Notes: generated by a model from the letters alone, not told the origin. Positions 1 to 64,000 are shown, counted from the first letter of the stretch. The stretch: 64,000 bases of DNA from Microcaldota archaeon (GCA_016194335.1 JACQBR010000011.1:62001-126000), one strand, 5' to 3'. Numbers and translations are program-made.

Positions 1-17
1 TGAAGGGAAGCGTGGAA

Positions 18-1289
18 ATGGACGAAGCAAGAATGACGCCCTCCCCAAGCACCGACGTCGCGGAAATACACGCTGCGCCCTCATTCTCGAAGGAAGAGCT
101 GGAGCGGCTCGAACAGGTGGAGGGCAAGCTTGACGACCTCAAGGTGCTCGAAAGGAAAATCGAGGTGATGGAAAAGGAGTCCAAAAGCCACGATGAAGTC
201 GAGCTTGAGGCGGTGAACCGGAAGCTTGCGGAGATTGAGGAGAAGATTCTTGAAATCACCACCGACGAGTCGGGCCACGAGACGCTGGACAAGGCAAAGC
301 AGGCCTACGAGCAACTGAGGGAGATTGAAGGGCGGCTCAACGGGCTTGAGGAAAGGTCGGCCGAACGCGAGGAGGCGATGGAACCCACCATCCGGCAGTA
401 CGACGAGATGGTGAGGGAAATGCGCCAAAAGTCCCAAGAACTCCAGAAGGCCAGCGACGGCATGCCCGTCACGTCCGCAACGATGGGCGAGACGGTATCG
501 AAGCTGGAGGAAAAACTCAAGGAAATGGAAGGCAGGTTCGAAAGCCAGTTCCTCTCCATTGACGAGAAGGCAGGCAAGGCGCTCAAAAGCGCCCAGAAGG
601 GCGTGAGGCGCGTGGAGAGGAAGGCGAAGACGGCCCTTGCCCGCGCCGAAGAGAAGGCGCTCAAAGAGGCGCGAAGGGCCAGGATTGAAGCCAAGCGAAT
701 GGCGAAACGGAAGGCGGAAGACGAAAGGAAGCTTGCAAACAAGGTCAAGAGGGAAGCCCGCAAGATTGCAATGAGGACAACCGAAGAAGCCAAGCTCGAG
801 GCGAGGAAGGCAGGACGGGAAGCCCGCAAGATTGCAATCAGGTCAACCGAAGAAGCCAAGCTCGAGGCGGGCAAGGCAAAGCGCGCGGCGAGAAGGGCGG
901 CTGCCAAGACCACCCTCGCGGAGGAAGAGGCGCGCAAGGCAAGCGCCTCCGCAAGAAAAACCGCCCGCAGCATCAACACCAAAATCAGCGTTGCGGTGAA
1001 GGAAAGCATGCCGGCAAAAAAGGGAAAGAACGGAATGGCGAAGAAAGCGACTTCGGGAAAAGGCAAGGCCGCCGGGAAAAGCGGGAAGCGCCCGAGCAAA
1101 GCCAGGAAGCCCACCGTGAAGAGAACCGCCAAAACCGCCCTCACCGCTGGCAAGCCCGCAAAAACCAAGAGGGCCAAAGTCTCATTCACGCGCGAAGGGA
1201 GAAAGCCGGCCAAGGCGCAAACGGCGGGGCAGACCACCGTCACGGTTGAAAGCAGCAACGCCGAACGGCCCAAGATTACGGTGGGCTAA
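18..1289 (+). CDS. Coiled-coil protein with lysine/alanine-rich histone H1-like tail
   Basis: The protein (about 423 aa) is not assigned to a named family. The N-terminal two thirds is charged, heptad-rich coiled coil (about residues 25-200). It is followed by a basic helical stretch (about 195-310) with two near-identical 22-residue units, REARKIAMRTTEEAKLEA and REARKIAIRSTEEAKLEA, encoded by a 66-bp tandem duplication. The last 100 residues are rich in Lys, Ala, Gly, Ser and Pro, like histone H1-type or bacterial HC1-like DNA-binding tails. There is no signal peptide or membrane segment. The ATG at 18 is preferred over the GTG at 12 because AGGGA lies 9 nt upstream of it. A role in nucleoid organisation is an inference from composition only. 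Confidence 0.7.
   Translation: MDEARMTPSPSTDVAEIHAAPSFSKEELERLEQVEGKLDDLKVLERKIEVMEKESKSHDEVELEAVNRKLAEIEEKILEITTDESGHETLDKAKQAYEQLREIEGRLNGLEERSAEREEAMEPTIRQYDEMVREMRQKSQELQKASDGMPVTSATMGETVSKLEEKLKEMEGRFESQFLSIDEKAGKALKSAQKGVRRVERKAKTALARAEEKALKEARRARIEAKRMAKRKAEDERKLANKVKREARKIAMRTTEEAKLEARKAGREARKIAIRSTEEAKLEAGKAKRAARRAAAKTTLAEEEARKASASARKTARSINTKISVAVKESMPAKKGKNGMAKKATSGKGKAAGKSGKRPSKARKPTVKRTAKTALTAGKPAKTKRAKVSFTREGRKPAKAQTAGQTTVTVESSNAERPKITVG
751..882 (+). repeat. 66-bp tandem duplication inside the coiled-coil gene
   Basis: The sequence from 751 recurs from 817 with few differences (for example ATGAGGACAACC against ATCAGGTCAACC). The 66-bp period gives a 22-residue, two-hendecad protein repeat and keeps the frame. 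Confidence 0.75.
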
Positions 1290-1330
1290 ATTACGCAAGG
1301 CACGCCGGGGGAAATGAGAAACGGGCATTG

Positions 1331-1340
1331 GTTTTAAAGC
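1331..1340 (+). promoter_or_regulatory. TATA-like box before the DUF2207 gene
   Basis: GTTTTAAAGC lies about 25-32 nt before the GTG at 1363, the spacing expected for an archaeal TATA box driving a leaderless mRNA. Confidence 0.4.
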
Positions 1341-1362
1341 CAAGCCCGAACATAATTGGCGA

Positions 1363-3273
1363 GTGGAGAAACTCCGGCCGCGCATCTTTTTCTTTCTGCT
1401 TCTTTCCCTGCTCCTGCCGACAATAGCCTTCAACGGCGCGAAGAGCTTCTACTTCCCCCACGCGCAGGTTTCATACGGCGTTTCGGAAGACGGGAGCGTG
1501 AACGCGTCGGAAGAGCTCACGTTCAGCTTCTCCGGCGCCTACTCGTTTGCCTACAGGGATTTTCCGCAAGGGCAGTGGAATTACGAGAGGATAAGGGTTT
1601 TTGAGAAAACTGCGGCAGGGCTTGAGGAAAAGCAGGCTTACACCTCCTACTCGGGAAACAACCTGCGGGCGCAGTGGAATTACGGCGCTGAAAACGAGCA
1701 GCGGACGTTTGTCATCACCTACCTTGTCAAAAACGCAATCACCTCTTACGACGACGCCTACGACTTCTATTGGAAAGTTTGGGGGGAGCAGTGGGACGCG
1801 CGCGTCTCGCGGCTTGACGCCACGGTGAAATTCCCCAAGCCACTCCACTCGGGTGCAAAGGTGTGGCTGCACCCCGCGCTTGACGCGCATTACGACTTGA
1901 ATGGCGACACCCTGTCCATAAGCGCAAACAACATCCCTCCAAGGACTTTCCTTGAATTCCGAATCCTCTTCAACAAGGAGGCGCTTGTAGGCGGCGCGAT
2001 GAGGGTGGTTGCGGGAAAGGGGTATGACAAGGTCGTGGGCGAAGAGAACCTCAACTCCCTGCTCTACGGACCGCTTGCATATTCGTGGCTCTGGCCCATT
2101 TTCGTCCTTCTCGCCCTGTGCGGCGCCTACTACCTCCTTTACGACAGGTATGGCCGGGAGCCTCTTGAGGAAAGGCATGGCCTTATGGTGCGCGACATTC
2201 CCTACGACGACAAGCCTTGGGAAGTTGAATTCATCACCACGCAGGAAGTGACGGTGAACAGCATGACTGCGACGCTTCTGGACCTCGCGCAGAGAGGGCA
2301 TCTTAAGATAGAGAAGGCCGAGCCGATTGGAATCATATTCAAAAAGGACGATTACCTGCTCACGCGCACCCGCGGCAGGGACGCGCTCTCTCCCATTGAA
2401 TCTTGGCTTTTGGATGCCGTGTTCCAGAATTACGGGATCACGGGCTGGATCTTCAGGAAAGAAATCCCGTGCGACTCCATCAAGCTTTCCGAAGTGTCGC
2501 AAGTCCACCGTTATGATTCGGTCCCAATGAGCGCGGAGTGGGCGGACAAGGCGAAAAAGGAGATTGAAAACGGGTCGGAAAAGGGATTTCTTGAATTCAA
2601 GGGCAAGGTAATGTTCAACCAGTTATTGCTCGTCTTGGGAATTCTCACCCTACCGCTTGCGCACCTCTCGCCATTAAATCTGGACTTATGGCCGCTGCTT
2701 GGGCCTCTTGCAGCCATTTATGTGCTGGCATTCCTTTTCATCCCCTGGCTCCGCCAACGCCCGAACCGTTCAAACTGGCTTTTCAACATGCTCTTATCAA
2801 CGCTTTTGCTCGCGGGAATTGCCAAGGGCTCCCCCCTGGCCGTTAATTCTTCAATGCTCGCGGCCATCCTCATAATTCTGCTTTTCAAAGCGGTTGATTC
2901 GCACTTCAAGTTCACCCTCACGCGATTCAGCGAGGCGGGGCAGGAGCGCTACGAGGCGTGGACGGGGCTGAAAAGGTTCCTCGACACCATGGGGCAGTTC
3001 AGGGAGAAGCTGCCGACCGAGATAGTCATCTGGGAGAAATACCTCGTGTTTGCCACGGTGTTCGGCAACGCCGAGAAGGTTCAGAGGCAGATGGCCGCCC
3101 TAAACGTCGTTCCCCAAAACTACTCGGGATTCGCGGCTGTTGCAGTGTCATCCTCGAGCTTCTCCTCCTCATTCTCATCCGGCTTCTCCTCCGCGGCAAG
3201 CGCGTCGGCGTCTGGCGGAAGCGGCGGGGGTGGAGGCGGGGGCGGCGGAGGCGGAGGGGGCGGCGCGGGATGA
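1363..3273 (+). CDS. DUF2207 (YciQ-like) membrane protein with poly-glycine C-terminus
   Basis: This 636-aa protein matches the DUF2207 layout. It has a signal peptide (about residues 1-22), an extracellular beta-rich domain to about 225, one membrane helix near 236-258 (SWLWPIFVLLALCGAYYLL), a cytosolic middle region, and two to three helices between about 420 and 510. It ends in a Ser/Ala-rich stretch and a run of 15 or more glycines, a common ending in this family. The function of DUF2207 proteins is unknown. They often occur near LemA-type proteins, and two LemA-like proteins are encoded at 14.4-20 kb. The start is GTG at 1363 with a TATA-like box about 28 nt upstream. Confidence 0.8.
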   Translation: MEKLRPRIFFFLLLSLLLPTIAFNGAKSFYFPHAQVSYGVSEDGSVNASEELTFSFSGAYSFAYRDFPQGQWNYERIRVFEKTAAGLEEKQAYTSYSGNNLRAQWNYGAENEQRTFVITYLVKNAITSYDDAYDFYWKVWGEQWDARVSRLDATVKFPKPLHSGAKVWLHPALDAHYDLNGDTLSISANNIPPRTFLEFRILFNKEALVGGAMRVVAGKGYDKVVGEENLNSLLYGPLAYSWLWPIFVLLALCGAYYLLYDRYGREPLEERHGLMVRDIPYDDKPWEVEFITTQEVTVNSMTATLLDLAQRGHLKIEKAEPIGIIFKKDDYLLTRTRGRDALSPIESWLLDAVFQNYGITGWIFRKEIPCDSIKLSEVSQVHRYDSVPMSAEWADKAKKEIENGSEKGFLEFKGKVMFNQLLLVLGILTLPLAHLSPLNLDLWPLLGPLAAIYVLAFLFIPWLRQRPNRSNWLFNMLLSTLLLAGIAKGSPLAVNSSMLAAILIILLFKAVDSHFKFTLTRFSEAGQERYEAWTGLKRFLDTMGQFREKLPTEIVIWEKYLVFATVFGNAEKVQRQMAALNVVPQNYSGFAAVAVSSSSFSSSFSSGFSSAASASASGGSGGGGGGGGGGGGGGAG

Positions 3274-3335
3274 GTTGTAGTGCCTAACAAACGGAAACGG
3301 CAGCCTCAACCCCCCCAAGGCTTCAAGAAGCAAAA

Positions 3336-4160
3336 TCACGCCAGTTTGAGTCCTTCCTCCTCGATGATTGCCTTCATCCTCGCGCAATCGTCCTCGAGCA
3401 GGGGCGACTCGCAGATGAGGTGGACCGAGTCGAATTTCGAGCTTCGTTTTTTCAGCTCGGCCGCGAGGGGGGCAAAGGGCGGCTTGTTCTCGGAGATTGG
3501 AAGGTGGTTAAGCTCGCCTTTCTCGCTGAAGTTGATTGAGGAGAAATGCGCGGAGAGCGATGTGTAGCCGTAGGAAAGGAATTCGTCAAGCACCGCGCCG
3601 AAATCAATCCGTCCGTTGTTGCGCGCGTAGATGTGGGCGAAGTCGACAACTGGAACGACATTCTTCCTCCCCACGCGACTGCACGTTTCCAAAATTTCAG
3701 CAAGGCTGCCGAATGCCGAGTGCTTTCCCGTCGTCTCAAGCCCGAGCACGACCCGCGGGTAGGCAGCGGAAAACTCGAAGCAGGCGTCCACCACGGCCTG
3801 CATGCACTCCGATTCGGGGCGCTTTTGGAAAAAGCCGGGATGCACCACAACGGGGCCTTCCGCCTGCAGGGCTTCGGCGCGGTCAAGCGAGTCGGCAATG
3901 CGCTTTTTGGACGCCGCGAGCTTTTCCTTCTCCTGCGAGCAAAGGTTGATGAAGTAAGGAGCGTGGATCGAGAGGCGAATCTTGCGTTCCGCCGCCTGCC
4001 TGCCAACCTCGACGGCCGCGTCGCGCTTGAGGTAGACCTGCTGGACGAACTCCAGCTCCTGGGCGTTGAGCCCCAGCTCGTTGAGCCGCATGAAGCTGCC
4101 GAGCGCGCCCCCTTCCTTTGCGCTGGCACAATAACCCGCAGGCCCGAGGTAGAGTTTCAA
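3336..4160 (-). CDS. nfo: Endonuclease IV-family (AP endonuclease family 2) TIM-barrel protein
   Basis: This protein of about 274 aa fits the Zn-dependent AP endonuclease 2 (endonuclease IV) family, which cleaves the DNA backbone 5' to abasic sites in base excision repair. The usual metal ligands can be followed in order: His in SIHAPYF, His in VVHPGFF, Glu in LGLETTG, Asp and His in VVDFAHI, His in LSAHFSS, His in LNHLPI and Glu in ICESPLL. The Asp of the usual DxH motif is Asn here (LNH). The TTG at 4160 gives MKLYLGPAGYCA, a typical family N-terminus; a GTG at 4172 is the in-frame alternative. The gene follows the P-type ATPase on the same strand after a T-rich gap. A sugar-isomerase-like role cannot be excluded. 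Confidence 0.78.
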   Translation of the reverse strand: MKLYLGPAGYCASAKEGGALGSFMRLNELGLNAQELEFVQQVYLKRDAAVEVGRQAAERKIRLSIHAPYFINLCSQEKEKLAASKKRIADSLDRAEALQAEGPVVVHPGFFQKRPESECMQAVVDACFEFSAAYPRVVLGLETTGKHSAFGSLAEILETCSRVGRKNVVPVVDFAHIYARNNGRIDFGAVLDEFLSYGYTSLSAHFSSINFSEKGELNHLPISENKPPFAPLAAELKKRSSKFDSVHLICESPLLEDDCARMKAIIEEEGLKLA

Positions 4161-4223
4161 AACCAAAAGCACCGAATTGATTTTTTTATTTTTTTAACAA
4201 AATGCAAACGCCCAATCTGCCAT

Positions 4224-7211
<2,988 letters not shown>

Positions 7212-7322
7212 GTTGAATCCTCCCTCCGCCTTGCCTGCCGGAAAAGCCTGTCCCCGAATGCAAAAGGTAGGGAAGGAGGTTAAAAAAACATGCCGCAAAA
7301 CGCGGGTTTTCATTCTTAAGGG

Positions 7323-7330
7323 TATAAATA
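7323..7330 (+). promoter_or_regulatory. TATA box in divergent intergenic region
   Basis: TATAAATA sits between the divergent ATPase and signal-peptide protein genes, 37-44 nt before the ATG at 7367. The reverse strand reads TATTTATA, so it could serve either direction. Confidence 0.5.
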
Positions 7331-7366
7331 GAATGCCAAAGTAATCCAACGAGGGAAACCGAGGGC

Positions 7367-8395
7367 ATGGGCACGATGGGAAAAATTTCGCAAGTATTGG
7401 TTGCGGCAATCCTTCTTGCCAATTTCGCACTTGCCCAGCAGTCGATTGCCATCGTGCCTTCCGGGTTCGAGCAGACCAACGACAACCAGATGACCGCGGT
7501 TTTCCAGCTCACCAACCCCACGCCCAACTCCCATGGGATTTTTTCCGTCACGTTCAACGCCAGGAAGGTGGCGCTTTCACAGCCTGCGGAAGGGTGGAGC
7601 TGCGCCCCGCAGGGGGACAGGACGACCTGCAGCAAGAGCGTGGAGGTGGTGGACCACGCCAAGATGGACGTGAAACTGCATTTCACCGACTATTTCGCAT
7701 CCGAGGCGATGGTGGTGCGCTACGAGGTGCCCGCGGCAAAACTCGCCACCGAAACCACGCTCTACCTCAGCAACAGCCGCAACCCAAGCGACATCACCGC
7801 AAGCACCCTGCAGTTCTCCGCCTTCCTGATGCTCGCCCTCGGCGCGCTCCTCTGGCTGGTGCTCCTCTACAGCGACGAGCTTTCGCGAAGCGGAGGAGTG
7901 CTTGGGTTCGCATCCAACCGCGTCTCGCGCTCGCCAATCTTTCTCAGCGTGATTTCCAACGGCATAATCGCCCTCGGGCTCATGCTCCTCTCCGCCCCGT
8001 CGTTCACCATCACGTCCGCAGTGGTCTTCAGCCTCGCGTTTGCCCTCGGCTTCCTGCTGCTCTACCATCTCAAGCAGGGCAACGAGGGAAAGCGGCCGCC
8101 TGCGGGGCTCACGCCCGAGCAGATAACGGAGGAAAAAAGGAAGATAACGGAGCTGATCCGAACTGCGAAAATCAAGTTCATGAAAAAGGAAATTGACGAG
8201 ACGACCTTCCGCAAAATCACCGGGGACCTCGAGCTTGAAATGGTGAAGCTCGAGGCGAAGGAAAAGGACTTGGCGGGAACGCAGCCCGGCCAAACTTACG
8301 GCGCGCCTTCCCCTCCGGCACAAAAGCCCCAACCAGGCGTCACGCTCTCGCGGCTCAAGACGGCGGAACTCCCCCCGTGGGAAGAGGAAGAGTGA
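7367..8395 (+). CDS. Exported membrane protein with cytosolic helical tail ending in LPPWEEEE
   Basis: This 342-aa protein is not assigned to a named family. It has a signal peptide (about residues 1-23, ending FALAQ), an extracytoplasmic beta-sandwich-like domain (25-140), and a membrane helix near 145-165. Two more helices follow (about 190-225). The cytosolic segment contains EQITEEKRKITELIRTAK and further charged helices, resembling SHOCT/coiled-coil tails. The last residues, ELPPWEEEE, contain a PPW motif also seen in the tails of the two LemA-like proteins downstream. ATG 7376 is an alternative start with GAGGG 10 nt upstream. It is divergent from the P-type ATPase. Confidence 0.75.
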   Translation: MGTMGKISQVLVAAILLANFALAQQSIAIVPSGFEQTNDNQMTAVFQLTNPTPNSHGIFSVTFNARKVALSQPAEGWSCAPQGDRTTCSKSVEVVDHAKMDVKLHFTDYFASEAMVVRYEVPAAKLATETTLYLSNSRNPSDITASTLQFSAFLMLALGALLWLVLLYSDELSRSGGVLGFASNRVSRSPIFLSVISNGIIALGLMLLSAPSFTITSAVVFSLAFALGFLLLYHLKQGNEGKRPPAGLTPEQITEEKRKITELIRTAKIKFMKKEIDETTFRKITGDLELEMVKLEAKEKDLAGTQPGQTYGAPSPPAQKPQPGVTLSRLKTAELPPWEEEE

Positions 8396-8525
8396 GCGAA
8401 ACTGGCGGGAGGCGGGATTCGCGGCCAAACCCGCAAGACGGACAGAATGGCGTTTTGCCAAAAACGCGTGGCAAGCCAACCACCCCATCCACGGACGAAA
8501 ACAAAATGCCCGGCAGGCCCTTAAC

Positions 8526-9296
8526 GTGAGAAAAATGAGGGAACTCATCAAGAAAACCTTGGCGCACGCAGAAATAGCCCGCTCCCCACACAAACTGCTC
8601 ACCCGCATGCAACTGGCAAGCGACAACTTGGCCGAATCACAAGCATTAGATCACGAAGCGATCGCATTCGCAAAAACCCTCGGCATGAGCCAAATCATGA
8701 TACTGCATGGAATGAATTTCCTCACCCCCTCAGGAAAACACGTCGTCGTTATAGGCCCCACGGGCATAGGAAAAACCACGGCGCTGCGGACGCTTGAAAA
8801 ACAAGGCAACGCAACCACCATCGAAGACGGAAAAGTATGCATTGGAATACGAGCAACCCACTCCCTCGCCAGCATCTCACCCGGCATGACCTCCGTACGG
8901 AAGAAAATCACGACAATCGGATCAATCCTCAGGAATATCACCGGATACCGGACCGAGCATTCAAAAAACGCCCGCCCGTGGGGGAAAACCCGGCGAGCAA
9001 CTGACTTGTGGACAAGCCGCGCAGAACGAATTGCGGCAATATACTCAACGCCTAAAAACGAGGAGACCACAGAGCCTCAGATCCTCCCGGTGGACGCTAT
9101 ACTTCTCTTCTCGCACAAACTTAGCCCAACGCACGGGATGCTATACGAAGACAACGGGCCACGCAAGCTGCAAACGCCCGACATACATCGGCTGCATACC
9201 CTATACGGCATCCAAGTGATTGCAGTTGACGCAAAAAACCACTCGGTGCAGGAAATGATCGACATCATCAGGCAACAGGCAGAAACCCCAAAATAA
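8526..9296 (+). CDS. Orphan P-loop NTPase-like protein, lower GC
   Basis: This 256-aa protein is not recognised. Residues about 70-85 contain SGKHVVVIGPTGIGKTT, a canonical Walker A loop after a predicted strand. The following TIEDGKVCIGI is reminiscent of HPr-kinase/PEPCK-like P-loop folds, where a sensor strand follows the P-loop, but this is weak. There is no clear Walker B or AAA sensor. Base composition is near 50% GC, with more AAA and ATA codons than its GC-rich neighbours. It lies beside a repeat element and a toxin-antitoxin operon, so recent acquisition is likely. The start is GTG 8526 or ATG 8535. Confidence 0.6.
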   Translation: MRKMRELIKKTLAHAEIARSPHKLLTRMQLASDNLAESQALDHEAIAFAKTLGMSQIMILHGMNFLTPSGKHVVVIGPTGIGKTTALRTLEKQGNATTIEDGKVCIGIRATHSLASISPGMTSVRKKITTIGSILRNITGYRTEHSKNARPWGKTRRATDLWTSRAERIAAIYSTPKNEETTEPQILPVDAILLFSHKLSPTHGMLYEDNGPRKLQTPDIHRLHTLYGIQVIAVDAKNHSVQEMIDIIRQQAETPK

Positions 9297-9359
9297 GACG
9301 CAGAATCCAAAGCGCTGGTGGCGGTTCTGGAGTCGGGTAAACGCACGGATTCAAATTCA

Positions 9360-9448
9360 TAGCGGATTGCATAAATAATGAAACATTGCCAGCAATCCGC
9401 TAGTTGCAAATCGCACTTCTAAAGTTCCAGAATTAATGCGATTTGCTA
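9360..9448 (-). mobile_element. 87-bp double-hairpin element, copy A (MITE- or PATE-like)
   Basis: The core at 9361-9447 is flanked by TA on both sides. On the minus strand it begins AGCAAATCGCA and ends GCAATCCGCT. It folds as two adjacent hairpins: stem GCAAATCGCA/TGCGATTTGC, then stem TAGCGGATTGC/GCAATCCGCTA. The ends form an imperfect inverted repeat (12 of 16 positions). It is one base different from copy C and one from copy B. No transposase is encoded. Confidence 0.8.
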
Positions 9449-9510
9449 TCACTCGCTGCGAGCAACCGGACACCCGCGCAAGACCCACGGACAAAGAGGC
9501 GGAAAACGCA

Positions 9511-9684
9511 ATGCCCGAAAAACCGGCGGGAAAAATCATTTACTCCCGCAAGACCGGGAGCCTTAAATCGAATACGAAAGGGAATCAGGCGGTTCTCCCG
9601 ATAACACGGGTGAAAAAAGCGGTGAAAACCGCTTTCGACGACGCTGCGCGTCACCTATCTAGCCAGCATGACCCTGCCCGCTGA
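9511..9684 (+). CDS. Possible small basic protein
   Basis: A 57-aa reading frame starts at ATG 9511 with GAGG about 11 nt upstream. It is basic, with a possible amphipathic helix RVKKAVKTAFDDAARHL near the end. I do not recognise it, and it overlaps the hairpin AAAGCGGT/ACCGCTTT. It could be non-coding sequence. Confidence 0.25.
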   Translation: MPEKPAGKIIYSRKTGSLKSNTKGNQAVLPITRVKKAVKTAFDDAARHLSSQHDPAR

Positions 9685-9728
9685 AAACCCTCCAAACGGG
9701 AGCCCCCCCCGCGCATAATAGAAAGGCT

Positions 9729-9753
9729 TATAATAAACAAATTGATTATTATA
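9729..9753 (+). promoter_or_regulatory. Palindromic AbiE promoter/operator
   Basis: Arms TATAATAA (9729-9736) and TTATTATA (9746-9753) form a perfect 8-bp inverted repeat ending 2 nt before the abiEi ATG. The left arm is itself a TATA box at the right distance for transcription to start at the ATG, giving a leaderless mRNA. AbiEi antitoxins are known to repress their own operon through inverted repeats, so this is the likely operator. Confidence 0.6.
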
Positions 9754-9755
9754 GT

Positions 9756-10367
9756 ATGTTTCAAAGTCTTTCGGAAAGAGTGCGCAAAGCCATCGAGATT
9801 GCGCCTTCCGGGATTGCCACGCTTGACGTTTTGGATAGCCTGCACTTGTGCGGCGCCGATACGCTGAAAACGACGCTCAACCGCCTGAACAAGAAGGGCG
9901 CGATTGCCGGCCTCAAGCGCGGCACGTACGCCTCACTGCCCCTCCAGGACGGGTTTGCCGCGGCACAGGCCACGTTCAACGGCTATCTGGGCTTTTCGTC
10001 CGCGCTCTACCTACACAAAATTACGGCAGAGCAGCCTTTCACCATCACCATAGTAACCACTGCGACTTCGGCGAGCAAAACGTTCGGCCAGTACGAATTC
10101 AAGGCCGTTGCGCTCAAGGAAAAGGCAGTCGGCTTCCAGTACGAGGGCGCGCTCGCGGTATCCACGCGCGGCAAGACCCTATTTGATTGCATCTACCTGC
10201 CGCGCTATTCCATTGAGCACGAGAAGCTGGTGGAAGCGTTCGGCAATGCGCGGCTTTCGGAGAATGAATGGAACGGGTTCGACGGTTACGTGAAACGCTT
10301 TGCCACCGGAAAAATGGCCGTACGGATGCGTGAAGCAAAAAGGGAGATTAAGGGGTGGAAAAAATGA
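9756..10367 (+). CDS. abiEi: AbiEi-type antitoxin / transcriptional regulator
   Basis: This 203-aa protein resembles type IV antitoxins of the AbiEi family. An N-terminal winged-helix domain (about residues 5-65; DTLKTTLNRLNKKGAIAGLKRGTY) is followed by the AbiEi C-terminal domain with TRGKTLFDCIYLPRY. These proteins repress the abiE operon and counteract AbiEii without direct binding. The stop codon overlaps the ATG of the next gene (ATGA), as in translationally coupled abiE operons. A palindrome lies directly upstream. Confidence 0.8.
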   Translation: MFQSLSERVRKAIEIAPSGIATLDVLDSLHLCGADTLKTTLNRLNKKGAIAGLKRGTYASLPLQDGFAAAQATFNGYLGFSSALYLHKITAEQPFTITIVTTATSASKTFGQYEFKAVALKEKAVGFQYEGALAVSTRGKTLFDCIYLPRYSIEHEKLVEAFGNARLSENEWNGFDGYVKRFATGKMAVRMREAKREIKGWKK

Positions 10368-11158
10368 ACGTCAACATGGAGGTATGCAGGGTCCTCTCAA
10401 GCCAGTACGGCTTGCCCCTCCAATCCACCATAAAGGAATTCCATGTCCTCGGCGTGGCCCAACAAATATCCATGGCGGCCGCGCCGGAAAAGAATCTGGT
10501 GTTCAAGGGCGGAACCGCGCTGAACAAGGCCTACCTGAAGAAAAACCAGCGGTTCTCCGAAGACCTCGACTTCGACTACGACACGGAAAGCTTGGGCGAA
10601 GTCCGCGATTACTGCAGGAATATCGCCCCAAAAATCCAAGGCTATGAAATAGGCGAATTCCGCCGCGTGAAGGACACGATCCAGTTCTACTGCTTGTTTG
10701 ACTCCCCGCTCGGGACGCGCGACCACGTGCGCGTGGACATTGCCGCAAAACGCGTCATTACGAGCAAACCGGTCGAAGTCAGGCCGGTTGCGTCGGAATT
10801 CACCCAACAATCCTCTGCGGGACTCCAAGTCTACGCGCTCGATGACCTCGTCGCGCGAAAACTGCATGCCCTGCGCACGAGGACGGAAGGAAAAGACTTG
10901 TTCGACGCATACCACGCACTGCCATTGTGCAAATCCATTGGCAAGGCCGTCCAGTGCATGCTGAAATCCGAAGGCGAAAAGGAAACGCCGCGGGAATTCC
11001 TTGAGAAAACCGCGGAATTGGTCAGGCGGTCAGACGCGAGGAAGCTCATGAGGCTCACAAACCCGTTCATTCCCACGCCGTACCGCCCACGGGACTGGAA
11101 ACAATTCCGAGATGACCTTGTTATCACCCTCGAACAGCGGGCAAAAGAAAGCCCGTGA
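10364..11158 (+). CDS. abiEii: AbiEii/AbiGii-family nucleotidyltransferase toxin
   Basis: This protein of about 264 aa carries the nucleotidyltransferase signature of AbiEii toxins, LVFKGGTALNKAY then RFSEDLDFDY: GG-[ST], then two Asp residues. It also has VDIA and the later ARKLHAL region. Characterised family members block growth by NTP transfer to tRNA, and the pair can act in phage abortive infection. ATG 10364 overlaps the AbiEi stop by 4 nt, the expected coupling; a GTG at 10355 is less likely. The operon lies beside a repeat element and an orphan P-loop gene, consistent with a small accessory island. Confidence 0.85.
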   Translation: MNVNMEVCRVLSSQYGLPLQSTIKEFHVLGVAQQISMAAAPEKNLVFKGGTALNKAYLKKNQRFSEDLDFDYDTESLGEVRDYCRNIAPKIQGYEIGEFRRVKDTIQFYCLFDSPLGTRDHVRVDIAAKRVITSKPVEVRPVASEFTQQSSAGLQVYALDDLVARKLHALRTRTEGKDLFDAYHALPLCKSIGKAVQCMLKSEGEKETPREFLEKTAELVRRSDARKLMRLTNPFIPTPYRPRDWKQFRDDLVITLEQRAKESP

Positions 11159-11240
11159 AGATTTTTGCGGTAAATCCGCTTTCGAGAGGGTGGGGGCGGC
11201 GGTCGCGGCGCCTGCTCCACCGTCACGCCTTTCTCCACTG

Positions 11241-13037
11241 TCACTTCACGGTGACGGACTTCGCGAGGTTGCGCGGCTTGTCAACGTCGAGCCCTTTTCT
11301 CACGCCAGTGTAGTAGGCGAGAAGCTGCATCGGGATGGCGGAAAGGACGGGATAGAAAAGTTCGTCCTGCGGAGTGGGAATTTGCAGGTGGAAATCATAG
11401 GCGGCGTTGTTCGAGTCGCCCACGCCGATTAGATACGCCCCGCGCGCCTTTGTCTCAATGGCGTTGTTGAGCGTTTCGGCGTGCGTGTAGTCGTTTGGGT
11501 TGATTGCGATTACGGGCGTGTCCTTCTCAATGAGGGCGAGCGTGCCGTGCTTGAGCTCCCCCGCGGGCATCCCCTCGGCGTGCACGTAGGAAACCTCCTT
11601 GATCTTAAGCGCGCCTTCAATCGCGATTGCGTAATTGATTCCCCGCGCGATGCAGTAGGCGTGCCTCGAGGCGGCAATGCGCCGGGAGAGGTTCCTGCAT
11701 TTTTCTTCCGTGCCTTCAATCGTTTTTTCAACCAGTGCGGGCAGTTGTGAGAGCGATTTTCTGCCTTCCTCAAGCTTTCCCGCCATTGCGTATGCGAGGA
11801 GAATGCCGACTGCCGACTGGCAGAGGAACGCCTTTGTCGAGGCGACGGCAATTTCCTGCCCCGCGTTTACGTAAAGCGCGCGGTGCGACTCGCGCGCCAG
11901 GGTGGAGCCGGGGACGTTGACGATGCTGAGGACCCTGCCCCCGCGTGCCTTGACTTTCCGCACGCACTCGAGAAGGTCGGCAGTCTCGCCGCTTTGTGAA
12001 ATCGCCAGAAGAACGGTGCCTTCGCCCTCGCTGTCTGCAAAATAGGCGTACTCGCTCGCAATAATGGAGTCGAAATACTTTCCCGTCAGGCGGCTTATGG
12101 CGTATCGGGCAATGAGCCCCGCGTGCCGCGCGGTTCCGCAGGCGGGAATCATCACTTTCTTCGCGTTGAGAAGGTCGTTGGCGAAGGCCTTCAATTCTGC
12201 GTCGTCCTGATCGAGGGCGTTCTGCACTGCCAGCGGCTGGTCGTGGATCTCCTTGATCATGAAATGCTCAAACCCCTTTTTGGTCGAGTCTTCAGCCGCC
12301 CACTTGATTTCCTCCACGTTCACGGGAAGTTTCTTCCCGGCCTCAACGCCAAAAATCTCATAGCCGCCGCCCTTGACCACCGCAATCTCGCCGTCGTTGA
12401 GGAAAGCCATCTCTCTGGAGTAGGGGATTATGGCTGCGGGGTCGGACGCCACAACCATCGCGTTGGGAGAAGACGCAACCGCAAGCGGGCAGTATTTCCT
12501 CGCGGCGTAAATCACGGGGCCGTCGGAAGAGTTGAGAAACGCGATTGCGTACGAGCCCTCTATCCGCAGAAGCGCCCTGCGCAGCGCCTCGAGAGTCGGG
12601 CCGCCGGACTTGAGCTCTTCCTCAATTAGGTGCGAGAGAACTTCGGTGTCGGTCTGGGAGGAGAAGGAGTGGCCCTTGAGGGCGAGGACTTCCCGAAGCT
12701 CGTGGAAATTCTCGATGATACCGTTGTGGACGAGGGCAAGCCTGCCAGTGCAGTCGAGATGGGGATGGGCGTTCTGTTTGGTAACCCCGCCGTGGGTGGC
12801 CCAACGGGAATGCGCCACCGCGGCGATGCCGTCAATGGAATCGAAGTGGAGCTTGGAGTTGACCTCACCAACTTTCCCCACGCCCTTGAGGACCGAAATG
12901 GCACCGCCTGGCCCAAGCACTGCAATGCCGCACGAGTCGTAGCCGCGGTATTCAAGCTTTTTGAGCCCCTCGTGCAACAGCGCGCCCATTGGCGCGCCGC
13001 CTTGCGAAAGCTTGAGCAACCCGATTATTCCGCACAT
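11241..13037 (-). CDS. glmS: Glutamine-fructose-6-phosphate aminotransferase (isomerizing)
   Basis: This 598-aa enzyme makes glucosamine-6-phosphate from fructose-6-phosphate and glutamine, the first step to UDP-GlcNAc. The mature N-terminus MCGIIGLLK supplies the catalytic Cys. The class II amidotransferase domain contains SRWATHG and HNGIIEN. Two SIS sugar-isomerase domains follow (AISQSGETADLL and the second near SYVHAEGMPAGELKHG), and the C-terminus ends in NLAKSVTVK as is typical. The length is normal. It is convergent with the AbiE operon. A long structured leader with a terminator-like hairpin lies upstream. The first 20-odd bases of the gene are partly duplicated 60 bp upstream. Confidence 0.97.
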   Translation of the reverse strand: MCGIIGLLKLSQGGAPMGALLHEGLKKLEYRGYDSCGIAVLGPGGAISVLKGVGKVGEVNSKLHFDSIDGIAAVAHSRWATHGGVTKQNAHPHLDCTGRLALVHNGIIENFHELREVLALKGHSFSSQTDTEVLSHLIEEELKSGGPTLEALRRALLRIEGSYAIAFLNSSDGPVIYAARKYCPLAVASSPNAMVVASDPAAIIPYSREMAFLNDGEIAVVKGGGYEIFGVEAGKKLPVNVEEIKWAAEDSTKKGFEHFMIKEIHDQPLAVQNALDQDDAELKAFANDLLNAKKVMIPACGTARHAGLIARYAISRLTGKYFDSIIASEYAYFADSEGEGTVLLAISQSGETADLLECVRKVKARGGRVLSIVNVPGSTLARESHRALYVNAGQEIAVASTKAFLCQSAVGILLAYAMAGKLEEGRKSLSQLPALVEKTIEGTEEKCRNLSRRIAASRHAYCIARGINYAIAIEGALKIKEVSYVHAEGMPAGELKHGTLALIEKDTPVIAINPNDYTHAETLNNAIETKARGAYLIGVGDSNNAAYDFHLQIPTPQDELFYPVLSAIPMQLLAYYTGVRKGLDVDKPRNLAKSVTVK

Positions 13038-13098
13038 TCACATCAACGCCCTCATCAGTTGGAAAGGAAACCTGAGCAACCCACTCATTCCGCGCGTC
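13012..13098 (-). repeat. 60-bp tandem duplication of the glmS start region
   Basis: The sequence over the first glmS codons (TGAGCAACCCGATTATTCCG on the plus strand, from about 13013) recurs degenerately from about 13073 as TGAGCAACCCACTCATTCCG. Confidence 0.55.
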
Positions 13099-13117
13099 CC
13101 TGAGACTCACTTCGGTG

Positions 13118-13150
13118 AAAAAAAAACCACAGTCCGGATCAAAACTGTGG
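13118..13150 (-). terminator. Terminator-like hairpin with U9 tract in the glmS leader
   Basis: On the minus strand the arms CCACAGT and ACTGTGG (7 bp) enclose a 10-nt loop and are followed at once by nine T residues. It lies 81 nt before the glmS ATG with no gene between, so it could stop transcription within the leader. Confidence 0.6.
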
Positions 13151-13280
13151 CCGCCCCCTCTGGCAAATGCCAATTGCGGGGGGAGGCCACCAACAGGGGG
13201 TGATTCCGTTTTCGTCCCCGGTAAGGGTTATGCGCGGCCCTCGTAATAAAGGCCGTTAAAGCAAATTTGGGGATGGCCGA
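13147..13280 (-). ncRNA. Structured 5' leader RNA upstream of glmS (candidate attenuator or small RNA)
   Basis: The minus strand can form a long hairpin at 13147-13190: outer stem GTGGCC/GGCCAC, then CCCCC/GGGGG, then apical TGGCA/TGCCA. Its 3' arm shares CCAC with the 5' arm of the terminator hairpin, so the two structures exclude each other. Further GGCC and CCGG pairings exist up to about 13280. A TATA-like TATTTAAAAAA at about 13298-13308 could start transcription near 13273. I do not recognise a known riboswitch or the bacterial glmS ribozyme core. Confidence 0.45.
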
Positions 13281-13320
13281 GGCAAAAGCGGGGGTTTTTT
13301 AAATAAATCCAACATAGTAT

Positions 13321-13354
13321 TAGCGTTATAACACAAGCGTTATCAAAATATTTG
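13321..13354 (+). promoter_or_regulatory. Promoter region with repeated AGCGTTAT before the HTH gene
   Basis: AGCGTTAT occurs twice (13322-13329 and 13336-13343), the first overlapping the palindrome GTTATAAC. AAATATTT follows as a possible TATA box about 30 nt before ATG 13384. The repeats could be operator half-sites. Confidence 0.4.
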
Positions 13355-13383
13355 AACTTAAGGAATTGGCGGGTGAGGCGAAG

Positions 13384-14292
13384 ATGGAGGGGAAGGCATT
13401 GCTGGTAAGCGGCTCAAGCGCGCTTGACGCGGCCATTGTCGAGGCGAAGGGATTCGAGGCGCTGAGCGGGGACAGGCTGAAAATCCTCAGGGCGCTTGCG
13501 TCAGAGCCGAAGTATCCCGCGCAGGTGGCGCGCGAGCTGAAGATGCAGGTGCAGACGGCGTATTACCACATCCGCATCCTGCAGAACGCGGGGCTCATCA
13601 GGTTCGTGGAGACGGAAGAGCGGGGAGGGGCGACTGCGAAGAAGTTTTCCAGCGCCGGCGACGCGGTTGCGGTGGTCATCAACGCCTCGGCAGTGCGGCC
13701 CTACTCCCCCGGCAGGCTTGCCAAACCCCCGCACTACCTCGAACCGTTCATTTCAGCCGGACACCTCAACGGCAAGATAGTGCTGGGCTCTCCCGACCCG
13801 CACGGGAAGCACCGCGCGAGGGGAAGCGAGCTGTGCGTTGCGGAACTGGCAATGATGCTGGGCAATTACGCCAACTTCGAGTACCCCCTCTACTATCTCG
13901 ACACGGAACTGCGCGAGAGGGAGAGGAAAGGCAACATCATCGCCGTGGGCGGGCCGAAGGTGAATTCGTTCATGGCGGAAATCAACCGCGCCCTACCCAT
14001 CAGGTTTGACGAAAGTGCGTTCACCCTCAAGTCCTCCCTCTCGGGAAAGTCTTACGAGGAGAACGCCGCGGTTGTGGAGATTGTGGAAAACCCGTTCAAC
14101 CGCACGAAAAAAATCCTCGTCGTCGCGGGGACCAACCACCTCACCACGCGCGTGGCCATCCTTGCGCTATTGCGCGAGAGGGAGAAAATGGAAAGGAAAA
14201 ACTCCTTCGATGCCAAGGAATGGGCGCACGCGGTGCAGGGCTTCGACGAGGACGGCGACGGCATCATGGACGCGGTGGAAGTGCTGGAGTAA
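13384..14292 (+). CDS. ArsR-like winged-helix regulator with S-layer-like C-terminal domain
   Basis: This protein of about 302 aa has an N-terminal winged-helix DNA-binding domain (about residues 25-95; DRLKILRALASEPKYPAQVA then VQTAYYHIRILQNAGLI). The C-terminal region contains GKIVLGSPDPHGKHRARG and NIIAVGGPKVNSFMAEINR, like the domain found in archaeal ArsR-type regulators related to S-layer protein modules. It ends in an EF-hand-like loop DEDGDGIMDAVE, which may bind calcium. ATG 13384 has GGTGAGG 6 nt upstream; a TTG at 13366 is possible. It is divergent from glmS. Regulation of cell-surface genes is an inference only. Confidence 0.7.
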   Translation: MEGKALLVSGSSALDAAIVEAKGFEALSGDRLKILRALASEPKYPAQVARELKMQVQTAYYHIRILQNAGLIRFVETEERGGATAKKFSSAGDAVAVVINASAVRPYSPGRLAKPPHYLEPFISAGHLNGKIVLGSPDPHGKHRARGSELCVAELAMMLGNYANFEYPLYYLDTELRERERKGNIIAVGGPKVNSFMAEINRALPIRFDESAFTLKSSLSGKSYEENAAVVEIVENPFNRTKKILVVAGTNHLTTRVAILALLREREKMERKNSFDAKEWAHAVQGFDEDGDGIMDAVEVLE

Positions 14293-14430
14293 GATTCTTT
14301 CTTCGCGGCGTGAAGGTCGGCTATCTTATTTTCTTTTTCGGTTTGCGACATTCGCACCGCGTTTCCCCCAAGGGATTTTCTTTCTTTGCGCGACGAGCCT
14401 GCAGGCGAGGAGCTAAAGAAAGGAAAGGGC

Positions 14431-16704
14431 TTAATACATCTCCGTCTCCCCGTCTTCGTCGCTTTCCCTCCCCTCGCCCTGCTTCTTTTGCTGCGGAGCG
14501 TCCTGCGGAAGAGGGGTTGTCACATTAGGCGCATTTGCGGGCTCGCGGAATGCCTGCACGATTGGGTGCGGGGCGAGATTATCTTGAGAGGGTGGTTGCT
14601 GGTTCTGCGGGGATGCTTGCTGATTCTGCGGTAACGATGGGGGATATTGTTGTAATGGCGTTTGCTGCGGAGGGGATTGCCGGCTTGAAGGCTGCTGCGT
14701 GGTTTGCGGATATTGCTGGACCGCCGCCTGTCCCGCGGGTTGGGGCGGGTATTGGGGAGGCTGCTGGAGATAAATCGGGGGCCGGGGGTATTCCGGCTGT
14801 GAAACCCACGGCGGCGCCTGCGGCGGTTGGTACGGTTGGGGATACTGGGGCGTCTGGGGATACGGCTGTTGTGGGTATTGAGGCTGGACGGGGGGATATT
14901 GCGGATATTGGGGCTGTTGCGGCGGGTAATACTGTTGGGGCGGGGCGGCCGGAGGGTAAGCGGGCGGCTGGAATGGAGGGGCTTGGGGTGGATATTGAGG
15001 CGGCTGTTGCGAAGGAAATTGCTGTTGGGGATACGGCGATTGTGAGGGCGGATATTGCTGTTGTGAATAGTTCTGAGGTGGCCCCGGGTATGGGCTTGGA
15101 GGCTGGGCGGGATATTGCTGTTGCGGATATGGCTGTTGTGCTGGCGGGTATTGCGGCGGCTGGGGATACGGTGGTTGCGTCGGTTGGATTGGATATTGCC
15201 CTTGGGGATAGTTTTGAGGCGGCGTCGGGTATGGGCTTGGCGGTTGGGATTGGGGGGGTGATTGCTGATTGGGACCGGACTGTGAAAATTCCGCCGCGAA
15301 AGGAGGCGCGCGCCTCTCTTGCGCAGCCTCGCCCTTGAGCACCTCGCGCTTTACGGGAAACGGATTGTGCTCCTCTCGCAAGGGCGCGGTTTCGGCTGGC
15401 GACGGAGTGGCCGGGGGGGCGAACTCCTCCTTGAATGCGGGCCTTCCCGCGGCAGGGCGTTGGGCCTCTTGAGCCTCCGGGGCAAGCGCGCTTTGGATTG
15501 CGGGTTCGGAAATGCGCTGCCGTATCATCTCGGCAAGGGGGCTTTGGTAATTGGGGGTTTCGGGAGAGCTTCCGGGCTCAGGGCTTGCTGAAGCGGCGGG
15601 GTTTTCCTTCTCGAAAGCGGCTTCCCCTTTTGCCTGCACATTTCCCTGCATCTCCGCGCGTTTCCCACCAAATGAGTATTCGGGTTGCGACTGGGAGAGC
15701 GAAACGCCTGAAGAAACCTCCGGCCGGTAAGGCGGAATGCCTGAAGACACTTCCGGCTGCGGCCGGGAGGGAGAAACGGCCAAAGCAGCCTGCTCCTGCT
15801 GCGACTGCATCTCGTGAATCTTGCGCCACAGGCTCGGATCCTGCTCGTCGGCCTCCGCCTGCGCCGGGCGCTTTGGGACGGGCGGTTTTTCCTCAACGGC
15901 TTCTGAAGGGACGGGAGTCACGACGGCCGCGGGCTGGAAAGCAGGCACGGCGGCCCCGGCCGCATTCCGTCCTGAAGGCTGGGGCTGTTGCATTGAGCCT
16001 GCCGCGGACTGTGCGAAAGCCCCGACCGCTTGCGAATAATCCGACTGCACTTGAGCCATCGAAGTCGGCTCAATGGAAACGGCCGGGACGGAAACGCCGA
16101 ACTCCTCACGCGCCACGGGCTGGGGCGGGGCTTCGGGGTTGAAGTTGAACTTGTCAAAATGCCTCAGGCCCAACGCCGACTGGATTGAGGCTTCGGAAAA
16201 CGGGAACGCGGAAAGCGACTGTAAATACGCTTCCGCCCTGCTGTCGTAAAACGAAAGGAGCGCAAAAGCCTGTCGGTCGACAAGCTGCACCTCCTCGACG
16301 TACCGGCGGAAAATCTGGGTGTCGTCCGAGCCGGTCGAGCGGGCGTATTCGACAATGGCATCCGTCGCCTCAAGCGCGAGCGTGACGGCAACCGCCTTTT
16401 CGCGCGACGTCCTCGCCTGCATGATGGCATCCCAGGCGGATTTTGCCGACTCCACCGCGCGCTTGCTGCTTGTTGAAAGCTTGCCGCTTGCCCGGAGCAT
16501 GTTTTTCAGAAGCTGCGCGCGCTTGAGGAGAAGGTAGTCTATCTTGCCCCACGAGTCGGAAAGCTCGGATTGGATCTTGAGAAGGGAACGGAACCTGACG
16601 TAAAGGAGCGCTACGGCCAAAACCGCGAGAATCCCGGCGCCTATAGCCACAAGCGGAAGTGGCTGGTCCGTGATTGCGAGGATGGAAAGCATTGCCGATG
16701 GCAC
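14431..16704 (-). CDS. Membrane-anchored LemA-like protein with very long Pro/Gln/Tyr-rich tail
   Basis: This 757-aa protein has one N-terminal membrane helix (about residues 17-37). A LemA-like helical domain follows (about 40-190; DSWGKIDYLLLKRAQLLKNM and FYDSRAEAYLQSLSAFPF). The remaining roughly 550 residues are low-complexity Pro/Gln/Tyr/Ser, with many YPQQ, PPQYPP and PSPYP units between about 480 and 700. The tail contains QAPPWVSQP and SLWRKIHEM, motifs shared with the next protein. LemA family function is poorly known. The start is GTG 16704 or ATG 16692. The gene is 86 nt downstream of a second LemA-like gene on the same strand, probably one operon. The repetitive tail creates long spurious reading frames on the plus strand. 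Confidence 0.75.
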   Translation of the reverse strand: MPSAMLSILAITDQPLPLVAIGAGILAVLAVALLYVRFRSLLKIQSELSDSWGKIDYLLLKRAQLLKNMLRASGKLSTSSKRAVESAKSAWDAIMQARTSREKAVAVTLALEATDAIVEYARSTGSDDTQIFRRYVEEVQLVDRQAFALLSFYDSRAEAYLQSLSAFPFSEASIQSALGLRHFDKFNFNPEAPPQPVAREEFGVSVPAVSIEPTSMAQVQSDYSQAVGAFAQSAAGSMQQPQPSGRNAAGAAVPAFQPAAVVTPVPSEAVEEKPPVPKRPAQAEADEQDPSLWRKIHEMQSQQEQAALAVSPSRPQPEVSSGIPPYRPEVSSGVSLSQSQPEYSFGGKRAEMQGNVQAKGEAAFEKENPAASASPEPGSSPETPNYQSPLAEMIRQRISEPAIQSALAPEAQEAQRPAAGRPAFKEEFAPPATPSPAETAPLREEHNPFPVKREVLKGEAAQERRAPPFAAEFSQSGPNQQSPPQSQPPSPYPTPPQNYPQGQYPIQPTQPPYPQPPQYPPAQQPYPQQQYPAQPPSPYPGPPQNYSQQQYPPSQSPYPQQQFPSQQPPQYPPQAPPFQPPAYPPAAPPQQYYPPQQPQYPQYPPVQPQYPQQPYPQTPQYPQPYQPPQAPPWVSQPEYPRPPIYLQQPPQYPPQPAGQAAVQQYPQTTQQPSSRQSPPQQTPLQQYPPSLPQNQQASPQNQQPPSQDNLAPHPIVQAFREPANAPNVTTPLPQDAPQQKKQGEGRESDEDGETEMY

Positions 16705-16790
16705 CGTGCGCCGAAATCACGGCATCGCAGTCTGCATGCCGAGCACTGGATATCAAAATAAACCCGGCCACGCTCTTAAAGGGATATACT

Positions 16791-19700
16791 TTAGCCCTTC
16801 TTTCCCTTCTCGGTGATTTCCCTGATTTTAGACCAAAGCGCATCGCCAGCGTGGGCAACGGGATCGCCGGTGATTGCCTCGTGCTCGTCAAGGATGCTCC
16901 CCAGACGCTCGTGAAGCGGCTGGATTTCAGATTCGGTTGGTTGCGCATCGGCTGATTGGCCCTTGTTTTGAGGAGTTTGGCTTGAATGCTGCAGCGATTG
17001 AGTCGCGGCGGATTGTTCCAAAGCCCTGCCCGGTGAAGTTTGGCTCGAGGGCAGCAACGGCCGTGGCGCGGAAGGTTGGGTGAATTGGGCCCGGGGCGCG
17101 GATGGAACTTGCGGGGGAATGGAAGGCCGTGAAGGCGCAAATGTTGATTGTTGGGAAGGTGGGGAAGTTGAAGAAAGCGAAGCCGGGTATTTGGTTGGGG
17201 GCCGTTCGTTTTGAACTGAATCTGACTGCTGCGGAGGCAGTCCGTCTTGAACCGATGCTGGCTGCTCCGGGGTTTTCTGCACGGCCGGCTTGTCTTCTTC
17301 AATGAAACTTTGCCTTGAAACCCACGGCGGCGCCTGGGTTCGTGCCGTTGGGAATGAAGATCTCACCGGAACTGATTCCGAATGGGAGGGAACGGAAGGG
17401 GCTGTTGGAACTTGCTTGGCAACTGATTCGAATGGGACTGACGGGGTAGCTGAAACTGGCGCGGATACCTGTCCTGTTGGCACTGAGGTGGGTGGAGCTG
17501 TTGGAGTTGGTTTGTCAACCGGCACGGCCGAAGAGGGCGCATCCTGTTGGCGTGCCGAGGGCAGTTCGAACTTTTCAACCTCTTCCAGCTCGAATGCGCC
17601 TTTGAATATCCCGAGATTGAAGGGGAATACCGAAATCGAGGCGTTGTATGCAATGGCGCCTATGTTGTAATCGCGGGAGAGAATGTCTATCCGCTTGTCA
17701 AGCGCCTCGAGGCTGGAGAGCGAGTTGCGCACGTCTGAAATGTTCAGCGCGCCCTGACGGATGGCGTGGCGGGCGAGGTCTAATGTGAGCTGCTGGCCGT
17801 ATGCGTAGGCGCCCGCGTGCTGGTAGGCGGTTTGCGCGTTGTTGGAAAGCGACGCGAAATAGCGCATCGAATCAGAGAGGCTGGGCGGCATTGGCGAGGG
17901 AAGCTGGGAGCAGGCGCCGAACAGGAGGCCGAGGTACTGGCTCCTCTCGCGCTGGGCCGTGACGAGGTCACCCCACACTGTTGAAAGGCTTTTTTCCAGC
18001 GACTTCACCTTATGCAGCCGGAATGCGAGATAGGCATCGAAAACGATGGAAAGAAGGAGGGCGGCCGCAATGGCAAACGAGGCAAGCGGGTTGTTGGAGA
18101 CGAAATAGGACAGGTTCTGCCACGGCGTGAGTTCGGGAACGGTTGATGCCACAAGCTCGTTCTCAAGAGTGGCGACAAGGGCATTGGAGGATTCGTATGC
18201 CTCTTCAATATTTCCCGCCTGCTTGAGGTCCAATGCAGACTGCATTTGCACGCGGTAGGACTCCGTCGAAACGCGGCGTTCCTCAAGCTGGCCCAGCAGC
18301 ACAGACGCGTGGCGCAAGTTCCCCTCGACATCATCGCCAATGGATGCGGGGGTGACGCGGTCGGAGAGTGCAGCCGCCGGTGCGGGGTTCACGCCCAAAC
18401 GGAGAAGGTAGGGGTTGGAGCCCGCGGTTTCACCCGTTGCCAGCACGCCAGTGGCGTTGAGGATGATGTCGTAGTAAGTCGTGTTGGCATCTTTGGGAAT
18501 GCGGATGGAAACGGGGAACTGCACCTGCCCGCCGTACCCCACGCTTGCGTTGCCTGCCATCGGCCTGCCGTAGATGATGGGCCAGTCGGGAACCGAAATC
18601 TCCTGCACCGCAACGTTGAGAATCTCGTCCTGGACCGCGCTTGAAATCGAGAGGATGAAGTCCAGCTTCCCGCCTTGCGTCGCGTTCATTTGCGGCGGGC
18701 CGGTAACCGAGAGCCACTGCTCCGCAGGGAGGTTGGTGCGGTTGGCCTGGGAGGACTGGTTTTGGGCAACCGCGGCGAGGCGAGCAAGCACGCGGACCTG
18801 CCCTGCAGGCACGATGGTGATGTTTGAAGGCATGTACCCGTCCTTGGAAATCAGGATCGTCACGTTGGGAATGGATGTGGATGAAGAGGCGTTTGCGGTG
18901 AGGGAAGGCACGCTTGCCCCGGTGATTTCCCCCGATTGGCCGGTAAGGGCGCTTAAAAGCAGTCCCGATGCCGAGCTGACGGAGACGGAGGCGTTTGGAA
19001 GCGGGCGGTAGTAGAAGTCATCGACAGTGACGAAAAGCGGCCAGGCGACTGAGACCGTTGCGGTGCTTCCGTTTCCCCACCTGACCGTGCTGACGTTGAT
19101 GGAAGTGTTGAGGAAATTCACGCTGGCGGCGTTGTAGAGGTAATAGTCGGAGTAGTACGCCCCGCAAGGCTGCACGCAGGAGTAAACCACGTCGTTTGAA
19201 AAGAGGTTGTCGAAGTTTGCCGTTGCGCCGGGCTCAAGCGAACCGATTTTCACCGCCGCGTTCCTCCCCTGCCAGCGGTTGGAATCCATGGCGTTGCCGG
19301 CGGAATTGCGGTAGATGGAAAGCGCCGAATAGCCCGACCCGCCGTATGACGAAACCCTGTTGGCACGGAGGGAGTTGTTGCTTGAGGAGGCGAGGGAAAT
19401 GCCGTAGCCGTAGGCGGAGAAGACCGAATTGTTCAGCAGGTAATTTGAGGGGGACGAATCGAGGGAAATGCCGTAGCCTCCGCCCAGCGCCAGCGCCACG
19501 CTGTTAGAGACGGTGGTGTTGCAGGCGGAGGAAAGCTGGATGGCGCTGGAGGAGGAGAAGGTTTCGAAAATGCTCGATTGCAATACGGTGCCGCAGGAGG
19601 AGTTCAGAAAGGCTGCGTGGGAAGAAGGCTGCGCCCCGCCAGCCTGCGACTGCACCACCGCGCAGTTGCGCACCACCGTCCCGTTGAAGCCGTTGGTGAC

Positions 19701-20051
19701 GATGCCGAATCCCGGCTGGGAGAGTGCGTAATTGATTGAAAACCCGTTGCAGTCGAGTGCAATGCCGTTCGCGCCGATGGAAAAGCACGTGCCTTCCGAA
19801 GAGACGTTTGAAGAGAGGGCGTAAGCCTCGCCCGCGGAGGGGAGCACGCCGCAGGAGGAAGAGGAAACGGCCGCCCCGGTTGCGCTCCACGGGGAGGAAA
19901 TGACCGAGCCAGTAGCACTCCAATAGTGGGGCTTGGGCACGATGAAGAGAAGCAGCAGAACTGCCAGAATGCCCGCGATGGCCCAAACTGCGCTCGAATG
20001 GCTCTTGCCGAACGTGGGCTCGCCTGCCCTGCGCGGAAGTGACACGGGCAT
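16791..20051 (-). CDS. Surface beta-helix protein fused to a LemA-like domain and Pro-rich tail
   Basis: This 1086-aa protein has, in order, a membrane helix (about residues 22-40) and a right-handed beta-helix domain of NosD/PbH1 type (about 65-300). The beta-helix is rich in Asn/Ser, with GIALDCNGFSI and repeated N-S/T sequons. A carboxypeptidase-regulatory-like beta domain (ILISKDGYMPSNITI) and a COG1470-like segment follow, then a second membrane helix near 655-675. A LemA-like helical domain occupies about 690-825 (DYNIGAIAYNASISVFPFNL, ending EKFE). A Pro/Ser/Gln-rich tail contains QAPPWVSRQ, and the C-terminus has DALWSKIREI. The surface half may bind glycans while the tail faces the cytosol. 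ATG 20051 has a TATA-like box about 28 nt upstream. Confidence 0.72.
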   Translation of the reverse strand: MPVSLPRRAGEPTFGKSHSSAVWAIAGILAVLLLLFIVPKPHYWSATGSVISSPWSATGAAVSSSSCGVLPSAGEAYALSSNVSSEGTCFSIGANGIALDCNGFSINYALSQPGFGIVTNGFNGTVVRNCAVVQSQAGGAQPSSHAAFLNSSCGTVLQSSIFETFSSSSAIQLSSACNTTVSNSVALALGGGYGISLDSSPSNYLLNNSVFSAYGYGISLASSSNNSLRANRVSSYGGSGYSALSIYRNSAGNAMDSNRWQGRNAAVKIGSLEPGATANFDNLFSNDVVYSCVQPCGAYYSDYYLYNAASVNFLNTSINVSTVRWGNGSTATVSVAWPLFVTVDDFYYRPLPNASVSVSSASGLLLSALTGQSGEITGASVPSLTANASSSTSIPNVTILISKDGYMPSNITIVPAGQVRVLARLAAVAQNQSSQANRTNLPAEQWLSVTGPPQMNATQGGKLDFILSISSAVQDEILNVAVQEISVPDWPIIYGRPMAGNASVGYGGQVQFPVSIRIPKDANTTYYDIILNATGVLATGETAGSNPYLLRLGVNPAPAAALSDRVTPASIGDDVEGNLRHASVLLGQLEERRVSTESYRVQMQSALDLKQAGNIEEAYESSNALVATLENELVASTVPELTPWQNLSYFVSNNPLASFAIAAALLLSIVFDAYLAFRLHKVKSLEKSLSTVWGDLVTAQRERSQYLGLLFGACSQLPSPMPPSLSDSMRYFASLSNNAQTAYQHAGAYAYGQQLTLDLARHAIRQGALNISDVRNSLSSLEALDKRIDILSRDYNIGAIAYNASISVFPFNLGIFKGAFELEEVEKFELPSARQQDAPSSAVPVDKPTPTAPPTSVPTGQVSAPVSATPSVPFESVAKQVPTAPSVPSHSESVPVRSSFPTARTQAPPWVSRQSFIEEDKPAVQKTPEQPASVQDGLPPQQSDSVQNERPPTKYPASLSSTSPPSQQSTFAPSRPSIPPQVPSAPRAQFTQPSAPRPLLPSSQTSPGRALEQSAATQSLQHSSQTPQNKGQSADAQPTESEIQPLHERLGSILDEHEAITGDPVAHAGDALWSKIREITEKGKKG

Positions 20052-20076
20052 TTTTGATATTTCTTACTCAGGGCAG

Positions 20077-20086
20077 GGTTTTAAAC
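20077..20086 (-). promoter_or_regulatory. TATA-like box for the beta-helix/LemA gene
   Basis: CGTTTAAAAC on the minus strand lies about 26-35 nt before the ATG at 20051, consistent with a leaderless transcript. Confidence 0.45.
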
Positions 20087-20142
20087 GCTCCCAGAGGCGG
20101 GAACCAAGGAGGAAAAAACCGCGCCATCAAAAAGCACAATAA

Positions 20143-20245
20143 GCAACAAGTACATACTAAAAGGGGAACAAGCGCAGGGCGGATGAAAACGAGACTAGAA
20201 AAGCCATTGGGAGCAGCAACAAGTTCACACTAAGTTGGGAAAAAC
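20143..20245 (+). repeat. 73-bp-spaced duplication upstream of transketolase
   Basis: GCAACAAGTACATACTAA at 20143 recurs as GCAACAAGTTCACACTAA at 20216, an offset of 73 bp, within the gap before the transketolase start. Confidence 0.5.
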
Positions 20246-20292
20246 CGTTTGGGAAATGCCCTAAATTGCAAGCAATTGCCGGGGGAAAGAAA

Positions 20293-21225
20293 ATGGGTAA
20301 TGGGCGTTCAATGCAAAAATCCGCTGCTGCCGACGCTGCCGCCATCCCCGGGATTGCAAGCCCGTCAAGAAATTCCGCCATCCCTGCACAAGCCCGGCCT
20401 GCCGACGCTGCCGCCATTTCCAAGATTGCCAACCAACTCCGCATCTCTTCCATCCGGATGACCACGGCGGCAAACAGCGGCCATCCCGGGGGGAGCCTCT
20501 CGTCCGCGGACGCGTTTGCAACGCTCTATTTCGGAGGCGTGCTCGCGCACGACCCCGCCAATCCCTCATGGGAAGGCCGCGACCGCTTCATCCTCTCCAA
20601 CGGGCACATCTGCCCCGTGTGGTACTCCGCGCTTGGAAAGGCAGGTTATTTTCCCGAAAGCGAACTTGCCACTTTCAGGCAGTTAGGCTCGAGGCTGCAG
20701 GGCCACCCTCAGAAGGGGACGCTGCCGTCAATTGAAGTTTCAACCGGCTCGCTGGGGCAGGGATTCTGCGTCGCTGCCGGCCTTGCCCTCGGCCTGAAGA
20801 TGGATGGGAAGGCAAGCAAGGTATTCGTTTCCCTTGGCGACGGCGAGGTTGAGGAAGGGTGCGTCTGGGAGGCGGCAATGGCCTCAAGCCACTACAAGCT
20901 GGAAAACCTCATCGCGTTTGTCGACCGCAACGGCCTTCAGCAAAACGGCCCCACGGAGAAAGTGATGGGAATCGAGCCCCTGGCGGACAAATGGAGGGCG
21001 TTTGGATGGAACGCCATAGAGGCGGACGGCCACGACGCGAGGCAGATTCTCGGCGCGTTCAACAGGGCCAAAACCGCCGCAGGCGGCAGGCCGACTGTAA
21101 TCATCTTCAAGACGGTGATGGGGAAGGGCGTGCCGTTCATGGAAAACGACCACCAGTGGCACGGAAAGGCACTGCCGAAGGAAAAGGCGGAAGAGGCAGT
21201 AAGGATTCTGGAGAAGGGCGCGTGA
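20293..21225 (+). CDS. tktA: Transketolase N-terminal (TPP-binding) subunit
   Basis: This is the TPP-diphosphate-binding half of a split transketolase (about 310 aa), as usual in archaea. It moves two-carbon units in the non-oxidative pentose phosphate pathway. Motifs include NSGHPGGSLSSAD, HPQKGTLPSIEVSTGSLGQG and the TPP motif GDGEVEEGCVWEAAM. ATG 20293 follows GGGGGAAAG, better than a TTG at 20266. About 35 extra N-terminal residues contain a duplicated ADAAAI segment from a 72-bp tandem repeat, not needed for the fold. The pyrimidine-binding half follows 57 nt downstream. Confidence 0.93.
   Translation: MGNGRSMQKSAAADAAAIPGIASPSRNSAIPAQARPADAAAISKIANQLRISSIRMTTAANSGHPGGSLSSADAFATLYFGGVLAHDPANPSWEGRDRFILSNGHICPVWYSALGKAGYFPESELATFRQLGSRLQGHPQKGTLPSIEVSTGSLGQGFCVAAGLALGLKMDGKASKVFVSLGDGEVEEGCVWEAAMASSHYKLENLIAFVDRNGLQQNGPTEKVMGIEPLADKWRAFGWNAIEADGHDARQILGAFNRAKTAAGGRPTVIIFKTVMGKGVPFMENDHQWHGKALPKEKAEEAVRILEKGA
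20328..20420 (+). repeat. 72-bp duplication in the 5' end of the transketolase gene
   Basis: TGCCGACGCTGCCGCCAT occurs at 20328 and again at 20400. The 72-bp spacing keeps the frame and produces the repeated ADAAAI at the protein N-terminus. Confidence 0.65.
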
Positions 21226-21282
21226 AGGGAAGTGAAAATCTTTATGAAAAAAAATTGTTAAAACGAAAATCCAAGAACTGAA

Positions 21283-22266
21283 GTGAACGCAAAAATGGCA
21301 GTCGCACTCAACGCAAACGTTTCGTCAACCCCGGCAGAGGCCACGCGCGACGGCTTCGGAAAAGGGCTCGTGGAACTTGCTGAAAAAAACCCGCGCGTAG
21401 TGGCGCTCAGCGGCGACCTCAACGACTCCACGCGCGTGGATTGGCTTAGGGAAAAGTTTCCCGAGAAGTTCGTGCAGGCCGGGATTGCCGAGCAGAACAT
21501 GGTGGGAATGGCCGCGGGGCTTTCCCTCTCGGGCCGCGTGCCGTTTGCCGCCACATTCGGGCCGTTCATGCTCCGCGCGGCCGACCACATCCGAGTTTCA
21601 ATCGCGTTTTCCAACCTCAACGTGAAGCTCGCCGCGACGCACTGCGGCCTCACCACGGGCGAAGACGGAGGGAATGCCCAAGTGCTCGAGGACTTGGCGT
21701 TCTTCAGGGCGTTGCCAAACTTCACGGTAATCGCGCCGTGCGATTCCCTTGAGGCGAAAAAGGCGACGATTGCGGCGGGCGAGGCGGCCGGGCCGCACTA
21801 TTTGAGGCTGGGGAGGGAAAAGACGCCAACGATTACGTCTGAAGAAACGCCTTTCAAAATCGGGCGGGCCGAGATTTTTCGCGACGGGGGCGACGTTGCA
21901 ATAATCGCCTGCGGGATTATGGTGGGCGAGGCGCTTAAGGCCGCCGAATCGCTCGCGAGGGAGAGAAAAATCGAGGCCGAAGTAATCAACCTTCATACCA
22001 TCAAGCCCATTGACGAAAAGGCGATTGTGGCAGCTGCGAGGAAATGCGGCTGCGTGGTGACGGCGGAGGAGCACCAGGTGCACGCCGGGATGGGAAGCGC
22101 GGTTGCCGAAGTTCTTGGGGAAAAGATGCCGGTGCCATTGAGGATGGTGGGCGTGCGGGACAAGTTCGGCACGAGCGGGAAGGGGATGGAGCTTCTCAAG
22201 GCGTATGGCCTCACTGCGGAAAAGATTGCGCAAGCGGCGGAAGAAGTGGTCAAACTTAAGAAATAG
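21283..22266 (+). CDS. tktB: Transketolase C-terminal subunit (pyrimidine-binding plus C-terminal domain)
   Basis: This second half of the split transketolase (327 aa) carries the catalytic Glu region (VQAGIAEQNMVGMAAGL), the sequence THCGLTTGEDGGNAQ and the transketolase C-terminal domain (ACGIMVGEALKAAE, VVTAEEHQVHAGMGSAVAE). It pairs with the upstream subunit to form the active enzyme. The start is GTG 21283, or ATG 21295 which trims four residues. The transaldolase gene follows 33 nt later, so the three form one sugar-phosphate operon. Confidence 0.93.
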   Translation: MNAKMAVALNANVSSTPAEATRDGFGKGLVELAEKNPRVVALSGDLNDSTRVDWLREKFPEKFVQAGIAEQNMVGMAAGLSLSGRVPFAATFGPFMLRAADHIRVSIAFSNLNVKLAATHCGLTTGEDGGNAQVLEDLAFFRALPNFTVIAPCDSLEAKKATIAAGEAAGPHYLRLGREKTPTITSEETPFKIGRAEIFRDGGDVAIIACGIMVGEALKAAESLARERKIEAEVINLHTIKPIDEKAIVAAARKCGCVVTAEEHQVHAGMGSAVAEVLGEKMPVPLRMVGVRDKFGTSGKGMELLKAYGLTAEKIAQAAEEVVKLKK

Positions 22267-22299
22267 GGGAAGATTTCTGGCAAACCGGGTGATTTTTGG

Positions 22300-22944
22300 A
22301 TGAAGATTTTTCTGGACACTGCGGAAGTTTCCGAAATTAAGGAGGCGGCTAGCTGGGGCGTCCTTTCGGGCGTGACTACCAACCCGTCACTCGTTGCGAA
22401 AAGCGGAAGGCCGTTTAGGGAAGTGATTAGGGAAATCTGCGCCATTGTCGACGGCCCGGTGAGCGCCGAAACCACCAGCCCAGACGCGGAGGGCATGTTG
22501 AGGGAGGCGCGCGAGTATTCCAAGTGGCACAAGAACGTGGTAGTGAAATTCGTGATGGGCGAGGAGGGGCTCAAGGCCGTGCACCGGGCCTCGAAGGAGG
22601 GAATCCGTTCGAACGTCACGCTCATTTTCTCCCCCAACCAGGCGCTTCTCGCCGCCCGCGCGGGCGCGACAATCGTCTCGCCGTTCGTGGGCAGGCTTGA
22701 CGACATCAACGAGGACGGGATGAACGTGGTTGCGGAAACGGCGGAAATCTTCAAGCTCCACGGAATCAAGACCCAGGTGCTCGCCGCGTCGATACGGCAT
22801 CCGCTTCACGTGACGCAGGCGGCCCTGGCGGGGGCGGACATCGCAACCATTCCCTTTGCGGTGCTCAAACAGATGGTTCGGCATCCCCTCACCGAAAGCG
22901 GGACGAAAAAGTTCCTCGAAGACTGGCAGAAGGCGAAGAAGTAA
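22300..22944 (+). CDS. tal: Transaldolase / fructose-6-phosphate aldolase-like
   Basis: This 214-aa protein has the short transaldolase architecture (TalC/FSA type): [26 protein letters not shown], the Schiff-base lysine in [27 protein letters not shown] and [20 protein letters not shown]. It would transfer dihydroxyacetone units between sugar phosphates. A strong Shine-Dalgarno GGGTGAT lies 6 nt before ATG 22300. Clustering with split transketolase supports transaldolase activity over a pure F6P aldolase role. A repeat element abuts the stop codon. Confidence 0.93.
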
Positions 22945-23033
22945 TAGCAAATCGCATTAATTCTGGAACTTTAGAAGTGCGATTTGCAACTAGCGGATTG
23001 CTGGCAATGTTTCATTATTCATGCAATCCGCTA
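22945..23033 (+). mobile_element. 87-bp double-hairpin element, copy B
   Basis: The core at 22946-23032 is flanked by TA and begins immediately after the transaldolase stop codon. It matches copy A with a single difference (TTATTCATG against TTATTTATG). Both hairpin stems are intact. Confidence 0.82.
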
Positions 23034-23049
23034 TAAGATTGGAGGCCGG

Positions 23050-23466
23050 CTACAATTTGGGGAAAACCCCCTCCATCCGGTCCATGAATTCCGCAAGCTT
23101 TCCGGGCGGGAGCCTTTCCTTGGCGTAGAGCTGCTCGTTTATCTCGTCGCACACTTGCTTAAGTTCCTTCTTCGCGTCGCTGTCAAGCTTTTTCCTGTTG
23201 AGGTTCCTGCAGAGCTCCTCGAACGTGAATTCGTACTTGAGGCCGAGCACCACGCCGGCGTTCTTGTGAAGGGAAGTGAGGAAAATGCCCTGGGCCTTCG
23301 CGGGGCGCCGCTCGAGAAATATCCGCGCCTGGGCGAGGTCCTGCGCAAACGCATTCTTCGCCGCTTGAGAGCGCGCCTCCTCGGGAGTGGCTGCGGGCTT
23401 GCCCTGCCTGCGCATGCCCAGCGGGGCGAGAAGCCTGTAAAGCAGGTTTCTCAAGGAATCAAGCAT
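23050..23466 (-). CDS. Small hypothetical protein downstream of the VWA gene
   Basis: This 138-aa protein is not assigned. It starts with an amphipathic segment LRNLLYRLLAPLGM, then a basic linker and a helical domain (about residues 40-138) with FTFEELCRNLNRKKL and EQLYAKERLPPGKLAEFM. The helical pattern and its place after VWA and DUF58 genes recall DUF4129-like C-terminal domains found in such operons, but the match is weak. The start is ATG 23466. A degenerate 38-bp tandem repeat lies directly upstream, so it may be transcribed separately from the VWA gene. Confidence 0.55.
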   Translation of the reverse strand: MLDSLRNLLYRLLAPLGMRRQGKPAATPEEARSQAAKNAFAQDLAQARIFLERRPAKAQGIFLTSLHKNAGVVLGLKYEFTFEELCRNLNRKKLDSDAKKELKQVCDEINEQLYAKERLPPGKLAEFMDRMEGVFPKL

Positions 23467-23469
23467 CTT

Positions 23470-23632
23470 GCATTCACTCTACAACTCTTTTCTAACCGAA
23501 CATAACGCATTCGCGCATAAATTCTTGTCGAACCAAATCATTCCGCATTCAAATTACAAATCCACGCCGAACCGAACGTAACGCACTCATTCTATAACTC
23601 GCCATCAAGCCGAACATAACGCATTCGCGCAA
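23470..23632. repeat. Degenerate 38-bp tandem repeat, about four units
   Basis: Units begin at 23470, 23507, 23545, 23583 and 23621, each with GCATTC or GCACTC and most ending CCGAACATAAC or similar. The 37-38-bp spacing is regular while the middles diverge. CCGAACATAACGCATTCGCG occurs twice exactly. No unique spacers are present, so this is not a CRISPR array. Confidence 0.7.
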
Positions 23633-23656
23633 CCGTGTGCCTCCCAGCCTTAAGTC

Positions 23657-24595
23657 CTACAGCCTCGCAAGCGCGCTTTTCACGCTTCCCAGCGCCCATT
23701 CGATTATTACGAGAAGCAATGCTATAAGCAGGAGTGCGGAGGAGAGGCCGAAGGAAACCTGGCGGAACCCCGACTTGGCGATGCCGCGCAGCGTCTGGAC
23801 GAGGAAGGTCTGGTTTCGCGCGGGGTAGAACTTGCCGCCCGTGCGCACCGCAATGCGCGTGAGCTCGTCCTCGTCGTAGGCGGATAACGCCCTGACGCCG
23901 CCTATGTCCCCGCCCGCGAATGTCCCAACGCCAATCGTGTCGATGGTGACGTCCGCACCAGAGGCGTAGGAAACCGCGTCGTCCGGCGACGCCCCCACCG
24001 AGTTCTCGCCGTCAGTGACGACTACAATCGTCTTGGAATTCTTGGAATTCTGCAGCAGGCTCACCGAAGTGATTACCGTCCCGCCAATCGCCGTGCCGCC
24101 CACCTGCGAGATTGAGAGGGCGTCAACCTCCTTCTTCACGCGCGCAAGGTCGGTGGTGGGGCGGATCTTGATGAGTGGCGCGCCGGCAAAGGCAACCAGG
24201 CCGACGTTGGAGGTGGGCGGGAGGGCGGAGAGGAATTCGCCAACGGCCTTCTGGGCCGCGCCCAGGCGGGTGGGTGCGATGTCGTTGGACTGCATGCTGC
24301 TGGTGACGTCAACGGCAATCACGTAATCGGAATCGTTTGAATACGCGTCGTACTGGAACGTCGCGCCGGCCACGGCGAGCACGATGCAGGAGATTGCGAT
24401 GACGCGGAGAGCGAGGGTGACGTAGTGGTTGGAAACCGGCTGCTCGCCCGCCGCCTTGTTCAGCGCCTCGAAGTTGGAGAACTTCATCGCGCGCGAGCGG
24501 GAGTAGTTCAGCCCCAGGAAGTGGGTGATTACCGTGAGCGGGATGAAGAGGAGAAACCACAGCGCCTGGGGGTTTGTGAAAGTAAGTCCGGCCAT
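23657..24595 (-). CDS. BatA-like VWA-domain membrane protein
   Basis: This 312-aa protein has two N-terminal membrane helices (about residues 11-28 and 60-80), a von Willebrand factor A domain (about 90-270) and a C-terminal helix (about 283-303). The metal-binding MIDAS motif reads DVTSSMQS, a Thr variant of DxSxS, followed by GGTAIGG and VVTDGENS. The order DUF58 then VWA on one strand matches the MoxR/BatA operons, which assemble or chaperone surface complexes. The MoxR ATPase itself is not in the window. It starts 26 nt after the DUF58 gene. Confidence 0.88.
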   Translation of the reverse strand: MAGLTFTNPQALWFLLFIPLTVITHFLGLNYSRSRAMKFSNFEALNKAAGEQPVSNHYVTLALRVIAISCIVLAVAGATFQYDAYSNDSDYVIAVDVTSSMQSNDIAPTRLGAAQKAVGEFLSALPPTSNVGLVAFAGAPLIKIRPTTDLARVKKEVDALSISQVGGTAIGGTVITSVSLLQNSKNSKTIVVVTDGENSVGASPDDAVSYASGADVTIDTIGVGTFAGGDIGGVRALSAYDEDELTRIAVRTGGKFYPARNQTFLVQTLRGIAKSGFRQVSFGLSSALLLIALLLVIIEWALGSVKSALARL

Positions 24596-24621
24596 TCAAA
24601 TTACCCTCTTTGCAAAAACGG

Positions 24622-25503
24622 CTATCTCCTTGCGTTCCGCCGTATGAAAAACTGGATGAGCGGGTCGACGAAACTCCCGCCGGTCTCGAGGTAGAGGAAG
24701 TCCGCGCCGCTCTGCTCAAAGGAGCGCTTGACGTATGAGAGTTGCGCCGCGGCCTCGCGCTCGAATGCGGGCTTCACCGCGTCGACGTCGATTGCCACCT
24801 TCCTTTCCGAGTACGGGTCGGCAAGCAGGACCTCCCCCACGCCTTCGGGAAAGCGCATGTCCCTCTCGTCGCGCACGCACAGACCGACCACGTCGAACTT
24901 CCTCGCGCAGATTGCAAGCTCGTCCTTCCACTCGGTGCCCACCCCGAGGAAGTCGGAAACGATGATGATGAAAGAGCCGCGGGGGATTGAGAGGAGAATC
25001 TGCTCGAGGGCGCGCTTGAGGTTGCTTTTCGAGCCGAGCGGCGAGCTTGAAATGCGGTTGAGCATGTGGTAATATTGCGAAACCCCGCTCGTGGGAAGCA
25101 TCTGCTCGCGGATGCCGTCGGAGTATATTCCCAGTCCCGCGCTGTCGCCCACGTTGAGCACGGCGTAGGAAAGCGCCGCGACCATCTGCGCGGCATATTC
25201 GTACTTGGTCTTTCCCGAAGTCCCGAAGTCCATAGTCGCGGAGGAGTCGAGGAGGAAGAAGACCGTGAGGTTGCGCTCTTCGGCAAATTCCCTGATGATG
25301 GTCTTTTCGCTCCTCGCGCTCGCCTTCCAGTCAATGAGGGCGGCGTCGTCGCTGGAGGTGTATTCCCGAAACCCCTCGAACTCCAGCCCCTTGCCCTTAA
25401 AGGCGCTCTTGTACCCGCCAACGAGGTTGGAATTGACCAGCTCGTGGGTGAAGAGCTCGAGCTTGCGGATTGCCTCCTGGATCTCCTGCTGGGAAAGGGC
25501 CAT
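24622..25503 (-). CDS. DUF58 (VWA-like) protein
   Basis: This 293-aa protein shows the DUF58 signature: FEGFREYTSSDDAALIDWKA followed by SARSEKTIIREFAEERN, then a VWA-like core VFFLLDSSATMDFG. Family members accompany MoxR ATPases and BatA-type proteins; the molecular role is not settled. It is soluble. It is the upstream partner of the VWA gene. Confidence 0.88.
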   Translation of the reverse strand: MALSQQEIQEAIRKLELFTHELVNSNLVGGYKSAFKGKGLEFEGFREYTSSDDAALIDWKASARSEKTIIREFAEERNLTVFFLLDSSATMDFGTSGKTKYEYAAQMVAALSYAVLNVGDSAGLGIYSDGIREQMLPTSGVSQYYHMLNRISSSPLGSKSNLKRALEQILLSIPRGSFIIIVSDFLGVGTEWKDELAICARKFDVVGLCVRDERDMRFPEGVGEVLLADPYSERKVAIDVDAVKPAFEREAAAQLSYVKRSFEQSGADFLYLETGGSFVDPLIQFFIRRNARR

Positions 25504-25612
25504 GGGATTATTAGCCTTCTTGGCGCGTTTTGGACACTATTAGGCGGCGTATCAATAAAAGCAGTCAGTTGAGGGCTTTGGCGGATGGGCTGATGGAAAT
25601 TGGATGCCAAAA

Positions 25613-26056
25613 TCATTTGCCCACAATTGAAACTAGGCTTTTCAAATCAGTGGTGGTATAGTCGGGGGTTTCATCTGCAGATTCGGGTTCCACCCCCGCG
25701 AATTTGCCTTTTTTGAACCACGCGGTTTTGCAGCCTGCAGATTTGGCCAGCCTGATGTCTTTCTTCACCTGGTCACCCACGGCCAAAACGTTTTCTGGCT
25801 TGGCGCAGAGTCGGGCCGCGCATTCGCGGAAGGAATCTGCGCCCTTCTCCCCAACTATCACCACCACGTCAAAATAGCGCCTTATGCCCAGCTCCTCAAA
25901 CATTTCAGCGCGGTTGCCCTCGCCGGACTTGCTCAGGAGCCCGAGCCTGCATCTCTCCCGCAGGGACTTGAGCGTTTCTGCAGCCCCCTCTTCAAGTGCT
26001 TTGCAATCGGGGTCGTAGAGAGTCCTGTTGAAATCAATTATCAACGCTTCAAACAT
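25613..26056 (-). CDS. HAD-superfamily hydrolase-like protein, altered motif I
   Basis: This protein of about 147 aa has the HAD core: motif I DFNRTLYDP near the N-terminus, motif II LLSKSGEG, and motif III/IV region AVGDQVKKDIRLAKSAG. The usual second Asp of DxDx[TV] is Asn here (DFNRT), so the general acid/base is missing and phosphatase activity may be weak or absent. There is no large cap domain. ATG 26056 has GGTGG 7 nt upstream; a GTG at 26092 would add 12 residues. Confidence 0.75.
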   Translation of the reverse strand: MFEALIIDFNRTLYDPDCKALEEGAAETLKSLRERCRLGLLSKSGEGNRAEMFEELGIRRYFDVVVIVGEKGADSFRECAARLCAKPENVLAVGDQVKKDIRLAKSAGCKTAWFKKGKFAGVEPESADETPDYTTTDLKSLVSIVGK

Positions 26057-26201
26057 CTTTTCCACCCTTGAAATACAGCCGCAATTCAACACCGCCGTCT
26101 TCGGGCGCCATCGGATGCGGCGGTGCGAGTTCTTCCGTTATCAGTTCTCTTGCGCCTTTTTTAACCTCCTCCCGGCTTATTGACAATCAGTGATTCCAAC
26201 G

Positions 26202-27197
26202 ATGGAGAGGATTCTGCTAAGCGGCGGCGCGGGAAAGCTCGGGCGGGTGTTGGTCCCGGCCCTGCTTGCGCGGGGCTATGCACTCACCCTCCTCGTGCGC
26301 GACGCGGGAAGCGCGAGGGAGAAATTGGGTTTTCTCCCGGCGAAAAACTTCCAGCTCCTTCAGGCGGACCTCTCAAGGCAGGAGGGCGTGGCCGCCGCAA
26401 TCAACCGCGCCGGAACGCAGGATTTGGCCATAAATGCCGCGGGGAGCGTGGATTATTCGGCCGGGGCGGACGCCATGATGGAAGGCAACGGCAAAACCGC
26501 GGGGAATTTCGCGGGGATAAGCCGGGCGCTTGGGGTGAGGAGGCTCGTGCACGTCTCTTCGACCTCGGTTTACGGCAAGGTTGCCTACGGCCCCATTGAC
26601 GAGACTGCCCCGACGAACCCCGCGGGGGCTTATGGCAAGAGCAAGCTCGAGGCGGAAAATGCCGTCGGCAAAAGCGGGCTGGAAACGGTAATACTGTTGA
26701 GGCCGTGCGCCATTTACGGCTCGACATTCTGGAGCCAGTACGAGAAATTCGCGGTGGACCTCATTGAAGGGAAGGCGAGGCTCATCGGCGACGGGAACAA
26801 CCGCGTGGCCCTCGTGCACGCAAGCGACGTCGCCTCCGCGGTGGTGCTTGCCCTTGGGAAGAGGAACACGTCGGGCGCCTACAACATCGCCTCGGGCGAG
26901 CAGGTCACCCAAAAGGGGCTTTACGAAATCGCATCGCGCATCATGGGCGTGCCCGCACCGGCGAAATCCGCGCCCAAGCAGCTCGCCTACCTCGCCGCCT
27001 CCGTCGACGGCCTGAGGGCGCGGTTCATATCCGGAAGGCGGACGATTTTCCCCGAGGAAATTTCCGCCATTGCCGAAGACCGCGCGTTCTCCATCGAAAA
27101 GGCGCGCAGGGAACTGGAATGGGAACCGAAAGTGAAGATGGAGAAGGGAATGGCGGAAATGCTCGCGGCGAGGGGGAAGAAATGGCAAAGAGCCTGA
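26202..27197 (+). CDS. NAD-dependent epimerase/dehydratase (extended SDR)
   Basis: This protein of about 331 aa has a Rossmann fold with LLSGGAGKLGRVLVP at the N-terminus, the active-site Ser/Thr in VHVSSTSVYGKV and Tyr/Lys in GAYGKSKLEAE, followed by RPCAIYGS. It is likely to act on a nucleotide sugar or a 3-beta-hydroxysteroid-like substrate; the specificity cannot be read. The N-terminus fits ATG 26202 (MERILLSGG); GTG 26190 is four codons longer. It is divergent from the HAD gene. Confidence 0.85.
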   Translation: MERILLSGGAGKLGRVLVPALLARGYALTLLVRDAGSAREKLGFLPAKNFQLLQADLSRQEGVAAAINRAGTQDLAINAAGSVDYSAGADAMMEGNGKTAGNFAGISRALGVRRLVHVSSTSVYGKVAYGPIDETAPTNPAGAYGKSKLEAENAVGKSGLETVILLRPCAIYGSTFWSQYEKFAVDLIEGKARLIGDGNNRVALVHASDVASAVVLALGKRNTSGAYNIASGEQVTQKGLYEIASRIMGVPAPAKSAPKQLAYLAASVDGLRARFISGRRTIFPEEISAIAEDRAFSIEKARRELEWEPKVKMEKGMAEMLAARGKKWQRA

Positions 27198-27243
27198 CGG
27201 CAGATTCTTTACATGACCATTTGTCTTTTCAAAAACCAGAATC

Positions 27244-27951
27244 CTAAACACGCGCCTTTGCGGTTTCGCTGATTTCAGCGGCGACGATGCGTGGGAATCG
27301 TCCGTTTTCTACAGTGAACCGGTAAGCTTTTCCTGCTTCCAGCCGCGTTCCTATACTGGCGTCCCAAACATAGTAGAGTTTTCCAGCAACCGCCAGTATC
27401 CAGAAATTAGCGCCATTTTGGCTCGTCCGTTCCTGCATTCGTTCTATTGTCCCTACGACTGGATAGGTGTTTTTGATGCCGGTTTCTAGCGTGGGGCTTG
27501 GTTCAGTTTTTCCCCCGATGTTGAGGTTTTGGATAACTGCGCTAATTGCTGCCAGTAAGACGACTGCGCCCAAGATTAAGAGCCAGCGTGATTTGTTCAC
27601 GATGTGCGATTCTTGAGTTTTGACTTCGCTACCGTTCTTCAGTTTTAAATAGTCGGCCTCGATAATTTTCGCGCAGGCAAAAACGTCCCTGTCGACATCC
27701 TTTTCAGTGAAGGCCCGTTTTTTCCACCCACGCTCGCTTAAAGTCGCATCGCGGCGATAATCACGGCTGGCCCGCTCTTCAGTCCGGTGGTGCGGCCCGT
27801 TTACTTCAATGTACAACTTAACGTCAGGAAAGCCGATGTCAGCGTAAAAAGGAGTCCCGTAAATCGGCATCTCAAGTAAAGGTCTGAGCCTCAGCTTCCT
27901 TAGCTCATGACCTAACTGCTTGGCTGTTTCCGACGGGGGATAATTCGGCAT
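27244..27951 (-). CDS. Membrane-anchored Vsr/DUF559-like nuclease-fold protein
   Basis: This 235-aa protein joins three parts. Residues about 5-95 resemble DUF559/Vsr-type restriction-endonuclease folds: FYADIGFPDVKLYIEVNGPH then DYRRDATLSERGWKKRAFTE. The Asp and Glu of a PD-(D/E)xK site are present, but the Lys is replaced by Asn (EVN). A membrane helix follows (about 120-140), then a small beta domain (150-230) of OB or bacterial-SH3 type. GC content is lower than the neighbours, suggesting transfer. ATG 27951 has a TATA-like ATTTAAG 23-29 nt upstream. Nuclease activity is not certain. Confidence 0.65.
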   Translation of the reverse strand: MPNYPPSETAKQLGHELRKLRLRPLLEMPIYGTPFYADIGFPDVKLYIEVNGPHHRTEERASRDYRRDATLSERGWKKRAFTEKDVDRDVFACAKIIEADYLKLKNGSEVKTQESHIVNKSRWLLILGAVVLLAAISAVIQNLNIGGKTEPSPTLETGIKNTYPVVGTIERMQERTSQNGANFWILAVAGKLYYVWDASIGTRLEAGKAYRFTVENGRFPRIVAAEISETAKARV

Positions 27952-28063
27952 ACCGAAGTTATATGTCAGCCGACTTAAATTAATGCGTGAACTTCACCCC
28001 TTGAAGCGCATATTCAGATCTTGAGTTTGACAGTTTGAAGTTTGCTTCCGCTGGTTTTCAGCC

Positions 28064-28768
28064 CTAGGCCAGTGCGAAATACGCCCGCTTGTTCTTCGCG
28101 CCCTTGTTCTCGATTTTAAGCAGCTTTATTTGCCCCACTTCGCTCAGGCTGCGCACGTGGGTGCCCCCGTCGGCCTGGATGTCCACGCCGGGAATCTCCA
28201 CGATGTGCAAAATGGCAATGCTGGGAGGGAGGGCGCCGGCGAGCTTGACCATCTCGGGGTTGGCAAGCGCCTCCTCGCGGGGGAGGTCGTAGCTCTTCAC
28301 CCCAATGGGCTGCGAAAGGAAGGAGTTGGCCTTTTCCACCACCGCGTCAAAGGCGGCGCGGTCGAAATTCTCGAATGAAAAGTCGAACCGCGACTGCTCC
28401 ACGCCCAACTGGTTGCCTGTGATGAGCGCGCCTGAGCGGAACGCGACCGAACCCAGCACGTGCGCGGCGGTGTGCATGCGCATCAATGCATAGCGCCTCG
28501 GCCAGTCGATTTGCAGGACGACAGCCTCCCCAACGTTCAAGCCGGGCTTATCCACAATATGCAACGCCTCGCCGTTTTCCTTCCTCACTTCACCCATGGC
28601 GTAATCCACGCCTTTGCAGGCAATCGCCCCAAAGTCGCACGGCTGGCCCCCGCCCCCGGGGTAGAAGCAAGTGCGGTCCAGAATGATGCCGGTGCCGTTG
28701 CGCACCTCGGCAACCTTCGCCTCGGAAGTTTGCAGGTAGTAATCGTTTAGGTATAGGTAGTCGGTCAT
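28064..28768 (-). CDS. alaX: Alanyl-tRNA editing protein AlaX
   Basis: This protein of about 234 aa deacylates tRNA-Ala mischarged with serine or glycine. It has the AlaX fold: an N-terminal beta-barrel with FYPGGGGQPCD, then the Zn-binding HTAAHVL (HxxxH) and DIQADGGTHV. The medium length fits AlaX-M. ATG 28768 gives MTDYLYLNDYYL, a usual family start; ATG 28789 adds seven residues. Confidence 0.93.
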   Translation of the reverse strand: MTDYLYLNDYYLQTSEAKVAEVRNGTGIILDRTCFYPGGGGQPCDFGAIACKGVDYAMGEVRKENGEALHIVDKPGLNVGEAVVLQIDWPRRYALMRMHTAAHVLGSVAFRSGALITGNQLGVEQSRFDFSFENFDRAAFDAVVEKANSFLSQPIGVKSYDLPREEALANPEMVKLAGALPPSIAILHIVEIPGVDIQADGGTHVRSLSEVGQIKLLKIENKGAKNKRAYFALA

Positions 28769-28794
28769 TTGCCAGAACGCACCTGACATCAGGA

Positions 28795-29346
28795 TTAATT
28801 GAGATTGAAGTTCTTCGACGCGAGCCTCTCCCCATGAATGAATCTCTTATCCAAGAAATGCCTTTCGAGAGCGGGAGTGAGGGCGAGGCAGAGGAGGAAA
28901 TTGCCCGCGAGGTGCATGAGCGTGAACGGAATCTGTCCTGCCACGAGCAGGGGCATCGGGACGCTGAACTGCATCCCGAACGCGAGCATCGTCACCGCGT
29001 CGTAGAGCAGGGTTGCCGGAATGGAGAACGCCGCGTAGGAAAGTGCGCCTGCCGAAGGCCGGGTGGAAAAGAACGAGCCTGCTGCAAATCCGATGAGCCC
29101 GTAGGCAAGAGCGGTGTAGAGCGTCCAGAGGCCGACCTTGCCCATCGCAATGTCGAGGCCGGCAATGGAAGCGGACGAAAAAACCGCCGCCACCAAGGGG
29201 CCGTGCCTCTTGGCAAACGGCAGTCCCGACGCCAGAAGCGGCTCGAAGTTGGGAGGCCGGAATGGGATGAGGCGGAAGAGCAGGCACCCCAGTAGCACCA
29301 GCCCGAACTTTGACGAGTCCTCCAAATCGGAGCTGAGCTTGTTCAT
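28795..29346 (-). CDS. S-component-like integral membrane protein (DUF6580/ECF type)
   Basis: This protein of about 183 aa has five to six membrane helices. RLIPFRPPNFEPLLASGL near the N-terminus, then GKVGLWTLYTALAYGLIGF, resembles the DUF6580/ECF-transporter S-component group, which bind vitamins or metals and work with an energising module. The helices follow the six-segment pattern of such proteins. ATG 29346 fits a TATA-like TTAAATAG about 30 nt upstream. Its neighbours encode DUF4430 (transcobalamin-C-like) proteins, suggesting a corrinoid or similar ligand. That is inference. Confidence 0.6.
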   Translation of the reverse strand: MNKLSSDLEDSSKFGLVLLGCLLFRLIPFRPPNFEPLLASGLPFAKRHGPLVAAVFSSASIAGLDIAMGKVGLWTLYTALAYGLIGFAAGSFFSTRPSAGALSYAAFSIPATLLYDAVTMLAFGMQFSVPMPLLVAGQIPFTLMHLAGNFLLCLALTPALERHFLDKRFIHGERLASKNFNLN

Positions 29347-29375
29347 TGGATACAGCCTTACGCCCTGCAAAAACT

Positions 29376-29384
29376 ATTTAACCA
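29376..29384 (-). promoter_or_regulatory. TATA-like box for the S-component-like gene
   Basis: The minus strand reads GTTAAATAG, 30-38 nt before ATG 29346. Confidence 0.4.
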
Positions 29385-29411
29385 ACCGCAGCCCGCCTGC
29401 AACAAATTTTT

Positions 29412-29825
29412 TCACCCGTAAGGGCTTTTCTCAAAACTCCACACTACAGAATCGCCCGGCTTGAGATGCGCCTTGTCCGCGCCCACGGGAAGAAGCGTCC
29501 CGTCAACGCGATATACCCAATACTTTCCCCCATCGCCGTCTGGAAGCGGCCCGATGCCGGTCACGAGCGTCTCGCCGTAAGCGGCGTAGTATTGCTCGTA
29601 AACGTTGACTCCCCACTTATTTGCCTCGCCTTCGAGAAGCGAAAGCGCAGTCTGGTTTGAAAACGCAATGCCGTCATCGCCAAGCATGGTGCCGTTGCCG
29701 AAGTCGACCCAGAGCGAAACTAACGGGGTGCCCAAAAAATTCTGCGGGGGGCTTTGCGAAACGCAACCCAGGGCAAATAGCGGGACTGCCACAAGAATGG
29801 CAACGATGAAAATTTTATTTCCCAA
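29412..29825 (-). CDS. DUF4430-domain lipoprotein
   Basis: This protein of about 137 aa has a lipoprotein signal (FALGC lipobox at about residue 21). A single DUF4430 domain follows, the fold of the C-terminal domain of transcobalamin and intrinsic factor: SLWVDFGNGT, LLEGEANKWGV, GGKYWVYRVDGTLLPVGADK and LKPGDSVVWSFE. TTG 29825 is chosen because GGGGTG lies 9 nt upstream; a TTG at 29840 is possible. It is translated just after the regulator gene, so the two are probably one transcript. Confidence 0.82.
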   Translation of the reverse strand: MGNKIFIVAILVAVPLFALGCVSQSPPQNFLGTPLVSLWVDFGNGTMLGDDGIAFSNQTALSLLEGEANKWGVNVYEQYYAAYGETLVTGIGPLPDGDGGKYWVYRVDGTLLPVGADKAHLKPGDSVVWSFEKSPYG

Positions 29826-29846
29826 GCAAAGACACCCCAAAAAAGG

Positions 29847-30488
29847 CTACATCCCCTCCATCAGCGCAAGAACCGCGCCCCACGCGCCCCTCTCTGCGCC
29901 GGGCTTGCGGGGGGAATAGCTCAGGATGACCGCGTCGCCCTCGCAGGGGGAGAGGACGGACTCGATTTCCTTCTCCACGTCGGGAGTGATGAAATTCCTG
30001 TCGTCAAAACTCCCCGTGAGGTGGAGCTTTCCCTTCCTGACCAGGACCGTGGCGCCCGAAGCGCCCGCGCGCAAGGCGGCGTCGCGCTCCTCAAGCCCCA
30101 TTCTCACCTTTGAAGCGCCTCCCGCCACGACGGCGCCCACGGCGCGCTCGCCGAAAGTGATTGCGCTTGCGCGCACGGGGGAGACGCGGCTTACAACGCA
30201 GGCGAGTTGCCCGAAAAGGGCGCGGCCCCTCCTGGCGGGGATGCAGCCCCTTTTCCGAACTTCCACTAGCCCTGCGGAGGCAAGCGCCCTGATGGCGCTT
30301 CTCACGCTCCCCTCGCCCAGCTCGAGCGTGGAACTCAACTCCTGCCGGCTTATCGGCTGGCGCTTGCAAACCGTCCAGAACGCCCGCACCAAATCCAGGG
30401 AATCGAAAGCTGGCGCGGGCCCGAACTTGGGCCGGGAATATTTGCGGAGGAACGCGATGAAGCGGCCGAGTTCCCCGGAACTCCTCAT
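29847..30488 (-). CDS. Winged-helix regulator with DUF4443-like domain
   Basis: This 213-aa archaeal regulator has an N-terminal winged helix (about residues 25-95; QPISRQELSSTLELGEGSVR then ALASAGLVEVRKRG). The C-terminal ligand-type domain resembles DUF4443 (FGERAVGAVVAGGASKVRMG, GDAVILSYSPRKPG). It heads the minus-strand half of the DUF4430 cluster, with a perfect palindrome in the divergent promoter. A TATA-like ATATTTAA about 25 nt upstream of ATG 30488 implies a leaderless transcript. It is a good candidate for the local regulator. Confidence 0.75.
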   Translation of the reverse strand: MRSSGELGRFIAFLRKYSRPKFGPAPAFDSLDLVRAFWTVCKRQPISRQELSSTLELGEGSVRSAIRALASAGLVEVRKRGCIPARRGRALFGQLACVVSRVSPVRASAITFGERAVGAVVAGGASKVRMGLEERDAALRAGASGATVLVRKGKLHLTGSFDDRNFITPDVEKEIESVLSPCEGDAVILSYSPRKPGAERGAWGAVLALMEGM

Positions 30489-30509
30489 ACGGGGGTTTGG
30501 GGGGCAACG

Positions 30510-30540
30510 GTTAAATATCTATTGGATGAATCATCCAATA
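30510..30540. promoter_or_regulatory. Divergent promoter with 21-bp palindrome
   Basis: Arms TATTGGATGA (30520-30529) and TCATCCAATA (30531-30540) form a perfect inverted repeat around one base. Next to it, at 30511-30519, is the TATA box of the minus-strand regulator. The site lies between the regulator and the divergent surface-protein genes, the expected place for an operator. Confidence 0.6.
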
Positions 30541-30565
30541 ACTGGAATTTGTGGGTGATGCTTGC

Positions 30566-31636
30566 TTGAAAAACTACGCTGCGCTGTCCATGGCAATCCT
30601 CGTTCTCGCCGCATTCGCCTCGGCATCCATCACGGTGAAATTCCATTTCCCGCCCAACTCCGGACGGACGGACTTTTCCCAAACCGCCGACGCCTCGTGC
30701 GGCCAGGCGGAGAAATGCTTCAGGCAGGCCGCAAGCCTTGGGGGGACGAACTATCCCGCAACGGGCTTTTTCGCCTGCCCCGGCCATCCCGAAGTTACGC
30801 AGAACTTCTTTGCGGAGGCCGTAAACGGCGTGATTGCCAACTACACGCGCGACTCGGCGTACTGGGATTTTGCGGCTGGAGGCGCGAGTGCCCCGGTGGG
30901 AATGAGCTGCTACTTCGTTTCCGACGGGGACGCCATTGAGCTGAACTACAACGGGGCGTACACCGGCCCGGTGATAAGCGACGCTCCCGCGTCCGCATCC
31001 GGCACGCCCGGCCTGTTGCAGGGGAACGCGTGCATCAACGCCTACCAGGCGGCGTGGCCGGACGAGCAGTGGCCGCAAATTTGCGGCAAGAAATCCGACT
31101 GGGCCTGGCTGGAAAAAAACGGCTGGGTCAGGCCGTTCACGGGATATTCGGCCGGTAAAACTGCGGGCCTGCAGGCGGAAAACAAGTCAGATGAAAAAAC
31201 GGCAACTGGCCCGCAGGCGGAAAACAAGTCCTATGCACCGTCAACTTCCCCGGAGCAAAACGCCGGCCAAATGAAAATTGCCGCAACTCCAGGCACTCCC
31301 CCGAAAGCGCCAGTTGCAAGAAAATCAAGTTTTCCCGCTAAGGCGCCAAATGCCCAGAGCGCTATATCTTACCCAAAGCCGATAGGGGCGATTTCCGGCC
31401 CGCTTGGCATCCCCAAAAGCAATGCGGCTGGAATAATCTCCGGCGATGCGGACATTCCGCAAAAGGAAGCGGTCTTGGCCGCGGCACTCCCGCCAAGAAC
31501 CGAAGCGAATCCCCAAAGCGAATCTCCCAAACCCGCCACGGGATTTGCAACCGCGGGAACCGCACCTGCATCCGCAGGAATGTTTTTCCTTCTCGCAATC
31601 GCCGGTGCGCTGTGCTTAAAGAAGTTGTGGGCATGA
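30566..31636 (+). CDS. Surface protein with DUF4430-like domain and C-terminal membrane anchor
   Basis: This protein of about 356 aa has a signal peptide (about residues 1-20), then a domain of about 120 residues (ITVKFHFPPN, YWDFAAGG, CYFVSDGDAIELNYNG). Its spacing of conserved aromatic, Gly and Asp residues resembles DUF4430, with added Cys pairs. A Pro/Ala/Ser-rich linker (about 190-325) leads to a C-terminal hydrophobic helix and KKLWA. TTG 30566 follows a perfect Shine-Dalgarno GGTGAT by 6 nt; GTG 30551 is less likely. The gene overlaps the next one, so they are co-transcribed. Confidence 0.72.
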   Translation: MKNYAALSMAILVLAAFASASITVKFHFPPNSGRTDFSQTADASCGQAEKCFRQAASLGGTNYPATGFFACPGHPEVTQNFFAEAVNGVIANYTRDSAYWDFAAGGASAPVGMSCYFVSDGDAIELNYNGAYTGPVISDAPASASGTPGLLQGNACINAYQAAWPDEQWPQICGKKSDWAWLEKNGWVRPFTGYSAGKTAGLQAENKSDEKTATGPQAENKSYAPSTSPEQNAGQMKIAATPGTPPKAPVARKSSFPAKAPNAQSAISYPKPIGAISGPLGIPKSNAAGIISGDADIPQKEAVLAAALPPRTEANPQSESPKPATGFATAGTAPASAGMFFLLAIAGALCLKKLWA

Positions 31637-33300
31637 AAATACAATCCGCAAACCGGCGGGAGCCTGAACGCACAATGGGAAAGAACACCGCGGCCATTTT
31701 CATCGCCCTTCTAATCGTCCCCCAGGTTCTTGCCGCAAATCCCTCCAACGCAGGCGCGCCCGCGTTCAGGGCGCTCGAATGGCTCAAGCTCAACGCCAAC
31801 CAGGCCTCTCCCAACCCCCTTGCCGACGCGCCTTCGCTCCTCGCATCAAACTCCCTTGAGGGCGAGACGGAATATTCGTTCTCGCGCTCGAGGCTGCTCA
31901 ACCGCGAGCTGGCCAACGGGAACGACTGGATTTACGGGGCGAGCGCGGAGAGCGACGTAATCGGCATTGTGCTTTACGCGGTGGAAGGGTCCAAACTCGC
32001 GGAAAGCCCCTCGGAACAGAAGGCGCTTGGCAAATTGGGGGACATGAGGGGGGAACGGGGATTTCGGGGATGGTTTGACGCGTCTGCCGGCGGGGCTTCG
32101 CAAAGCAGCGTCGACACGGCGTGGGCGCTTATGGGGCTGGCGGCGGCATCCCGGCTTGACGACACGGTGAGAAGCAAGGCCGTCTCATATTTGTACTCGC
32201 TGCAGAATCCCGACGGCGGCTTCAACCTCACGGCAAACGTTTCCCACTCCGGCCTCTACTCGCTCGGGCCCAATCCAGAATCGATCACCGCCCTCGTTCT
32301 CGTCGCGCTTGCGGACGCTGGGGAGCGGAAGAACAACCGCATCGTGGATGGAATTTCATTCCTGCAGAACTCCTCAATCTCGTGCTATGCAGGCTCCCCA
32401 TTCGCGCAGTCGATGGCTGCCGTGGCGTTTTTGCAGTGGGGCCAAAACGCGTACGCGCGCTCTGCGGCATCGGACCTTCCTTCGGAGCAGCACGCGGACG
32501 GCGGGTTTTCAGACCCCTCGCGGCTTTCAAACGCCTCAAACCCGCTGGACACGGCAATAGCCGCCTGGGCAATGTCCCAAGCCGGGATTGTAAACCTCGC
32601 GGGCGGGGAGAACCAATCGTGCGCCCCTTCGAACAAGACGGCAAGGGTGGGGGTTGTCGCGTCGTTCGCCAACGGGACTACGGCCGCCTATTGCGTCACT
32701 GTGCAAAACGGCGCAAGCGCGAGGGAGGCGCTGGAGAAGACAGGCCTCCAAACCGAATGGAGCCCCGCGGGGCCGTACGGCTCGGCGCTTGCAAAATTGG
32801 GCGACCTTGGATGCGCCGCTTCAGACCCGTGGTGCCAGTGCAGGAACCAGAACGGATGCTGCCTCGCGTGGAACCTCTGGGTGATGAATTCAACTGAAAA
32901 AAAATGGGAATTCTCCAGGCTCGGCTACTCCTCCACCCTGCTTTCCGACGGGGAGGTTTTCGCATCCGTGTGGAGCGGGGATGCCGCCAAGCTTCCGTCC
33001 GATACGGATTTTGGGGAAATCTGCGGCAGCGGGAGGGAGGGAATGGCGTTTTCGAAAACCAACCTCACTACCGCATTGGACGCGGCATGCAATTCCTGCA
33101 CCTCCAACTCCCAATGTGCCTCGGGCAAATGCGACAACGGAAAGTGCGTCAGGCAAGGCGGCGCGGCGTCAGGCGGAGCGAAGCAGGGGACGGCCCGGCC
33201 TGGCGCGCCCTCCGGCCAGGATTACCTCACCGCACTTGCGGCGGTAGCAGTGTTTGCAATCCTGCTTTACGCGGCCACCGTGGTCTTCAAGCGCGCCTGA
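31633..33300 (+). CDS. Transcobalamin-like surface protein: alpha/alpha toroid plus DUF4430 plus membrane anchor
   Basis: This protein of about 555 aa has a signal peptide (QVLAANPS) and an alpha/alpha-toroid domain of prenyltransferase/squalene-cyclase type (about residues 35-325). The toroid carries repeated helices with LYSLQNPDGGFNL and DGGFSDPSRLSN. A DUF4430-like domain follows (about 335-455; TVQNGASAREALEKTGLQ, CCLAWNLWVMN, VFASVW), then a Cys-rich knot (CNSCTSNSQCASGKCDNGKC), a linker and a C-terminal membrane helix. The toroid-then-DUF4430 order is that of eukaryotic intrinsic factor and transcobalamin, which bind cobalamin between the two domains. ATG 31633 overlaps the previous stop; ATG 31675 gives a tighter signal peptide. 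Confidence 0.75.
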   Translation: MKIQSANRREPERTMGKNTAAIFIALLIVPQVLAANPSNAGAPAFRALEWLKLNANQASPNPLADAPSLLASNSLEGETEYSFSRSRLLNRELANGNDWIYGASAESDVIGIVLYAVEGSKLAESPSEQKALGKLGDMRGERGFRGWFDASAGGASQSSVDTAWALMGLAAASRLDDTVRSKAVSYLYSLQNPDGGFNLTANVSHSGLYSLGPNPESITALVLVALADAGERKNNRIVDGISFLQNSSISCYAGSPFAQSMAAVAFLQWGQNAYARSAASDLPSEQHADGGFSDPSRLSNASNPLDTAIAAWAMSQAGIVNLAGGENQSCAPSNKTARVGVVASFANGTTAAYCVTVQNGASAREALEKTGLQTEWSPAGPYGSALAKLGDLGCAASDPWCQCRNQNGCCLAWNLWVMNSTEKKWEFSRLGYSSTLLSDGEVFASVWSGDAAKLPSDTDFGEICGSGREGMAFSKTNLTTALDAACNSCTSNSQCASGKCDNGKCVRQGGAASGGAKQGTARPGAPSGQDYLTALAAVAVFAILLYAATVVFKRA

Positions 33301-33349
33301 TTCACCAAGGCCCGGCCTGGAGTAAGGCGTGAAAATCCCAGACGGACCC

Positions 33350-33530
33350 GGCCAGGTGGTAGAGAGTGGAAATCAAGCCTGAAAAATACTTTTTTGGGAT
33401 GGCGGGAACTTATAGCAAATCGCATTAATTCTGGAACTTTAGAAGTGCGATTTGCAACTAGCGGATTGCTGGCAATGTTCCATTATTTATGCAATCCGCT
33501 ATTACTGCGAACTGGCCAGGTGGTAGAGAA
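33350..33530. repeat. Duplicated GGCCAGGTGGTAGAGA flanking the copy C element
   Basis: The 16-mer occurs at 33350 and 33514. The second copy is the end of a small reading frame on the minus strand; the first may be a remnant of the same 3' end left on the other side of the inserted element. Confidence 0.5.
33413..33501 (+). mobile_element. 87-bp double-hairpin element, copy C
   Basis: The core at 33414-33500 is flanked by TA. It differs from copy A by one base (TTCCATT against TTTCATT) and from copy B by two. It abuts the stop codon of a small membrane-protein frame on the minus strand. Confidence 0.82.
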
Positions 33531-33624
33531 CGAAGACGAGTGCAGCAAGGCCGATGATGGCGAAGAAAAGCTCGTCGCTGTGCTCCTCGCCCTTGCCCCT
33601 CACGCGAAGAATCTGCCTCGGCAT
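33502..33624 (-). CDS. Small single-pass membrane protein (40 aa)
   Basis: ATG 33624 opens a 40-residue frame with a basic start (MPRQILRVRGKGEEHSDE) and one hydrophobic helix (LFFAIIGLAALVFVLYHLA). The stop codon TAA lies at the edge of the repeat element, so the element may have shortened or replaced the original C-terminus. It is not recognised. Confidence 0.5.
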   Translation of the reverse strand: MPRQILRVRGKGEEHSDELFFAIIGLAALVFVLYHLASSQ

Positions 33625-33813
33625 TTTAGTCCAGTATGGCAAGCAAATGCACCGTCCTTGGGTTGAGATTGGAGGGGAAATTTCCGTAACCAGCCAAGGG
33701 CCTCAAAATCTTCAGGAAGGGAATTGGCGGAAAAAAATAAAAAGCAATCAACAGGGATTTTCCGCTACGCTGCCTGACGAGAACACTGCCCGCCCCACTT
33801 GCGAGGAGGTCGG

Positions 33814-34908
33814 TCAATACATTCTGGGCGCGAGTTTGGAGATGATGCCCGGAAGCGTGGAATATTCCATCTTCTCGTCTGCAAGCCTGTGGGGCTCGAA
33901 CGGCCCGTGGCGCCGGATGTAGTCGGCGGCTTCGGACGCGGCCTTGCGCGCGGTGTCGAAGGAGATGTCGTCGAACATGTCGCGCGGCTCGCTCAACTTC
34001 CCGTCCGCAAGCTGGAACCCCAGGCAGATTACGCGCGGGGGGCCGTCAAAACGCGTGGGCGTGGAGTGGGCGACGCTCACGGGCATCAGCGGGCCGATGT
34101 GGCTGCCGCGCATCCATCCCTCCACGAGGTGGGGGAAGGAGAAGCCCTCGAGAATCTCCCCTACGGAAGGAAGGCCCGCCTGCGCGCGCACGACCAGCGC
34201 GGGGTCCTCGTGGCCGACATAGCGGCCCGCAATCTTGCTAAGCTGGCTGACGCTGCTCACCGCCGCGGGAGTGCCGTCGCGCTTTGAGATGGATTTCACG
34301 ATGAACCTGCTTGAAAAGCCCGCGAGGGCAAGCAGGTCGTAAGACTCCTCGGGCGTGCGCATCCTCACAGACTTTCCCGCCTGCGTGTCGAGGATTTCGA
34401 ACTCGAACCCCTCGTGCATGTAATTGTCGATCACGAGGCCGGGAGTGTTGAACGGGTCGGCAAAAACCTTGTAGAGGGGGAGGTTCCACACGCCCCGCCT
34501 TGCCTTGTCGGCCATGAACACCAGGACCGGCTCGCTCTTCCTCTCGATAAAGGAGATTTCGGCAACGCCTGGGCCCATGCCGTCAAGGCTGCCTCCAAAC
34601 TCGGCCTTGAGCAAATCCTGCCCCGCGCCGTAGAGCGCAAGCTCGCGTGCGGTTTCGGCAACCGAACGGAAAACTTCCCACGCGAGGCGGTGGATGCCCT
34701 CGTCGCCCTCGCCGTTGCGGTGGGTGAGTATGAGCTCCAAATCGTCCCCGCAGTGCGTGACGCAATAGTCGGCCACCTTGCCGTCCTTCTTCTCCTCGGC
34801 AAGAATCGCCCTCGCCCGCTTTGGGAGGTGGGGATGCATCGCGCTGTGGCCCACGAAGCCGCCGACGTCGGCCTTGATTACGCTCAGGGTGACTTTCTCT
34901 CCGGGCAT
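33814..34908 (-). CDS. fbp: Fructose-1,6-bisphosphate aldolase/phosphatase
   Basis: This 364-aa enzyme belongs to the archaeal class V FBPase family. It condenses triose phosphates and dephosphorylates the product to fructose-6-phosphate, driving gluconeogenesis. The N-terminus KVTLSVIKADVGGFVGHS is diagnostic, with further signatures VTHCGDDLELILTH, DPFNTPGLVIDNYMHEGF and GPLMPVSVAHSTPTRFDGPP. The length is typical. With pyruvate kinase also in the window, carbon can flow in both directions. It is divergent from the nucleotidyltransferase gene. Confidence 0.97.
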   Translation of the reverse strand: MPGEKVTLSVIKADVGGFVGHSAMHPHLPKRARAILAEEKKDGKVADYCVTHCGDDLELILTHRNGEGDEGIHRLAWEVFRSVAETARELALYGAGQDLLKAEFGGSLDGMGPGVAEISFIERKSEPVLVFMADKARRGVWNLPLYKVFADPFNTPGLVIDNYMHEGFEFEILDTQAGKSVRMRTPEESYDLLALAGFSSRFIVKSISKRDGTPAAVSSVSQLSKIAGRYVGHEDPALVVRAQAGLPSVGEILEGFSFPHLVEGWMRGSHIGPLMPVSVAHSTPTRFDGPPRVICLGFQLADGKLSEPRDMFDDISFDTARKAASEAADYIRRHGPFEPHRLADEKMEYSTLPGIISKLAPRMY

Positions 34909-35077
34909 TTTGGGAAAAGACCTCGTTTTCCGTCAACGCTTTCAAGGAAGCGACTGCCGCAGGAGGACCGCAGTCCGACGAGGCTAAGGAGCTTCCGAAG
35001 AAAGGGTTGGGAGTATGAAGAAGTATGAATAAATAACATTAAAGCCCTTCGCCTCAAAAGCCGCCCGGGCCAAAAGC

Positions 35078-35087
35078 GATTTTAAGC
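35078..35087 (+). promoter_or_regulatory. TATA-like box for the RHH-nucleotidyltransferase gene
   Basis: CGATTTTAAG lies 24-33 nt before ATG 35111, giving a leaderless mRNA. Confidence 0.4.
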
Positions 35088-35110
35088 TCGCCGGAGTAAA
35101 CCCCTTTGAA

Positions 35111-35962
35111 ATGGCCAGCGTTCCTCTTGAACGGGTGACGGTCACCATCGAATCGGGCCTGCTTAAGGCCGTTGACGCCACGGTGGAGAATGGAGGGGCG
35201 AAAAGCCGCAGCCACGCGTTCGACACGCTCCTGCGCCGCGCGCTTTCTTCCATCCAACTTCGCAAGGCCCTCATCCTCGCCGGGGGGAGCGCGCAGGAGC
35301 TTTCGGGCCCGGGCGGGAGGGAAATCAAGCCGCTGGTGGAAGTGGGCGGCATTCCGGTGATTGAAAGGCTGCTCCTGCAGCTGAAGCGCTACGGCATCGA
35401 GGAGGCAGTCATCATCGTGGGATTCGGCGGGGAGAGGATAGTTTCGCGGCTGCAGAACGGCGAGCAATTGGGAATAAAGATTTCCTACGTTTGGGAAGAC
35501 GCGCAAAGCGGGCTGGGAAGCGCGGGGTGCCTCAAGCTCGCGCAGGCGAGATTCTCCGAGCCTTTCCTGCTCTCCTATTCCGACGTGCTTTACGACGGCC
35601 TGGACCTCTGCGACCTCAACCAGTTCCACCGCGCCAACGGCGGCCTGGCAACCCTCGTGCTGGCAAACGCGGAAAAGGCGCGCTCGTTCGGCGTGGCGAA
35701 AATGTCCGGCTCGCGAGTGACTGATTTTTCGGAAAAGCCCGCAAGCGCGGAAAGCCACCTCGTGAATGCGGGAGTGTGCGCGTGCGACCCCGCAATCTTC
35801 TCCTTCATCCCGAAGAAGGCGCCAACAAGCCTCGAGCGCGACCTCCTTCCGTCAATCGCGCACAAGGGAAAGCTCGTCGGGTATGTCTACGGCGGGGCGT
35901 GGTTCGACGTGGGAAAGGAACGCGGGCTGCAGGAGGCGCAGAGGCATTTCGAGGGGAAGTGA
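35111..35962 (+). CDS. Sugar nucleotidyltransferase with N-terminal ribbon-helix-helix domain
   Basis: This 283-aa protein has an N-terminal ribbon-helix-helix (CopG-like) domain (about residues 6-48; RVTVTIESGLLKAVDATVEN, AKSRSHAFDTLLRRAL). It is fused to a GT-A nucleotidyltransferase (52-283) with ALILAGGSAQELSG, REIKPLVEVGGIPVI, YSDVLYDG and GAWFDVGKERGLQEA. The usual GGxGTRL motif is altered to GGSAQEL, lacking the Arg. The enzyme half would make an NDP-sugar; the DNA-binding half suggests autoregulation or dimerisation. Confidence 0.85.
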   Translation: MASVPLERVTVTIESGLLKAVDATVENGGAKSRSHAFDTLLRRALSSIQLRKALILAGGSAQELSGPGGREIKPLVEVGGIPVIERLLLQLKRYGIEEAVIIVGFGGERIVSRLQNGEQLGIKISYVWEDAQSGLGSAGCLKLAQARFSEPFLLSYSDVLYDGLDLCDLNQFHRANGGLATLVLANAEKARSFGVAKMSGSRVTDFSEKPASAESHLVNAGVCACDPAIFSFIPKKAPTSLERDLLPSIAHKGKLVGYVYGGAWFDVGKERGLQEAQRHFEGK

Positions 35963-35970
35963 GATAATTC

Positions 35971-37353
35971 CTAATTCGGGGTGGCGGAATCCTTCCCAAC
36001 CACCCTCGTCAGCAGGGGCGGGACCATCACGGTGGTGAGGAACGCCATTGACGCGATGATGGCGTATTCGGCGGGGCCGAGAATCGCCTTGCCGTCGGGG
36101 CCGAGGGCGGTGAGGCCGTAGAGGCCGATGATGAGGGCGATTTCGCCGCGGGGAATCATGCCGATGCCCACGGTGAGGCTGTCTTTCCACTTCATTCCCG
36201 AAATTCCCGAAGCGAAAGAGCACGCCAGGACTTTCGTTAAGGCCGCTATGAGCGTGATTGCGATGATGGGGGCTATGTTCTGGGCCAACGCCGTCACGTT
36301 GAGGAGCATCCCGAGCGAGATGAAGAAGATGGGCGTGAAGAACGATTCAAGCGGGGCGAACAGGGCGAAAATCCCTTTCGAATTCGTGCCGAAATTGAGC
36401 GTGAGGCCGGCGATGAACGCGCCGACGATTGCGGAGAGGCCGATGAACTCGGCAACGTAGGCGTAGGCAAAGGTGTAGGCGAGAATGCCGAGGAATTCCT
36501 TCTCGCCTAGGGACCCGTTGAAATACTTTTCCACAACGAAGCGGCCGATGGCTATACCGCCTGCGATGAAAACCAGGGCGGCAAGCGCGGTGAGTCCGAC
36601 GGGCGCGAGGGCCGCGGCATCAAGGCCCGTGGGAAGGTTGCGAACGAGCGAAAGGACCAGAAGCGCAAGCACGTCGTCAATCACCGCGGCGCCGACAATC
36701 ACGCGGGCAAACTCCCTTTCCATTACCTTCAGTTCGGAAAGCACCGCCACCGTGACGCCCACGCTCGTCGCCGTAAGGGCCGCTGCCAAAAACACGGCGT
36801 AGCCCAACGGGTGGCCAGTGAGGGTTGCGTAGTGGAATCCCGCGACGAACGGGAGGATGACCCCAAGGAGGCCCACGGCGAAATTCCTGACGTTGAAAAT
36901 CCCGTGAAATTCACACTCAAGGCCTATCTTGAAAAGGAGGATTATGGCGCCGAGTTGGGCGAAGACGGCCACAATCCCCTCGTTGGAAACCAAACGGGGT
37001 ACTGTTGAAGGAAAGGGAGCGAAGCCGAAGGCGATTGAAGCGAGGTAGTTGGCGCCCCCGGCAAGAAAGGGGTAAAGCAAGGCAACGGAACCGGGGCTGA
37101 TTAGCATCCCGACGATGAGCAGGACCATCACCGTGGGCTGGCGCAAATGGACCACGAGCAGGTTGGCGAGAATGGCGGAAAGCAGGAGGAATGAAAGCTC
37201 AAACCAGATGCGCTTGTCCGCGTCGACTGCACTAAAAAGGCTCGCACGTAGCACGGAAAGGAAAAGGAATGCCGCGAGAAGGGAGAGAAAAGGGGCGAGG
37301 TAGGGCCTTGCCGACCCGGCAATTTTCCCAATCGCCCTGCGTTTTGCGCCCAT
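35971..37353 (-). CDS. Na+/H+ antiporter (CPA2, Kef/NapA type)
   Basis: This 460-aa protein has about 12-13 membrane helices. It has the CPA2 pattern: LLFKIGLECEF in the early bundle and AAVIDDVLALLVLS with the paired Asp of the transport core (electrogenic Na+/H+ exchangers). GIGMIPRGEIALIIG is also present. There is no C-terminal TrkA-N domain, so it is not a gated Kef channel. It is convergent with the RHH-nucleotidyltransferase gene, separated by 8 nt. Confidence 0.88.
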   Translation of the reverse strand: MGAKRRAIGKIAGSARPYLAPFLSLLAAFLFLSVLRASLFSAVDADKRIWFELSFLLLSAILANLLVVHLRQPTVMVLLIVGMLISPGSVALLYPFLAGGANYLASIAFGFAPFPSTVPRLVSNEGIVAVFAQLGAIILLFKIGLECEFHGIFNVRNFAVGLLGVILPFVAGFHYATLTGHPLGYAVFLAAALTATSVGVTVAVLSELKVMEREFARVIVGAAVIDDVLALLVLSLVRNLPTGLDAAALAPVGLTALAALVFIAGGIAIGRFVVEKYFNGSLGEKEFLGILAYTFAYAYVAEFIGLSAIVGAFIAGLTLNFGTNSKGIFALFAPLESFFTPIFFISLGMLLNVTALAQNIAPIIAITLIAALTKVLACSFASGISGMKWKDSLTVGIGMIPRGEIALIIGLYGLTALGPDGKAILGPAEYAIIASMAFLTTVMVPPLLTRVVGKDSATPN

Positions 37354-37460
37354 TGCGTGAAGATAAGGAAATCCGCAGGTTATAAAACGTGACTTACCCC
37401 CCCTTCCAAAAATGAGTTCGGCATAACGCGCCTAACACTCCCAACCCCACGAGGAGTTCT

Positions 37461-37470
37461 GCTTAAATTG
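37461..37470 (+). promoter_or_regulatory. TATA-like box for the membrane-fused speD gene
   Basis: GCTTAAATTG lies 24-33 nt before ATG 37494, supporting this ATG and a leaderless transcript. Confidence 0.45.
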
Positions 37471-37493
37471 CGCGGCCGCCCTAATTGTTTGCG

Positions 37494-38399
37494 ATGGACT
37501 TCATTCCCGCGATTGCCGCACTGGGGCTGGCCGGCCTTCTTGCAAAGCTCACCGACGCCGTCGTTGACGACGGGATCAAGCCCCGCACTCTCGGATGGCT
37601 CGACTCGGCAATGGGCTTGGCCTACGGGATTATCGGGGGGCTGGCCGCGACGGGGGGAACGCAGTTTGCCACCGTCGTGATTGCCATCACCCTCGGCGTG
37701 CTTGCGGGAGGGAAGATCGACAGGCGGGCGCATCAGTACGCGATTGCGGGCCTGCTGGGGGTGGTTGCGCTTGTTGGGCTGCCAGCAGTGAACGTTTGGA
37801 TGCTTATCCTGCTCATAGCCGCGGCGGCGGTTGACGAGAAGGTGAGCGACATTGCCGAGTTCAGGCGCGACATCACCGCAAAAATCCTTAAGGCGCGCAT
37901 CGTGCTCGAAATCGCGTCATTGGGAGCGTCGGCATACTTCAACGACTTCACCTATTTCTTCGCAGTGCTTTCTTTCGACATCGGCTATCATGCCGCGGAA
38001 TGGCTGGCTGGGCGGATGGTTCCCGACTCGAGGATCGAAGGCACCCACCTGATTATGGACCTTTCCGACTGCAGGCGCGACAGGCTTGCTGACGCGAACT
38101 ACGTGAGGCGCTTCCTGCGCGAACTGCCATCCAAAGTGGGAATGACGCGAATCGGCGAGCCTGTGGTTCACCGCCTCCCCCCCTCGCAGAGGGGGGCGGA
38201 CCCCGGCGGGGTGAGCGGGTTTGTCGTCATTGCCGAAAGCCACATTTCCATCCACACTTTCCCCGCAACGCGCGAGGCGTCGGTTGACGTGTTTTCCTGC
38301 AGGCCCTTCGACGCGGCGAAGCTGGAAAAGCTGGTGAAGAAAAGCCTTGGGGCGGGCAAGATTGATAGCCAGGTGATCCAAAGGTGGAGACGGGAGTAG
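37494..38399 (+). CDS. S-adenosylmethionine decarboxylase fused to an N-terminal membrane domain
   Basis: This protein of about 301 aa. Residues about 1-165 form five to six membrane helices (ALGLAGLLAKLTDAVVDDG, AMGLAYGIIGGLAA, LLGVVALVGLPAV, FAVLSFDIGYHAAEWLAG). Residues about 180-301 are an AdoMet decarboxylase proenzyme of prokaryotic SpeD type. GTHLIMDLSDC and AESHISIHTFP are conserved; Ser252, the second Ser of that motif, is the expected self-cleavage and pyruvoyl-forming residue. VDVFSCRPFD has the catalytic Cys. It would make decarboxylated AdoMet for polyamines. SpeD is normally soluble and about 120 aa, so the fusion is unusual. No speE is nearby. Confidence 0.82.
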   Translation: MDFIPAIAALGLAGLLAKLTDAVVDDGIKPRTLGWLDSAMGLAYGIIGGLAATGGTQFATVVIAITLGVLAGGKIDRRAHQYAIAGLLGVVALVGLPAVNVWMLILLIAAAAVDEKVSDIAEFRRDITAKILKARIVLEIASLGASAYFNDFTYFFAVLSFDIGYHAAEWLAGRMVPDSRIEGTHLIMDLSDCRRDRLADANYVRRFLRELPSKVGMTRIGEPVVHRLPPSQRGADPGGVSGFVVIAESHISIHTFPATREASVDVFSCRPFDAAKLEKLVKKSLGAGKIDSQVIQRWRRE

Positions 38400-38491
38400 A
38401 ACTATTCCGACGTGCTTATTAACCATCAAAAACAAAATATCATAAATGGGAAGAAATCGCGGATTCGTTTGTTACGCTTGAGGAAATCCAT

Positions 38492-38644
38492 ATGGCCAAG
38501 CCAATCGAACCAACGCCGACATTGAAGGGCAAAGACGCCGATAAGTTCGTCGAACTTACCCACAGGACGGAAGCAAATCCTGACCCGGAAAAAGCGAAAT
38601 TCCTCGAAGAATGCTTTTTGCTTTACTCAAGATTCAAATTCTAG
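38492..38644 (+). CDS. Small antitoxin-like protein upstream of a GNAT gene
   Basis: This 50-aa protein starts at ATG 38492 with GAGG about 10 nt upstream. The N-terminus IEPTPTLKGKDADKFVELTH resembles the short archaeal and cyanobacterial proteins with a PTPxLxGxDAxxF motif that often precede toxins. It is placed 9 nt before a GNAT acetyltransferase of toxin type. Low GC content shared with the neighbour suggests a mobile pair. Its antitoxin role is inferred. Confidence 0.6.
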   Translation: MAKPIEPTPTLKGKDADKFVELTHRTEANPDPEKAKFLEECFLLYSRFKF

Positions 38645-38653
38645 GCGGTTGGA

Positions 38654-39193
38654 GTGCCAAGGGACCACCTGCCGGTAAATGATTTGACGATCACTGCGCT
38701 TAATCCGGGCGTTTCGCTTGATACTTTTAACTGCGATGACAGCGACTTGAACGACTTTCTAAAGAAAGACGCGCCAGTTTATGAACATAATGGCATCGCA
38801 AGAACATACGTTTGCCTCTACCAGAATAGCCCCATAGGTTTTTTCAGCATATGCGCGGACGCCATTCGCTTGTCTATGGAAGAGAGGAAAGGCGAATTTG
38901 GCAAGGGGAAGCTTCATCCCGACTATCCGGCGATGAAAATAGCACGACTGGGGGTTTCCGCAGATTTTCAAGGAAGGGGTGTGGGAACAAGCCTTGTCAA
39001 GATAGCGATCGGCAAGGCTATCAGCCTCTCGCGGGAAATCGGTTGCCGGTTCGTCACCGTCGATTCCTACCCTAAACAAGTGGACTTCTATTTGAAGTGC
39101 GGCTTCATAAGAAATTTAGAGGACAAGTCCGGAGAGAACGTTAGCCTGCGCCTCGACCTGCTCGACTACCTCAGCCTGAATCAAGCGCGCTAG
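38654..39193 (+). CDS. GNAT acetyltransferase, TacT-like toxin candidate
   Basis: This 179-aa GNAT protein has FNCDDSDLNDFLKKDA at about residues 24-40, then RTYVCLYQNSPIGFFSICAD. LGVSADFQGRGVGTSLVKIA is the acetyl-CoA loop, and FVTVDSYPKQVDFYLKCGF follows. The F.C...LN.FL opening is typical of TacT/AtaT-type toxins that acetylate aminoacyl-tRNA, here paired with a small non-DUF1778 antitoxin-like gene. GTG 38654 is the likely start. The pair has lower GC than its surroundings. Confidence 0.75.
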   Translation: MPRDHLPVNDLTITALNPGVSLDTFNCDDSDLNDFLKKDAPVYEHNGIARTYVCLYQNSPIGFFSICADAIRLSMEERKGEFGKGKLHPDYPAMKIARLGVSADFQGRGVGTSLVKIAIGKAISLSREIGCRFVTVDSYPKQVDFYLKCGFIRNLEDKSGENVSLRLDLLDYLSLNQAR

Positions 39194-39255
39194 AAAAATA
39201 GGCGCACCCAACCTTATTTCCAAAGTGCCAAATGGCGCCTTATCGGAGATAGAGG

Positions 39256-39262
39256 AAAAAAA
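39256..39262 (-). terminator. U-rich terminator after tRNA-Ser
   Basis: Seven consecutive T residues on the minus strand follow the tRNA 3' end directly, typical of archaeal oligo-U termination. Confidence 0.45.
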
Positions 39263-39263
39263 G

Positions 39264-39406
39264 CGCCGGGGACGAGATTTGAACTCGCAAGGACTATGCG
39301 TCCACTGGTTCTCCCTTGAAAGCCGGTTGGTAGAAACCAACGCGCCCAACGGTGGGCTTGAGGCCATTTCGAGACCAGCGCGATGACCGGGTTCCGCCAC
39401 CCCGGC
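39264..39406 (-). tRNA. tRNA-Ser(CGA) with a 57-nt intron
   Basis: Acceptor stem GCCGGGG (39400-39406) pairs with CCCCGGC (39265-39271), with discriminator G at 39264. The D arm has GCG/CGC. The anticodon stem CUGGU/ACCAG encloses CU-CGA-A. A long variable arm (GGAC GCATA GUCC) and T arm GCGAG-UUCAAAU-CUCGU complete a class II tRNA of about 86 nt. The intron (about 39311-39367) sits after position 37, the canonical archaeal site. CCA is not encoded. The CGA anticodon, G73 and long variable arm indicate serine. Confidence 0.9.
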
Positions 39407-39481
39407 GCGAAAACCCCTTCATTAATGTTGGGGCGAGAGCTTGTTTTTATTGAGTCAGTTGGGAGGGGAAGAAGGAGTCGG

Positions 39482-40012
39482 CTAGTTCTGGCTGGACCGC
39501 TCAAGCCAGGGAATCCTGATTTTGCCCAATTGGGGAATGAGCTTGCCGGCCGCCTTGAATAGGTAGAAGAAGAAATAGAGGAGAAAAACGTCCATCAGGT
39601 AGTCGAGGAAGGCCGATTGCCAAGTGGGGAAGATGCCGGTGAACCAGTAGCCGACGTTGTGCAAGAGCGACGCGAGGGCGAAGAGGGGCAGTAGGGGAAT
39701 GGGGCTTGCGTTATTGCCATTGCGCGCGAGGGCGAAGACGCAAAGCGCGATGAGGGCGTGGGCAGCCTGGTGGAAGACGGCGTCGAAGAAAACCGCGGGG
39801 GAGGAGAGGAAAAGGCCGTAGATGTTGAGCAGCGCGTAGGGGTCGGCGAGATGGCCGTATGCCGCCGTCACGCCCTTGCCGAAGAGCGAGAAATAGACGC
39901 CCACCTTTATCCAGATTGCGGCCTGCACCCCAAGGTAAAGCAGGGCAATGCGGCTGAAGGTTTTCCCGTCGATTGCAAAATCGTTTGCGGAAAGCATGAA
40001 TGCCACGGCCAA
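39482..40012 (-). CDS. Hypothetical integral membrane protein
   Basis: This 176-aa protein has about four to five membrane helices (for example IALLYLGVQAAIWIKVGVYF, AFLDYLMDVFLLYFFFYLF). It carries FHQAAHALIALCVFALA, with a His pair. It is not recognised. The start is TTG 40012 or ATG 39997; it follows the PfkB kinase gene by 21 nt on the same strand, probably as one transcript. Confidence 0.6.
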   Translation of the reverse strand: MAVAFMLSANDFAIDGKTFSRIALLYLGVQAAIWIKVGVYFSLFGKGVTAAYGHLADPYALLNIYGLFLSSPAVFFDAVFHQAAHALIALCVFALARNGNNASPIPLLPLFALASLLHNVGYWFTGIFPTWQSAFLDYLMDVFLLYFFFYLFKAAGKLIPQLGKIRIPWLERSSQN

Positions 40013-40033
40013 GAAGTTCTCTCGCTTGTCCCT

Positions 40034-40954
40034 TTACCAATGCACTGCCGACTCCAGCTCGTCGTACCGTTTGGTTATGTCCCTGGCAGTGATTGACTCG
40101 AGCCGGGCCACTGAAAAGTCCTCCACCGCAAAGCTGCCCATCACCGTGGCGCATGCCATCGCCATCCTGAGGTCCTTGAGCCGCAGCCTCTCCCTCGTTG
40201 CCTGTTTTTTTGCAAGGAAGCCCATCAACCCCCCCGCGAAAGAGTCGCCCGCGCCGGTGGGGTCCACCACGTCGTAGAGGGGAAATGCGGGAAAGGGATA
40301 TACCGCCCCGTTGAAGAAAAGCAGGCTGCCGTGCTCGCCCTTCTTGATTGCGAGAAACCGAGGGCCCATTGCCAGGATTTTCCTGCCGGCCTTGAGGAGG
40401 TTGCCCTCCTGCGAAAGCATCCGCGCCTCGGCGTCGTTGAGCACGATGCCGTCGACTGCCGAGACGGTCTTCTTCAGATCCTCAACGTCGTTCTCGATGT
40501 AATACGAAATCGTGTCCATCACGCAAAGCCGGTTTTTGGCCGCTTGCTTCAGTATCCTGAGCTGGTGTGCGGGAAGCATCGTGGCGAGGTAGAGAAGCGA
40601 ATTCTTCTGCCCAAGCCTCTTGGGAACTTCCGGAACGTAACTGGCGAGGCAGTTCAGCTCGCTGGCGTTGACCGTGCGCGTGTGGAGGGAGTGGTCGAAG
40701 CTCATGTCAAAAAAAGGCGATTTCTCCCGGCTGCGCACCACGCCGCTTGCGTCGATTCCCTTGCGGCCCGAAAGCCTCTGCAAATAGCCTGGGGGAAAGT
40801 CGCTACCCACCACCCCCAGCAGGCTCACGGGGGCGAAAAAGCTGGCGCTGAGGGAAAAGAAACTTGCCGCGCCGCCCAACACGCGCTCTACAGTCCGCAA
40901 TGGCGTGCGGATGGTGTCAAGGGCAATCGAGCCTGCGCAGATTATGGAGGTCAT
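40034..40954 (-). CDS. PfkB-family carbohydrate kinase
   Basis: This protein of about 306 aa has the ribokinase/PfkB fold. SIICAGSIALDTI and LGGAASFFSLSA lie at the N-terminus, and the PfkB signature DPTGAGDSFAGGLMGF with the catalytic Asp lies near residue 245. The substrate is uncertain: ribokinase-like sugar kinases, ADP-dependent nucleoside kinases and adenosine kinase are all PfkB members. ATG 40954 gives MTSIICAGS; a TTG at 40972 adds six residues. Confidence 0.88.
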   Translation of the reverse strand: MTSIICAGSIALDTIRTPLRTVERVLGGAASFFSLSASFFAPVSLLGVVGSDFPPGYLQRLSGRKGIDASGVVRSREKSPFFDMSFDHSLHTRTVNASELNCLASYVPEVPKRLGQKNSLLYLATMLPAHQLRILKQAAKNRLCVMDTISYYIENDVEDLKKTVSAVDGIVLNDAEARMLSQEGNLLKAGRKILAMGPRFLAIKKGEHGSLLFFNGAVYPFPAFPLYDVVDPTGAGDSFAGGLMGFLAKKQATRERLRLKDLRMAMACATVMGSFAVEDFSVARLESITARDITKRYDELESAVHW

Positions 40955-41102
40955 TTGAATCGAGCGCCGCAATCGTGTGGACCTGGGACGGGAGAGGAGG
41001 GAAAAAAAAACCGAATCCGCAATATTGTTGGACGGCCAAAGGAATAAAACACAGGCGGGGGAAAGTGCGGTTTTTAAGCTTGAGGAGGGCTAACTAGTTC
41101 CT

Positions 41103-42101
41103 ATGGCAGGCAGGACGGAAGGCAGGGGCCCAACGCCCAAATCCGATTTGGCAATCGGCAGTTCGGGAGCCGTTGCACTCATTCCAGGCAGTTCCAACCC
41201 CGGCCTTTGCAGGGAAATCACGGGGAAACTCGGGCTTCCCCTCTGCGCCGTTGAGCTGAAGAAATTCGCCGACGGCGAGACCAGCGTCATCGTGGCCGAA
41301 AGCCTGCGCGGCAAGGACGTTTTCATCATCCAAAGCACCTGCACGCCAGTGAACGACATGCTTCTGGAACTGGCTTTCCTCATCGACTGCGCCAAGCGCG
41401 TGAGCGCAAGGCGGGTGGTGGTGGTCATCCCCTATTTCGGCTACTCCAGGCAGGACCGCCTAATCGGCCGCTCCCCAATCAGCGCCCGGCTTGTTGCCGA
41501 CCTTCTCCAGCTTGCCGGCGCAACCGCGATTGTGAGCATCGACCTGCACTCCAACCCCATTACGGGCTTTTTCTCAATCCCGGTTGACAACCTCTCGGCA
41601 AACGCCATCTTCGCCGACTACCTCAAGGCCGAGGGGCTTGAAGGCGAAGGGATTACCGTGGTGTCTCCCGACGTGGGAGGGGTGAAGCGCGCGCGCAACC
41701 TCGCGAGGCTGCTGCACTCTGAACTGGCAATCATCGACAAGAAACGCCCCAGGCCCAACGAGTCGGAAGTGGCCAGCGTGGTGGGGGAAGTGGAGGGAAG
41801 GACCTGCATACTTCTTGACGACATCGTCGACACGGGAGGCTCGCTCTGCGGGGCGGCCAAGGCGCTGAAGGATAAGGGCGCAAGGCGCGTGCTTGCCTGC
41901 TGCACCCACGCTGTGCTCAGCGGCGACGCGGTCGCAAGGGTGGCGGGGTCGAACATCGAAAAACTGCTCGTGACAAACACCATCCCGCTGAAAAAACCCC
42001 ACCCGAAAATAATCCCCCTTTCAGTCGCGCACCTGCTTGCAGAATCAATAAGGCGGATTCATCTCGACCTTTCGATAAGCGAACTGTTCGAGAAAAATTG
42101 A
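41103..42101 (+). CDS. prs: Ribose-phosphate pyrophosphokinase (PRPP synthase)
   Basis: This 332-aa enzyme transfers pyrophosphate from ATP to ribose-5-phosphate, giving PRPP for nucleotide synthesis. It has FADGETSV, the flexible-loop region VIPYFGYSRQDRLIG, VSIDLHSNPITGFF, and the PRPP loop ILLDDIVDTGGSLCGA. The N-terminus is about 20 residues longer than usual. It heads the run prs-pyrF-pyrE-rpe-pyrD-pyrK-pyrC. Confidence 0.96.
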   Translation: MAGRTEGRGPTPKSDLAIGSSGAVALIPGSSNPGLCREITGKLGLPLCAVELKKFADGETSVIVAESLRGKDVFIIQSTCTPVNDMLLELAFLIDCAKRVSARRVVVVIPYFGYSRQDRLIGRSPISARLVADLLQLAGATAIVSIDLHSNPITGFFSIPVDNLSANAIFADYLKAEGLEGEGITVVSPDVGGVKRARNLARLLHSELAIIDKKRPRPNESEVASVVGEVEGRTCILLDDIVDTGGSLCGAAKALKDKGARRVLACCTHAVLSGDAVARVAGSNIEKLLVTNTIPLKKPHPKIIPLSVAHLLAESIRRIHLDLSISELFEKN

Positions 42102-42178
42102 TTTTTACGGTTTTAGACCAAAAGCACTCTGAAAGTGCCTTTGAAGCCATTGAGACCCAAAATGTGGAGAATATCAGC

Positions 42179-42988
42179 ATGACCTCCAAATTCCTCTCCG
42201 CACTCGATTCCGCAATGGAACAGAAAGGGAGCATGCTCTGCGTGGGGCTCGACCCCGCAACGCCTGAAATGAGGCGCGACGCGTGCGTGCCGCAAGAATA
42301 TTTGTCCCATCCTGAAGGCGAGGCGGAGGGGCTTCTCCAATTCTGCAAGGGCATCATAGGGCAAACCTCGCAATACGCCTGCGCGTTCAAGACCAATTTA
42401 CAATACATCCTGCCTTTTTCCCTTGGGCAGATGCAGGAGCTCAACGGGGAGGTGCATAAAGCCGGGGTGCAAAACATTCTTGACGTGAAGCTCTCCGACA
42501 TCGGCGCGACCAACCGCGCGTCAATCCACTGGGCGGCCAAGGCGGGTTTTGACGCAATCACGGCCTCGCCATTTGCCGGCAACGTGGAGGAAACGGCCAA
42601 GTACGGCCGCGAGCTGGGGGTTGGAATCATCGTCCTGACGCTCACGAGCAACCCCGAGGCGCACTTCTTCATGCGCGACGCCCAAATCGGCGGCCTCAGG
42701 GGCTACGAATGGATTGCCGGCAAGGTTGCGCAAAGCGGGGCTGATGGCTGCGTGGTCGGCGCTACCGGCACCACCCGCGAAGAATGGATGGAAATAAGGA
42801 AGACCATCGGGGAGGAGCGAGTCATCCTCGTCCCCGGAATGGGCGCGCAGGGCGGGGATGGCAAAGCCGCGGTTGAGCTGGGGGGGAAAATCATCGTGAA
42901 CTCCTCGCGCGAGACGATTTACTCCCCCGAACCGGGAAAGGAAGCGAAGAGAATCAGGGACACGCTCAACGGGCTGAAGAAGAAATAG
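42179..42988 (+). CDS. pyrF: Orotidine 5'-phosphate decarboxylase (class 2 type)
   Basis: This enzyme of about 269 aa converts OMP to UMP. It is the longer class 2 OMPDC: CVGLDPATPEMR at the N-terminus, AFKTNLQYILPF, the catalytic DVKLSDIGATN (Asp-x-Lys-x-x-Asp), ASPFAGNVEE and VVGATGTTREEW. ATG 42179 has GGAG 9 nt upstream; a longer frame to 42098 would overlap prs and is not needed. Confidence 0.95.
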   Translation: MTSKFLSALDSAMEQKGSMLCVGLDPATPEMRRDACVPQEYLSHPEGEAEGLLQFCKGIIGQTSQYACAFKTNLQYILPFSLGQMQELNGEVHKAGVQNILDVKLSDIGATNRASIHWAAKAGFDAITASPFAGNVEETAKYGRELGVGIIVLTLTSNPEAHFFMRDAQIGGLRGYEWIAGKVAQSGADGCVVGATGTTREEWMEIRKTIGEERVILVPGMGAQGGDGKAAVELGGKIIVNSSRETIYSPEPGKEAKRIRDTLNGLKKK

Positions 42989-43007
42989 ATTGATCGGGTG
43001 CGTTCTG

Positions 43008-43721
43008 TTGGCTCAAGACTCGAATATTCAAAAGGGACTCGTGGAACTTTTGCTCAGGAAAGGCGCGCTTAAAATCGCGAAAGGCGAATCGGATTTTTTC
43101 ACATTCAAGAGCGGAAGGCGCTCGCCCAATTTCATCAACATAGGCGCGCTCAGCGACGGTGAGTCGTCCGCGTTTTTGGGCCGCGCATTCGCGCAGGCGG
43201 CGATGGAAGGGGTGGAGTCTGGAAAAATAGGCGAATTCGATTACGTCTTCGGACCCGCTTACAAGGGGATTCCCATAGCCGCGCTCACCTGCTCGGCGCT
43301 TTTCGAGAAGTTCGGCAAGAACGCGTCTCTGCTCTACGACCGGAAGGAGGAGAAGGCGTACGGCGACGCTTCGGCCGACAAGGCAATCGTGGGCGCGGGC
43401 GCGTGGAGGAAGGGCGGAAAAATCCTCCTGGTCGACGACGTGATCACCACAGGCAAGGCCAAGTACGATTCGCTTGAGAAATTGAAGGCGCTCGAGGGGT
43501 TTGAGATTGCGGGAATGGTCATCGCCGTTGACAGGATGGAAAAAAGCGGCGATGCCGAAAATGTCGGGCCGCTCACTGCGGTGCAAACGCTCGAGAAGGA
43601 ACTGGGAATCAGGACCGTCTCGATAATCACGATGCATGACATCTTCTCCCAGGTGAAGGGCACGCTCTCCCCCGCCGTGCTTTCCGCGTGGGAGCAATAC
43701 TGGAGGAAATACTGCGCGTGA
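43008..43721 (+). CDS. pyrE: Orotate phosphoribosyltransferase
   Basis: This enzyme of about 237 aa adds PRPP-derived ribose phosphate to orotate. The substrate hood FFTFKSGRRSPNFINIG and the PRPP loop ILLVDDVITTGKA are present, with FGPAYKGIPIAA and the acidic pair. The length and hood are of the bacterial/eukaryotic type. TTG 43008 has GGGTG 7 nt upstream; the alternative TTG 42990 has no Shine-Dalgarno. It starts 19 nt after pyrF. Confidence 0.95.
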   Translation: MAQDSNIQKGLVELLLRKGALKIAKGESDFFTFKSGRRSPNFINIGALSDGESSAFLGRAFAQAAMEGVESGKIGEFDYVFGPAYKGIPIAALTCSALFEKFGKNASLLYDRKEEKAYGDASADKAIVGAGAWRKGGKILLVDDVITTGKAKYDSLEKLKALEGFEIAGMVIAVDRMEKSGDAENVGPLTAVQTLEKELGIRTVSIITMHDIFSQVKGTLSPAVLSAWEQYWRKYCA

Positions 43722-43726
43722 ATCTC

Positions 43727-44395
43727 ATGGCTAGGCATATTTGCGCATCAATCCTCGCGGCCGACCAGGGGAGGTTGGCGGAAGAAGCGCAGCGAATGGA
43801 GAAGGCGGGCGCGGATTTCATCCACGTTGACGTGATGGACGGGAAGTTCGTCCCGCCCGTGCATTACGGCGTGGAGACCGTGAGAAAGCTTGCAAACCAA
43901 GTTCGCATCGGGATTGAGGCGCACCTCATGGTGCAAAGGCCGTGGGAAAGCGTCGGGGAATACGCCAAGGCCGGTGCGCAGAGGATAATCTACCACCGGG
44001 AAACGGGAAACGAGAAAGAGATGGAGAAAACCGCGTCAATAATTTCCAAAAGCAATTCAGTTGCAGGAATCGCAATCAACCCGGCCACGCCGGTCGAGCG
44101 GCTTTCGCGGGAAATGCTTGAAGGAAACGGCATCATACTCGTCATGAGCGTCAACCCCGGCTGGGCCGGGCAGGATTTCATCGCCGAGAGCCCGGAGAAA
44201 GTTGCCCAAGTCTCCTCGCTGCTCGGCAATTACGGCCTCGAGCGGGAAATCGAGATGGACGGCGGAATCAATGCGCACACCGCAAAACAATGCGCCCTCG
44301 CGGGTGCGCACTCGTTCGTTGCCGGAAGTTACCTCTTCAAATCGAAGGACGCCAAAGAACCCATTGGGCAATTGAGGACATTAATGGAGAAATGA
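43727..44395 (+). CDS. rpe: Ribulose-phosphate 3-epimerase
   Basis: This enzyme of about 222 aa interconverts ribulose-5- and xylulose-5-phosphate. ASILAADQG near the N-terminus, FIHVDVMDGKFVPP with metal ligands, EAHLMV, LVMSVNPGWAGQDFI and the phosphate-binding EMDGGIN are all there. ATG 43727 comes 5 nt after the pyrE stop. Its place between pyrE and pyrD links pentose supply to pyrimidine synthesis; with transketolase and transaldolase at 20-23 kb it supports a non-oxidative pentose phosphate pathway. Confidence 0.95.
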   Translation: MARHICASILAADQGRLAEEAQRMEKAGADFIHVDVMDGKFVPPVHYGVETVRKLANQVRIGIEAHLMVQRPWESVGEYAKAGAQRIIYHRETGNEKEMEKTASIISKSNSVAGIAINPATPVERLSREMLEGNGIILVMSVNPGWAGQDFIAESPEKVAQVSSLLGNYGLEREIEMDGGINAHTAKQCALAGAHSFVAGSYLFKSKDAKEPIGQLRTLMEK

Positions 44396-44458
44396 AGAAC
44401 GATGCCATCAGGAGCGTTTGAATGCATCCAAACAGTATAGGGGTTGACGAATAGGCAT

Positions 44459-45406
44459 ATGCCCGGAATCGACCTGTCCACGAACCTGCTGGGTGCCAAG
44501 CTTGAGAATCCCACGGTGCTCGCAAGCGGCATTTTAGGCACTACGGGCGCGCTGATGGCGTCCGTGGCGAACGAGGGGGGCGCGGGCGCAATCACCTCCA
44601 AAAGCGCAAGCATCAAGCCGCGGGGGGGCCACCCCAACCCCATCGTGGTCGACGCAATTGCGGAAGGCGGCTGGATGCTCAACGCGGTGGGCCTTAGCAA
44701 CCCCGGGGTCGAGGAGAAGGTCGAGGAAATTGCACATTACCGCAAGTTATGCGGGAAGCCGATGATTGCAAGCGTGTTCGCCTCGACTGCGAAGGAATTC
44801 GGCGAGTGCGCCGCGCTCATCGCGAGGGCAAAACCCGACGCGATTGAGCTTGACGAGTCGTGCCCCAACGTTGAGGGCGAGTTCGGCGCGCTTTTCTGCC
44901 TCAACGAACGCGACGCGGCAAAGGCGGTGGAGGAGGCGCGCAATTCCGTGCCCAAGTCCATCCCCGTTTTTGCAAAGCTCTCGCCCAGCGCTCCTGACAT
45001 CGCGTCAATCGCGGCCGCCTGCGTCGAGGCGGGGGCGGACGGCATCACCGCCGTCAACACGGCCGGGCCAGGAATGGCGATTGACATTTCCCGGGCGAGG
45101 CCCATCCTCGCGAACAAGGCCGGCGGGATAAGCGGGCCTGCTCTCAAGCCGCTTGCGGTGAGGTGCGTTTACGACATTTACGGAAAGCTTGAGGGAAAAG
45201 TTCCAATCATCGGGACGGGCGGGGTGGCTAACGGGGCGGACGCGATTGAGATGATGATGGCGGGCGCAAGCGCGGTTGGAATTGGAACTGCAGCGTACAC
45301 TCGCGGAATGAATGTCTTTCGCGAAGTGTGCAGGGAAATGGAAGAACTGATGGAGAAGAATGGATATTCCAAAGCGCGGGAATTGGTTGGAATGGCGCAC
45401 GGATGA
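44459..45406 (+). CDS. pyrD: Dihydroorotate dehydrogenase, catalytic subunit (class 1B)
   Basis: This FMN enzyme of about 315 aa oxidises dihydroorotate to orotate. It has PTVLASGILGTTGALM, LDESCPNVEGE (active-site Cys region), VFAKLSP, GITAVNTAGPGMAIDI and IIGTGGVANGADAIEMMMAGA. The following PyrK subunit indicates class 1B, which uses NAD+. ATG 44459 is favoured over TTG 44444. Confidence 0.95.
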   Translation: MPGIDLSTNLLGAKLENPTVLASGILGTTGALMASVANEGGAGAITSKSASIKPRGGHPNPIVVDAIAEGGWMLNAVGLSNPGVEEKVEEIAHYRKLCGKPMIASVFASTAKEFGECAALIARAKPDAIELDESCPNVEGEFGALFCLNERDAAKAVEEARNSVPKSIPVFAKLSPSAPDIASIAAACVEAGADGITAVNTAGPGMAIDISRARPILANKAGGISGPALKPLAVRCVYDIYGKLEGKVPIIGTGGVANGADAIEMMMAGASAVGIGTAAYTRGMNVFREVCREMEELMEKNGYSKARELVGMAHG

Positions 45407-45423
45407 GGAGATGGGTTGGGATA

Positions 45424-46230
45424 ATGGAAGCTCAGGAAAGGACGAGGTTTGGTTATGCCACTGCCAAGATTGCCGAAGTGCGGCAGGAGAACTACCGCGT
45501 GAAAACGTTCGTGCTCGACTGCGGGGTGGAGGCGAGGCCCGGCCAGTTTGCGATGGTGTGGATTCCGGGGATGGACGAGAAGCCGATGTGCATCGTGAAC
45601 GACGACCCCCTGACGTTCTCGGTTGCCAAGGTAGGGCCTTTCAGCTCCAAACTCCACGGGCTTGGGGCGGGGGACAAAATTTCCTTCCGCGCGCCCCTTG
45701 GGAATTCGTTTGCCATTCCAACGGGGGCGAAAAAAATCATTTTGGTAGGCGGGGGTTATGGCGTGGCCGCGCTGCATTTTCTCGCCCGCGTTGCTAAGGG
45801 AAAAGGCGTGGAGCCGGTGATGGTGGTTGGCGCGAGGAAAAGGGACGATGTCATTTTTGAGGGGGATTTCGCGAAATTGGGAGTGAAGACCGTCGTGGCA
45901 ACCGACGACGGCAGCGGGGGGGTGAAGGGGACCGCCATTGACGCGGTGAGGCAGCTTCTTGACGCGGGGGAGAAATTTGACTGCGCGTATGCCTGCGGCC
46001 CCGAAATGATGATGCACGCACTGGCGGCAGTTGCGCAGAAGGAGGACATGGCCTGCCAGCTTTCCCTCGAGCGCTTCATGGGATGCGGAATCGGCATTTG
46101 CGGAAAGTGCGACGCTGGAGGGGGCCTCGTCTGCCAGGGCGGGCCGGTTTATAATTCAAGGGCCGCCTTCAAATTGGAGGAGTTCGGCATCTGCCACCGC
46201 GACACGATGGGGAACAAAATCCGATGGTAG
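45424..46230 (+). CDS. pyrK: Dihydroorotate dehydrogenase electron-transfer subunit
   Basis: This flavin and [2Fe-2S] subunit of about 268 aa passes electrons from PyrD to NAD+. The FNR-like N-terminal barrel contains RPGQFAMVWIPGMDEKP, then the nucleotide-binding ILVGGGYGVAALHFLA. The C-terminus carries cluster ligands MGCGIGICGKCDAGGGLVC. ATG 45424 or ATG 45403 (overlapping the pyrD stop) could be used. Confidence 0.94.
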   Translation: MEAQERTRFGYATAKIAEVRQENYRVKTFVLDCGVEARPGQFAMVWIPGMDEKPMCIVNDDPLTFSVAKVGPFSSKLHGLGAGDKISFRAPLGNSFAIPTGAKKIILVGGGYGVAALHFLARVAKGKGVEPVMVVGARKRDDVIFEGDFAKLGVKTVVATDDGSGGVKGTAIDAVRQLLDAGEKFDCAYACGPEMMMHALAAVAQKEDMACQLSLERFMGCGIGICGKCDAGGGLVCQGGPVYNSRAAFKLEEFGICHRDTMGNKIRW

Positions 46231-46303
46231 CACTGCCACAAGCCGCGATTTCGTCGAGGCATTGGAGCATGCACGGTTAGGACAATTTGCTTGGGACAGT
46301 GAA

Positions 46304-47641
46304 ATGATAATCAGGAACGCACGAATCGTCTTTCCCGACGGGATTGTGGAAGGTTGCGTCCAGTTCGACGATTCCGCCGGGCTCATCGAGCAGGTTGGCA
46401 AGACCATAGGGGCGCAGGGCGAGGAAACGGTTGACGCCCAGGGCGCGTACCTGCTTGCGGGCCTCATAGACTGCCACACCCACATGCGCGACCCGGGCCT
46501 CACTGCTAAGGAAGACTTTTTCACCGGCACCACCTCCGCGCTTGCGGGGGGCGTTACCACGATAATCGACATGCCCAACACGAACCCGCCGACAACCACT
46601 ATGGAGGGCCTCAAGGCGAAAAGGGCCGAGGCTGCAAAAAAATCGGCTTGCGACTACGCGTTTTTCTTCGGCGCGACCAACGATAACCACGCCGAGGCGA
46701 AGGGTGCGCTACTGGAGAAGGACGTGGCGGGCCTCAAGGCGTTCATGGGGCCTTCGACGGGAAGGATGCTTCTCGATTCCCCCGGGGCGCTCCTGGAGCA
46801 CTTGAGGCAGGCGAGAAAACCCCTCTGCATCCACGCGGAAGACGCGGCGGTAGTGGCTTTTTACGAGGAGAGATTCAGGAACGAACTGGGCGACTTTGCG
46901 GGCGCCGAAATCCACAACAAGGCAAGGCCGCCAATCGCGGCTGCCGCCGCGGTGCAGAAGGCCCTCGCGATTCTCGGGGAGGCGAAGGGAAGGCACTTGC
47001 ACGTCTGCCACGCGAGCACCGGGGAGGAGGCCGGGGAAATCCGCAAGGCAAAGGCCGGGGGGCTGCACGTGACGGCCGAAGCCGCGCCCCACCATCTTTT
47101 CCTCACCGAAGACGACGCGAGGAGGCTGGGCAACTTCGCCAAAGTCAATCCGCCGCTGCGAAGCGCCGACGATGCGGCCGCGCTGAGGCAGGCGCTGGTT
47201 GAGGGGGTGATTGACTGCGTGGCAAGCGACCACGCGCCGCACCTCAAGGCGGAAAAGGATGGCGACTACTGGAGCGCGCCCAGCGGAATGCCGGGCGTGG
47301 AGACGATGCTTCCTCTTCTCATCAATGCGGCTGCGAAGGGGGAGTTGAAATTGGAGAGGATTGCCGAGGCGTGCTGCACCAGCCCCAGCCGCATCTTCGC
47401 GCTGAGGCACAAGGGAAGGATCGAGAAGGGGAAGGATGCCGACTTCGTGCTCCTCACCCTCGACGGCACGGCCGTGGTGGACGGGGGGGAGATGCATTCC
47501 AAATGCGGATGGAGCGCATACGACGGCATGGAACTGCGGGGCGGGATATTGCAGGTGTACCTCCGGGGAAAGCTGGTGAGGGAGGGGAATTTCGTGGTGG
47601 CGGCCGCGGGCGGAGGCAGGCCGGCGGAAGTCGTGACGTAG
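46304..47641 (+). CDS. pyrC: Dihydroorotase
   Basis: This metal-dependent cyclase of about 445 aa closes carbamoyl-aspartate to dihydroorotate. It is a class I amidohydrolase: DCHTHMRDPG, DMPNTNPPT, GLKAFMG with the carbamylated Lys, LHVCHAST and VASDHAPH. ATG 46304 is favoured; the long in-frame extension to 46031 runs inside pyrK and is not coding. It ends the pyrimidine run. The aspartate carbamoyltransferase and carbamoyl phosphate synthase genes are not in the window. Confidence 0.95.
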   Translation: MIIRNARIVFPDGIVEGCVQFDDSAGLIEQVGKTIGAQGEETVDAQGAYLLAGLIDCHTHMRDPGLTAKEDFFTGTTSALAGGVTTIIDMPNTNPPTTTMEGLKAKRAEAAKKSACDYAFFFGATNDNHAEAKGALLEKDVAGLKAFMGPSTGRMLLDSPGALLEHLRQARKPLCIHAEDAAVVAFYEERFRNELGDFAGAEIHNKARPPIAAAAAVQKALAILGEAKGRHLHVCHASTGEEAGEIRKAKAGGLHVTAEAAPHHLFLTEDDARRLGNFAKVNPPLRSADDAAALRQALVEGVIDCVASDHAPHLKAEKDGDYWSAPSGMPGVETMLPLLINAAAKGELKLERIAEACCTSPSRIFALRHKGRIEKGKDADFVLLTLDGTAVVDGGEMHSKCGWSAYDGMELRGGILQVYLRGKLVREGNFVVAAAGGGRPAEVVT

Positions 47642-47653
47642 GCGGCCTACTTA

Positions 47654-47693
47654 TTTTTGGGTAAATACCTGTTTTTGCGTAAATGATATTAAG
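47654..47693 (+). promoter_or_regulatory. Direct repeats and TATA box before ribB
   Basis: TTTTTGGGTAAAT (47654-47666) and TTTTTGCGTAAAT (47672-47684) are direct repeats 18 bp apart, followed by GATATTAAG about 30 nt before the ribB ATG. They may bind the local RbkR-type regulator; this is inference. Confidence 0.5.
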
Positions 47694-47719
47694 CGCCCCG
47701 GGCACGAACTTAATGGAAG

Positions 47720-48370
47720 ATGGACCACGAACTGAGGGCAGCCCTCTCCGATTTTCGGAAGGGGAAACCCATCCTTCTTTTCGACTCCCCAACGCGCGAG
47801 GGCGAGGTTGACATGGTGGTGAGCGCTGTGCACGCCGCCCCGGGAATGGTGGCGCTGGCGAGGCGGGATGCCGGCGGGCTCATCTGCGTGGCGCTATCAA
47901 GCGAAGTGGGTGGAAAGCTGGGCCTGCCTTACGCGGACGATATCCTCAGGCGTGCGGGTATGGGAGGGCTTACGATACGGAAAACGCCTTACGGCGATTC
48001 CACTGCATTCTCCGCCTGGGTAAACAGCCGAAAAACCTTCACGGGAATCACCGATGCCGACCGCAGCGAAACCATACGCGAGATCGCGGATATTGCCGTA
48101 AACCCCATCAAGAGGGAGTTCGCGGGAAAGTTCTACTCGCCCGGCCACGTCCCCCTTCTCGTGGCGAGGCCGGAAGGCAAGAGGAGGGGACACACAGAAT
48201 TGTCAATCAAGCTCGCGAAAATGGCGGGAATGCCGCCTGCGGTGATGGTGTGCGAGATGCTCGACTCGAAAACCCACGGCGCACTGGCCTTGGCGGATGC
48301 GGGGAAATACGCGAAAAAAAACGGGCTTCATCTCATTTGCGGGGAGGAGCTGGAAAGCGCGGAATTGTAG
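47720..48370 (+). CDS. ribB: 3,4-dihydroxy-2-butanone-4-phosphate synthase
   Basis: This 216-aa enzyme turns ribulose-5-phosphate into the four-carbon unit of riboflavin. It has the acidic loop SPTREGEVDMVV, FSAWVNSRKTFTGITDADRS, SPGHVPLLVARPEG and GHTELSIKLAKMAGMPPAVM. It opens the riboflavin cluster and has repeats upstream that may be an operator. Confidence 0.95.
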   Translation: MDHELRAALSDFRKGKPILLFDSPTREGEVDMVVSAVHAAPGMVALARRDAGGLICVALSSEVGGKLGLPYADDILRRAGMGGLTIRKTPYGDSTAFSAWVNSRKTFTGITDADRSETIREIADIAVNPIKREFAGKFYSPGHVPLLVARPEGKRRGHTELSIKLAKMAGMPPAVMVCEMLDSKTHGALALADAGKYAKKNGLHLICGEELESAEL

Positions 48371-48429
48371 TTTCAGGGCATGATGGCAAATTTAAGGTAG
48401 AAAATGGCGAGCGGGGGATTGGAGTTGGT

Positions 48430-49338
48430 ATGATGGCGAAAATAGGGGTTGTTGACACCACCTTCGCGCGCGTGGACATGGCCGCGTTTGCGCTTGGGGA
48501 GTTGGAGAAACATCCGGAAGTGGCCATTGGGCGCTCCACCGTCCCGGGAATCAAGGACCTTGCCGCCGAGTGCAAGCGTTTGCTTGACGGGGGCTGCGAC
48601 CTTTGCATCGCACTCGGGATGGTGGGAGGGGCCGACATTGACATGCAGTGCGCCCACGAGGCGTCGATGGGAATCCAGATGGCCAAAATCGCAAGCGGAA
48701 AGCACATCATCGAAGCGTTCGTCTTTGAACGCGAGGCGGCAAGCGAAAGCGAGCTGGCGGACATTTGCAGGGACAGGGCGGCCAAGCACGCCGCAAACGC
48801 CGTGGTTCTCGCCACCAACCCCCAAGGGCTCTCTGAAAATGCCGGAAGGGGAATACGCCAGGGAAGCGGGCACGCTGGAACTGCCTCGCACGCCGGCGAT
48901 GAAATCACCCTCGACATCGTCTGCTGCCAGTTCAACGAAGGGATTACGGGCCCGATGCTGCAGGAGGCGAAGGCGCATTGCGCCAAAATCGGCGCGAGGG
49001 CGGGAAGGGTGATGACGGCACCGGGCGCTTTTGACGCGCCCCTGGCCGCCAAGACGCTTTTGGAACTTCGCAAGTCCGACGCGGTGGTGGTGCTGGGCGC
49101 AATCGTGAAGGGCGGGACCGACCACGACCGGATTATCGCAGCCTCGTGCGCCAACGCACTCGCGTCATTGGCCCTCGAGCACAACAAGCCCGTTGCACTC
49201 GGGATAATCGGGCCAAACGCCACTTACGCCGCGGCCCTTGAGCGCTCCAAAGAATATGCGGCGCGGGCGGTTGACGCGGCGGTGGCGCAGGTGAGGGAAG
49301 TGAGGAGAATCAGGGCCGAAAGCAGGTGGGAACGATGA
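48430..49338 (+). CDS. ribC-ribH: Fused archaeal riboflavin synthase and lumazine synthase
   Basis: This protein of about 302 aa fuses two related enzymes. Residues 1-145 match archaeal riboflavin synthase (KIGVVDTTFARVDMAAFAL, ALGMVGGADIDMQCAHEAS, ATNPQGLSENAGRGIRQG). Residues about 157-300 match 6,7-dimethyl-8-ribityllumazine synthase (CCQFNEGITGPMLQEA, APGAFDAPLAA, VVLGAIVKGGTDHDRIIA with the catalytic His, PVALGIIGPNATYAAALERS). The two activities catalyse the last two steps of riboflavin synthesis and are usually separate genes. The linker GHAGTASHAG is flexible. ATG 48430 follows GGAGTTGGT. The stop originally overlapped ribA, but the junction is duplicated. Confidence 0.9.
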   Translation: MMAKIGVVDTTFARVDMAAFALGELEKHPEVAIGRSTVPGIKDLAAECKRLLDGGCDLCIALGMVGGADIDMQCAHEASMGIQMAKIASGKHIIEAFVFEREAASESELADICRDRAAKHAANAVVLATNPQGLSENAGRGIRQGSGHAGTASHAGDEITLDIVCCQFNEGITGPMLQEAKAHCAKIGARAGRVMTAPGAFDAPLAAKTLLELRKSDAVVVLGAIVKGGTDHDRIIAASCANALASLALEHNKPVALGIIGPNATYAAALERSKEYAARAVDAAVAQVREVRRIRAESRWER

Positions 49339-49420
49339 AAAGCTGACTGGAAGTGAGGAGAAACGGGACGGAAGGCAGGTGGGAACGATGAAAAGCGGAT
49401 TGGAAATGGAAAAGGCAGAG
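49296..49420 (+). repeat. 53-bp tandem duplication at the ribC/H-ribA junction
   Basis: Units start at 49296 and 49349, with a partial third at 49402. Each carries GCAGGTGGGAACGATGAAAA. In the first unit the ATG reads only ATG AAA AGC TGA; in the second it is the ribA start. Confidence 0.8.
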
Positions 49421-49981
49421 GCAAGGCTCCCGACCAGATTCGGCGAGTTTAACATCGTCGTGTTCCAGGGCGCGGACGCCTGCAAGGACAGCGTGGCGCT
49501 GGTGAAGGGCGAAGTGTCGGGAAAGGGCGGGGTGCTCTGCCGCGTGCACTCCCAATGCCTCACCGGCGACGCGTTCTGCTCCCTGCGCTGCGACTGCCGC
49601 GAGCAGCTTGAGAAAAGCATGGAACTGATCGGGAGGGAAGGGACGGGAATCATCATCTACCTCATGCAGGAAGGGAGGGGAATCGGCCTGTTCAACAAGG
49701 TGAGGGCATACGCGCTGCAGGAAAAGGGGCTGGACACGGTGGAGGCAAACCTCAAGCTCGGCCTTCCCATCGACTCACGAGATTACCGGCCCGCGGCCAT
49801 CATCCTAGCTGAACTGGGGGTGAAGGGCATCCGCCTCCTCACCAACAACCCAAAGAAGGAATCGGGGATGAAGGCCAACGGCGTGAAAGTGGAGAGCCGC
49901 GTGCCGATTCCAATCGCCCCAAGCGCCAACAACGCCGAATACCTCAGGACGAAAAGGGAAAAGCTGGGGCACCTGATCTGA
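49388..49981 (+). CDS. ribA: GTP cyclohydrolase II
   Basis: This enzyme of about 197 aa opens GTP to give the pyrimidine precursor of riboflavin. It has the Zn-binding CLTGDAFCSLRCDC preceded by RVHSQ, the catalytic YLMQEGRGIGLFNK and LLTNNPKK. This is the bacterial type, not the archaeal ArfA. ATG 49388 has AGGTG 6 nt upstream, and is the second copy of a duplicated start region. Confidence 0.95.
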   Translation: MKSGLEMEKAEARLPTRFGEFNIVVFQGADACKDSVALVKGEVSGKGGVLCRVHSQCLTGDAFCSLRCDCREQLEKSMELIGREGTGIIIYLMQEGRGIGLFNKVRAYALQEKGLDTVEANLKLGLPIDSRDYRPAAIILAELGVKGIRLLTNNPKKESGMKANGVKVESRVPIPIAPSANNAEYLRTKREKLGHLI

Positions 49982-50059
49982 GCGGCCTCATGGTTTTGAG
50001 AAATTCAGGAAATTGGAAGGGAAAACAATTTGCTGCCGGCAAGCTGGGAAAGATTTGTC

Positions 50060-50110
50060 GTAGTGCCTAACTGAGATTCGGGAAAAAAAAGGGAGATCGT
50101 AGTGCCTAAC
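50060..50110 (+). repeat. 39-bp duplication of the ribD start
   Basis: GTAGTGCCTAACT occurs at 50060 and 50099. The first copy reads GTG CCT AAC TGA, the second opens ribD. The same 12-mer GTAGTGCCTAAC also occurs at 3277. Confidence 0.6.
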
Positions 50111-51184
50111 TTCACAATTAATGATTCGGATGAGAAGTTCATGCGCCGCGCCCTTGAGCTCGCACTCCAAGGATGCGGCAGGGTGAGCCCCAACCCCCTC
50201 GTGGGGTGCGTCATTGCAAAGGGCGGCAGGATAATTGCCGGGGGATTTCACGGGAAGTTCGGCGGGCCCCATGCGGAGGCGGACGCCCTTGGCAAAGCCG
50301 GAGCTGAGGCCGCGGGGGCTGACGCCTACGTAACCCTCGAGCCGTGCGTGCGTTTTGAAGGGAAGAAAACGCCGTCTTGCGCCGAGGCGGTTGTGAAGGC
50401 CGGAGTGAAGCGCGTGTTCGTTGCAGTGCGCGACCCAAACCCCAATGTTGCGGGAAAAGGAATCGAACTTCTCAAGCAAGCCGGGGTTGAAGTGGTCGAG
50501 GGGATTTGCGAGGATGATGCTGGGGAGGCGAACAAGTTCTTCTTCAAATTCGTCCGGACCAAACGGCCATACGTGATTCTCAAGATGGCCGTGAGCCTCG
50601 ACGGGAAAATCTGGTCGCCTGAAACAAGTTCAATTTCCAACCCGCAATTCGCGGGGATGGTGCAGAAGCTGCGCAACGACTGCGACGCGATTCTGGTTGG
50701 CTCCGGAACGGTCATCACCGACAACCCCCGGCTCACGTGCAGAATGCCGCAGGGGCGCGACCCGCTGAGGGCGATTGTGGATTGCAATCTCGAATCGCCC
50801 GTCAATTCCAAGGTTTTTAACGACGCCAACTGCGCCGTCTTCTGCCTCAGGAATGCGGATGGAAATAAGCGAAAGGCGCTTGAAAAAAGGGGAATCCGAA
50901 TCATTGAAACCGAGGCCGGGGAAGATGGCGACAGATTGAACTTGGAGCGGGTTTTTGCAACGCTTGGAGAAATGAAAATCACAAGCGTGCTTGTTGAGGG
51001 CGGGAGGAAAATCGCCTCAAGCGTCGTTCGCGAGGGGCTTTACGACGAGTGCGTCTTGGCAATCGCGCCTAAAATTCTTGGCGAGGGCACTCCCGCATTC
51101 GAAAGCGGCGTTGAAATCGGCTTTGGCAATGCAAGCGTCCAGACGGTGGGGGACAACGCGGTTTTTACGATAAGGAAACGATGA
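50102..51184 (+). CDS. ribD: Bifunctional riboflavin deaminase/reductase
   Basis: This 360-aa enzyme performs the deamination and reduction steps of the bacterial riboflavin route. The deaminase domain (about residues 10-145) has the Zn site GGPHAEADAL and TLEPCVRFEGKKTPSC. The reductase domain (about 150-360) has YVILKMAVSLDGKI, ILVGSGTVITDNPRL and VLVEGGRKIASS. It starts at GTG 50102. It is convergent with the riboflavin kinase/regulator. Confidence 0.96.
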   Translation: MPNFTINDSDEKFMRRALELALQGCGRVSPNPLVGCVIAKGGRIIAGGFHGKFGGPHAEADALGKAGAEAAGADAYVTLEPCVRFEGKKTPSCAEAVVKAGVKRVFVAVRDPNPNVAGKGIELLKQAGVEVVEGICEDDAGEANKFFFKFVRTKRPYVILKMAVSLDGKIWSPETSSISNPQFAGMVQKLRNDCDAILVGSGTVITDNPRLTCRMPQGRDPLRAIVDCNLESPVNSKVFNDANCAVFCLRNADGNKRKALEKRGIRIIETEAGEDGDRLNLERVFATLGEMKITSVLVEGGRKIASSVVREGLYDECVLAIAPKILGEGTPAFESGVEIGFGNASVQTVGDNAVFTIRKR

Positions 51185-51238
51185 GCTTTTTTTGGAGAAA
51201 CCAGAACATCAAACGGGATTTTCCGGCAGTACGATTTC

Positions 51239-51889
51239 CTATTTCTCCAGCGTCACCGGGACTGCTGAGCCGTTCCTGAGTTTCATCGCCCCCCGAAGGT
51301 AAACGGGCGCAATCACCTCAAGCACTTCCTTGGGATGGTGGGTCTTTACGGGCATTATCACTGCCGCCATGATTCTTCCCTTCGAAAGGGTTGCGGGAAA
51401 GCACTTGACCGCCCCGTAGAACCTCTTTCCCTCCTTCTTTTCCGGGATTGCGAGGCCGGGGGAAGCTTCAAGTTTTTTGCGCGCCTCGACATCGGCATCG
51501 CCGAGAAGTTTGAGGTTCAGCGTCCCGGCATACGGGACGAAACCGAGAAGCTTCCTGATTGAATTCCGGTAATGCGGAATTGAGAGGTAATACGCGCCGT
51601 CGTGCACGCCCTCCGCCACTTCCCCTTCGATGACGGTCCGGCCGTTCGCGCCTGAAGAAAGCGCCGAAGAGAATTTGGAAAGCTTTTCAACCGCGCTCTT
51701 GCTCAACCTGAACCCCGAGGAAGTTTTCTCCACAAAACCCTCCTTCCGCAGCTCCGCCACCCAGCGGGAAGCAGTCTGCTGCGAAACGCCCAACTCCCCC
51801 GCCAGCTGCACGGTGGTCCCGGCCACGCTGCCTTCGGCGGCGCCCCTCTGCGCGAGGGCAAGAATCAAGTCGAGCTTTGATGGTTTCAT
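51239..51889 (-). CDS. CTP-dependent riboflavin kinase with HTH domain (RbkR type)
   Basis: This 216-aa protein has a winged-helix domain (about residues 5-75; LAGELGVSQQTASRWVAELR, KEGFVEKTSSGFRL) fused to the archaeal CTP-dependent riboflavin kinase domain (80-216; GAYYLSIPHYRNSI, GTLNLKL, IAPVYLRGAMKLRNG). RbkR proteins both phosphorylate riboflavin to FMN and repress riboflavin genes. A Shine-Dalgarno GGTGA lies 6 nt upstream of ATG 51889, overlapping the stop of the M29 peptidase gene, so the two are co-transcribed. Confidence 0.93.
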   Translation of the reverse strand: MKPSKLDLILALAQRGAAEGSVAGTTVQLAGELGVSQQTASRWVAELRKEGFVEKTSSGFRLSKSAVEKLSKFSSALSSGANGRTVIEGEVAEGVHDGAYYLSIPHYRNSIRKLLGFVPYAGTLNLKLLGDADVEARKKLEASPGLAIPEKKEGKRFYGAVKCFPATLSKGRIMAAVIMPVKTHHPKEVLEVIAPVYLRGAMKLRNGSAVPVTLEK

Positions 51890-51895
51890 TTGATT

Positions 51896-53230
51896 TCACC
51901 CTGCCGCGGTTTTTTGCCAGCACGGCTTTCCGTCTTTCATCACGGCCTTGCCGTCGAAAAGCATCACGCCGCCCTTCATGTCCTTGACCATGTCGAGGTG
52001 GCCCGATGCCTTGTTCCTGCCGTGGTAGCTTCCGGTGTTGTTGCCGATTGCGAGGTGGATGGTGCCCGCGATTTTCTCGTCGGTGAGGATGTAACCGCAG
52101 TATTTCGCCCCGTGGTTGCAGCCGATGCCGAGTTCGGCAAGCATCCTTGTCGAAGGAGTGTTTTCCTCGAGGTATTCGGCGAAGTATTTTTCGTTCCTGC
52201 TCGCGGAGTAGCGCTCAACGCGGCCCTTGTGGAAGTGTAGCTGGAGATTCTCTACAAACCCGTGGCCGATTGCGAGAATCTTCCCGAATTTTATCACGCC
52301 CTCTGCGCTGCCTTCAATCGGGGCGATGAACGCCTCGCCGCTTGGGATGTTCAGGCCCGTGTCTCCCGCGTCAAGCTCTTCCTGCGTGATGCAGCCCACG
52401 TCCTTGAGCCCGGGCCGGCCCTTGATGCTGAACGAGAGGTCGGTCCCGTCGTTGTGCACGATGCGCACCTTGCTGCCCTTGTTCAGCGCGTTGAAGTAAA
52501 ACGCCACCAGCCTGCGCGTGCGGGCGGAAAAGCTTTCCCTGAGGGAATCGAAAAGCATCTTTTCATACCACGAGGCCGAAACGCCGAACCTCCTTGCGGT
52601 AAGCGCAAACGGCCAGCCTATGTAGAGCCACTTCACCCCCCGCGAATCGAGAATCTCGTGCGCCTTCTGGGCCGCGGCCTGCCCTGCTGAAAGCTTCCCC
52701 CGCGGCATTCCCTTTTTCCACTCGGGGTCGTCCTCGTTCTCGAGGTAAATCGTCACGTCGACGGTCTTAAGCGTTGCCTTGCCCATCCGGGTGAAGTCCT
52801 CAAGCGCCGCCGTGGGGGTTGCGAGGAGAAGCTCGCGGTCAAACCCGCTCGAGCCGGAAGTGTGGGCCACGTGAGCCCCCCGCCGCGCGGCCGCGAGGAT
52901 GATCTCACGCGCAAGCGGCCAGTTCCCGGGGTGGTAGCGCAGGCGCACGGACTCGCCGATGTCCCCCCGCACGAGCCACTTGCGTCCACTCTTTGAGAAA
53001 AGCGGGCCGTAATCGGGGTCGCAAAACTTCTCGACCAGCTTGGCGCTCAAGCCGTGGGACTGCAACTCCTTGAGGCTCATAGTCCTGCCGTTGAAGTTCT
53101 TGAAAAACGCCTCGGCACCGCGAAAGTGAGTCTTTGCGCGGGCGATCCCCTCGCGGTTGGGCCTGCGGCCGATAAGCATCGACTTGACAACCTGCCCGCC
53201 CAGTTTGTGAAGCTCGAGTTTGGAAAGCAT
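51896..53230 (-). CDS. M29-family aminopeptidase (thermophilic metalloprotease)
   Basis: This protein of about 444 aa matches the M29 aminopeptidases. It has LNIPSGEAFIAPIEGSAEG, then ELGIGCNHGA with a metal ligand, DEKIAGTIHLAIGN, and ASGHLDMV with His and Asp ligands. It cleaves N-terminal residues from peptides. ATG 53230 has GGTGG about 8 nt upstream; a longer frame to 53461 is a repeat-derived extension. It is upstream of and co-directional with the riboflavin kinase gene. Confidence 0.9.
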   Translation of the reverse strand: MLSKLELHKLGGQVVKSMLIGRRPNREGIARAKTHFRGAEAFFKNFNGRTMSLKELQSHGLSAKLVEKFCDPDYGPLFSKSGRKWLVRGDIGESVRLRYHPGNWPLAREIILAAARRGAHVAHTSGSSGFDRELLLATPTAALEDFTRMGKATLKTVDVTIYLENEDDPEWKKGMPRGKLSAGQAAAQKAHEILDSRGVKWLYIGWPFALTARRFGVSASWYEKMLFDSLRESFSARTRRLVAFYFNALNKGSKVRIVHNDGTDLSFSIKGRPGLKDVGCITQEELDAGDTGLNIPSGEAFIAPIEGSAEGVIKFGKILAIGHGFVENLQLHFHKGRVERYSASRNEKYFAEYLEENTPSTRMLAELGIGCNHGAKYCGYILTDEKIAGTIHLAIGNNTGSYHGRNKASGHLDMVKDMKGGVMLFDGKAVMKDGKPCWQKTAAG

Positions 53231-53281
53231 CTGAAAACCACCGGAAACTGTTAGGGGCTTGGTGGCTAAAAGCGTGACGGT

Positions 53282-53385
53282 CAAAAACCGCATGGCAGAA
53301 GAATTGATGCTGTTGCGGGAAAAATAAAGGATGTGGCACGGCTGCCCGCTGCCAAAAAACCGCATGGCGAAGGAATTGATTTTGA
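53282..53385. repeat. 72-bp-spaced duplication upstream of the M29 gene
   Basis: CCGCATGGCAGAAGAATTGAT (from 53288) recurs with three changes from 53360, both in a run of A residues, in the gap between divergent peptidase genes. Confidence 0.6.
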
Positions 53386-53464
53386 TGTCGGTAATAAAAA
53401 GTCGGGGTGAATAACAATACCGCCGATTGAAATTAGCCGATTGGAATCCGGGTGCACGCACTTG

Positions 53465-54547
53465 ATGTTCGATTTTGCAAAAAGGATCGGAAAACTCCAG
53501 CGCAGCTTGAGGAAATGGGGTTGCGACGCCCTGATTCTAAGCGCACTTGAAGGGTTTGACGCCAACTGCTTCTACTACTCCGGCGAGGAGACGTTTCCAG
53601 CGCTTTTAGTCCTGACGCGAGCCTCCTCGACAATTTTCTCCCTCGAGCCCGAGGCGCACGAAAATGTCTTCGGCTCAAGCCTTCCCATAAAGGGCGCGCG
53701 GGAGAAGATTTCCGAAATCCTCAAAAAAGAGAAAGTGAAGCGCCTGGGGGTGGATGACGTTTCGCACTCCGCAGGCGCGGCGCTTAGGGCGCGGAAGAAA
53801 CTGAAAACCGAACTCGTTCCCGTCGGTGCCGAGCTTTCAAGGCTGAGGCTGCTGAAGGACGGCCGGGAACTTGCGTGCATCAGGAAATCCTGCTCCATCG
53901 CGCTCAAATGCGTTGCGGGGTTTGAAGACGGAGGTTTTGCGGGAAAGACGGAGCACGAGGTTGCGGGAGAGATGGGATTGGAAAAGGCCGGCTTTGCGGG
54001 AAGGACCGAGCATGAAATCGCGGGGTGGATGGAACTTCGCGCAAGGAAGAACGGCGCGGCGCTTGACGCGTTCCCGCCGATGGTGCTTTCGGGCGGGAGA
54101 AGCGCGTTTTTCCACAATGCCACTTCGTCCAAAAAGATTTCTTCCCGCGAGCCGGTGCTCATCGACTGGGGCTGCCGCGTTGGCAACTACTGCAGCGACT
54201 ACACCCGCACTTACGCAAACGGCACTCTCGACCAGCAATTTCTCGACGCTTTCGAAGCGGTGGAAGAAAGCTTCAAGGCCGTAATGAAGGCGGCGAAACC
54301 CGGAGTTGGGGGGGAGAAGCTGGAGAAAATCGCGCTCGACGTAATCAAACAACACGGCTTTGAGAAATATTCCCACGCCGCCACGGGGCTTTCACTGGGA
54401 CATTTCGTCGGGCTTGACGTGCACGACGGCGGGAGCCTCGGGAAGGAAAAGCTGCGCCGGGGGATGGCCTTCACAATCGAACCCGGCATTTATATCCCCA
54501 AAAAGTTCGGAATCCGCATCGAAAACACCGTAGTGCTTGGCTATTAG
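53465..54547 (+). CDS. M24-family aminopeptidase (Xaa-Pro type)
   Basis: This metallopeptidase of about 360 aa has a creatinase-like N-terminal domain and an M24 pita-bread domain. Its five metal ligands are Asp and Asp in LIDWGCRVGNYCSDYTRTY, His in SLGHFVGLDVHDGG, and Glu in FTIEPGIYIP and RIENTVVL. It probably removes residues before proline. Near residues 157-190 a 19-residue segment is duplicated in tandem (GFAGKTEHEVAGEM, GFAGRTEHEIAGWM), which family members do not have. ATG 53465 is favoured over TTG 53441. Confidence 0.9.
   Translation: MFDFAKRIGKLQRSLRKWGCDALILSALEGFDANCFYYSGEETFPALLVLTRASSTIFSLEPEAHENVFGSSLPIKGAREKISEILKKEKVKRLGVDDVSHSAGAALRARKKLKTELVPVGAELSRLRLLKDGRELACIRKSCSIALKCVAGFEDGGFAGKTEHEVAGEMGLEKAGFAGRTEHEIAGWMELRARKNGAALDAFPPMVLSGGRSAFFHNATSSKKISSREPVLIDWGCRVGNYCSDYTRTYANGTLDQQFLDAFEAVEESFKAVMKAAKPGVGGEKLEKIALDVIKQHGFEKYSHAATGLSLGHFVGLDVHDGGSLGKEKLRRGMAFTIEPGIYIPKKFGIRIENTVVLGY
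53933..54046 (+). repeat. 57-bp in-frame tandem duplication in the M24 peptidase gene
   Basis: The sequence from 53933 recurs from 53990 with several third-position changes, encoding GFAGKTEHEVAG and GFAGRTEHEIAG. Confidence 0.75.
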
Positions 54548-54548
54548 A

Positions 54549-54564
54549 CCACCCCCTCATTGGG
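54549..54564 (+). terminator. Possible terminator hairpin after the M24 peptidase
   Basis: ACCCC/GGGGT arms with a 6-nt loop lie just after the stop codon, but without a clear T tract. Confidence 0.25.
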
Positions 54565-54609
54565 GTCCTCCCGCTGCAAATGGGCTGCCGCACCCTATCC
54601 GTTTTTAAG

Positions 54610-54652
54610 CGTTTTAAGGCCATAACATAGTGTGGGAAAAACGCTTTTTCCC
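54610..54652 (+). promoter_or_regulatory. TATA-like box and palindrome before the histone-fold gene
   Basis: GCGTTTTAAGG is a possible TATA box, followed by the perfect inverted repeat GGGAAAAACGCTTTTTCCC (54634-54652) near the predicted transcription start, suggesting an operator or a leader hairpin. Confidence 0.45.
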
Positions 54653-54702
54653 AGAGGCAAATCCGGTCATTTTCAACTGCAAAAGGCGGGTGGGTGCTAA
54701 CT

Positions 54703-55170
54703 ATGGTTCAGGCTGAAGGCGAGATGCTCAACAAGGAAATCGAACCGGGAATTGATGGTGCGCAAACTCCCGAAGAGGCGTCGGAGGAGGACGAGGAGTC
54801 GGAGCACTTCCCCTTCCCCACCGCGCGCGTGGTGCGCATCATCCGCGGCAACCTAAAGAACGAGCACCAGATAAAGCGGGACGTGAAGATTGCGGCAAAC
54901 ATCCTAATGGGGGAGATTCTGGCCGACATTTCGCAAAGCATGGACTCCGAGCCCTACAACACCCTCTCGATAGAGCACTTCAACAACGCGGCACGCAAGT
55001 ACCGCCAGATTGCGCTGAACCAGAAACGCATCAGGCGCATCCAGAAGGTTCTGGAAAAGCAGCGCGCCGAGCTTGACGAGATAATCACCGAAATCGAGTT
55101 GGAAACCAACCCCGACACGCTCGTCACCCCGGGCAACGCCGCAAACGCACCAGCGGCCACTCCGGGTTGA
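54703..55170 (+). CDS. Histone-fold protein with C-terminal coiled coil
   Basis: This protein of about 155 aa has an acidic N-terminus (about residues 1-38), a segment of about 65 residues that fits a histone fold, and a C-terminal coiled coil. The fold segment runs FPFPTARVVRIIRGNL, then a long central helix IKRDVKIAANILMGEILADI, then SIEHFNNAARKYRQIAL. The coiled coil is RIRRIQKVLEKQRAELDEII. Canonical archaeal histones are about 67 aa without such a tail. GGTGGGTG lies about 7 nt before ATG 54703. Fold assignment is by pattern only. Confidence 0.6.
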   Translation: MVQAEGEMLNKEIEPGIDGAQTPEEASEEDEESEHFPFPTARVVRIIRGNLKNEHQIKRDVKIAANILMGEILADISQSMDSEPYNTLSIEHFNNAARKYRQIALNQKRIRRIQKVLEKQRAELDEIITEIELETNPDTLVTPGNAANAPAATPG

Positions 55171-55207
55171 AGAATGAAATAAGTGGGACGGGGGGCGAAA
55201 GCATTTC

Positions 55208-56080
55208 TTGGCAGAAACCGAGGTTGCAACTGATTCCCAGCCGGCTGCCCAAGAGCAAAATGCCCCCGCGGCCAAAAGCCCCGACGGGCTCAGGCGGCAC
55301 GTAAGGGAATTGAGCGAGCGCAACCGCGGGCTCGTTAACTCCTTTAGCAAGGGCCTTGACGACATCTCAAGGGCCAAGGCCGCACGGGCGGAGCTTAACG
55401 AAAGGACGACCGGCCTGCGCCGGGAGAAGGCCGGGATTTACTCGAGGCTTGACGCGCTTAACGCAGAATTGGATGCGGCCCGAAAGTCGGCGGACGCGCT
55501 GCGAAAGGATTCGAAATCCGATTTCAAGACGCTGAGCGCACAGCTTGAAAGGCTCGAGTGGAAGCTGCAGACCGAAAGCACCAACCCCGCGAAGGAAAGG
55601 GAAATCTCCACGGCAATCCGCAACCTCGAGAGGGAACTGCCCGCTGCGGCGAAGCTGGACGAATTGGGCAAAGGAATTTCCGTGAAAATGGGCGAGAAGC
55701 GCCAGCTGCTCTCAAGGCTTGACGCAGTTCGCAGGGAATTGGACGAAGCCGCGGGCAAGGCAAATGCGGAGCACGAAAAGGTAATCAAGCTCGCGGCCAA
55801 GGCCGACTCGCTTCGCAAAACCATTTCGGCCGGGATGGACGAGCTTTCCAAAACCATCGGGGAGAAGGACAGGGCTTTGGAGGCAAGTGCGCAAACGCGG
55901 CGACAGCAGAGGGAGGAGGAAGGCAGGCAGCGCCACCGGATTGAGGCGGAGGAAAAGAAACTGCTTGGCGAGAGGATGGGGCAAATCAGGCTGCAGGCGT
56001 TGGAGATAGGGGCGAAACTGAAGTCGGGAAAGAAAATCACGCTTGAGGAAATGCAGATACTCGCGTCTGCCGAACAATGA
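55208..56080 (+). CDS. Archaeal coiled-coil protein (COG1340-like)
   Basis: This 290-aa protein is almost entirely coiled coil, with LRRHVRELSERNRGLVNSFS, LRREKAGIYSRLDALNAELD and a C-terminal KLKSGKKITLEEMQILAS. The length and the end motif fit COG1340, a conserved archaeal family of unknown function, perhaps nucleic-acid or ribosome associated. TTG 55208 is the probable start. It follows the histone-fold gene by 37 nt. The 3' end of the gene is part of a tandem repeat. Confidence 0.75.
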   Translation: MAETEVATDSQPAAQEQNAPAAKSPDGLRRHVRELSERNRGLVNSFSKGLDDISRAKAARAELNERTTGLRREKAGIYSRLDALNAELDAARKSADALRKDSKSDFKTLSAQLERLEWKLQTESTNPAKEREISTAIRNLERELPAAAKLDELGKGISVKMGEKRQLLSRLDAVRRELDEAAGKANAEHEKVIKLAAKADSLRKTISAGMDELSKTIGEKDRALEASAQTRRQQREEEGRQRHRIEAEEKKLLGERMGQIRLQALEIGAKLKSGKKITLEEMQILASAEQ

Positions 56081-56222
56081 GCATTCCACTAAACCCCGCC
56101 GATACTCACGCCGCAGAACAACGAGCATTCCACTCTTCAGTCCGGGGGGATACTCGCGCCTGCGGAACAAAAAAACCCTCCACTAAACCCGGTCAATGCT
56201 CGCACTCGACAGAACAATAATC
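56056..56222 (+). repeat. Degenerate 45-48-bp tandem repeat from the 3' end of the coiled-coil gene
   Basis: Units start at 56056, 56101, 56149 and 56194, each with GATACTCGC-like then GCAGAACAA-like and CATTCCACTAAAC-like blocks. The first unit contains the stop codon of the gene. Confidence 0.65.
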
Positions 56223-56347
56223 CTCTTGCTAATCATTCCACTTAATCGCGCCTGGGGGGCTATAACGCTTTTTCAAATCATTCCCAGATTCTTGCCAAGC
56301 TGCCTGCAGGCCCTTCCCACGCTGCTTGCGCAACAATGGGTTTTTTG

Positions 56348-57247
56348 CTAATCTTTCCTGAATTCCTGGAATTCCCGGACCCAGCCTTCTCCTCTCCTGC
56401 GATGGCGTTCTGACGAGCGCCTGCGGTGCGCGAAGTAGCCGAGGGCAACCAGCCCGAGCAGAAGCAAACCCCCGGCCATCCATCCGGACGAGCCTTGGGG
56501 CACGAATCCCGTTGCGGAATGGCTGAAAATGTCGTTGGACTGCCTGGCAGCCTGGTTCGTCACGTCAGTGGCAAGCTGGTAGGCCCTTACCGCCTCGTCC
56601 TGGCTGAAGTCGGCGTACGCCTTGTTGAGGGCGTCCTGGGCCATCTTGAGCTTGAGCGAAGCTGCCGCGTCCCCCGCGCCCGAACCGTCAAGCGCTTTCT
56701 GCGCCTGCCCGATCTTGTCGCTTGCCTGCTGCGTCGCGACGAACTGGCCGAACGGGATGAGGCTTGCCTGCGTGACGATGCCGTCTGAGTGGGGGTATTT
56801 CGCGTCCTGCGGGGCCTTGAAGAAAACCGGAACCTGCATCGCGGTTATTGAACCGGCAGAGCACGTGCCCGCCTCCCTGTTGACGTTGCACTCGAGGGTG
56901 AAGAACGCCTGTTTCGAAACGGGCCCGTTGCCAGAAATGCCCTTGAAGTAAACCCAGCTTTCCGCCGAGTCGCTTCCTTTGCCGGAAAGCACCACGAAGA
57001 CGGTGATCTTCCCCTCGTTGAGGTCCTTCACCGCGTCGGGGGAAATCGCCCAGCTCACCGTCGCGCTCGTCTGGTACTCGTGGCCGGGAAGAAGCACCTG
57101 CGGAGGGGCGCCGGTGGTTACGGAAACGAGCGTCTGCACCCCCGTGGTTTGGAACGACGCGACGTCCTTCTGCACCTGCTGGCCCGACACCGCCAAGGAC
57201 AGGGCTAAGACAATCAGCAGAACTGCGGCAATTGGGGGACGGGACAT
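56348..57247 (-). CDS. Secreted, membrane-anchored protein of unknown function
   Basis: This 299-aa protein has a signal peptide (about residues 1-22), an extracellular beta-sandwich domain (25-170; VTTGAPPQVLLPGHEYQTSA, CNVNREAGTC), and a helical segment (about 180-245; SLKLKMAQDALNKAYADF). It ends in a membrane helix and a basic tail (HRRRSSERHRRRGEGW). It is not recognised. A TATA box and a palindrome lie in its promoter. Its product probably stands on the outer face of the cell. Confidence 0.65.
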   Translation of the reverse strand: MSRPPIAAVLLIVLALSLAVSGQQVQKDVASFQTTGVQTLVSVTTGAPPQVLLPGHEYQTSATVSWAISPDAVKDLNEGKITVFVVLSGKGSDSAESWVYFKGISGNGPVSKQAFFTLECNVNREAGTCSAGSITAMQVPVFFKAPQDAKYPHSDGIVTQASLIPFGQFVATQQASDKIGQAQKALDGSGAGDAAASLKLKMAQDALNKAYADFSQDEAVRAYQLATDVTNQAARQSNDIFSHSATGFVPQGSSGWMAGGLLLLGLVALGYFAHRRRSSERHRRRGEGWVREFQEFRKD

Positions 57248-57255
57248 AATCTCGG

Positions 57256-57289
57256 CCTATGAACATAGGTTGGTCTTGGCTATAAAATG
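57256..57289 (-). promoter_or_regulatory. TATA box and operator-like palindrome
   Basis: The minus strand carries CATTTTATA (57281-57289), then the perfect palindrome CCTATGAACATAGG (57256-57269), then the ATG at 57247. The palindrome covers the predicted transcription start. Confidence 0.5.
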
Positions 57290-57428
57290 TGCACTGATGC
57301 TGGAAAACGTAGAACTATGCGCGCATAACTCCGAACTGCAGTGAATAAGGGTCGCGTTAGTTTGATAGTCCGCCTACGCTTTAAACCCTTTGCTATCTTT
57401 TCCCAATCCGTCCCACAATACAACTCTG

Positions 57429-57610
57429 CTCACCTTGAAAACCCCACTCGCACACCACTCCAGTCAAACAAACTGAAAATCAGGACCACAAATCAATTCC
57501 ACTCACCTTGAAAACCCCACTCGCACACCACTCCAGTCAAACAAACTGAAAATCAGGACCACAAATCAACAGTCAAACAAACTGAAAATCAGGACCACAA
57601 ATCAATTCCA
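57429..57610. repeat. 73-bp tandem repeat (2.5 copies) next to nth
   Basis: Unit 1 (57429-57501) and unit 2 (57502-57569) begin CTCACCTTGAAAACCCCACT. A partial third (57570-57610) resumes at CAGTCAAACAAACTG. The unit start resembles the final codons of the adjacent nth gene (CTCATCTTGAAACC), so it arose by copying the gene's 3' end. Confidence 0.85.
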
Positions 57611-57611
57611 C

Positions 57612-58400
57612 TCATCTTGAAACCTTCACCCCCACGCGGGGGCAGATGTCAGCAAGGGGGCAGGTTGAGCAGAGGGGCGAGACGGGCACGCACTGCACCT
57701 GGCCGAACACGACGAAAAGCTCGTTGACGTCCAGCCAATTCCCGCGCGGGATGATTCTCATCAGCTCCCGCTCTGTCTCTTCAGGCGTTTTTGTCCTCAC
57801 GAGCCCAAGGCGGTTGGAAACCTGGTGCACGTGGGAATCGACGGGAATGGCGTGGGGCTTGCGGTGGGCATAGACGATTACGCACCCCGCCGTCTTGCGG
57901 CCCACTCCCGTGAGGGAAGTGAGCTCATCCATCGTCTTGGGGACGGCGCTGCCGAACCTTTCGGCCAATTCCCTCGAGCACGCCTTGACATACTTTGCCT
58001 TCGAGCGGTAGAACCCGACGGGCCTGATGAGCTTTTCAATTTGCGCAAGGGGCGCTTTGGAAAGTTTCCGGGGGGTGGGGAATCTTGCGAGAAGGGCGTT
58101 TGCCGCGATTTCAGTCAACTCATCGCGAGTGCGGTGGGAGAGAATCGTGCCGATAAGGACGTTGAACGCCGTGCGGCCGTATCCGAATTTCCTTTCCTTG
58201 CCCTTGGCAACTTCCCTCGCGAGATGCGACTTCCTTTGGGCGAGAAATCTCTTCAACCGCCTGATGACTTCGACTGCGAATCTGGTTTTTGCCTTGGTGG
58301 GGTTTTCAACCCCCATTTTTTCAGTTCCCAGCGCGCCTGAAGAATTCCCCGCAATTTTCTCCATTTCATCGCCAATGAGCGAACCCCCGTCAGGTGCCAT
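57612..58400 (-). CDS. nth: Endonuclease III (DNA glycosylase/AP lyase)
   Basis: This enzyme of about 262 aa removes oxidised pyrimidines in base excision repair. It has the helix-hairpin-helix LTSLTGVGRKTAGCVIVY with the catalytic Lys, the catalytic Asp in VDSHVHQVSNRLGL, and a [4Fe-4S] loop CVPVSPLCSTCPLADIC (C-x6-C-x2-C-x5-C). ATG 58400 has a TATA-like ATTTAAAACG about 30 nt upstream, consistent with a leaderless mRNA. About 35 N-terminal residues precede the core. Confidence 0.95.
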   Translation of the reverse strand: MAPDGGSLIGDEMEKIAGNSSGALGTEKMGVENPTKAKTRFAVEVIRRLKRFLAQRKSHLAREVAKGKERKFGYGRTAFNVLIGTILSHRTRDELTEIAANALLARFPTPRKLSKAPLAQIEKLIRPVGFYRSKAKYVKACSRELAERFGSAVPKTMDELTSLTGVGRKTAGCVIVYAHRKPHAIPVDSHVHQVSNRLGLVRTKTPEETERELMRIIPRGNWLDVNELFVVFGQVQCVPVSPLCSTCPLADICPRVGVKVSR

Positions 58401-58426
58401 AAAAACCACTTTGCAAACGAATCGTT

Positions 58427-58437
58427 TTAAATCATGT
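58427..58437 (-). promoter_or_regulatory. TATA-like box for nth
   Basis: The minus strand reads TGATTTAAAAC, 27-37 nt before ATG 58400. Confidence 0.45.
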
Positions 58438-58490
58438 CGAGCTGTTCATTAGTGATTAACCGGATTACGATAAAAAGAGGTTGTGCTGAA

Positions 58491-58883
58491 ATGGCGTTTG
58501 CAGGAATGGTGAGAAGGGGGGCGGACATGCAGATGGCCGCGATGGCGCAAAGGCGGAGGGCGGAAATGGCAAGAAGGAGGAACGAGGCGGCGCGAAGGAG
58601 GATGGAAACGAGGAGGATGCCGCTTGACCGCGGTGCTGGCTATAGGGAGAGCATGGAAAGGAGGGGAAAGATTCTCAGCGCATTGAGGCGCACCCCTCCA
58701 GTGGGCAGGGTAAGCGAGAAACGCAAGGCCGAGATGCTCAGTGCGGTTGAGAGGATGCCTTGGGCCAGGGCGAGCCCAATCGGGCGGATGCGCGTGCGCC
58801 CCAACGTGAGGCTCACCAAGTTCCAGATGGAGAAGATTGCGGCGATTACTGGCAGGTTCGCATCTGCAAAAAACGGAAGGTAG
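58491..58883 (+). CDS. Small Arg/Met-rich basic protein
   Basis: This protein of about 130 aa has an unusual composition: Arg near one quarter of residues and many Met and Ala (MAQRRRAEMARRRNEAARRR), with no acidic stretches. A C-terminal segment (RPNVRLTKFQMEKIAAITGR) looks more ordered. It could be an RNA- or DNA-binding protein. ATG 58491 has GAGGTTG about 10 nt upstream. It is not recognised. It lies upstream of pyruvate kinase on the same strand. Confidence 0.6.
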   Translation: MAFAGMVRRGADMQMAAMAQRRRAEMARRRNEAARRRMETRRMPLDRGAGYRESMERRGKILSALRRTPPVGRVSEKRKAEMLSAVERMPWARASPIGRMRVRPNVRLTKFQMEKIAAITGRFASAKNGR

Positions 58884-58916
58884 GCCCCCAAGGGAATTCA
58901 GGAGTGATTGGCACAC

Positions 58917-60332
58917 ATGCGGCGCACCAAAATAATCTGCACCATAGGCCCCTCGTGCGACGACGAGCGCCACCTCTTGGGGCTGGTGGAGAACGGGATG
59001 AACGTGGCGAGGATGAACATGAGCCACGGCACGCACGCCGACCACGCCAAGCGCATCGCCCTCATCCGCAGGCACGCGAGGGAAAAGGGCAAGGTCGTGC
59101 CCCTGCTTTTCGACATCCAGGGCCCGAAAATCCGCATTGGGATGCTGCGCGGCGGGCGGGTGGTGCTGAGGGAAAACGAAACCGTCACGCTCACGGGCGA
59201 GGCGGGCGTCGAAGGGACCGAAAGGCTGATTCCCGTTGATTTCCCAGACTTCCACAAGTTCCTCGCGCCGGGCCAGAGGGTTTTCCTCGCGGACGGGATG
59301 CTGGAATTGCGGGTGGAGAAAATAGGCGGTGGCAAGGCCGAGTGCAGTGTGATTCTCGGCGGGGAGCTAACAAGCCGCAAGGGCGTGAACATCCCCGGCG
59401 CCGACATTCCCTTGCCGTGCCTGAGCGGGAAGGACAGGAAGGACGTGGAGTTCGCGTGCAAAAACGGCGCGGACTTCATCGGGCTTTCATTCGTGCGCGA
59501 GGCGAAGGACGTCAGGGAATTGCGAAAGCTGATTGAAAAGCACGGCGGTAACGCCGCTATAGTCGCGAAGATAGAGAATTCCGCGGCATACGCCAACATC
59601 GACGCCATCATTGCCGAGGCGGACGGGGTGATGGTCGCGCGGGGCGACTTGGGCGTGCAGCTTCCCAGCGAGGACATCCCGCTGGTGCAGAAGAGCATCG
59701 TGGCGAAGTGCAACCGCGAGGCAAAGCCCGTAATCATCGCAACTCAGATGCTCGAAACAATGACGCACGCGCCGCAGCCCACGCGGGCTGAAGTGAGCGA
59801 CGTTGCCAACGCCGTGCTTGACGGGGCAGACGCGCTGATGCTCTCCGGCGAGACGGCGACGGGAAGGCACCCCGTGCGCGTGGTGGAGGCGATGGACCGC
59901 ATCATCCGCAAGGCCGAGGCGACTCTCCTGCATTACGAGAGGATGAAGGAATTCGAGGCCGAAAGCAAGCTGGAAATGTCCCACTCGATTGCCAAGAGCG
60001 TCTGCTACACCGCGAGGGACTTGCGCGCCAACGCAATCGTCTGCTACACGCACCGGGGAAACACCGCGCGCTTCATCTCGATGTACCGCCCGTTTACCCC
60101 CATCATCGCCGCGACCGACGACGAGAGCCTCACCCGCAGGCTTGAGCTCGTCTGGGGAGTCAATCCCGTGCTCATCGACAAGCCCCGCAACACCGAAGAC
60201 CTCATCGAAAAGGCCGTGAAGAAGGCCGAGGAGCTCCACCTCGTGGGCAGGGAAGACCGCGTGGTTATTGCTGGCTCAACCCCGGTTGGCGGGGCGGGCC
60301 CGACCAACTTCATCAAAGTGCACATCGTGTAG
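58917..60332 (+). CDS. pyk: Pyruvate kinase
   Basis: This enzyme of about 471 aa makes pyruvate and ATP from phosphoenolpyruvate. It has RTKIICTIGPSCDD, MNMSHGTHADH, the catalytic region IVAKIENSAAY, VMVARGDLGVQLPSEDIPL, IATQMLETM and LMLSGETATGRHPVR, with a normal C-terminal domain. ATG 58917 fits; TTG 58908 is possible. It indicates a working lower glycolysis. Confidence 0.96.
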   Translation: MRRTKIICTIGPSCDDERHLLGLVENGMNVARMNMSHGTHADHAKRIALIRRHAREKGKVVPLLFDIQGPKIRIGMLRGGRVVLRENETVTLTGEAGVEGTERLIPVDFPDFHKFLAPGQRVFLADGMLELRVEKIGGGKAECSVILGGELTSRKGVNIPGADIPLPCLSGKDRKDVEFACKNGADFIGLSFVREAKDVRELRKLIEKHGGNAAIVAKIENSAAYANIDAIIAEADGVMVARGDLGVQLPSEDIPLVQKSIVAKCNREAKPVIIATQMLETMTHAPQPTRAEVSDVANAVLDGADALMLSGETATGRHPVRVVEAMDRIIRKAEATLLHYERMKEFEAESKLEMSHSIAKSVCYTARDLRANAIVCYTHRGNTARFISMYRPFTPIIAATDDESLTRRLELVWGVNPVLIDKPRNTEDLIEKAVKKAEELHLVGREDRVVIAGSTPVGGAGPTNFIKVHIV

Positions 60333-60335
60333 GAA

Positions 60336-61130
60336 TTGGCAAACATCATGCTCGTCGTGAGGGAGCATCCCAACGAGCTTCACGCGAGGAAAATGGCTTT
60401 CAAGGTCAAAACCCTGCTTGAGGCAGAGGGGCACGCCATCCTTATCAACAAGTTTTCCGGCCTTCCGACTCCCAACCTCGCCATTAGACGGCTTTCGCAA
60501 GCCAAGACGCGGGAAGACGCCTTTGGCATCATTGACGGGTTTGTGGAAAAATATGCCAACGGGGAATTCGAAAGCGGGGCAATAACCCGGAAGGTTGCCG
60601 AAGGGAACCCGGACTATGACGTATTTTCCATGCACACGACGGTAAACTCCCCGCGCGCCCGGAACAGGACTAACTGCACTGCCATTTATGCTCTCGATAC
60701 CTTACGCGATCGTCATCGGTGGGCAGCAGTTACCTTGGAATGGCACATGGTGAAATCAGCTTTGGCAAATGCCTCGTCCGTGATTGTGCACAGTGACATC
60801 CCAAGGCGGCGGGGGGAAGGTTATGTAAAGCAGAAGATGGGACTGGTTGAATGCACTTCTCCCTACAGGGCGCTGGTGACTGAAAGAGACGGAAGGCCGA
60901 CGGCGATTGGCGGGAGAAGGAAGGCTGCCCGGGACTGGCTTTCGCAATACTGGAAAGAATGCAAACTCAACAGCGAGAGACAGTCGGGCTTGATGAACCT
61001 GGCTCTCGAAGGCTTATGGAACTATTCCCGGTCGAAAGCCATTGCCCCAAAGGGAAGTTTCTGGAACGAGGAAGGGCACGCCATCAACTTGGCGGAAAAA
61101 ATCCACGAATTGGTCTCGCAAGAAAACTAG
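60336..61130 (+). CDS. Hypothetical protein following pyruvate kinase
   Basis: This 264-aa soluble protein is not recognised. It has mixed alpha/beta content, VVREHPNELHARKMAFKVKT at the N-terminus, then FSMHTTVNSPRARNRTN and a His/Glu-containing middle (LEWHMVKSALANAS). TTG 60336 lies 3 nt after the pyruvate kinase stop; ATG 60348 is the other option. Co-transcription with pyk is likely. Its 3' end overlaps the convergent membrane-protein gene by 4 nt. Confidence 0.55.
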   Translation: MANIMLVVREHPNELHARKMAFKVKTLLEAEGHAILINKFSGLPTPNLAIRRLSQAKTREDAFGIIDGFVEKYANGEFESGAITRKVAEGNPDYDVFSMHTTVNSPRARNRTNCTAIYALDTLRDRHRWAAVTLEWHMVKSALANASSVIVHSDIPRRRGEGYVKQKMGLVECTSPYRALVTERDGRPTAIGGRRKAARDWLSQYWKECKLNSERQSGLMNLALEGLWNYSRSKAIAPKGSFWNEEGHAINLAEKIHELVSQEN

Positions 61131-61525
61131 AACGCCCTTGCCAGCACGAACAGCATGATGAGCAGCCCGAGGGAGACGGTGATGAACGCCTTGAGCTTGA
61201 ACCACTCGTCCTTGTGCCTGCCGACCGCCTTCCAGGCGGCTGCGGGCATTCCGGGGATGGTTGAGACGAACGAGCAGATTACGAAGCTGGATGCGAAGAA
61301 CATCACCACCATCTCAAGAAGGCTGGCGGTCTGAAGGACGACCCAAAGAAGCGCGAGGCCGGCGAGGAACATTGCAACGCCCATTGCGTTGAAGTAGCCC
61401 TGCTTGCGCTTCACCGTCTTCGCGGCGTACGCCCGCGCCCTCTTGGCGTCCGTAAGCCAAATGAAATCCTTGAGGACCAGCAGTATCCCGCACGCGAGGG
61501 CCGCGTATGAAAGCAAACTTGCCAT
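61127..61525 (-). CDS. Small integral membrane protein
   Basis: This protein of about 132 aa has four hydrophobic helices (LLSYAALACGILLVLKDFIW, AMGVAMFLAGLALLWVVLQ, MVVMFFASSFVICSFV, AFITVSLGLLIMLFVLARAF). It is not recognised. ATG 61525 has a TATA-like TTTAAATA 25-30 nt upstream, implying a leaderless mRNA. Confidence 0.6.
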   Translation of the reverse strand: MASLLSYAALACGILLVLKDFIWLTDAKRARAYAAKTVKRKQGYFNAMGVAMFLAGLALLWVVLQTASLLEMVVMFFASSFVICSFVSTIPGMPAAAWKAVGRHKDEWFKLKAFITVSLGLLIMLFVLARAF

Positions 61526-61545
61526 GGTAGAAGAACGCAAACCCC

Positions 61546-61556
61546 ATATTTAAAGC
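61546..61556. promoter_or_regulatory. TATA box shared by divergent genes
   Basis: CATATTTAAAG is near-symmetric. It lies 21-31 nt before ATG 61525 on the minus strand and 28-38 nt before TTG 61584 on the plus strand. Confidence 0.45.
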
Positions 61557-61583
61557 ATTTCCTCGCCTTCCACTTTCCGGAGT

Positions 61584-62222
61584 TTGAGAAGCGCCGTGCT
61601 CGAGATTTCCAAGGTCATCTGCCCCCCGATTTTCACCAACTGCTACCTCGCGGTTGATGCGGAAAGCCGCAAGGCAGTCGCAATCGACCCGGGTTTCACC
61701 GCGGGGGAGAAGATGCCGTTTGCAGCCGCCGAACTCAACGCACAAATCAACTTCATCATCGACACGCACGGCCACTGGGACCACACGGCGAACAACTACG
61801 AGTTGAGAAAGCAAACCCAAGCGAAACTCCTCATCCACCCGCTCGACGCCCCGCTCTTGGCACACCCGCAGAGCAGGAGGTTCGCCATCCCGTGGGAAAT
61901 CACGCCGGCCAAGCCGGATTCATTCCTTTCAGACGGGCAGAAAATAAAGTTGGGCACTACGACGCTCGAAGTGATGCACACGCCCGGCCACACTCCCGGA
62001 AGCGCCTGCATCTACTCGTTGGAGGACGGGCTCGTCTTCACGGGCGACACGCTTTTCGAAAAGGCGATGGGCCGAACCGACTTCGAGGGCGGCAACCGCG
62101 GGCAGATTCTCCAAAGCCTGCGCCGCATCGCCTCCCTGCCCCCCCAAACGCGCGTCCTTCCGGGCCACGGGGTAGAGACGACAATCGGGAACGAGAGTAA
62201 GTGGATTACAGAGTTGGAATGA
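61584..62222 (+). CDS. MBL-fold metallo-hydrolase (glyoxalase II-like)
   Basis: This 212-aa protein carries the beta-lactamase-fold metal motif DTHGHWDHTANN (HxHxDH), then VMHTPGHTPGSACIY, FTGDTLFEKAMGRTD and VLPGHGVETTIGNE. It is likely to be a thioester or glyoxalase II-type hydrolase. The start is TTG 61584 or GTG 61596. The end of the gene is duplicated 44 bp further on. Confidence 0.9.
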   Translation: MRSAVLEISKVICPPIFTNCYLAVDAESRKAVAIDPGFTAGEKMPFAAAELNAQINFIIDTHGHWDHTANNYELRKQTQAKLLIHPLDAPLLAHPQSRRFAIPWEITPAKPDSFLSDGQKIKLGTTTLEVMHTPGHTPGSACIYSLEDGLVFTGDTLFEKAMGRTDFEGGNRGQILQSLRRIASLPPQTRVLPGHGVETTIGNESKWITELE

Positions 62223-62276
62223 ATTGAACCACACTGGAACGGGAATGGACTGGTAGGTTGGAATGAATTGAAACCA
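62213..62276 (+). repeat. 44-bp duplication after the MBL gene
   Basis: GTTGGAATGAATTGAA occurs at 62213 and 62257. The first copy holds the MBL stop codon, the second the TTG start of the next gene. Confidence 0.7.
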
Positions 62277-62783
62277 AGCGATTACGTGAAATTGGCGCAC
62301 AACCTCACTGACGCCGAGAAGGAAAGCTACATTGAATTCATTCAAAGGCATGGAACCGTTCCAGACATAACCAGAGAAGATATTGAAACCGACCTTGTTT
62401 TCCATCCCAGCGACAGAAATCTCGTCGCATTCCACGATGGCAAGGCTATAGGCCATTCCGGATATTCTCCCGGCAGCGTGGAACAAATGATGGAAGTATG
62501 GAATCGAAGAAGCTTCGCCAGCAGATACGGTAAGGAACACACTCCCGGCCTTGAGCTCCTGCTTCACGCCAAGGAAATCGATTCACTCAGAACCTTCATG
62601 ATAAGCGAACTTACAGATACTGGAAAAAAACTTTTCGACAGGCTTGAACACGAAGGCATAGTGAAACTGAGGCGTTTGAGCCCTACAGAGCAGAATAATG
62701 CGAGAGGACAGCCACGGTGGGAAGCCTCATTCACGGCAATTGGCGTGCAGATGAAGCCGAAGTTGCCGTTGAGGGAAAGATAA
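62268..62783 (+). CDS. Hypothetical protein, lower GC
   Basis: This 171-aa protein is not recognised. One stretch (LVAFHDGKAIGHSGYSPGSV) recalls a GNAT beta-strand pair, but no acetyl-CoA loop is seen. Base composition is lower in GC than in its neighbours, so it may be acquired. The TTG 62268 start lies in the second copy of a duplicated 16-mer. Confidence 0.5.
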   Translation: MKPSDYVKLAHNLTDAEKESYIEFIQRHGTVPDITREDIETDLVFHPSDRNLVAFHDGKAIGHSGYSPGSVEQMMEVWNRRSFASRYGKEHTPGLELLLHAKEIDSLRTFMISELTDTGKKLFDRLEHEGIVKLRRLSPTEQNNARGQPRWEASFTAIGVQMKPKLPLRER

Positions 62784-62876
62784 GCGCACTCCCCGCTAAG
62801 CGAATAAAAACATTATGTAAGCTAGACTTTACTTGTACAAACGCGTCGCGTTTTCCAGAAAAGAGCTGATCTCACG

Positions 62877-63134
62877 ATGGCAAGATACAAGGTCGAGTTC
62901 GACCGCAACGGCTGCATCGGGGCCGCCGCGTGCGCGGCAGTCTATCCCGAAGCTTGGGTGATGCAGGACGACGGCAAGCCCGACGTGACTGGAGCGGCGA
63001 GGGACGCGGGCAACGAAAAGCAGGAGCTCGTCATCGACGAGAAGGATTTGCCGAAGCACCTCGAGGCCGCAAGGTCGTGCCCCGTGCTGGTAATCCACAT
63101 CACCAACCTCGACACGGGGGAGAAGCTGATTTAG
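62877..63134 (+). CDS. Small ferredoxin with a [3Fe-4S]-type motif
   Basis: This 85-aa ferredoxin has Cys13, Cys19 and Cys68 (GCIGAAACAAVYPE and AARSCPVL). In Pyrococcus-type [4Fe-4S] ferredoxins the fourth ligand is Asp or Cys, where this protein has Ala16, and the disulfide Cys is Tyr23. The CxxAxxC pattern is that of [3Fe-4S] ferredoxins. The end of a flavin reductase gene lies about 0.5 kb further on, on the other strand. Confidence 0.85.
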   Translation: MARYKVEFDRNGCIGAAACAAVYPEAWVMQDDGKPDVTGAARDAGNEKQELVIDEKDLPKHLEAARSCPVLVIHITNLDTGEKLI

Positions 63135-63607
63135 CCCTTTTGGGCCGGCGGGTATTTTGTTTTGGAAAGCAGGCTGAAAATCTTCTTGGCGTAGAGGTCG
63201 ACTTTTGCTTCAGTAATGAGATGCCTCTTGAGCGAGTTGGACTCGAGCTCATCCGGCTCGATTGAAACCCCTCCGAGTATCCTGCTTGCGTCAAGCTTCC
63301 TGCTTCGCCTCGTTTCCGCCTTGGCGTCAAGCACTTGTATCACGGGCTCGAGGAGACAGTCTATCCGGTCGCCGCGCTCTTTCGTCGCAGCAAGGCCATA
63401 AGCGTATGCTTTGCGAATGCCAGACCGGAGATTTTCCAGCAATTCGGCGGGCTGCCGCGCAGCTATGGGAATATGCCACCACCCGTCCTTGGCTGGAGCA
63501 ATCCCTTCTTCGAGTGCCTTGAGATGGAGCGAGTCGCTCGTCCCCCTGATGGAGAAAGTGATTTCGCCCCGCCCAGATAAGATGCGTTCCGCCGCGTCCG
63601 AGACCAA
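63131..63607 (-). CDS. Hypothetical archaeal protein
   Basis: This protein of about 158 aa has a DUF-like alpha/beta layout, ERILSGRGEITFSIRGTSDS near the start and a Lys-rich C-terminus (YAKKIFSLLSKTK). It is not recognised. TTG 63607 follows GGGAG. It starts 16 nt after the reductase gene ends and may be co-transcribed with it. Confidence 0.5.
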   Translation of the reverse strand: MVSDAAERILSGRGEITFSIRGTSDSLHLKALEEGIAPAKDGWWHIPIAARQPAELLENLRSGIRKAYAYGLAATKERGDRIDCLLEPVIQVLDAKAETRRSRKLDASRILGGVSIEPDELESNSLKRHLITEAKVDLYAKKIFSLLSKTKYPPAQKG

Positions 63608-63623
63608 AACTCCCTGCCCCCCA

Positions 63624-64000
63624 TCAAGCGATTCCGGTAAACTCTTCTTTTCTAATCCTGTTTTTTGCCAATCCCATTTGCTCCAGCAGCGCGCACATGC
63701 CGCGCACCATCCCGCCGCCCGCGCAGGCGTGGAAGAGGCGTTGTGGATAATCGGGCACGAATTCCTCAACCATCCCGCGGTTGATGCGTCCGGTGGGGCC
63801 GTCCCACTTTTGGGAAGACTCGTTGGGCCGGGTGACGGTGTTGACAACGCGGATGTTGGGATTGCCCTTCTCAAGCGCGTCAAGCTCTTTTCTGAAGGCA
63901 ATGGTTTCGGGAGTGCGGTTGGAGTAGAGGAGCACGGCATCAATATCGAGCTTCCGGTCCGCAATGTATTGCAAATAGCCGAGGAAGGGGGTGACGCCAA
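63624..64000 (-). CDS. FAD-dependent oxidoreductase, C-terminal part (cut by the window end)
   Basis: This is the C-terminal 125 residues of a ferredoxin-NADP reductase-like protein, reading through the window edge. GVTPFLGYLQY matches the NAD(P)-binding GITP motif, then VLLYSNRTPETIAFRKEL, TVTRPNESSQKWDGPTGRIN and the terminal CAGGGMVRGMCALLEQMG with KEEFTG. It is likely to transfer electrons between NAD(P)H and a ferredoxin, perhaps the one encoded at 62877. The N-terminal FAD domain lies outside the window. Confidence 0.8.
   Translation of the reverse strand, partial: GVTPFLGYLQYIADRKLDIDAVLLYSNRTPETIAFRKELDALEKGNPNIRVVNTVTRPNESSQKWDGPTGRINRGMVEEFVPDYPQRLFHACAGGGMVRGMCALLEQMGLAKNRIRKEEFTGIA

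Follow-up and report, generated by a model that had tools for sequence, protein, structure and literature searches.

A probable corrinoid capture-and-uptake cluster with transcobalamin-like surface proteins in a Micrarchaeota archaeon

What might an archaeon capture with anchored surface proteins whose domains resemble those of the human vitamin B12 carriers? The question is raised by a divergent gene cluster at positions 28795 to 33300 of a 64,000-nucleotide stretch of DNA (the window), which lies on contig C15 of a 1.18 Mb genome in 28 contigs that is 85.4% complete. The order to which this genome belongs was placed in Candidatus Micrarchaeota from named relatives, and Micrarchaeota is a DPANN archaeal phylum. 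A preliminary description of the window had read the cluster as a surface capture and uptake system for a corrinoid or similar ligand, and our analysis indicates that it probably serves a B12-requiring archaeon in the capture and uptake of a corrinoid (vitamin B12). Comparisons were made across the 29 genomes of the order, with that of the window as G000, and across 301 genomes of the class. The eight genomes of the order with the S-component-like (S-like) gene are referred to here as cluster genomes. The genomes are incomplete assemblies, and absences from the window’s own genome are soft because its assembly is 85% complete.

All five ORFs of the cluster were confirmed at their proposed positions. 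On the minus strand, the genes run in the order regulator, lipoprotein, and S-like gene, separated by 6 and about 40 bp, and an alanyl-tRNA-editing-like gene lies 5 bp beyond the S-like gene. On the plus strand, a DUF4430 protein gene precedes a toroid gene, and the stop codon of the first overlaps the ATG at 31633 as ATGA.

Two of the proteins carry recognizable DUF4430 domains, a transcobalamin-like beta-grasp. The lipoprotein (29412..29840, minus strand) matches PF14478 at E=2.5e-10, has the lipobox FALGC, and is likely a membrane-anchored corrinoid binder. The plus-strand product (30551..31636) is a secreted protein with a low-complexity stalk and a C-terminal membrane anchor that matches PF14478 at E=8.7e-5, scoring 23.3 bits against a cut-off of 23.8 in the protein search and 26.3 bits, above the cut-off, in the genome search. 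Its orthologous domains in G009 and G010, which share 38-43% identity with it and are fused to toroids, match DUF4430 at 3.4e-8 and 1.3e-6, and profile matches in relatives reach 5e-12. In the PDB, profiles built from the two canonical DUF4430 groups recovered, at E<=1, only 3u7z (DUF4430), haptocorrin, transcobalamin-2, and intrinsic factor. At the level of sequence profiles this set of matches is specific, although the individual matches are weak (E 0.014-0.84). A profile built from three lipoproteins likewise found only haptocorrin and a DUF4430 structure, weakly.

The third surface protein (31612..33300, plus strand; probable start at ATG 31633 or ATG 31675 within this ORF) is a secreted alpha/alpha toroid (SQHop_cyclase_C, 5.3e-9; TED, 5.6e-5) followed by a DUF4430-like beta-grasp, a Cys-rich stretch, and a C-terminal membrane anchor. 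The Pfam DUF4430 model does not match its C-terminal domain, which aligns by hhalign (E=3.7e-15) with a secreted partner of S-like proteins in another order (G118-G122); one member of that family matches DUF4430 at E=0.014. By these profile comparisons the domain is DUF4430-like only through this homologous family and is to be regarded as a divergent relative. In this sense, three neighboring proteins do carry DUF4430 or DUF4430-like domains, as had been proposed. The proposed order of toroid followed by DUF4430, as in transcobalamin, holds for G009 and G010, where the toroid is followed in the same chain by a canonical DUF4430 (toroid matches in the 1e-10 range), and in the window it stands only with the divergent second domain, the canonical DUF4430 sitting on the 30551 product.

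The toroid sequence alone is no argument for B12, because its profile finds squalene-hopene cyclases and TED domains in the PDB and no intrinsic factor. This result and the lack of a match to Cobalamin_bind (PF01122) among the Pfam results up to E=10 count against a corrinoid ligand. The structure predicted for toroid plus DUF4430 drew on two usable rows only, with pLDDT mostly 55-85 in the toroid and about 35 in the second domain, which is unreliable. Foldseek with this model, its second domain at pLDDT about 35, returned transcobalamin and haptocorrin among the matches, with alignments across both domains at 11-14% identity. A terpene-cyclase function for the toroid is unlikely in a secreted protein whose gene is co-inherited with that of the S-like protein.

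The S-like gene (28795..29370, minus strand) encodes a six-helix, DUF6580-related membrane protein, modeled by AlphaFold at pLDDT 81 and pTM 0.77. The likeness to ECF S-components noted in the preliminary description is borne out by Foldseek with this model, in which ranks 1-15 are all ECF S-components (PanT, FolT, ThiT, RibU, and BioY), with a probability of 0.98-1.00 for ranks 1-14, E 7e-3 to 0.46, and a best TM-score of 0.67, to FolT. The predicted structure thus has an S-component fold, with modest E-values and no competing fold in the top fifteen, and the protein is likely a membrane translocator. The B12 S-components CbrT and BtuM are absent among the matches listed, which counts against the corrinoid reading. 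PF20221 (DUF6580) matches two of the eight S-like orthologues (best 5.8e-6) and leaves the window protein itself unmatched; R25, P32, N33, E35, P36, D65, W74, and T75 are among the residues common to all eight.

The toroid and S-like genes are inherited together. Within the order, the toroid occurs in 7 of 29 genomes and the S-like gene in 8, with an overlap of 7/7 (P=5e-6, ignoring phylogeny); in the class as a whole (301 genomes), 7 carry the toroid and 35 match the S profile, again with an overlap of 7/7 (P=1.6e-7, ignoring phylogeny). Because the two genes lie on different contigs in five of the seven toroid genomes of the order, the pairing reflects co-inheritance and not proximity. In G015 the toroid stop codon overlaps the S start, and in four genomes of the other order (G118-G122) S is overlapped by a DUF4430-like gene. 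The strict co-occurrence and these overlaps argue that surface proteins and S-like protein act in one pathway. The neighborhood, on whose conservation the earlier reading partly hung, is kept in relatives. In G015 and G016, NrdR and class II RNR (NrdJ) are followed after about 6 bp by an orthologue of the DUF4430 lipoprotein gene, then by the regulator gene and the divergent toroid gene. In G002, the toroid gene follows NrdR-NrdD-NrdG-NrdD, a class III RNR locus; its place beside NrdD and not beside class II RNR counts against the corrinoid reading. Class III RNR has no B12 requirement. The G002 genome also encodes five B12-binding-domain proteins.

A search for corrinoid-dependent enzymes, suggested in the preliminary description, found one recognizable RNR in the window’s own genome, a full-length class II (adenosylcobalamin-dependent) enzyme at 1860 bits against a cut-off of 1737, as well as a PduO-type cobalamin adenosyltransferase (2.2e-51). 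Searches of the same genome for NrdB, NrdD, and a further RNR large subunit gave no match, nor did the B12-binding domain PF02310, so that the need for B12 rests there on class II RNR. CbiC, a marker of corrin ring synthesis, is absent from 29/29 genomes of the order, and FecCD, the BtuC-type permease, from all cluster genomes, the window’s own included. Judged by its gene content, the archaeon needs B12 and apparently cannot make it. A class II RNR or a B12-binding-domain protein is present in 8/8 S-positive genomes versus 10/21 others in the order (P=0.01, ignoring phylogeny). All six class I RNR genomes (6/6) lack the cluster, which is not significant alone (P=0.15). Seven genomes with class II RNR (G004, G017, G019, G020, G021, G023, and G024) also lack it, an observation that counts against the corrinoid reading; these therefore need another B12 route, and the cluster is not the sole route in the order. 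BtuC-type permeases were not established as a mutually exclusive alternative in these seven, only G004 lying above the cut-off. No RNR was seen in the 53% of the G118 genome that was read. A search for a cobalamin riboswitch found none, which likewise counts against a corrinoid.

The corrinoid is nevertheless the most likely ligand because of the combined evidence of the RNR linkage (RNR-DUF4430 operons in relatives), class II RNR as the only RNR found, PduO, the lack of CbiC, FecCD, and CbiQ, and the co-occurrence with RNR or B12-binding-domain proteins; on these grounds the earlier guess of a corrinoid capture-and-uptake system gains support, with the ligand inferred. In the proposed pathway, the anchored toroid and DUF4430/beta-grasp proteins would bind corrinoid outside the cell, successively or as a complex, holding it between toroid and beta-grasp in the manner of transcobalamin. 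They would then pass it to the S-like protein, which may move it across the membrane, and inside the cell the PduO-type enzyme would adenosylate it for class II RNR.

Two other readings of the whole cluster were weighed. Such archaea are presumed to live on other cells, and the toroid and DUF4430 proteins, being anchored, Ser/Thr/Pro-rich surface proteins with toroids that resemble the TED domains of complement-like proteins, might serve adhesion or host contact, the S-like protein being an unrelated transporter co-inherited by chance. We consider this highly improbable, as it would leave unexplained the strictness of toroid/S-like co-occurrence and the overlaps of S with the toroid gene (G015) and with the DUF4430-like gene (G118-G122). 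Somewhat less improbable, though still unlikely, is the import of another vitamin or cofactor of the lipoate, biotin, thiamine, riboflavin, or folate type, with the transcobalamin likeness being that of a generic ligand-binding fold. The S-like model does match S-components for pantothenate, folate, thiamine, riboflavin, and biotin, and a reading of the sequence places a lipoate-ligase-like gene and a pyruvate dehydrogenase complex on the same contig as the cluster. In addition, Burroughs et al. 2007 doubted B12 as the ligand in archaea, since many archaea make B12, and suggested that archaeal members may scavenge another metabolite (PMC1796856). However, that suggestion was based on B12-making archaea, whereas CbiC is missing throughout the order studied here; linkage and co-occurrence point to B12-dependent enzymes, and the DUF4430 profiles find B12 carriers and not other binders.

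If corrinoid is the ligand, the energy source of its transport becomes a question, as the ECF energising module sought in the same genome was not found: there was no match to CbiQ (EcfT), nor to EcfA/EcfT by tblastn, in this 85% complete assembly. A scan for ABC ATPases, for which nearly the whole genome sequence was read, showed ABC signatures only in UvrA and SufC. Either an ECF module lies in the missing part of the assembly, or the S-like protein works by itself, as BtuM is reported to do. The former, an ordinary ECF transporter, is a tentative possibility, and because the choice arises inside the corrinoid model its probability overlaps with that of the corrinoid reading. EcfT with adjacent ATPases is present in 4/8 cluster genomes, and the incompleteness of the assembly leaves room for a module. 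But the modules of G003, G009, and G015 adjoin their own S-like gene, G000, G002, G016, and G026 have no CbiQ match, and the ABC-type ATPases found in the window’s own genome are those of UvrA and SufC only. We put forward, no less tentatively, a B12 importer without any ABC ATPase, in which surface transcobalamins might load a solitary S-component-type protein and a symbiotic archaeon might scavenge corrinoid, possibly from its host cell, for its only RNR.

The idea of toroid plus DUF4430 in B12 acquisition has been published for bacteria. In those with CbiO/CbiQ genes, Burroughs et al. 2007 found toroids fused to SLBB as well as SLBB surface proteins in pairs, and they predicted that B12 is scavenged (PMC1796856). 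Like these Gram-positive SLBB (DUF4430) and toroid proteins (PMC1796856), those studied here are secreted and anchored, occur as toroid-SLBB fusions alongside another, paralogous SLBB protein of the same operon, have a vitamin-transporter-type membrane gene nearby, and belong to hosts apparently without B12 synthesis. Unlike them, they are archaeal (DPANN), CbiO/CbiQ were found neither in the cluster nor in the genome, the S protein is DUF6580-related, a PH0730-like regulator accompanies a conserved palindrome, and class II RNR lies in the operon of relatives. With intrinsic factor, transcobalamin, and haptocorrin the cluster shares the order of toroid then DUF4430 (G009/G010, and the window with its divergent second domain), but its protein is membrane-anchored, lacks a PF01122 match, and reaches 11-14% identity in the structural matches. 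The 28795 product resembles ECF S-components in its modeled six-helix fold (TM-score up to 0.67, to FolT), yet it is not close to them in sequence, and BtuM and CbrT fall outside the listed fold matches. BtuM, a B12-specific S-component, works in organisms that have no ECF module (PMC6072759). The proposed working may be compared with that of BtuG2 of Bacteroides, a surface lipoprotein capturing corrinoid for a transporter (PMC6143338), though BtuG2 is of another protein family and belongs to a Gram-negative outer membrane system.

Novel in the present case are the occurrence in DPANN archaea, an S protein related to DUF6580 that apparently stands alone, the linkage to RNR, and the operator. 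Vitamin acquisition by DPANN archaea, which are small and presumed host-dependent, is largely unknown, and the cluster offers a concrete, testable B12 system. It places the human B12-carrier architecture of toroid plus DUF4430 in archaea that need B12 and apparently cannot make it, with gene order tying its proposed acquisition to the enzyme needing it. It also suggests what an uncharacterised membrane family related to DUF6580, and a PH0730-like regulator, might do.

That regulator (29847..30488, minus strand) is a PH0730-like winged-helix protein with DUF4443 (PF14544, 3e-19; PDB 2p8t, 3e-11). The 62-bp gap between the two divergent operons holds a TATA-like element, TTAAATAT (30511-30518), and directly downstream of it an operator-like perfect 21-bp palindrome, TATTGGATGAATCATCCAATA (30520-30540; no strand); 0/100 shuffles gave a match to the palindrome even within 3 mismatches. 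Its core, TTGGATGANNCATCCAA, occurs in one place each in G000, G009, G010, G015, and G016, always between the regulator and the toroid operon, the regulator being divergent to the toroid in all five. The winged-helix regulator and palindromic site that the preliminary description had placed between the two halves are thus both real, and the regulator, bound to this central palindrome, would control both divergent operons, probably as a repressor. A wider regulon, in which the palindrome would also precede RNR, PduO, or S genes lying elsewhere, was rejected, given the one place per genome, and palindrome matches in G007, G014, and G022 sit in loci without any cluster gene. In G026 the S gene, on a separate contig, is divergent to a gene encoding this type of regulator.

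In a survey covering nearly the entire assembly of the window's own genome, which is 85.4% complete (loci L089-L092, L098-L102, L114-L132, and L138-L181), UvrA and SufC are the only ABC-type ATPases detected, and no transporter ABC ATPase was found, which is striking for any cell. On the contig that carries the window, we also observe a putative pyruvate dehydrogenase complex adjoining a putative lipoate ligase-like gene, both read from sequence (L017:595-6936); scavenged lipoate may be a further requirement of this organism.

Despite the split cluster in the related genome G026, its neighborhood is partly shared with the window, since a gene encoding a ribbon-helix-helix and nucleotidyltransferase protein lies near cluster genes in both (window 35111-35962; L027:11706-12557 in G026, adjoining the regulator/S-like pair). 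In G002, another relative, a transcobalamin-like toroid gene adjoins a B12-independent enzyme, lying downstream in a ribonucleotide reductase (RNR) island (L012:2572-10120) where NrdR is upstream and NrdG sits between two class III RNR genes.

Within the window, a plus-strand gene (37485-38399) encodes an uncommon architecture, a predicted membrane domain of ~185 residues preceding an S-adenosylmethionine decarboxylase domain (PF02675, 1.4e-28) in one chain. Finally, a minus-strand tRNA (39264-39406) is detected by Rfam (39.5 bits), with no call from ARAGORN; its length of 143 nt suggests that it contains an intron.
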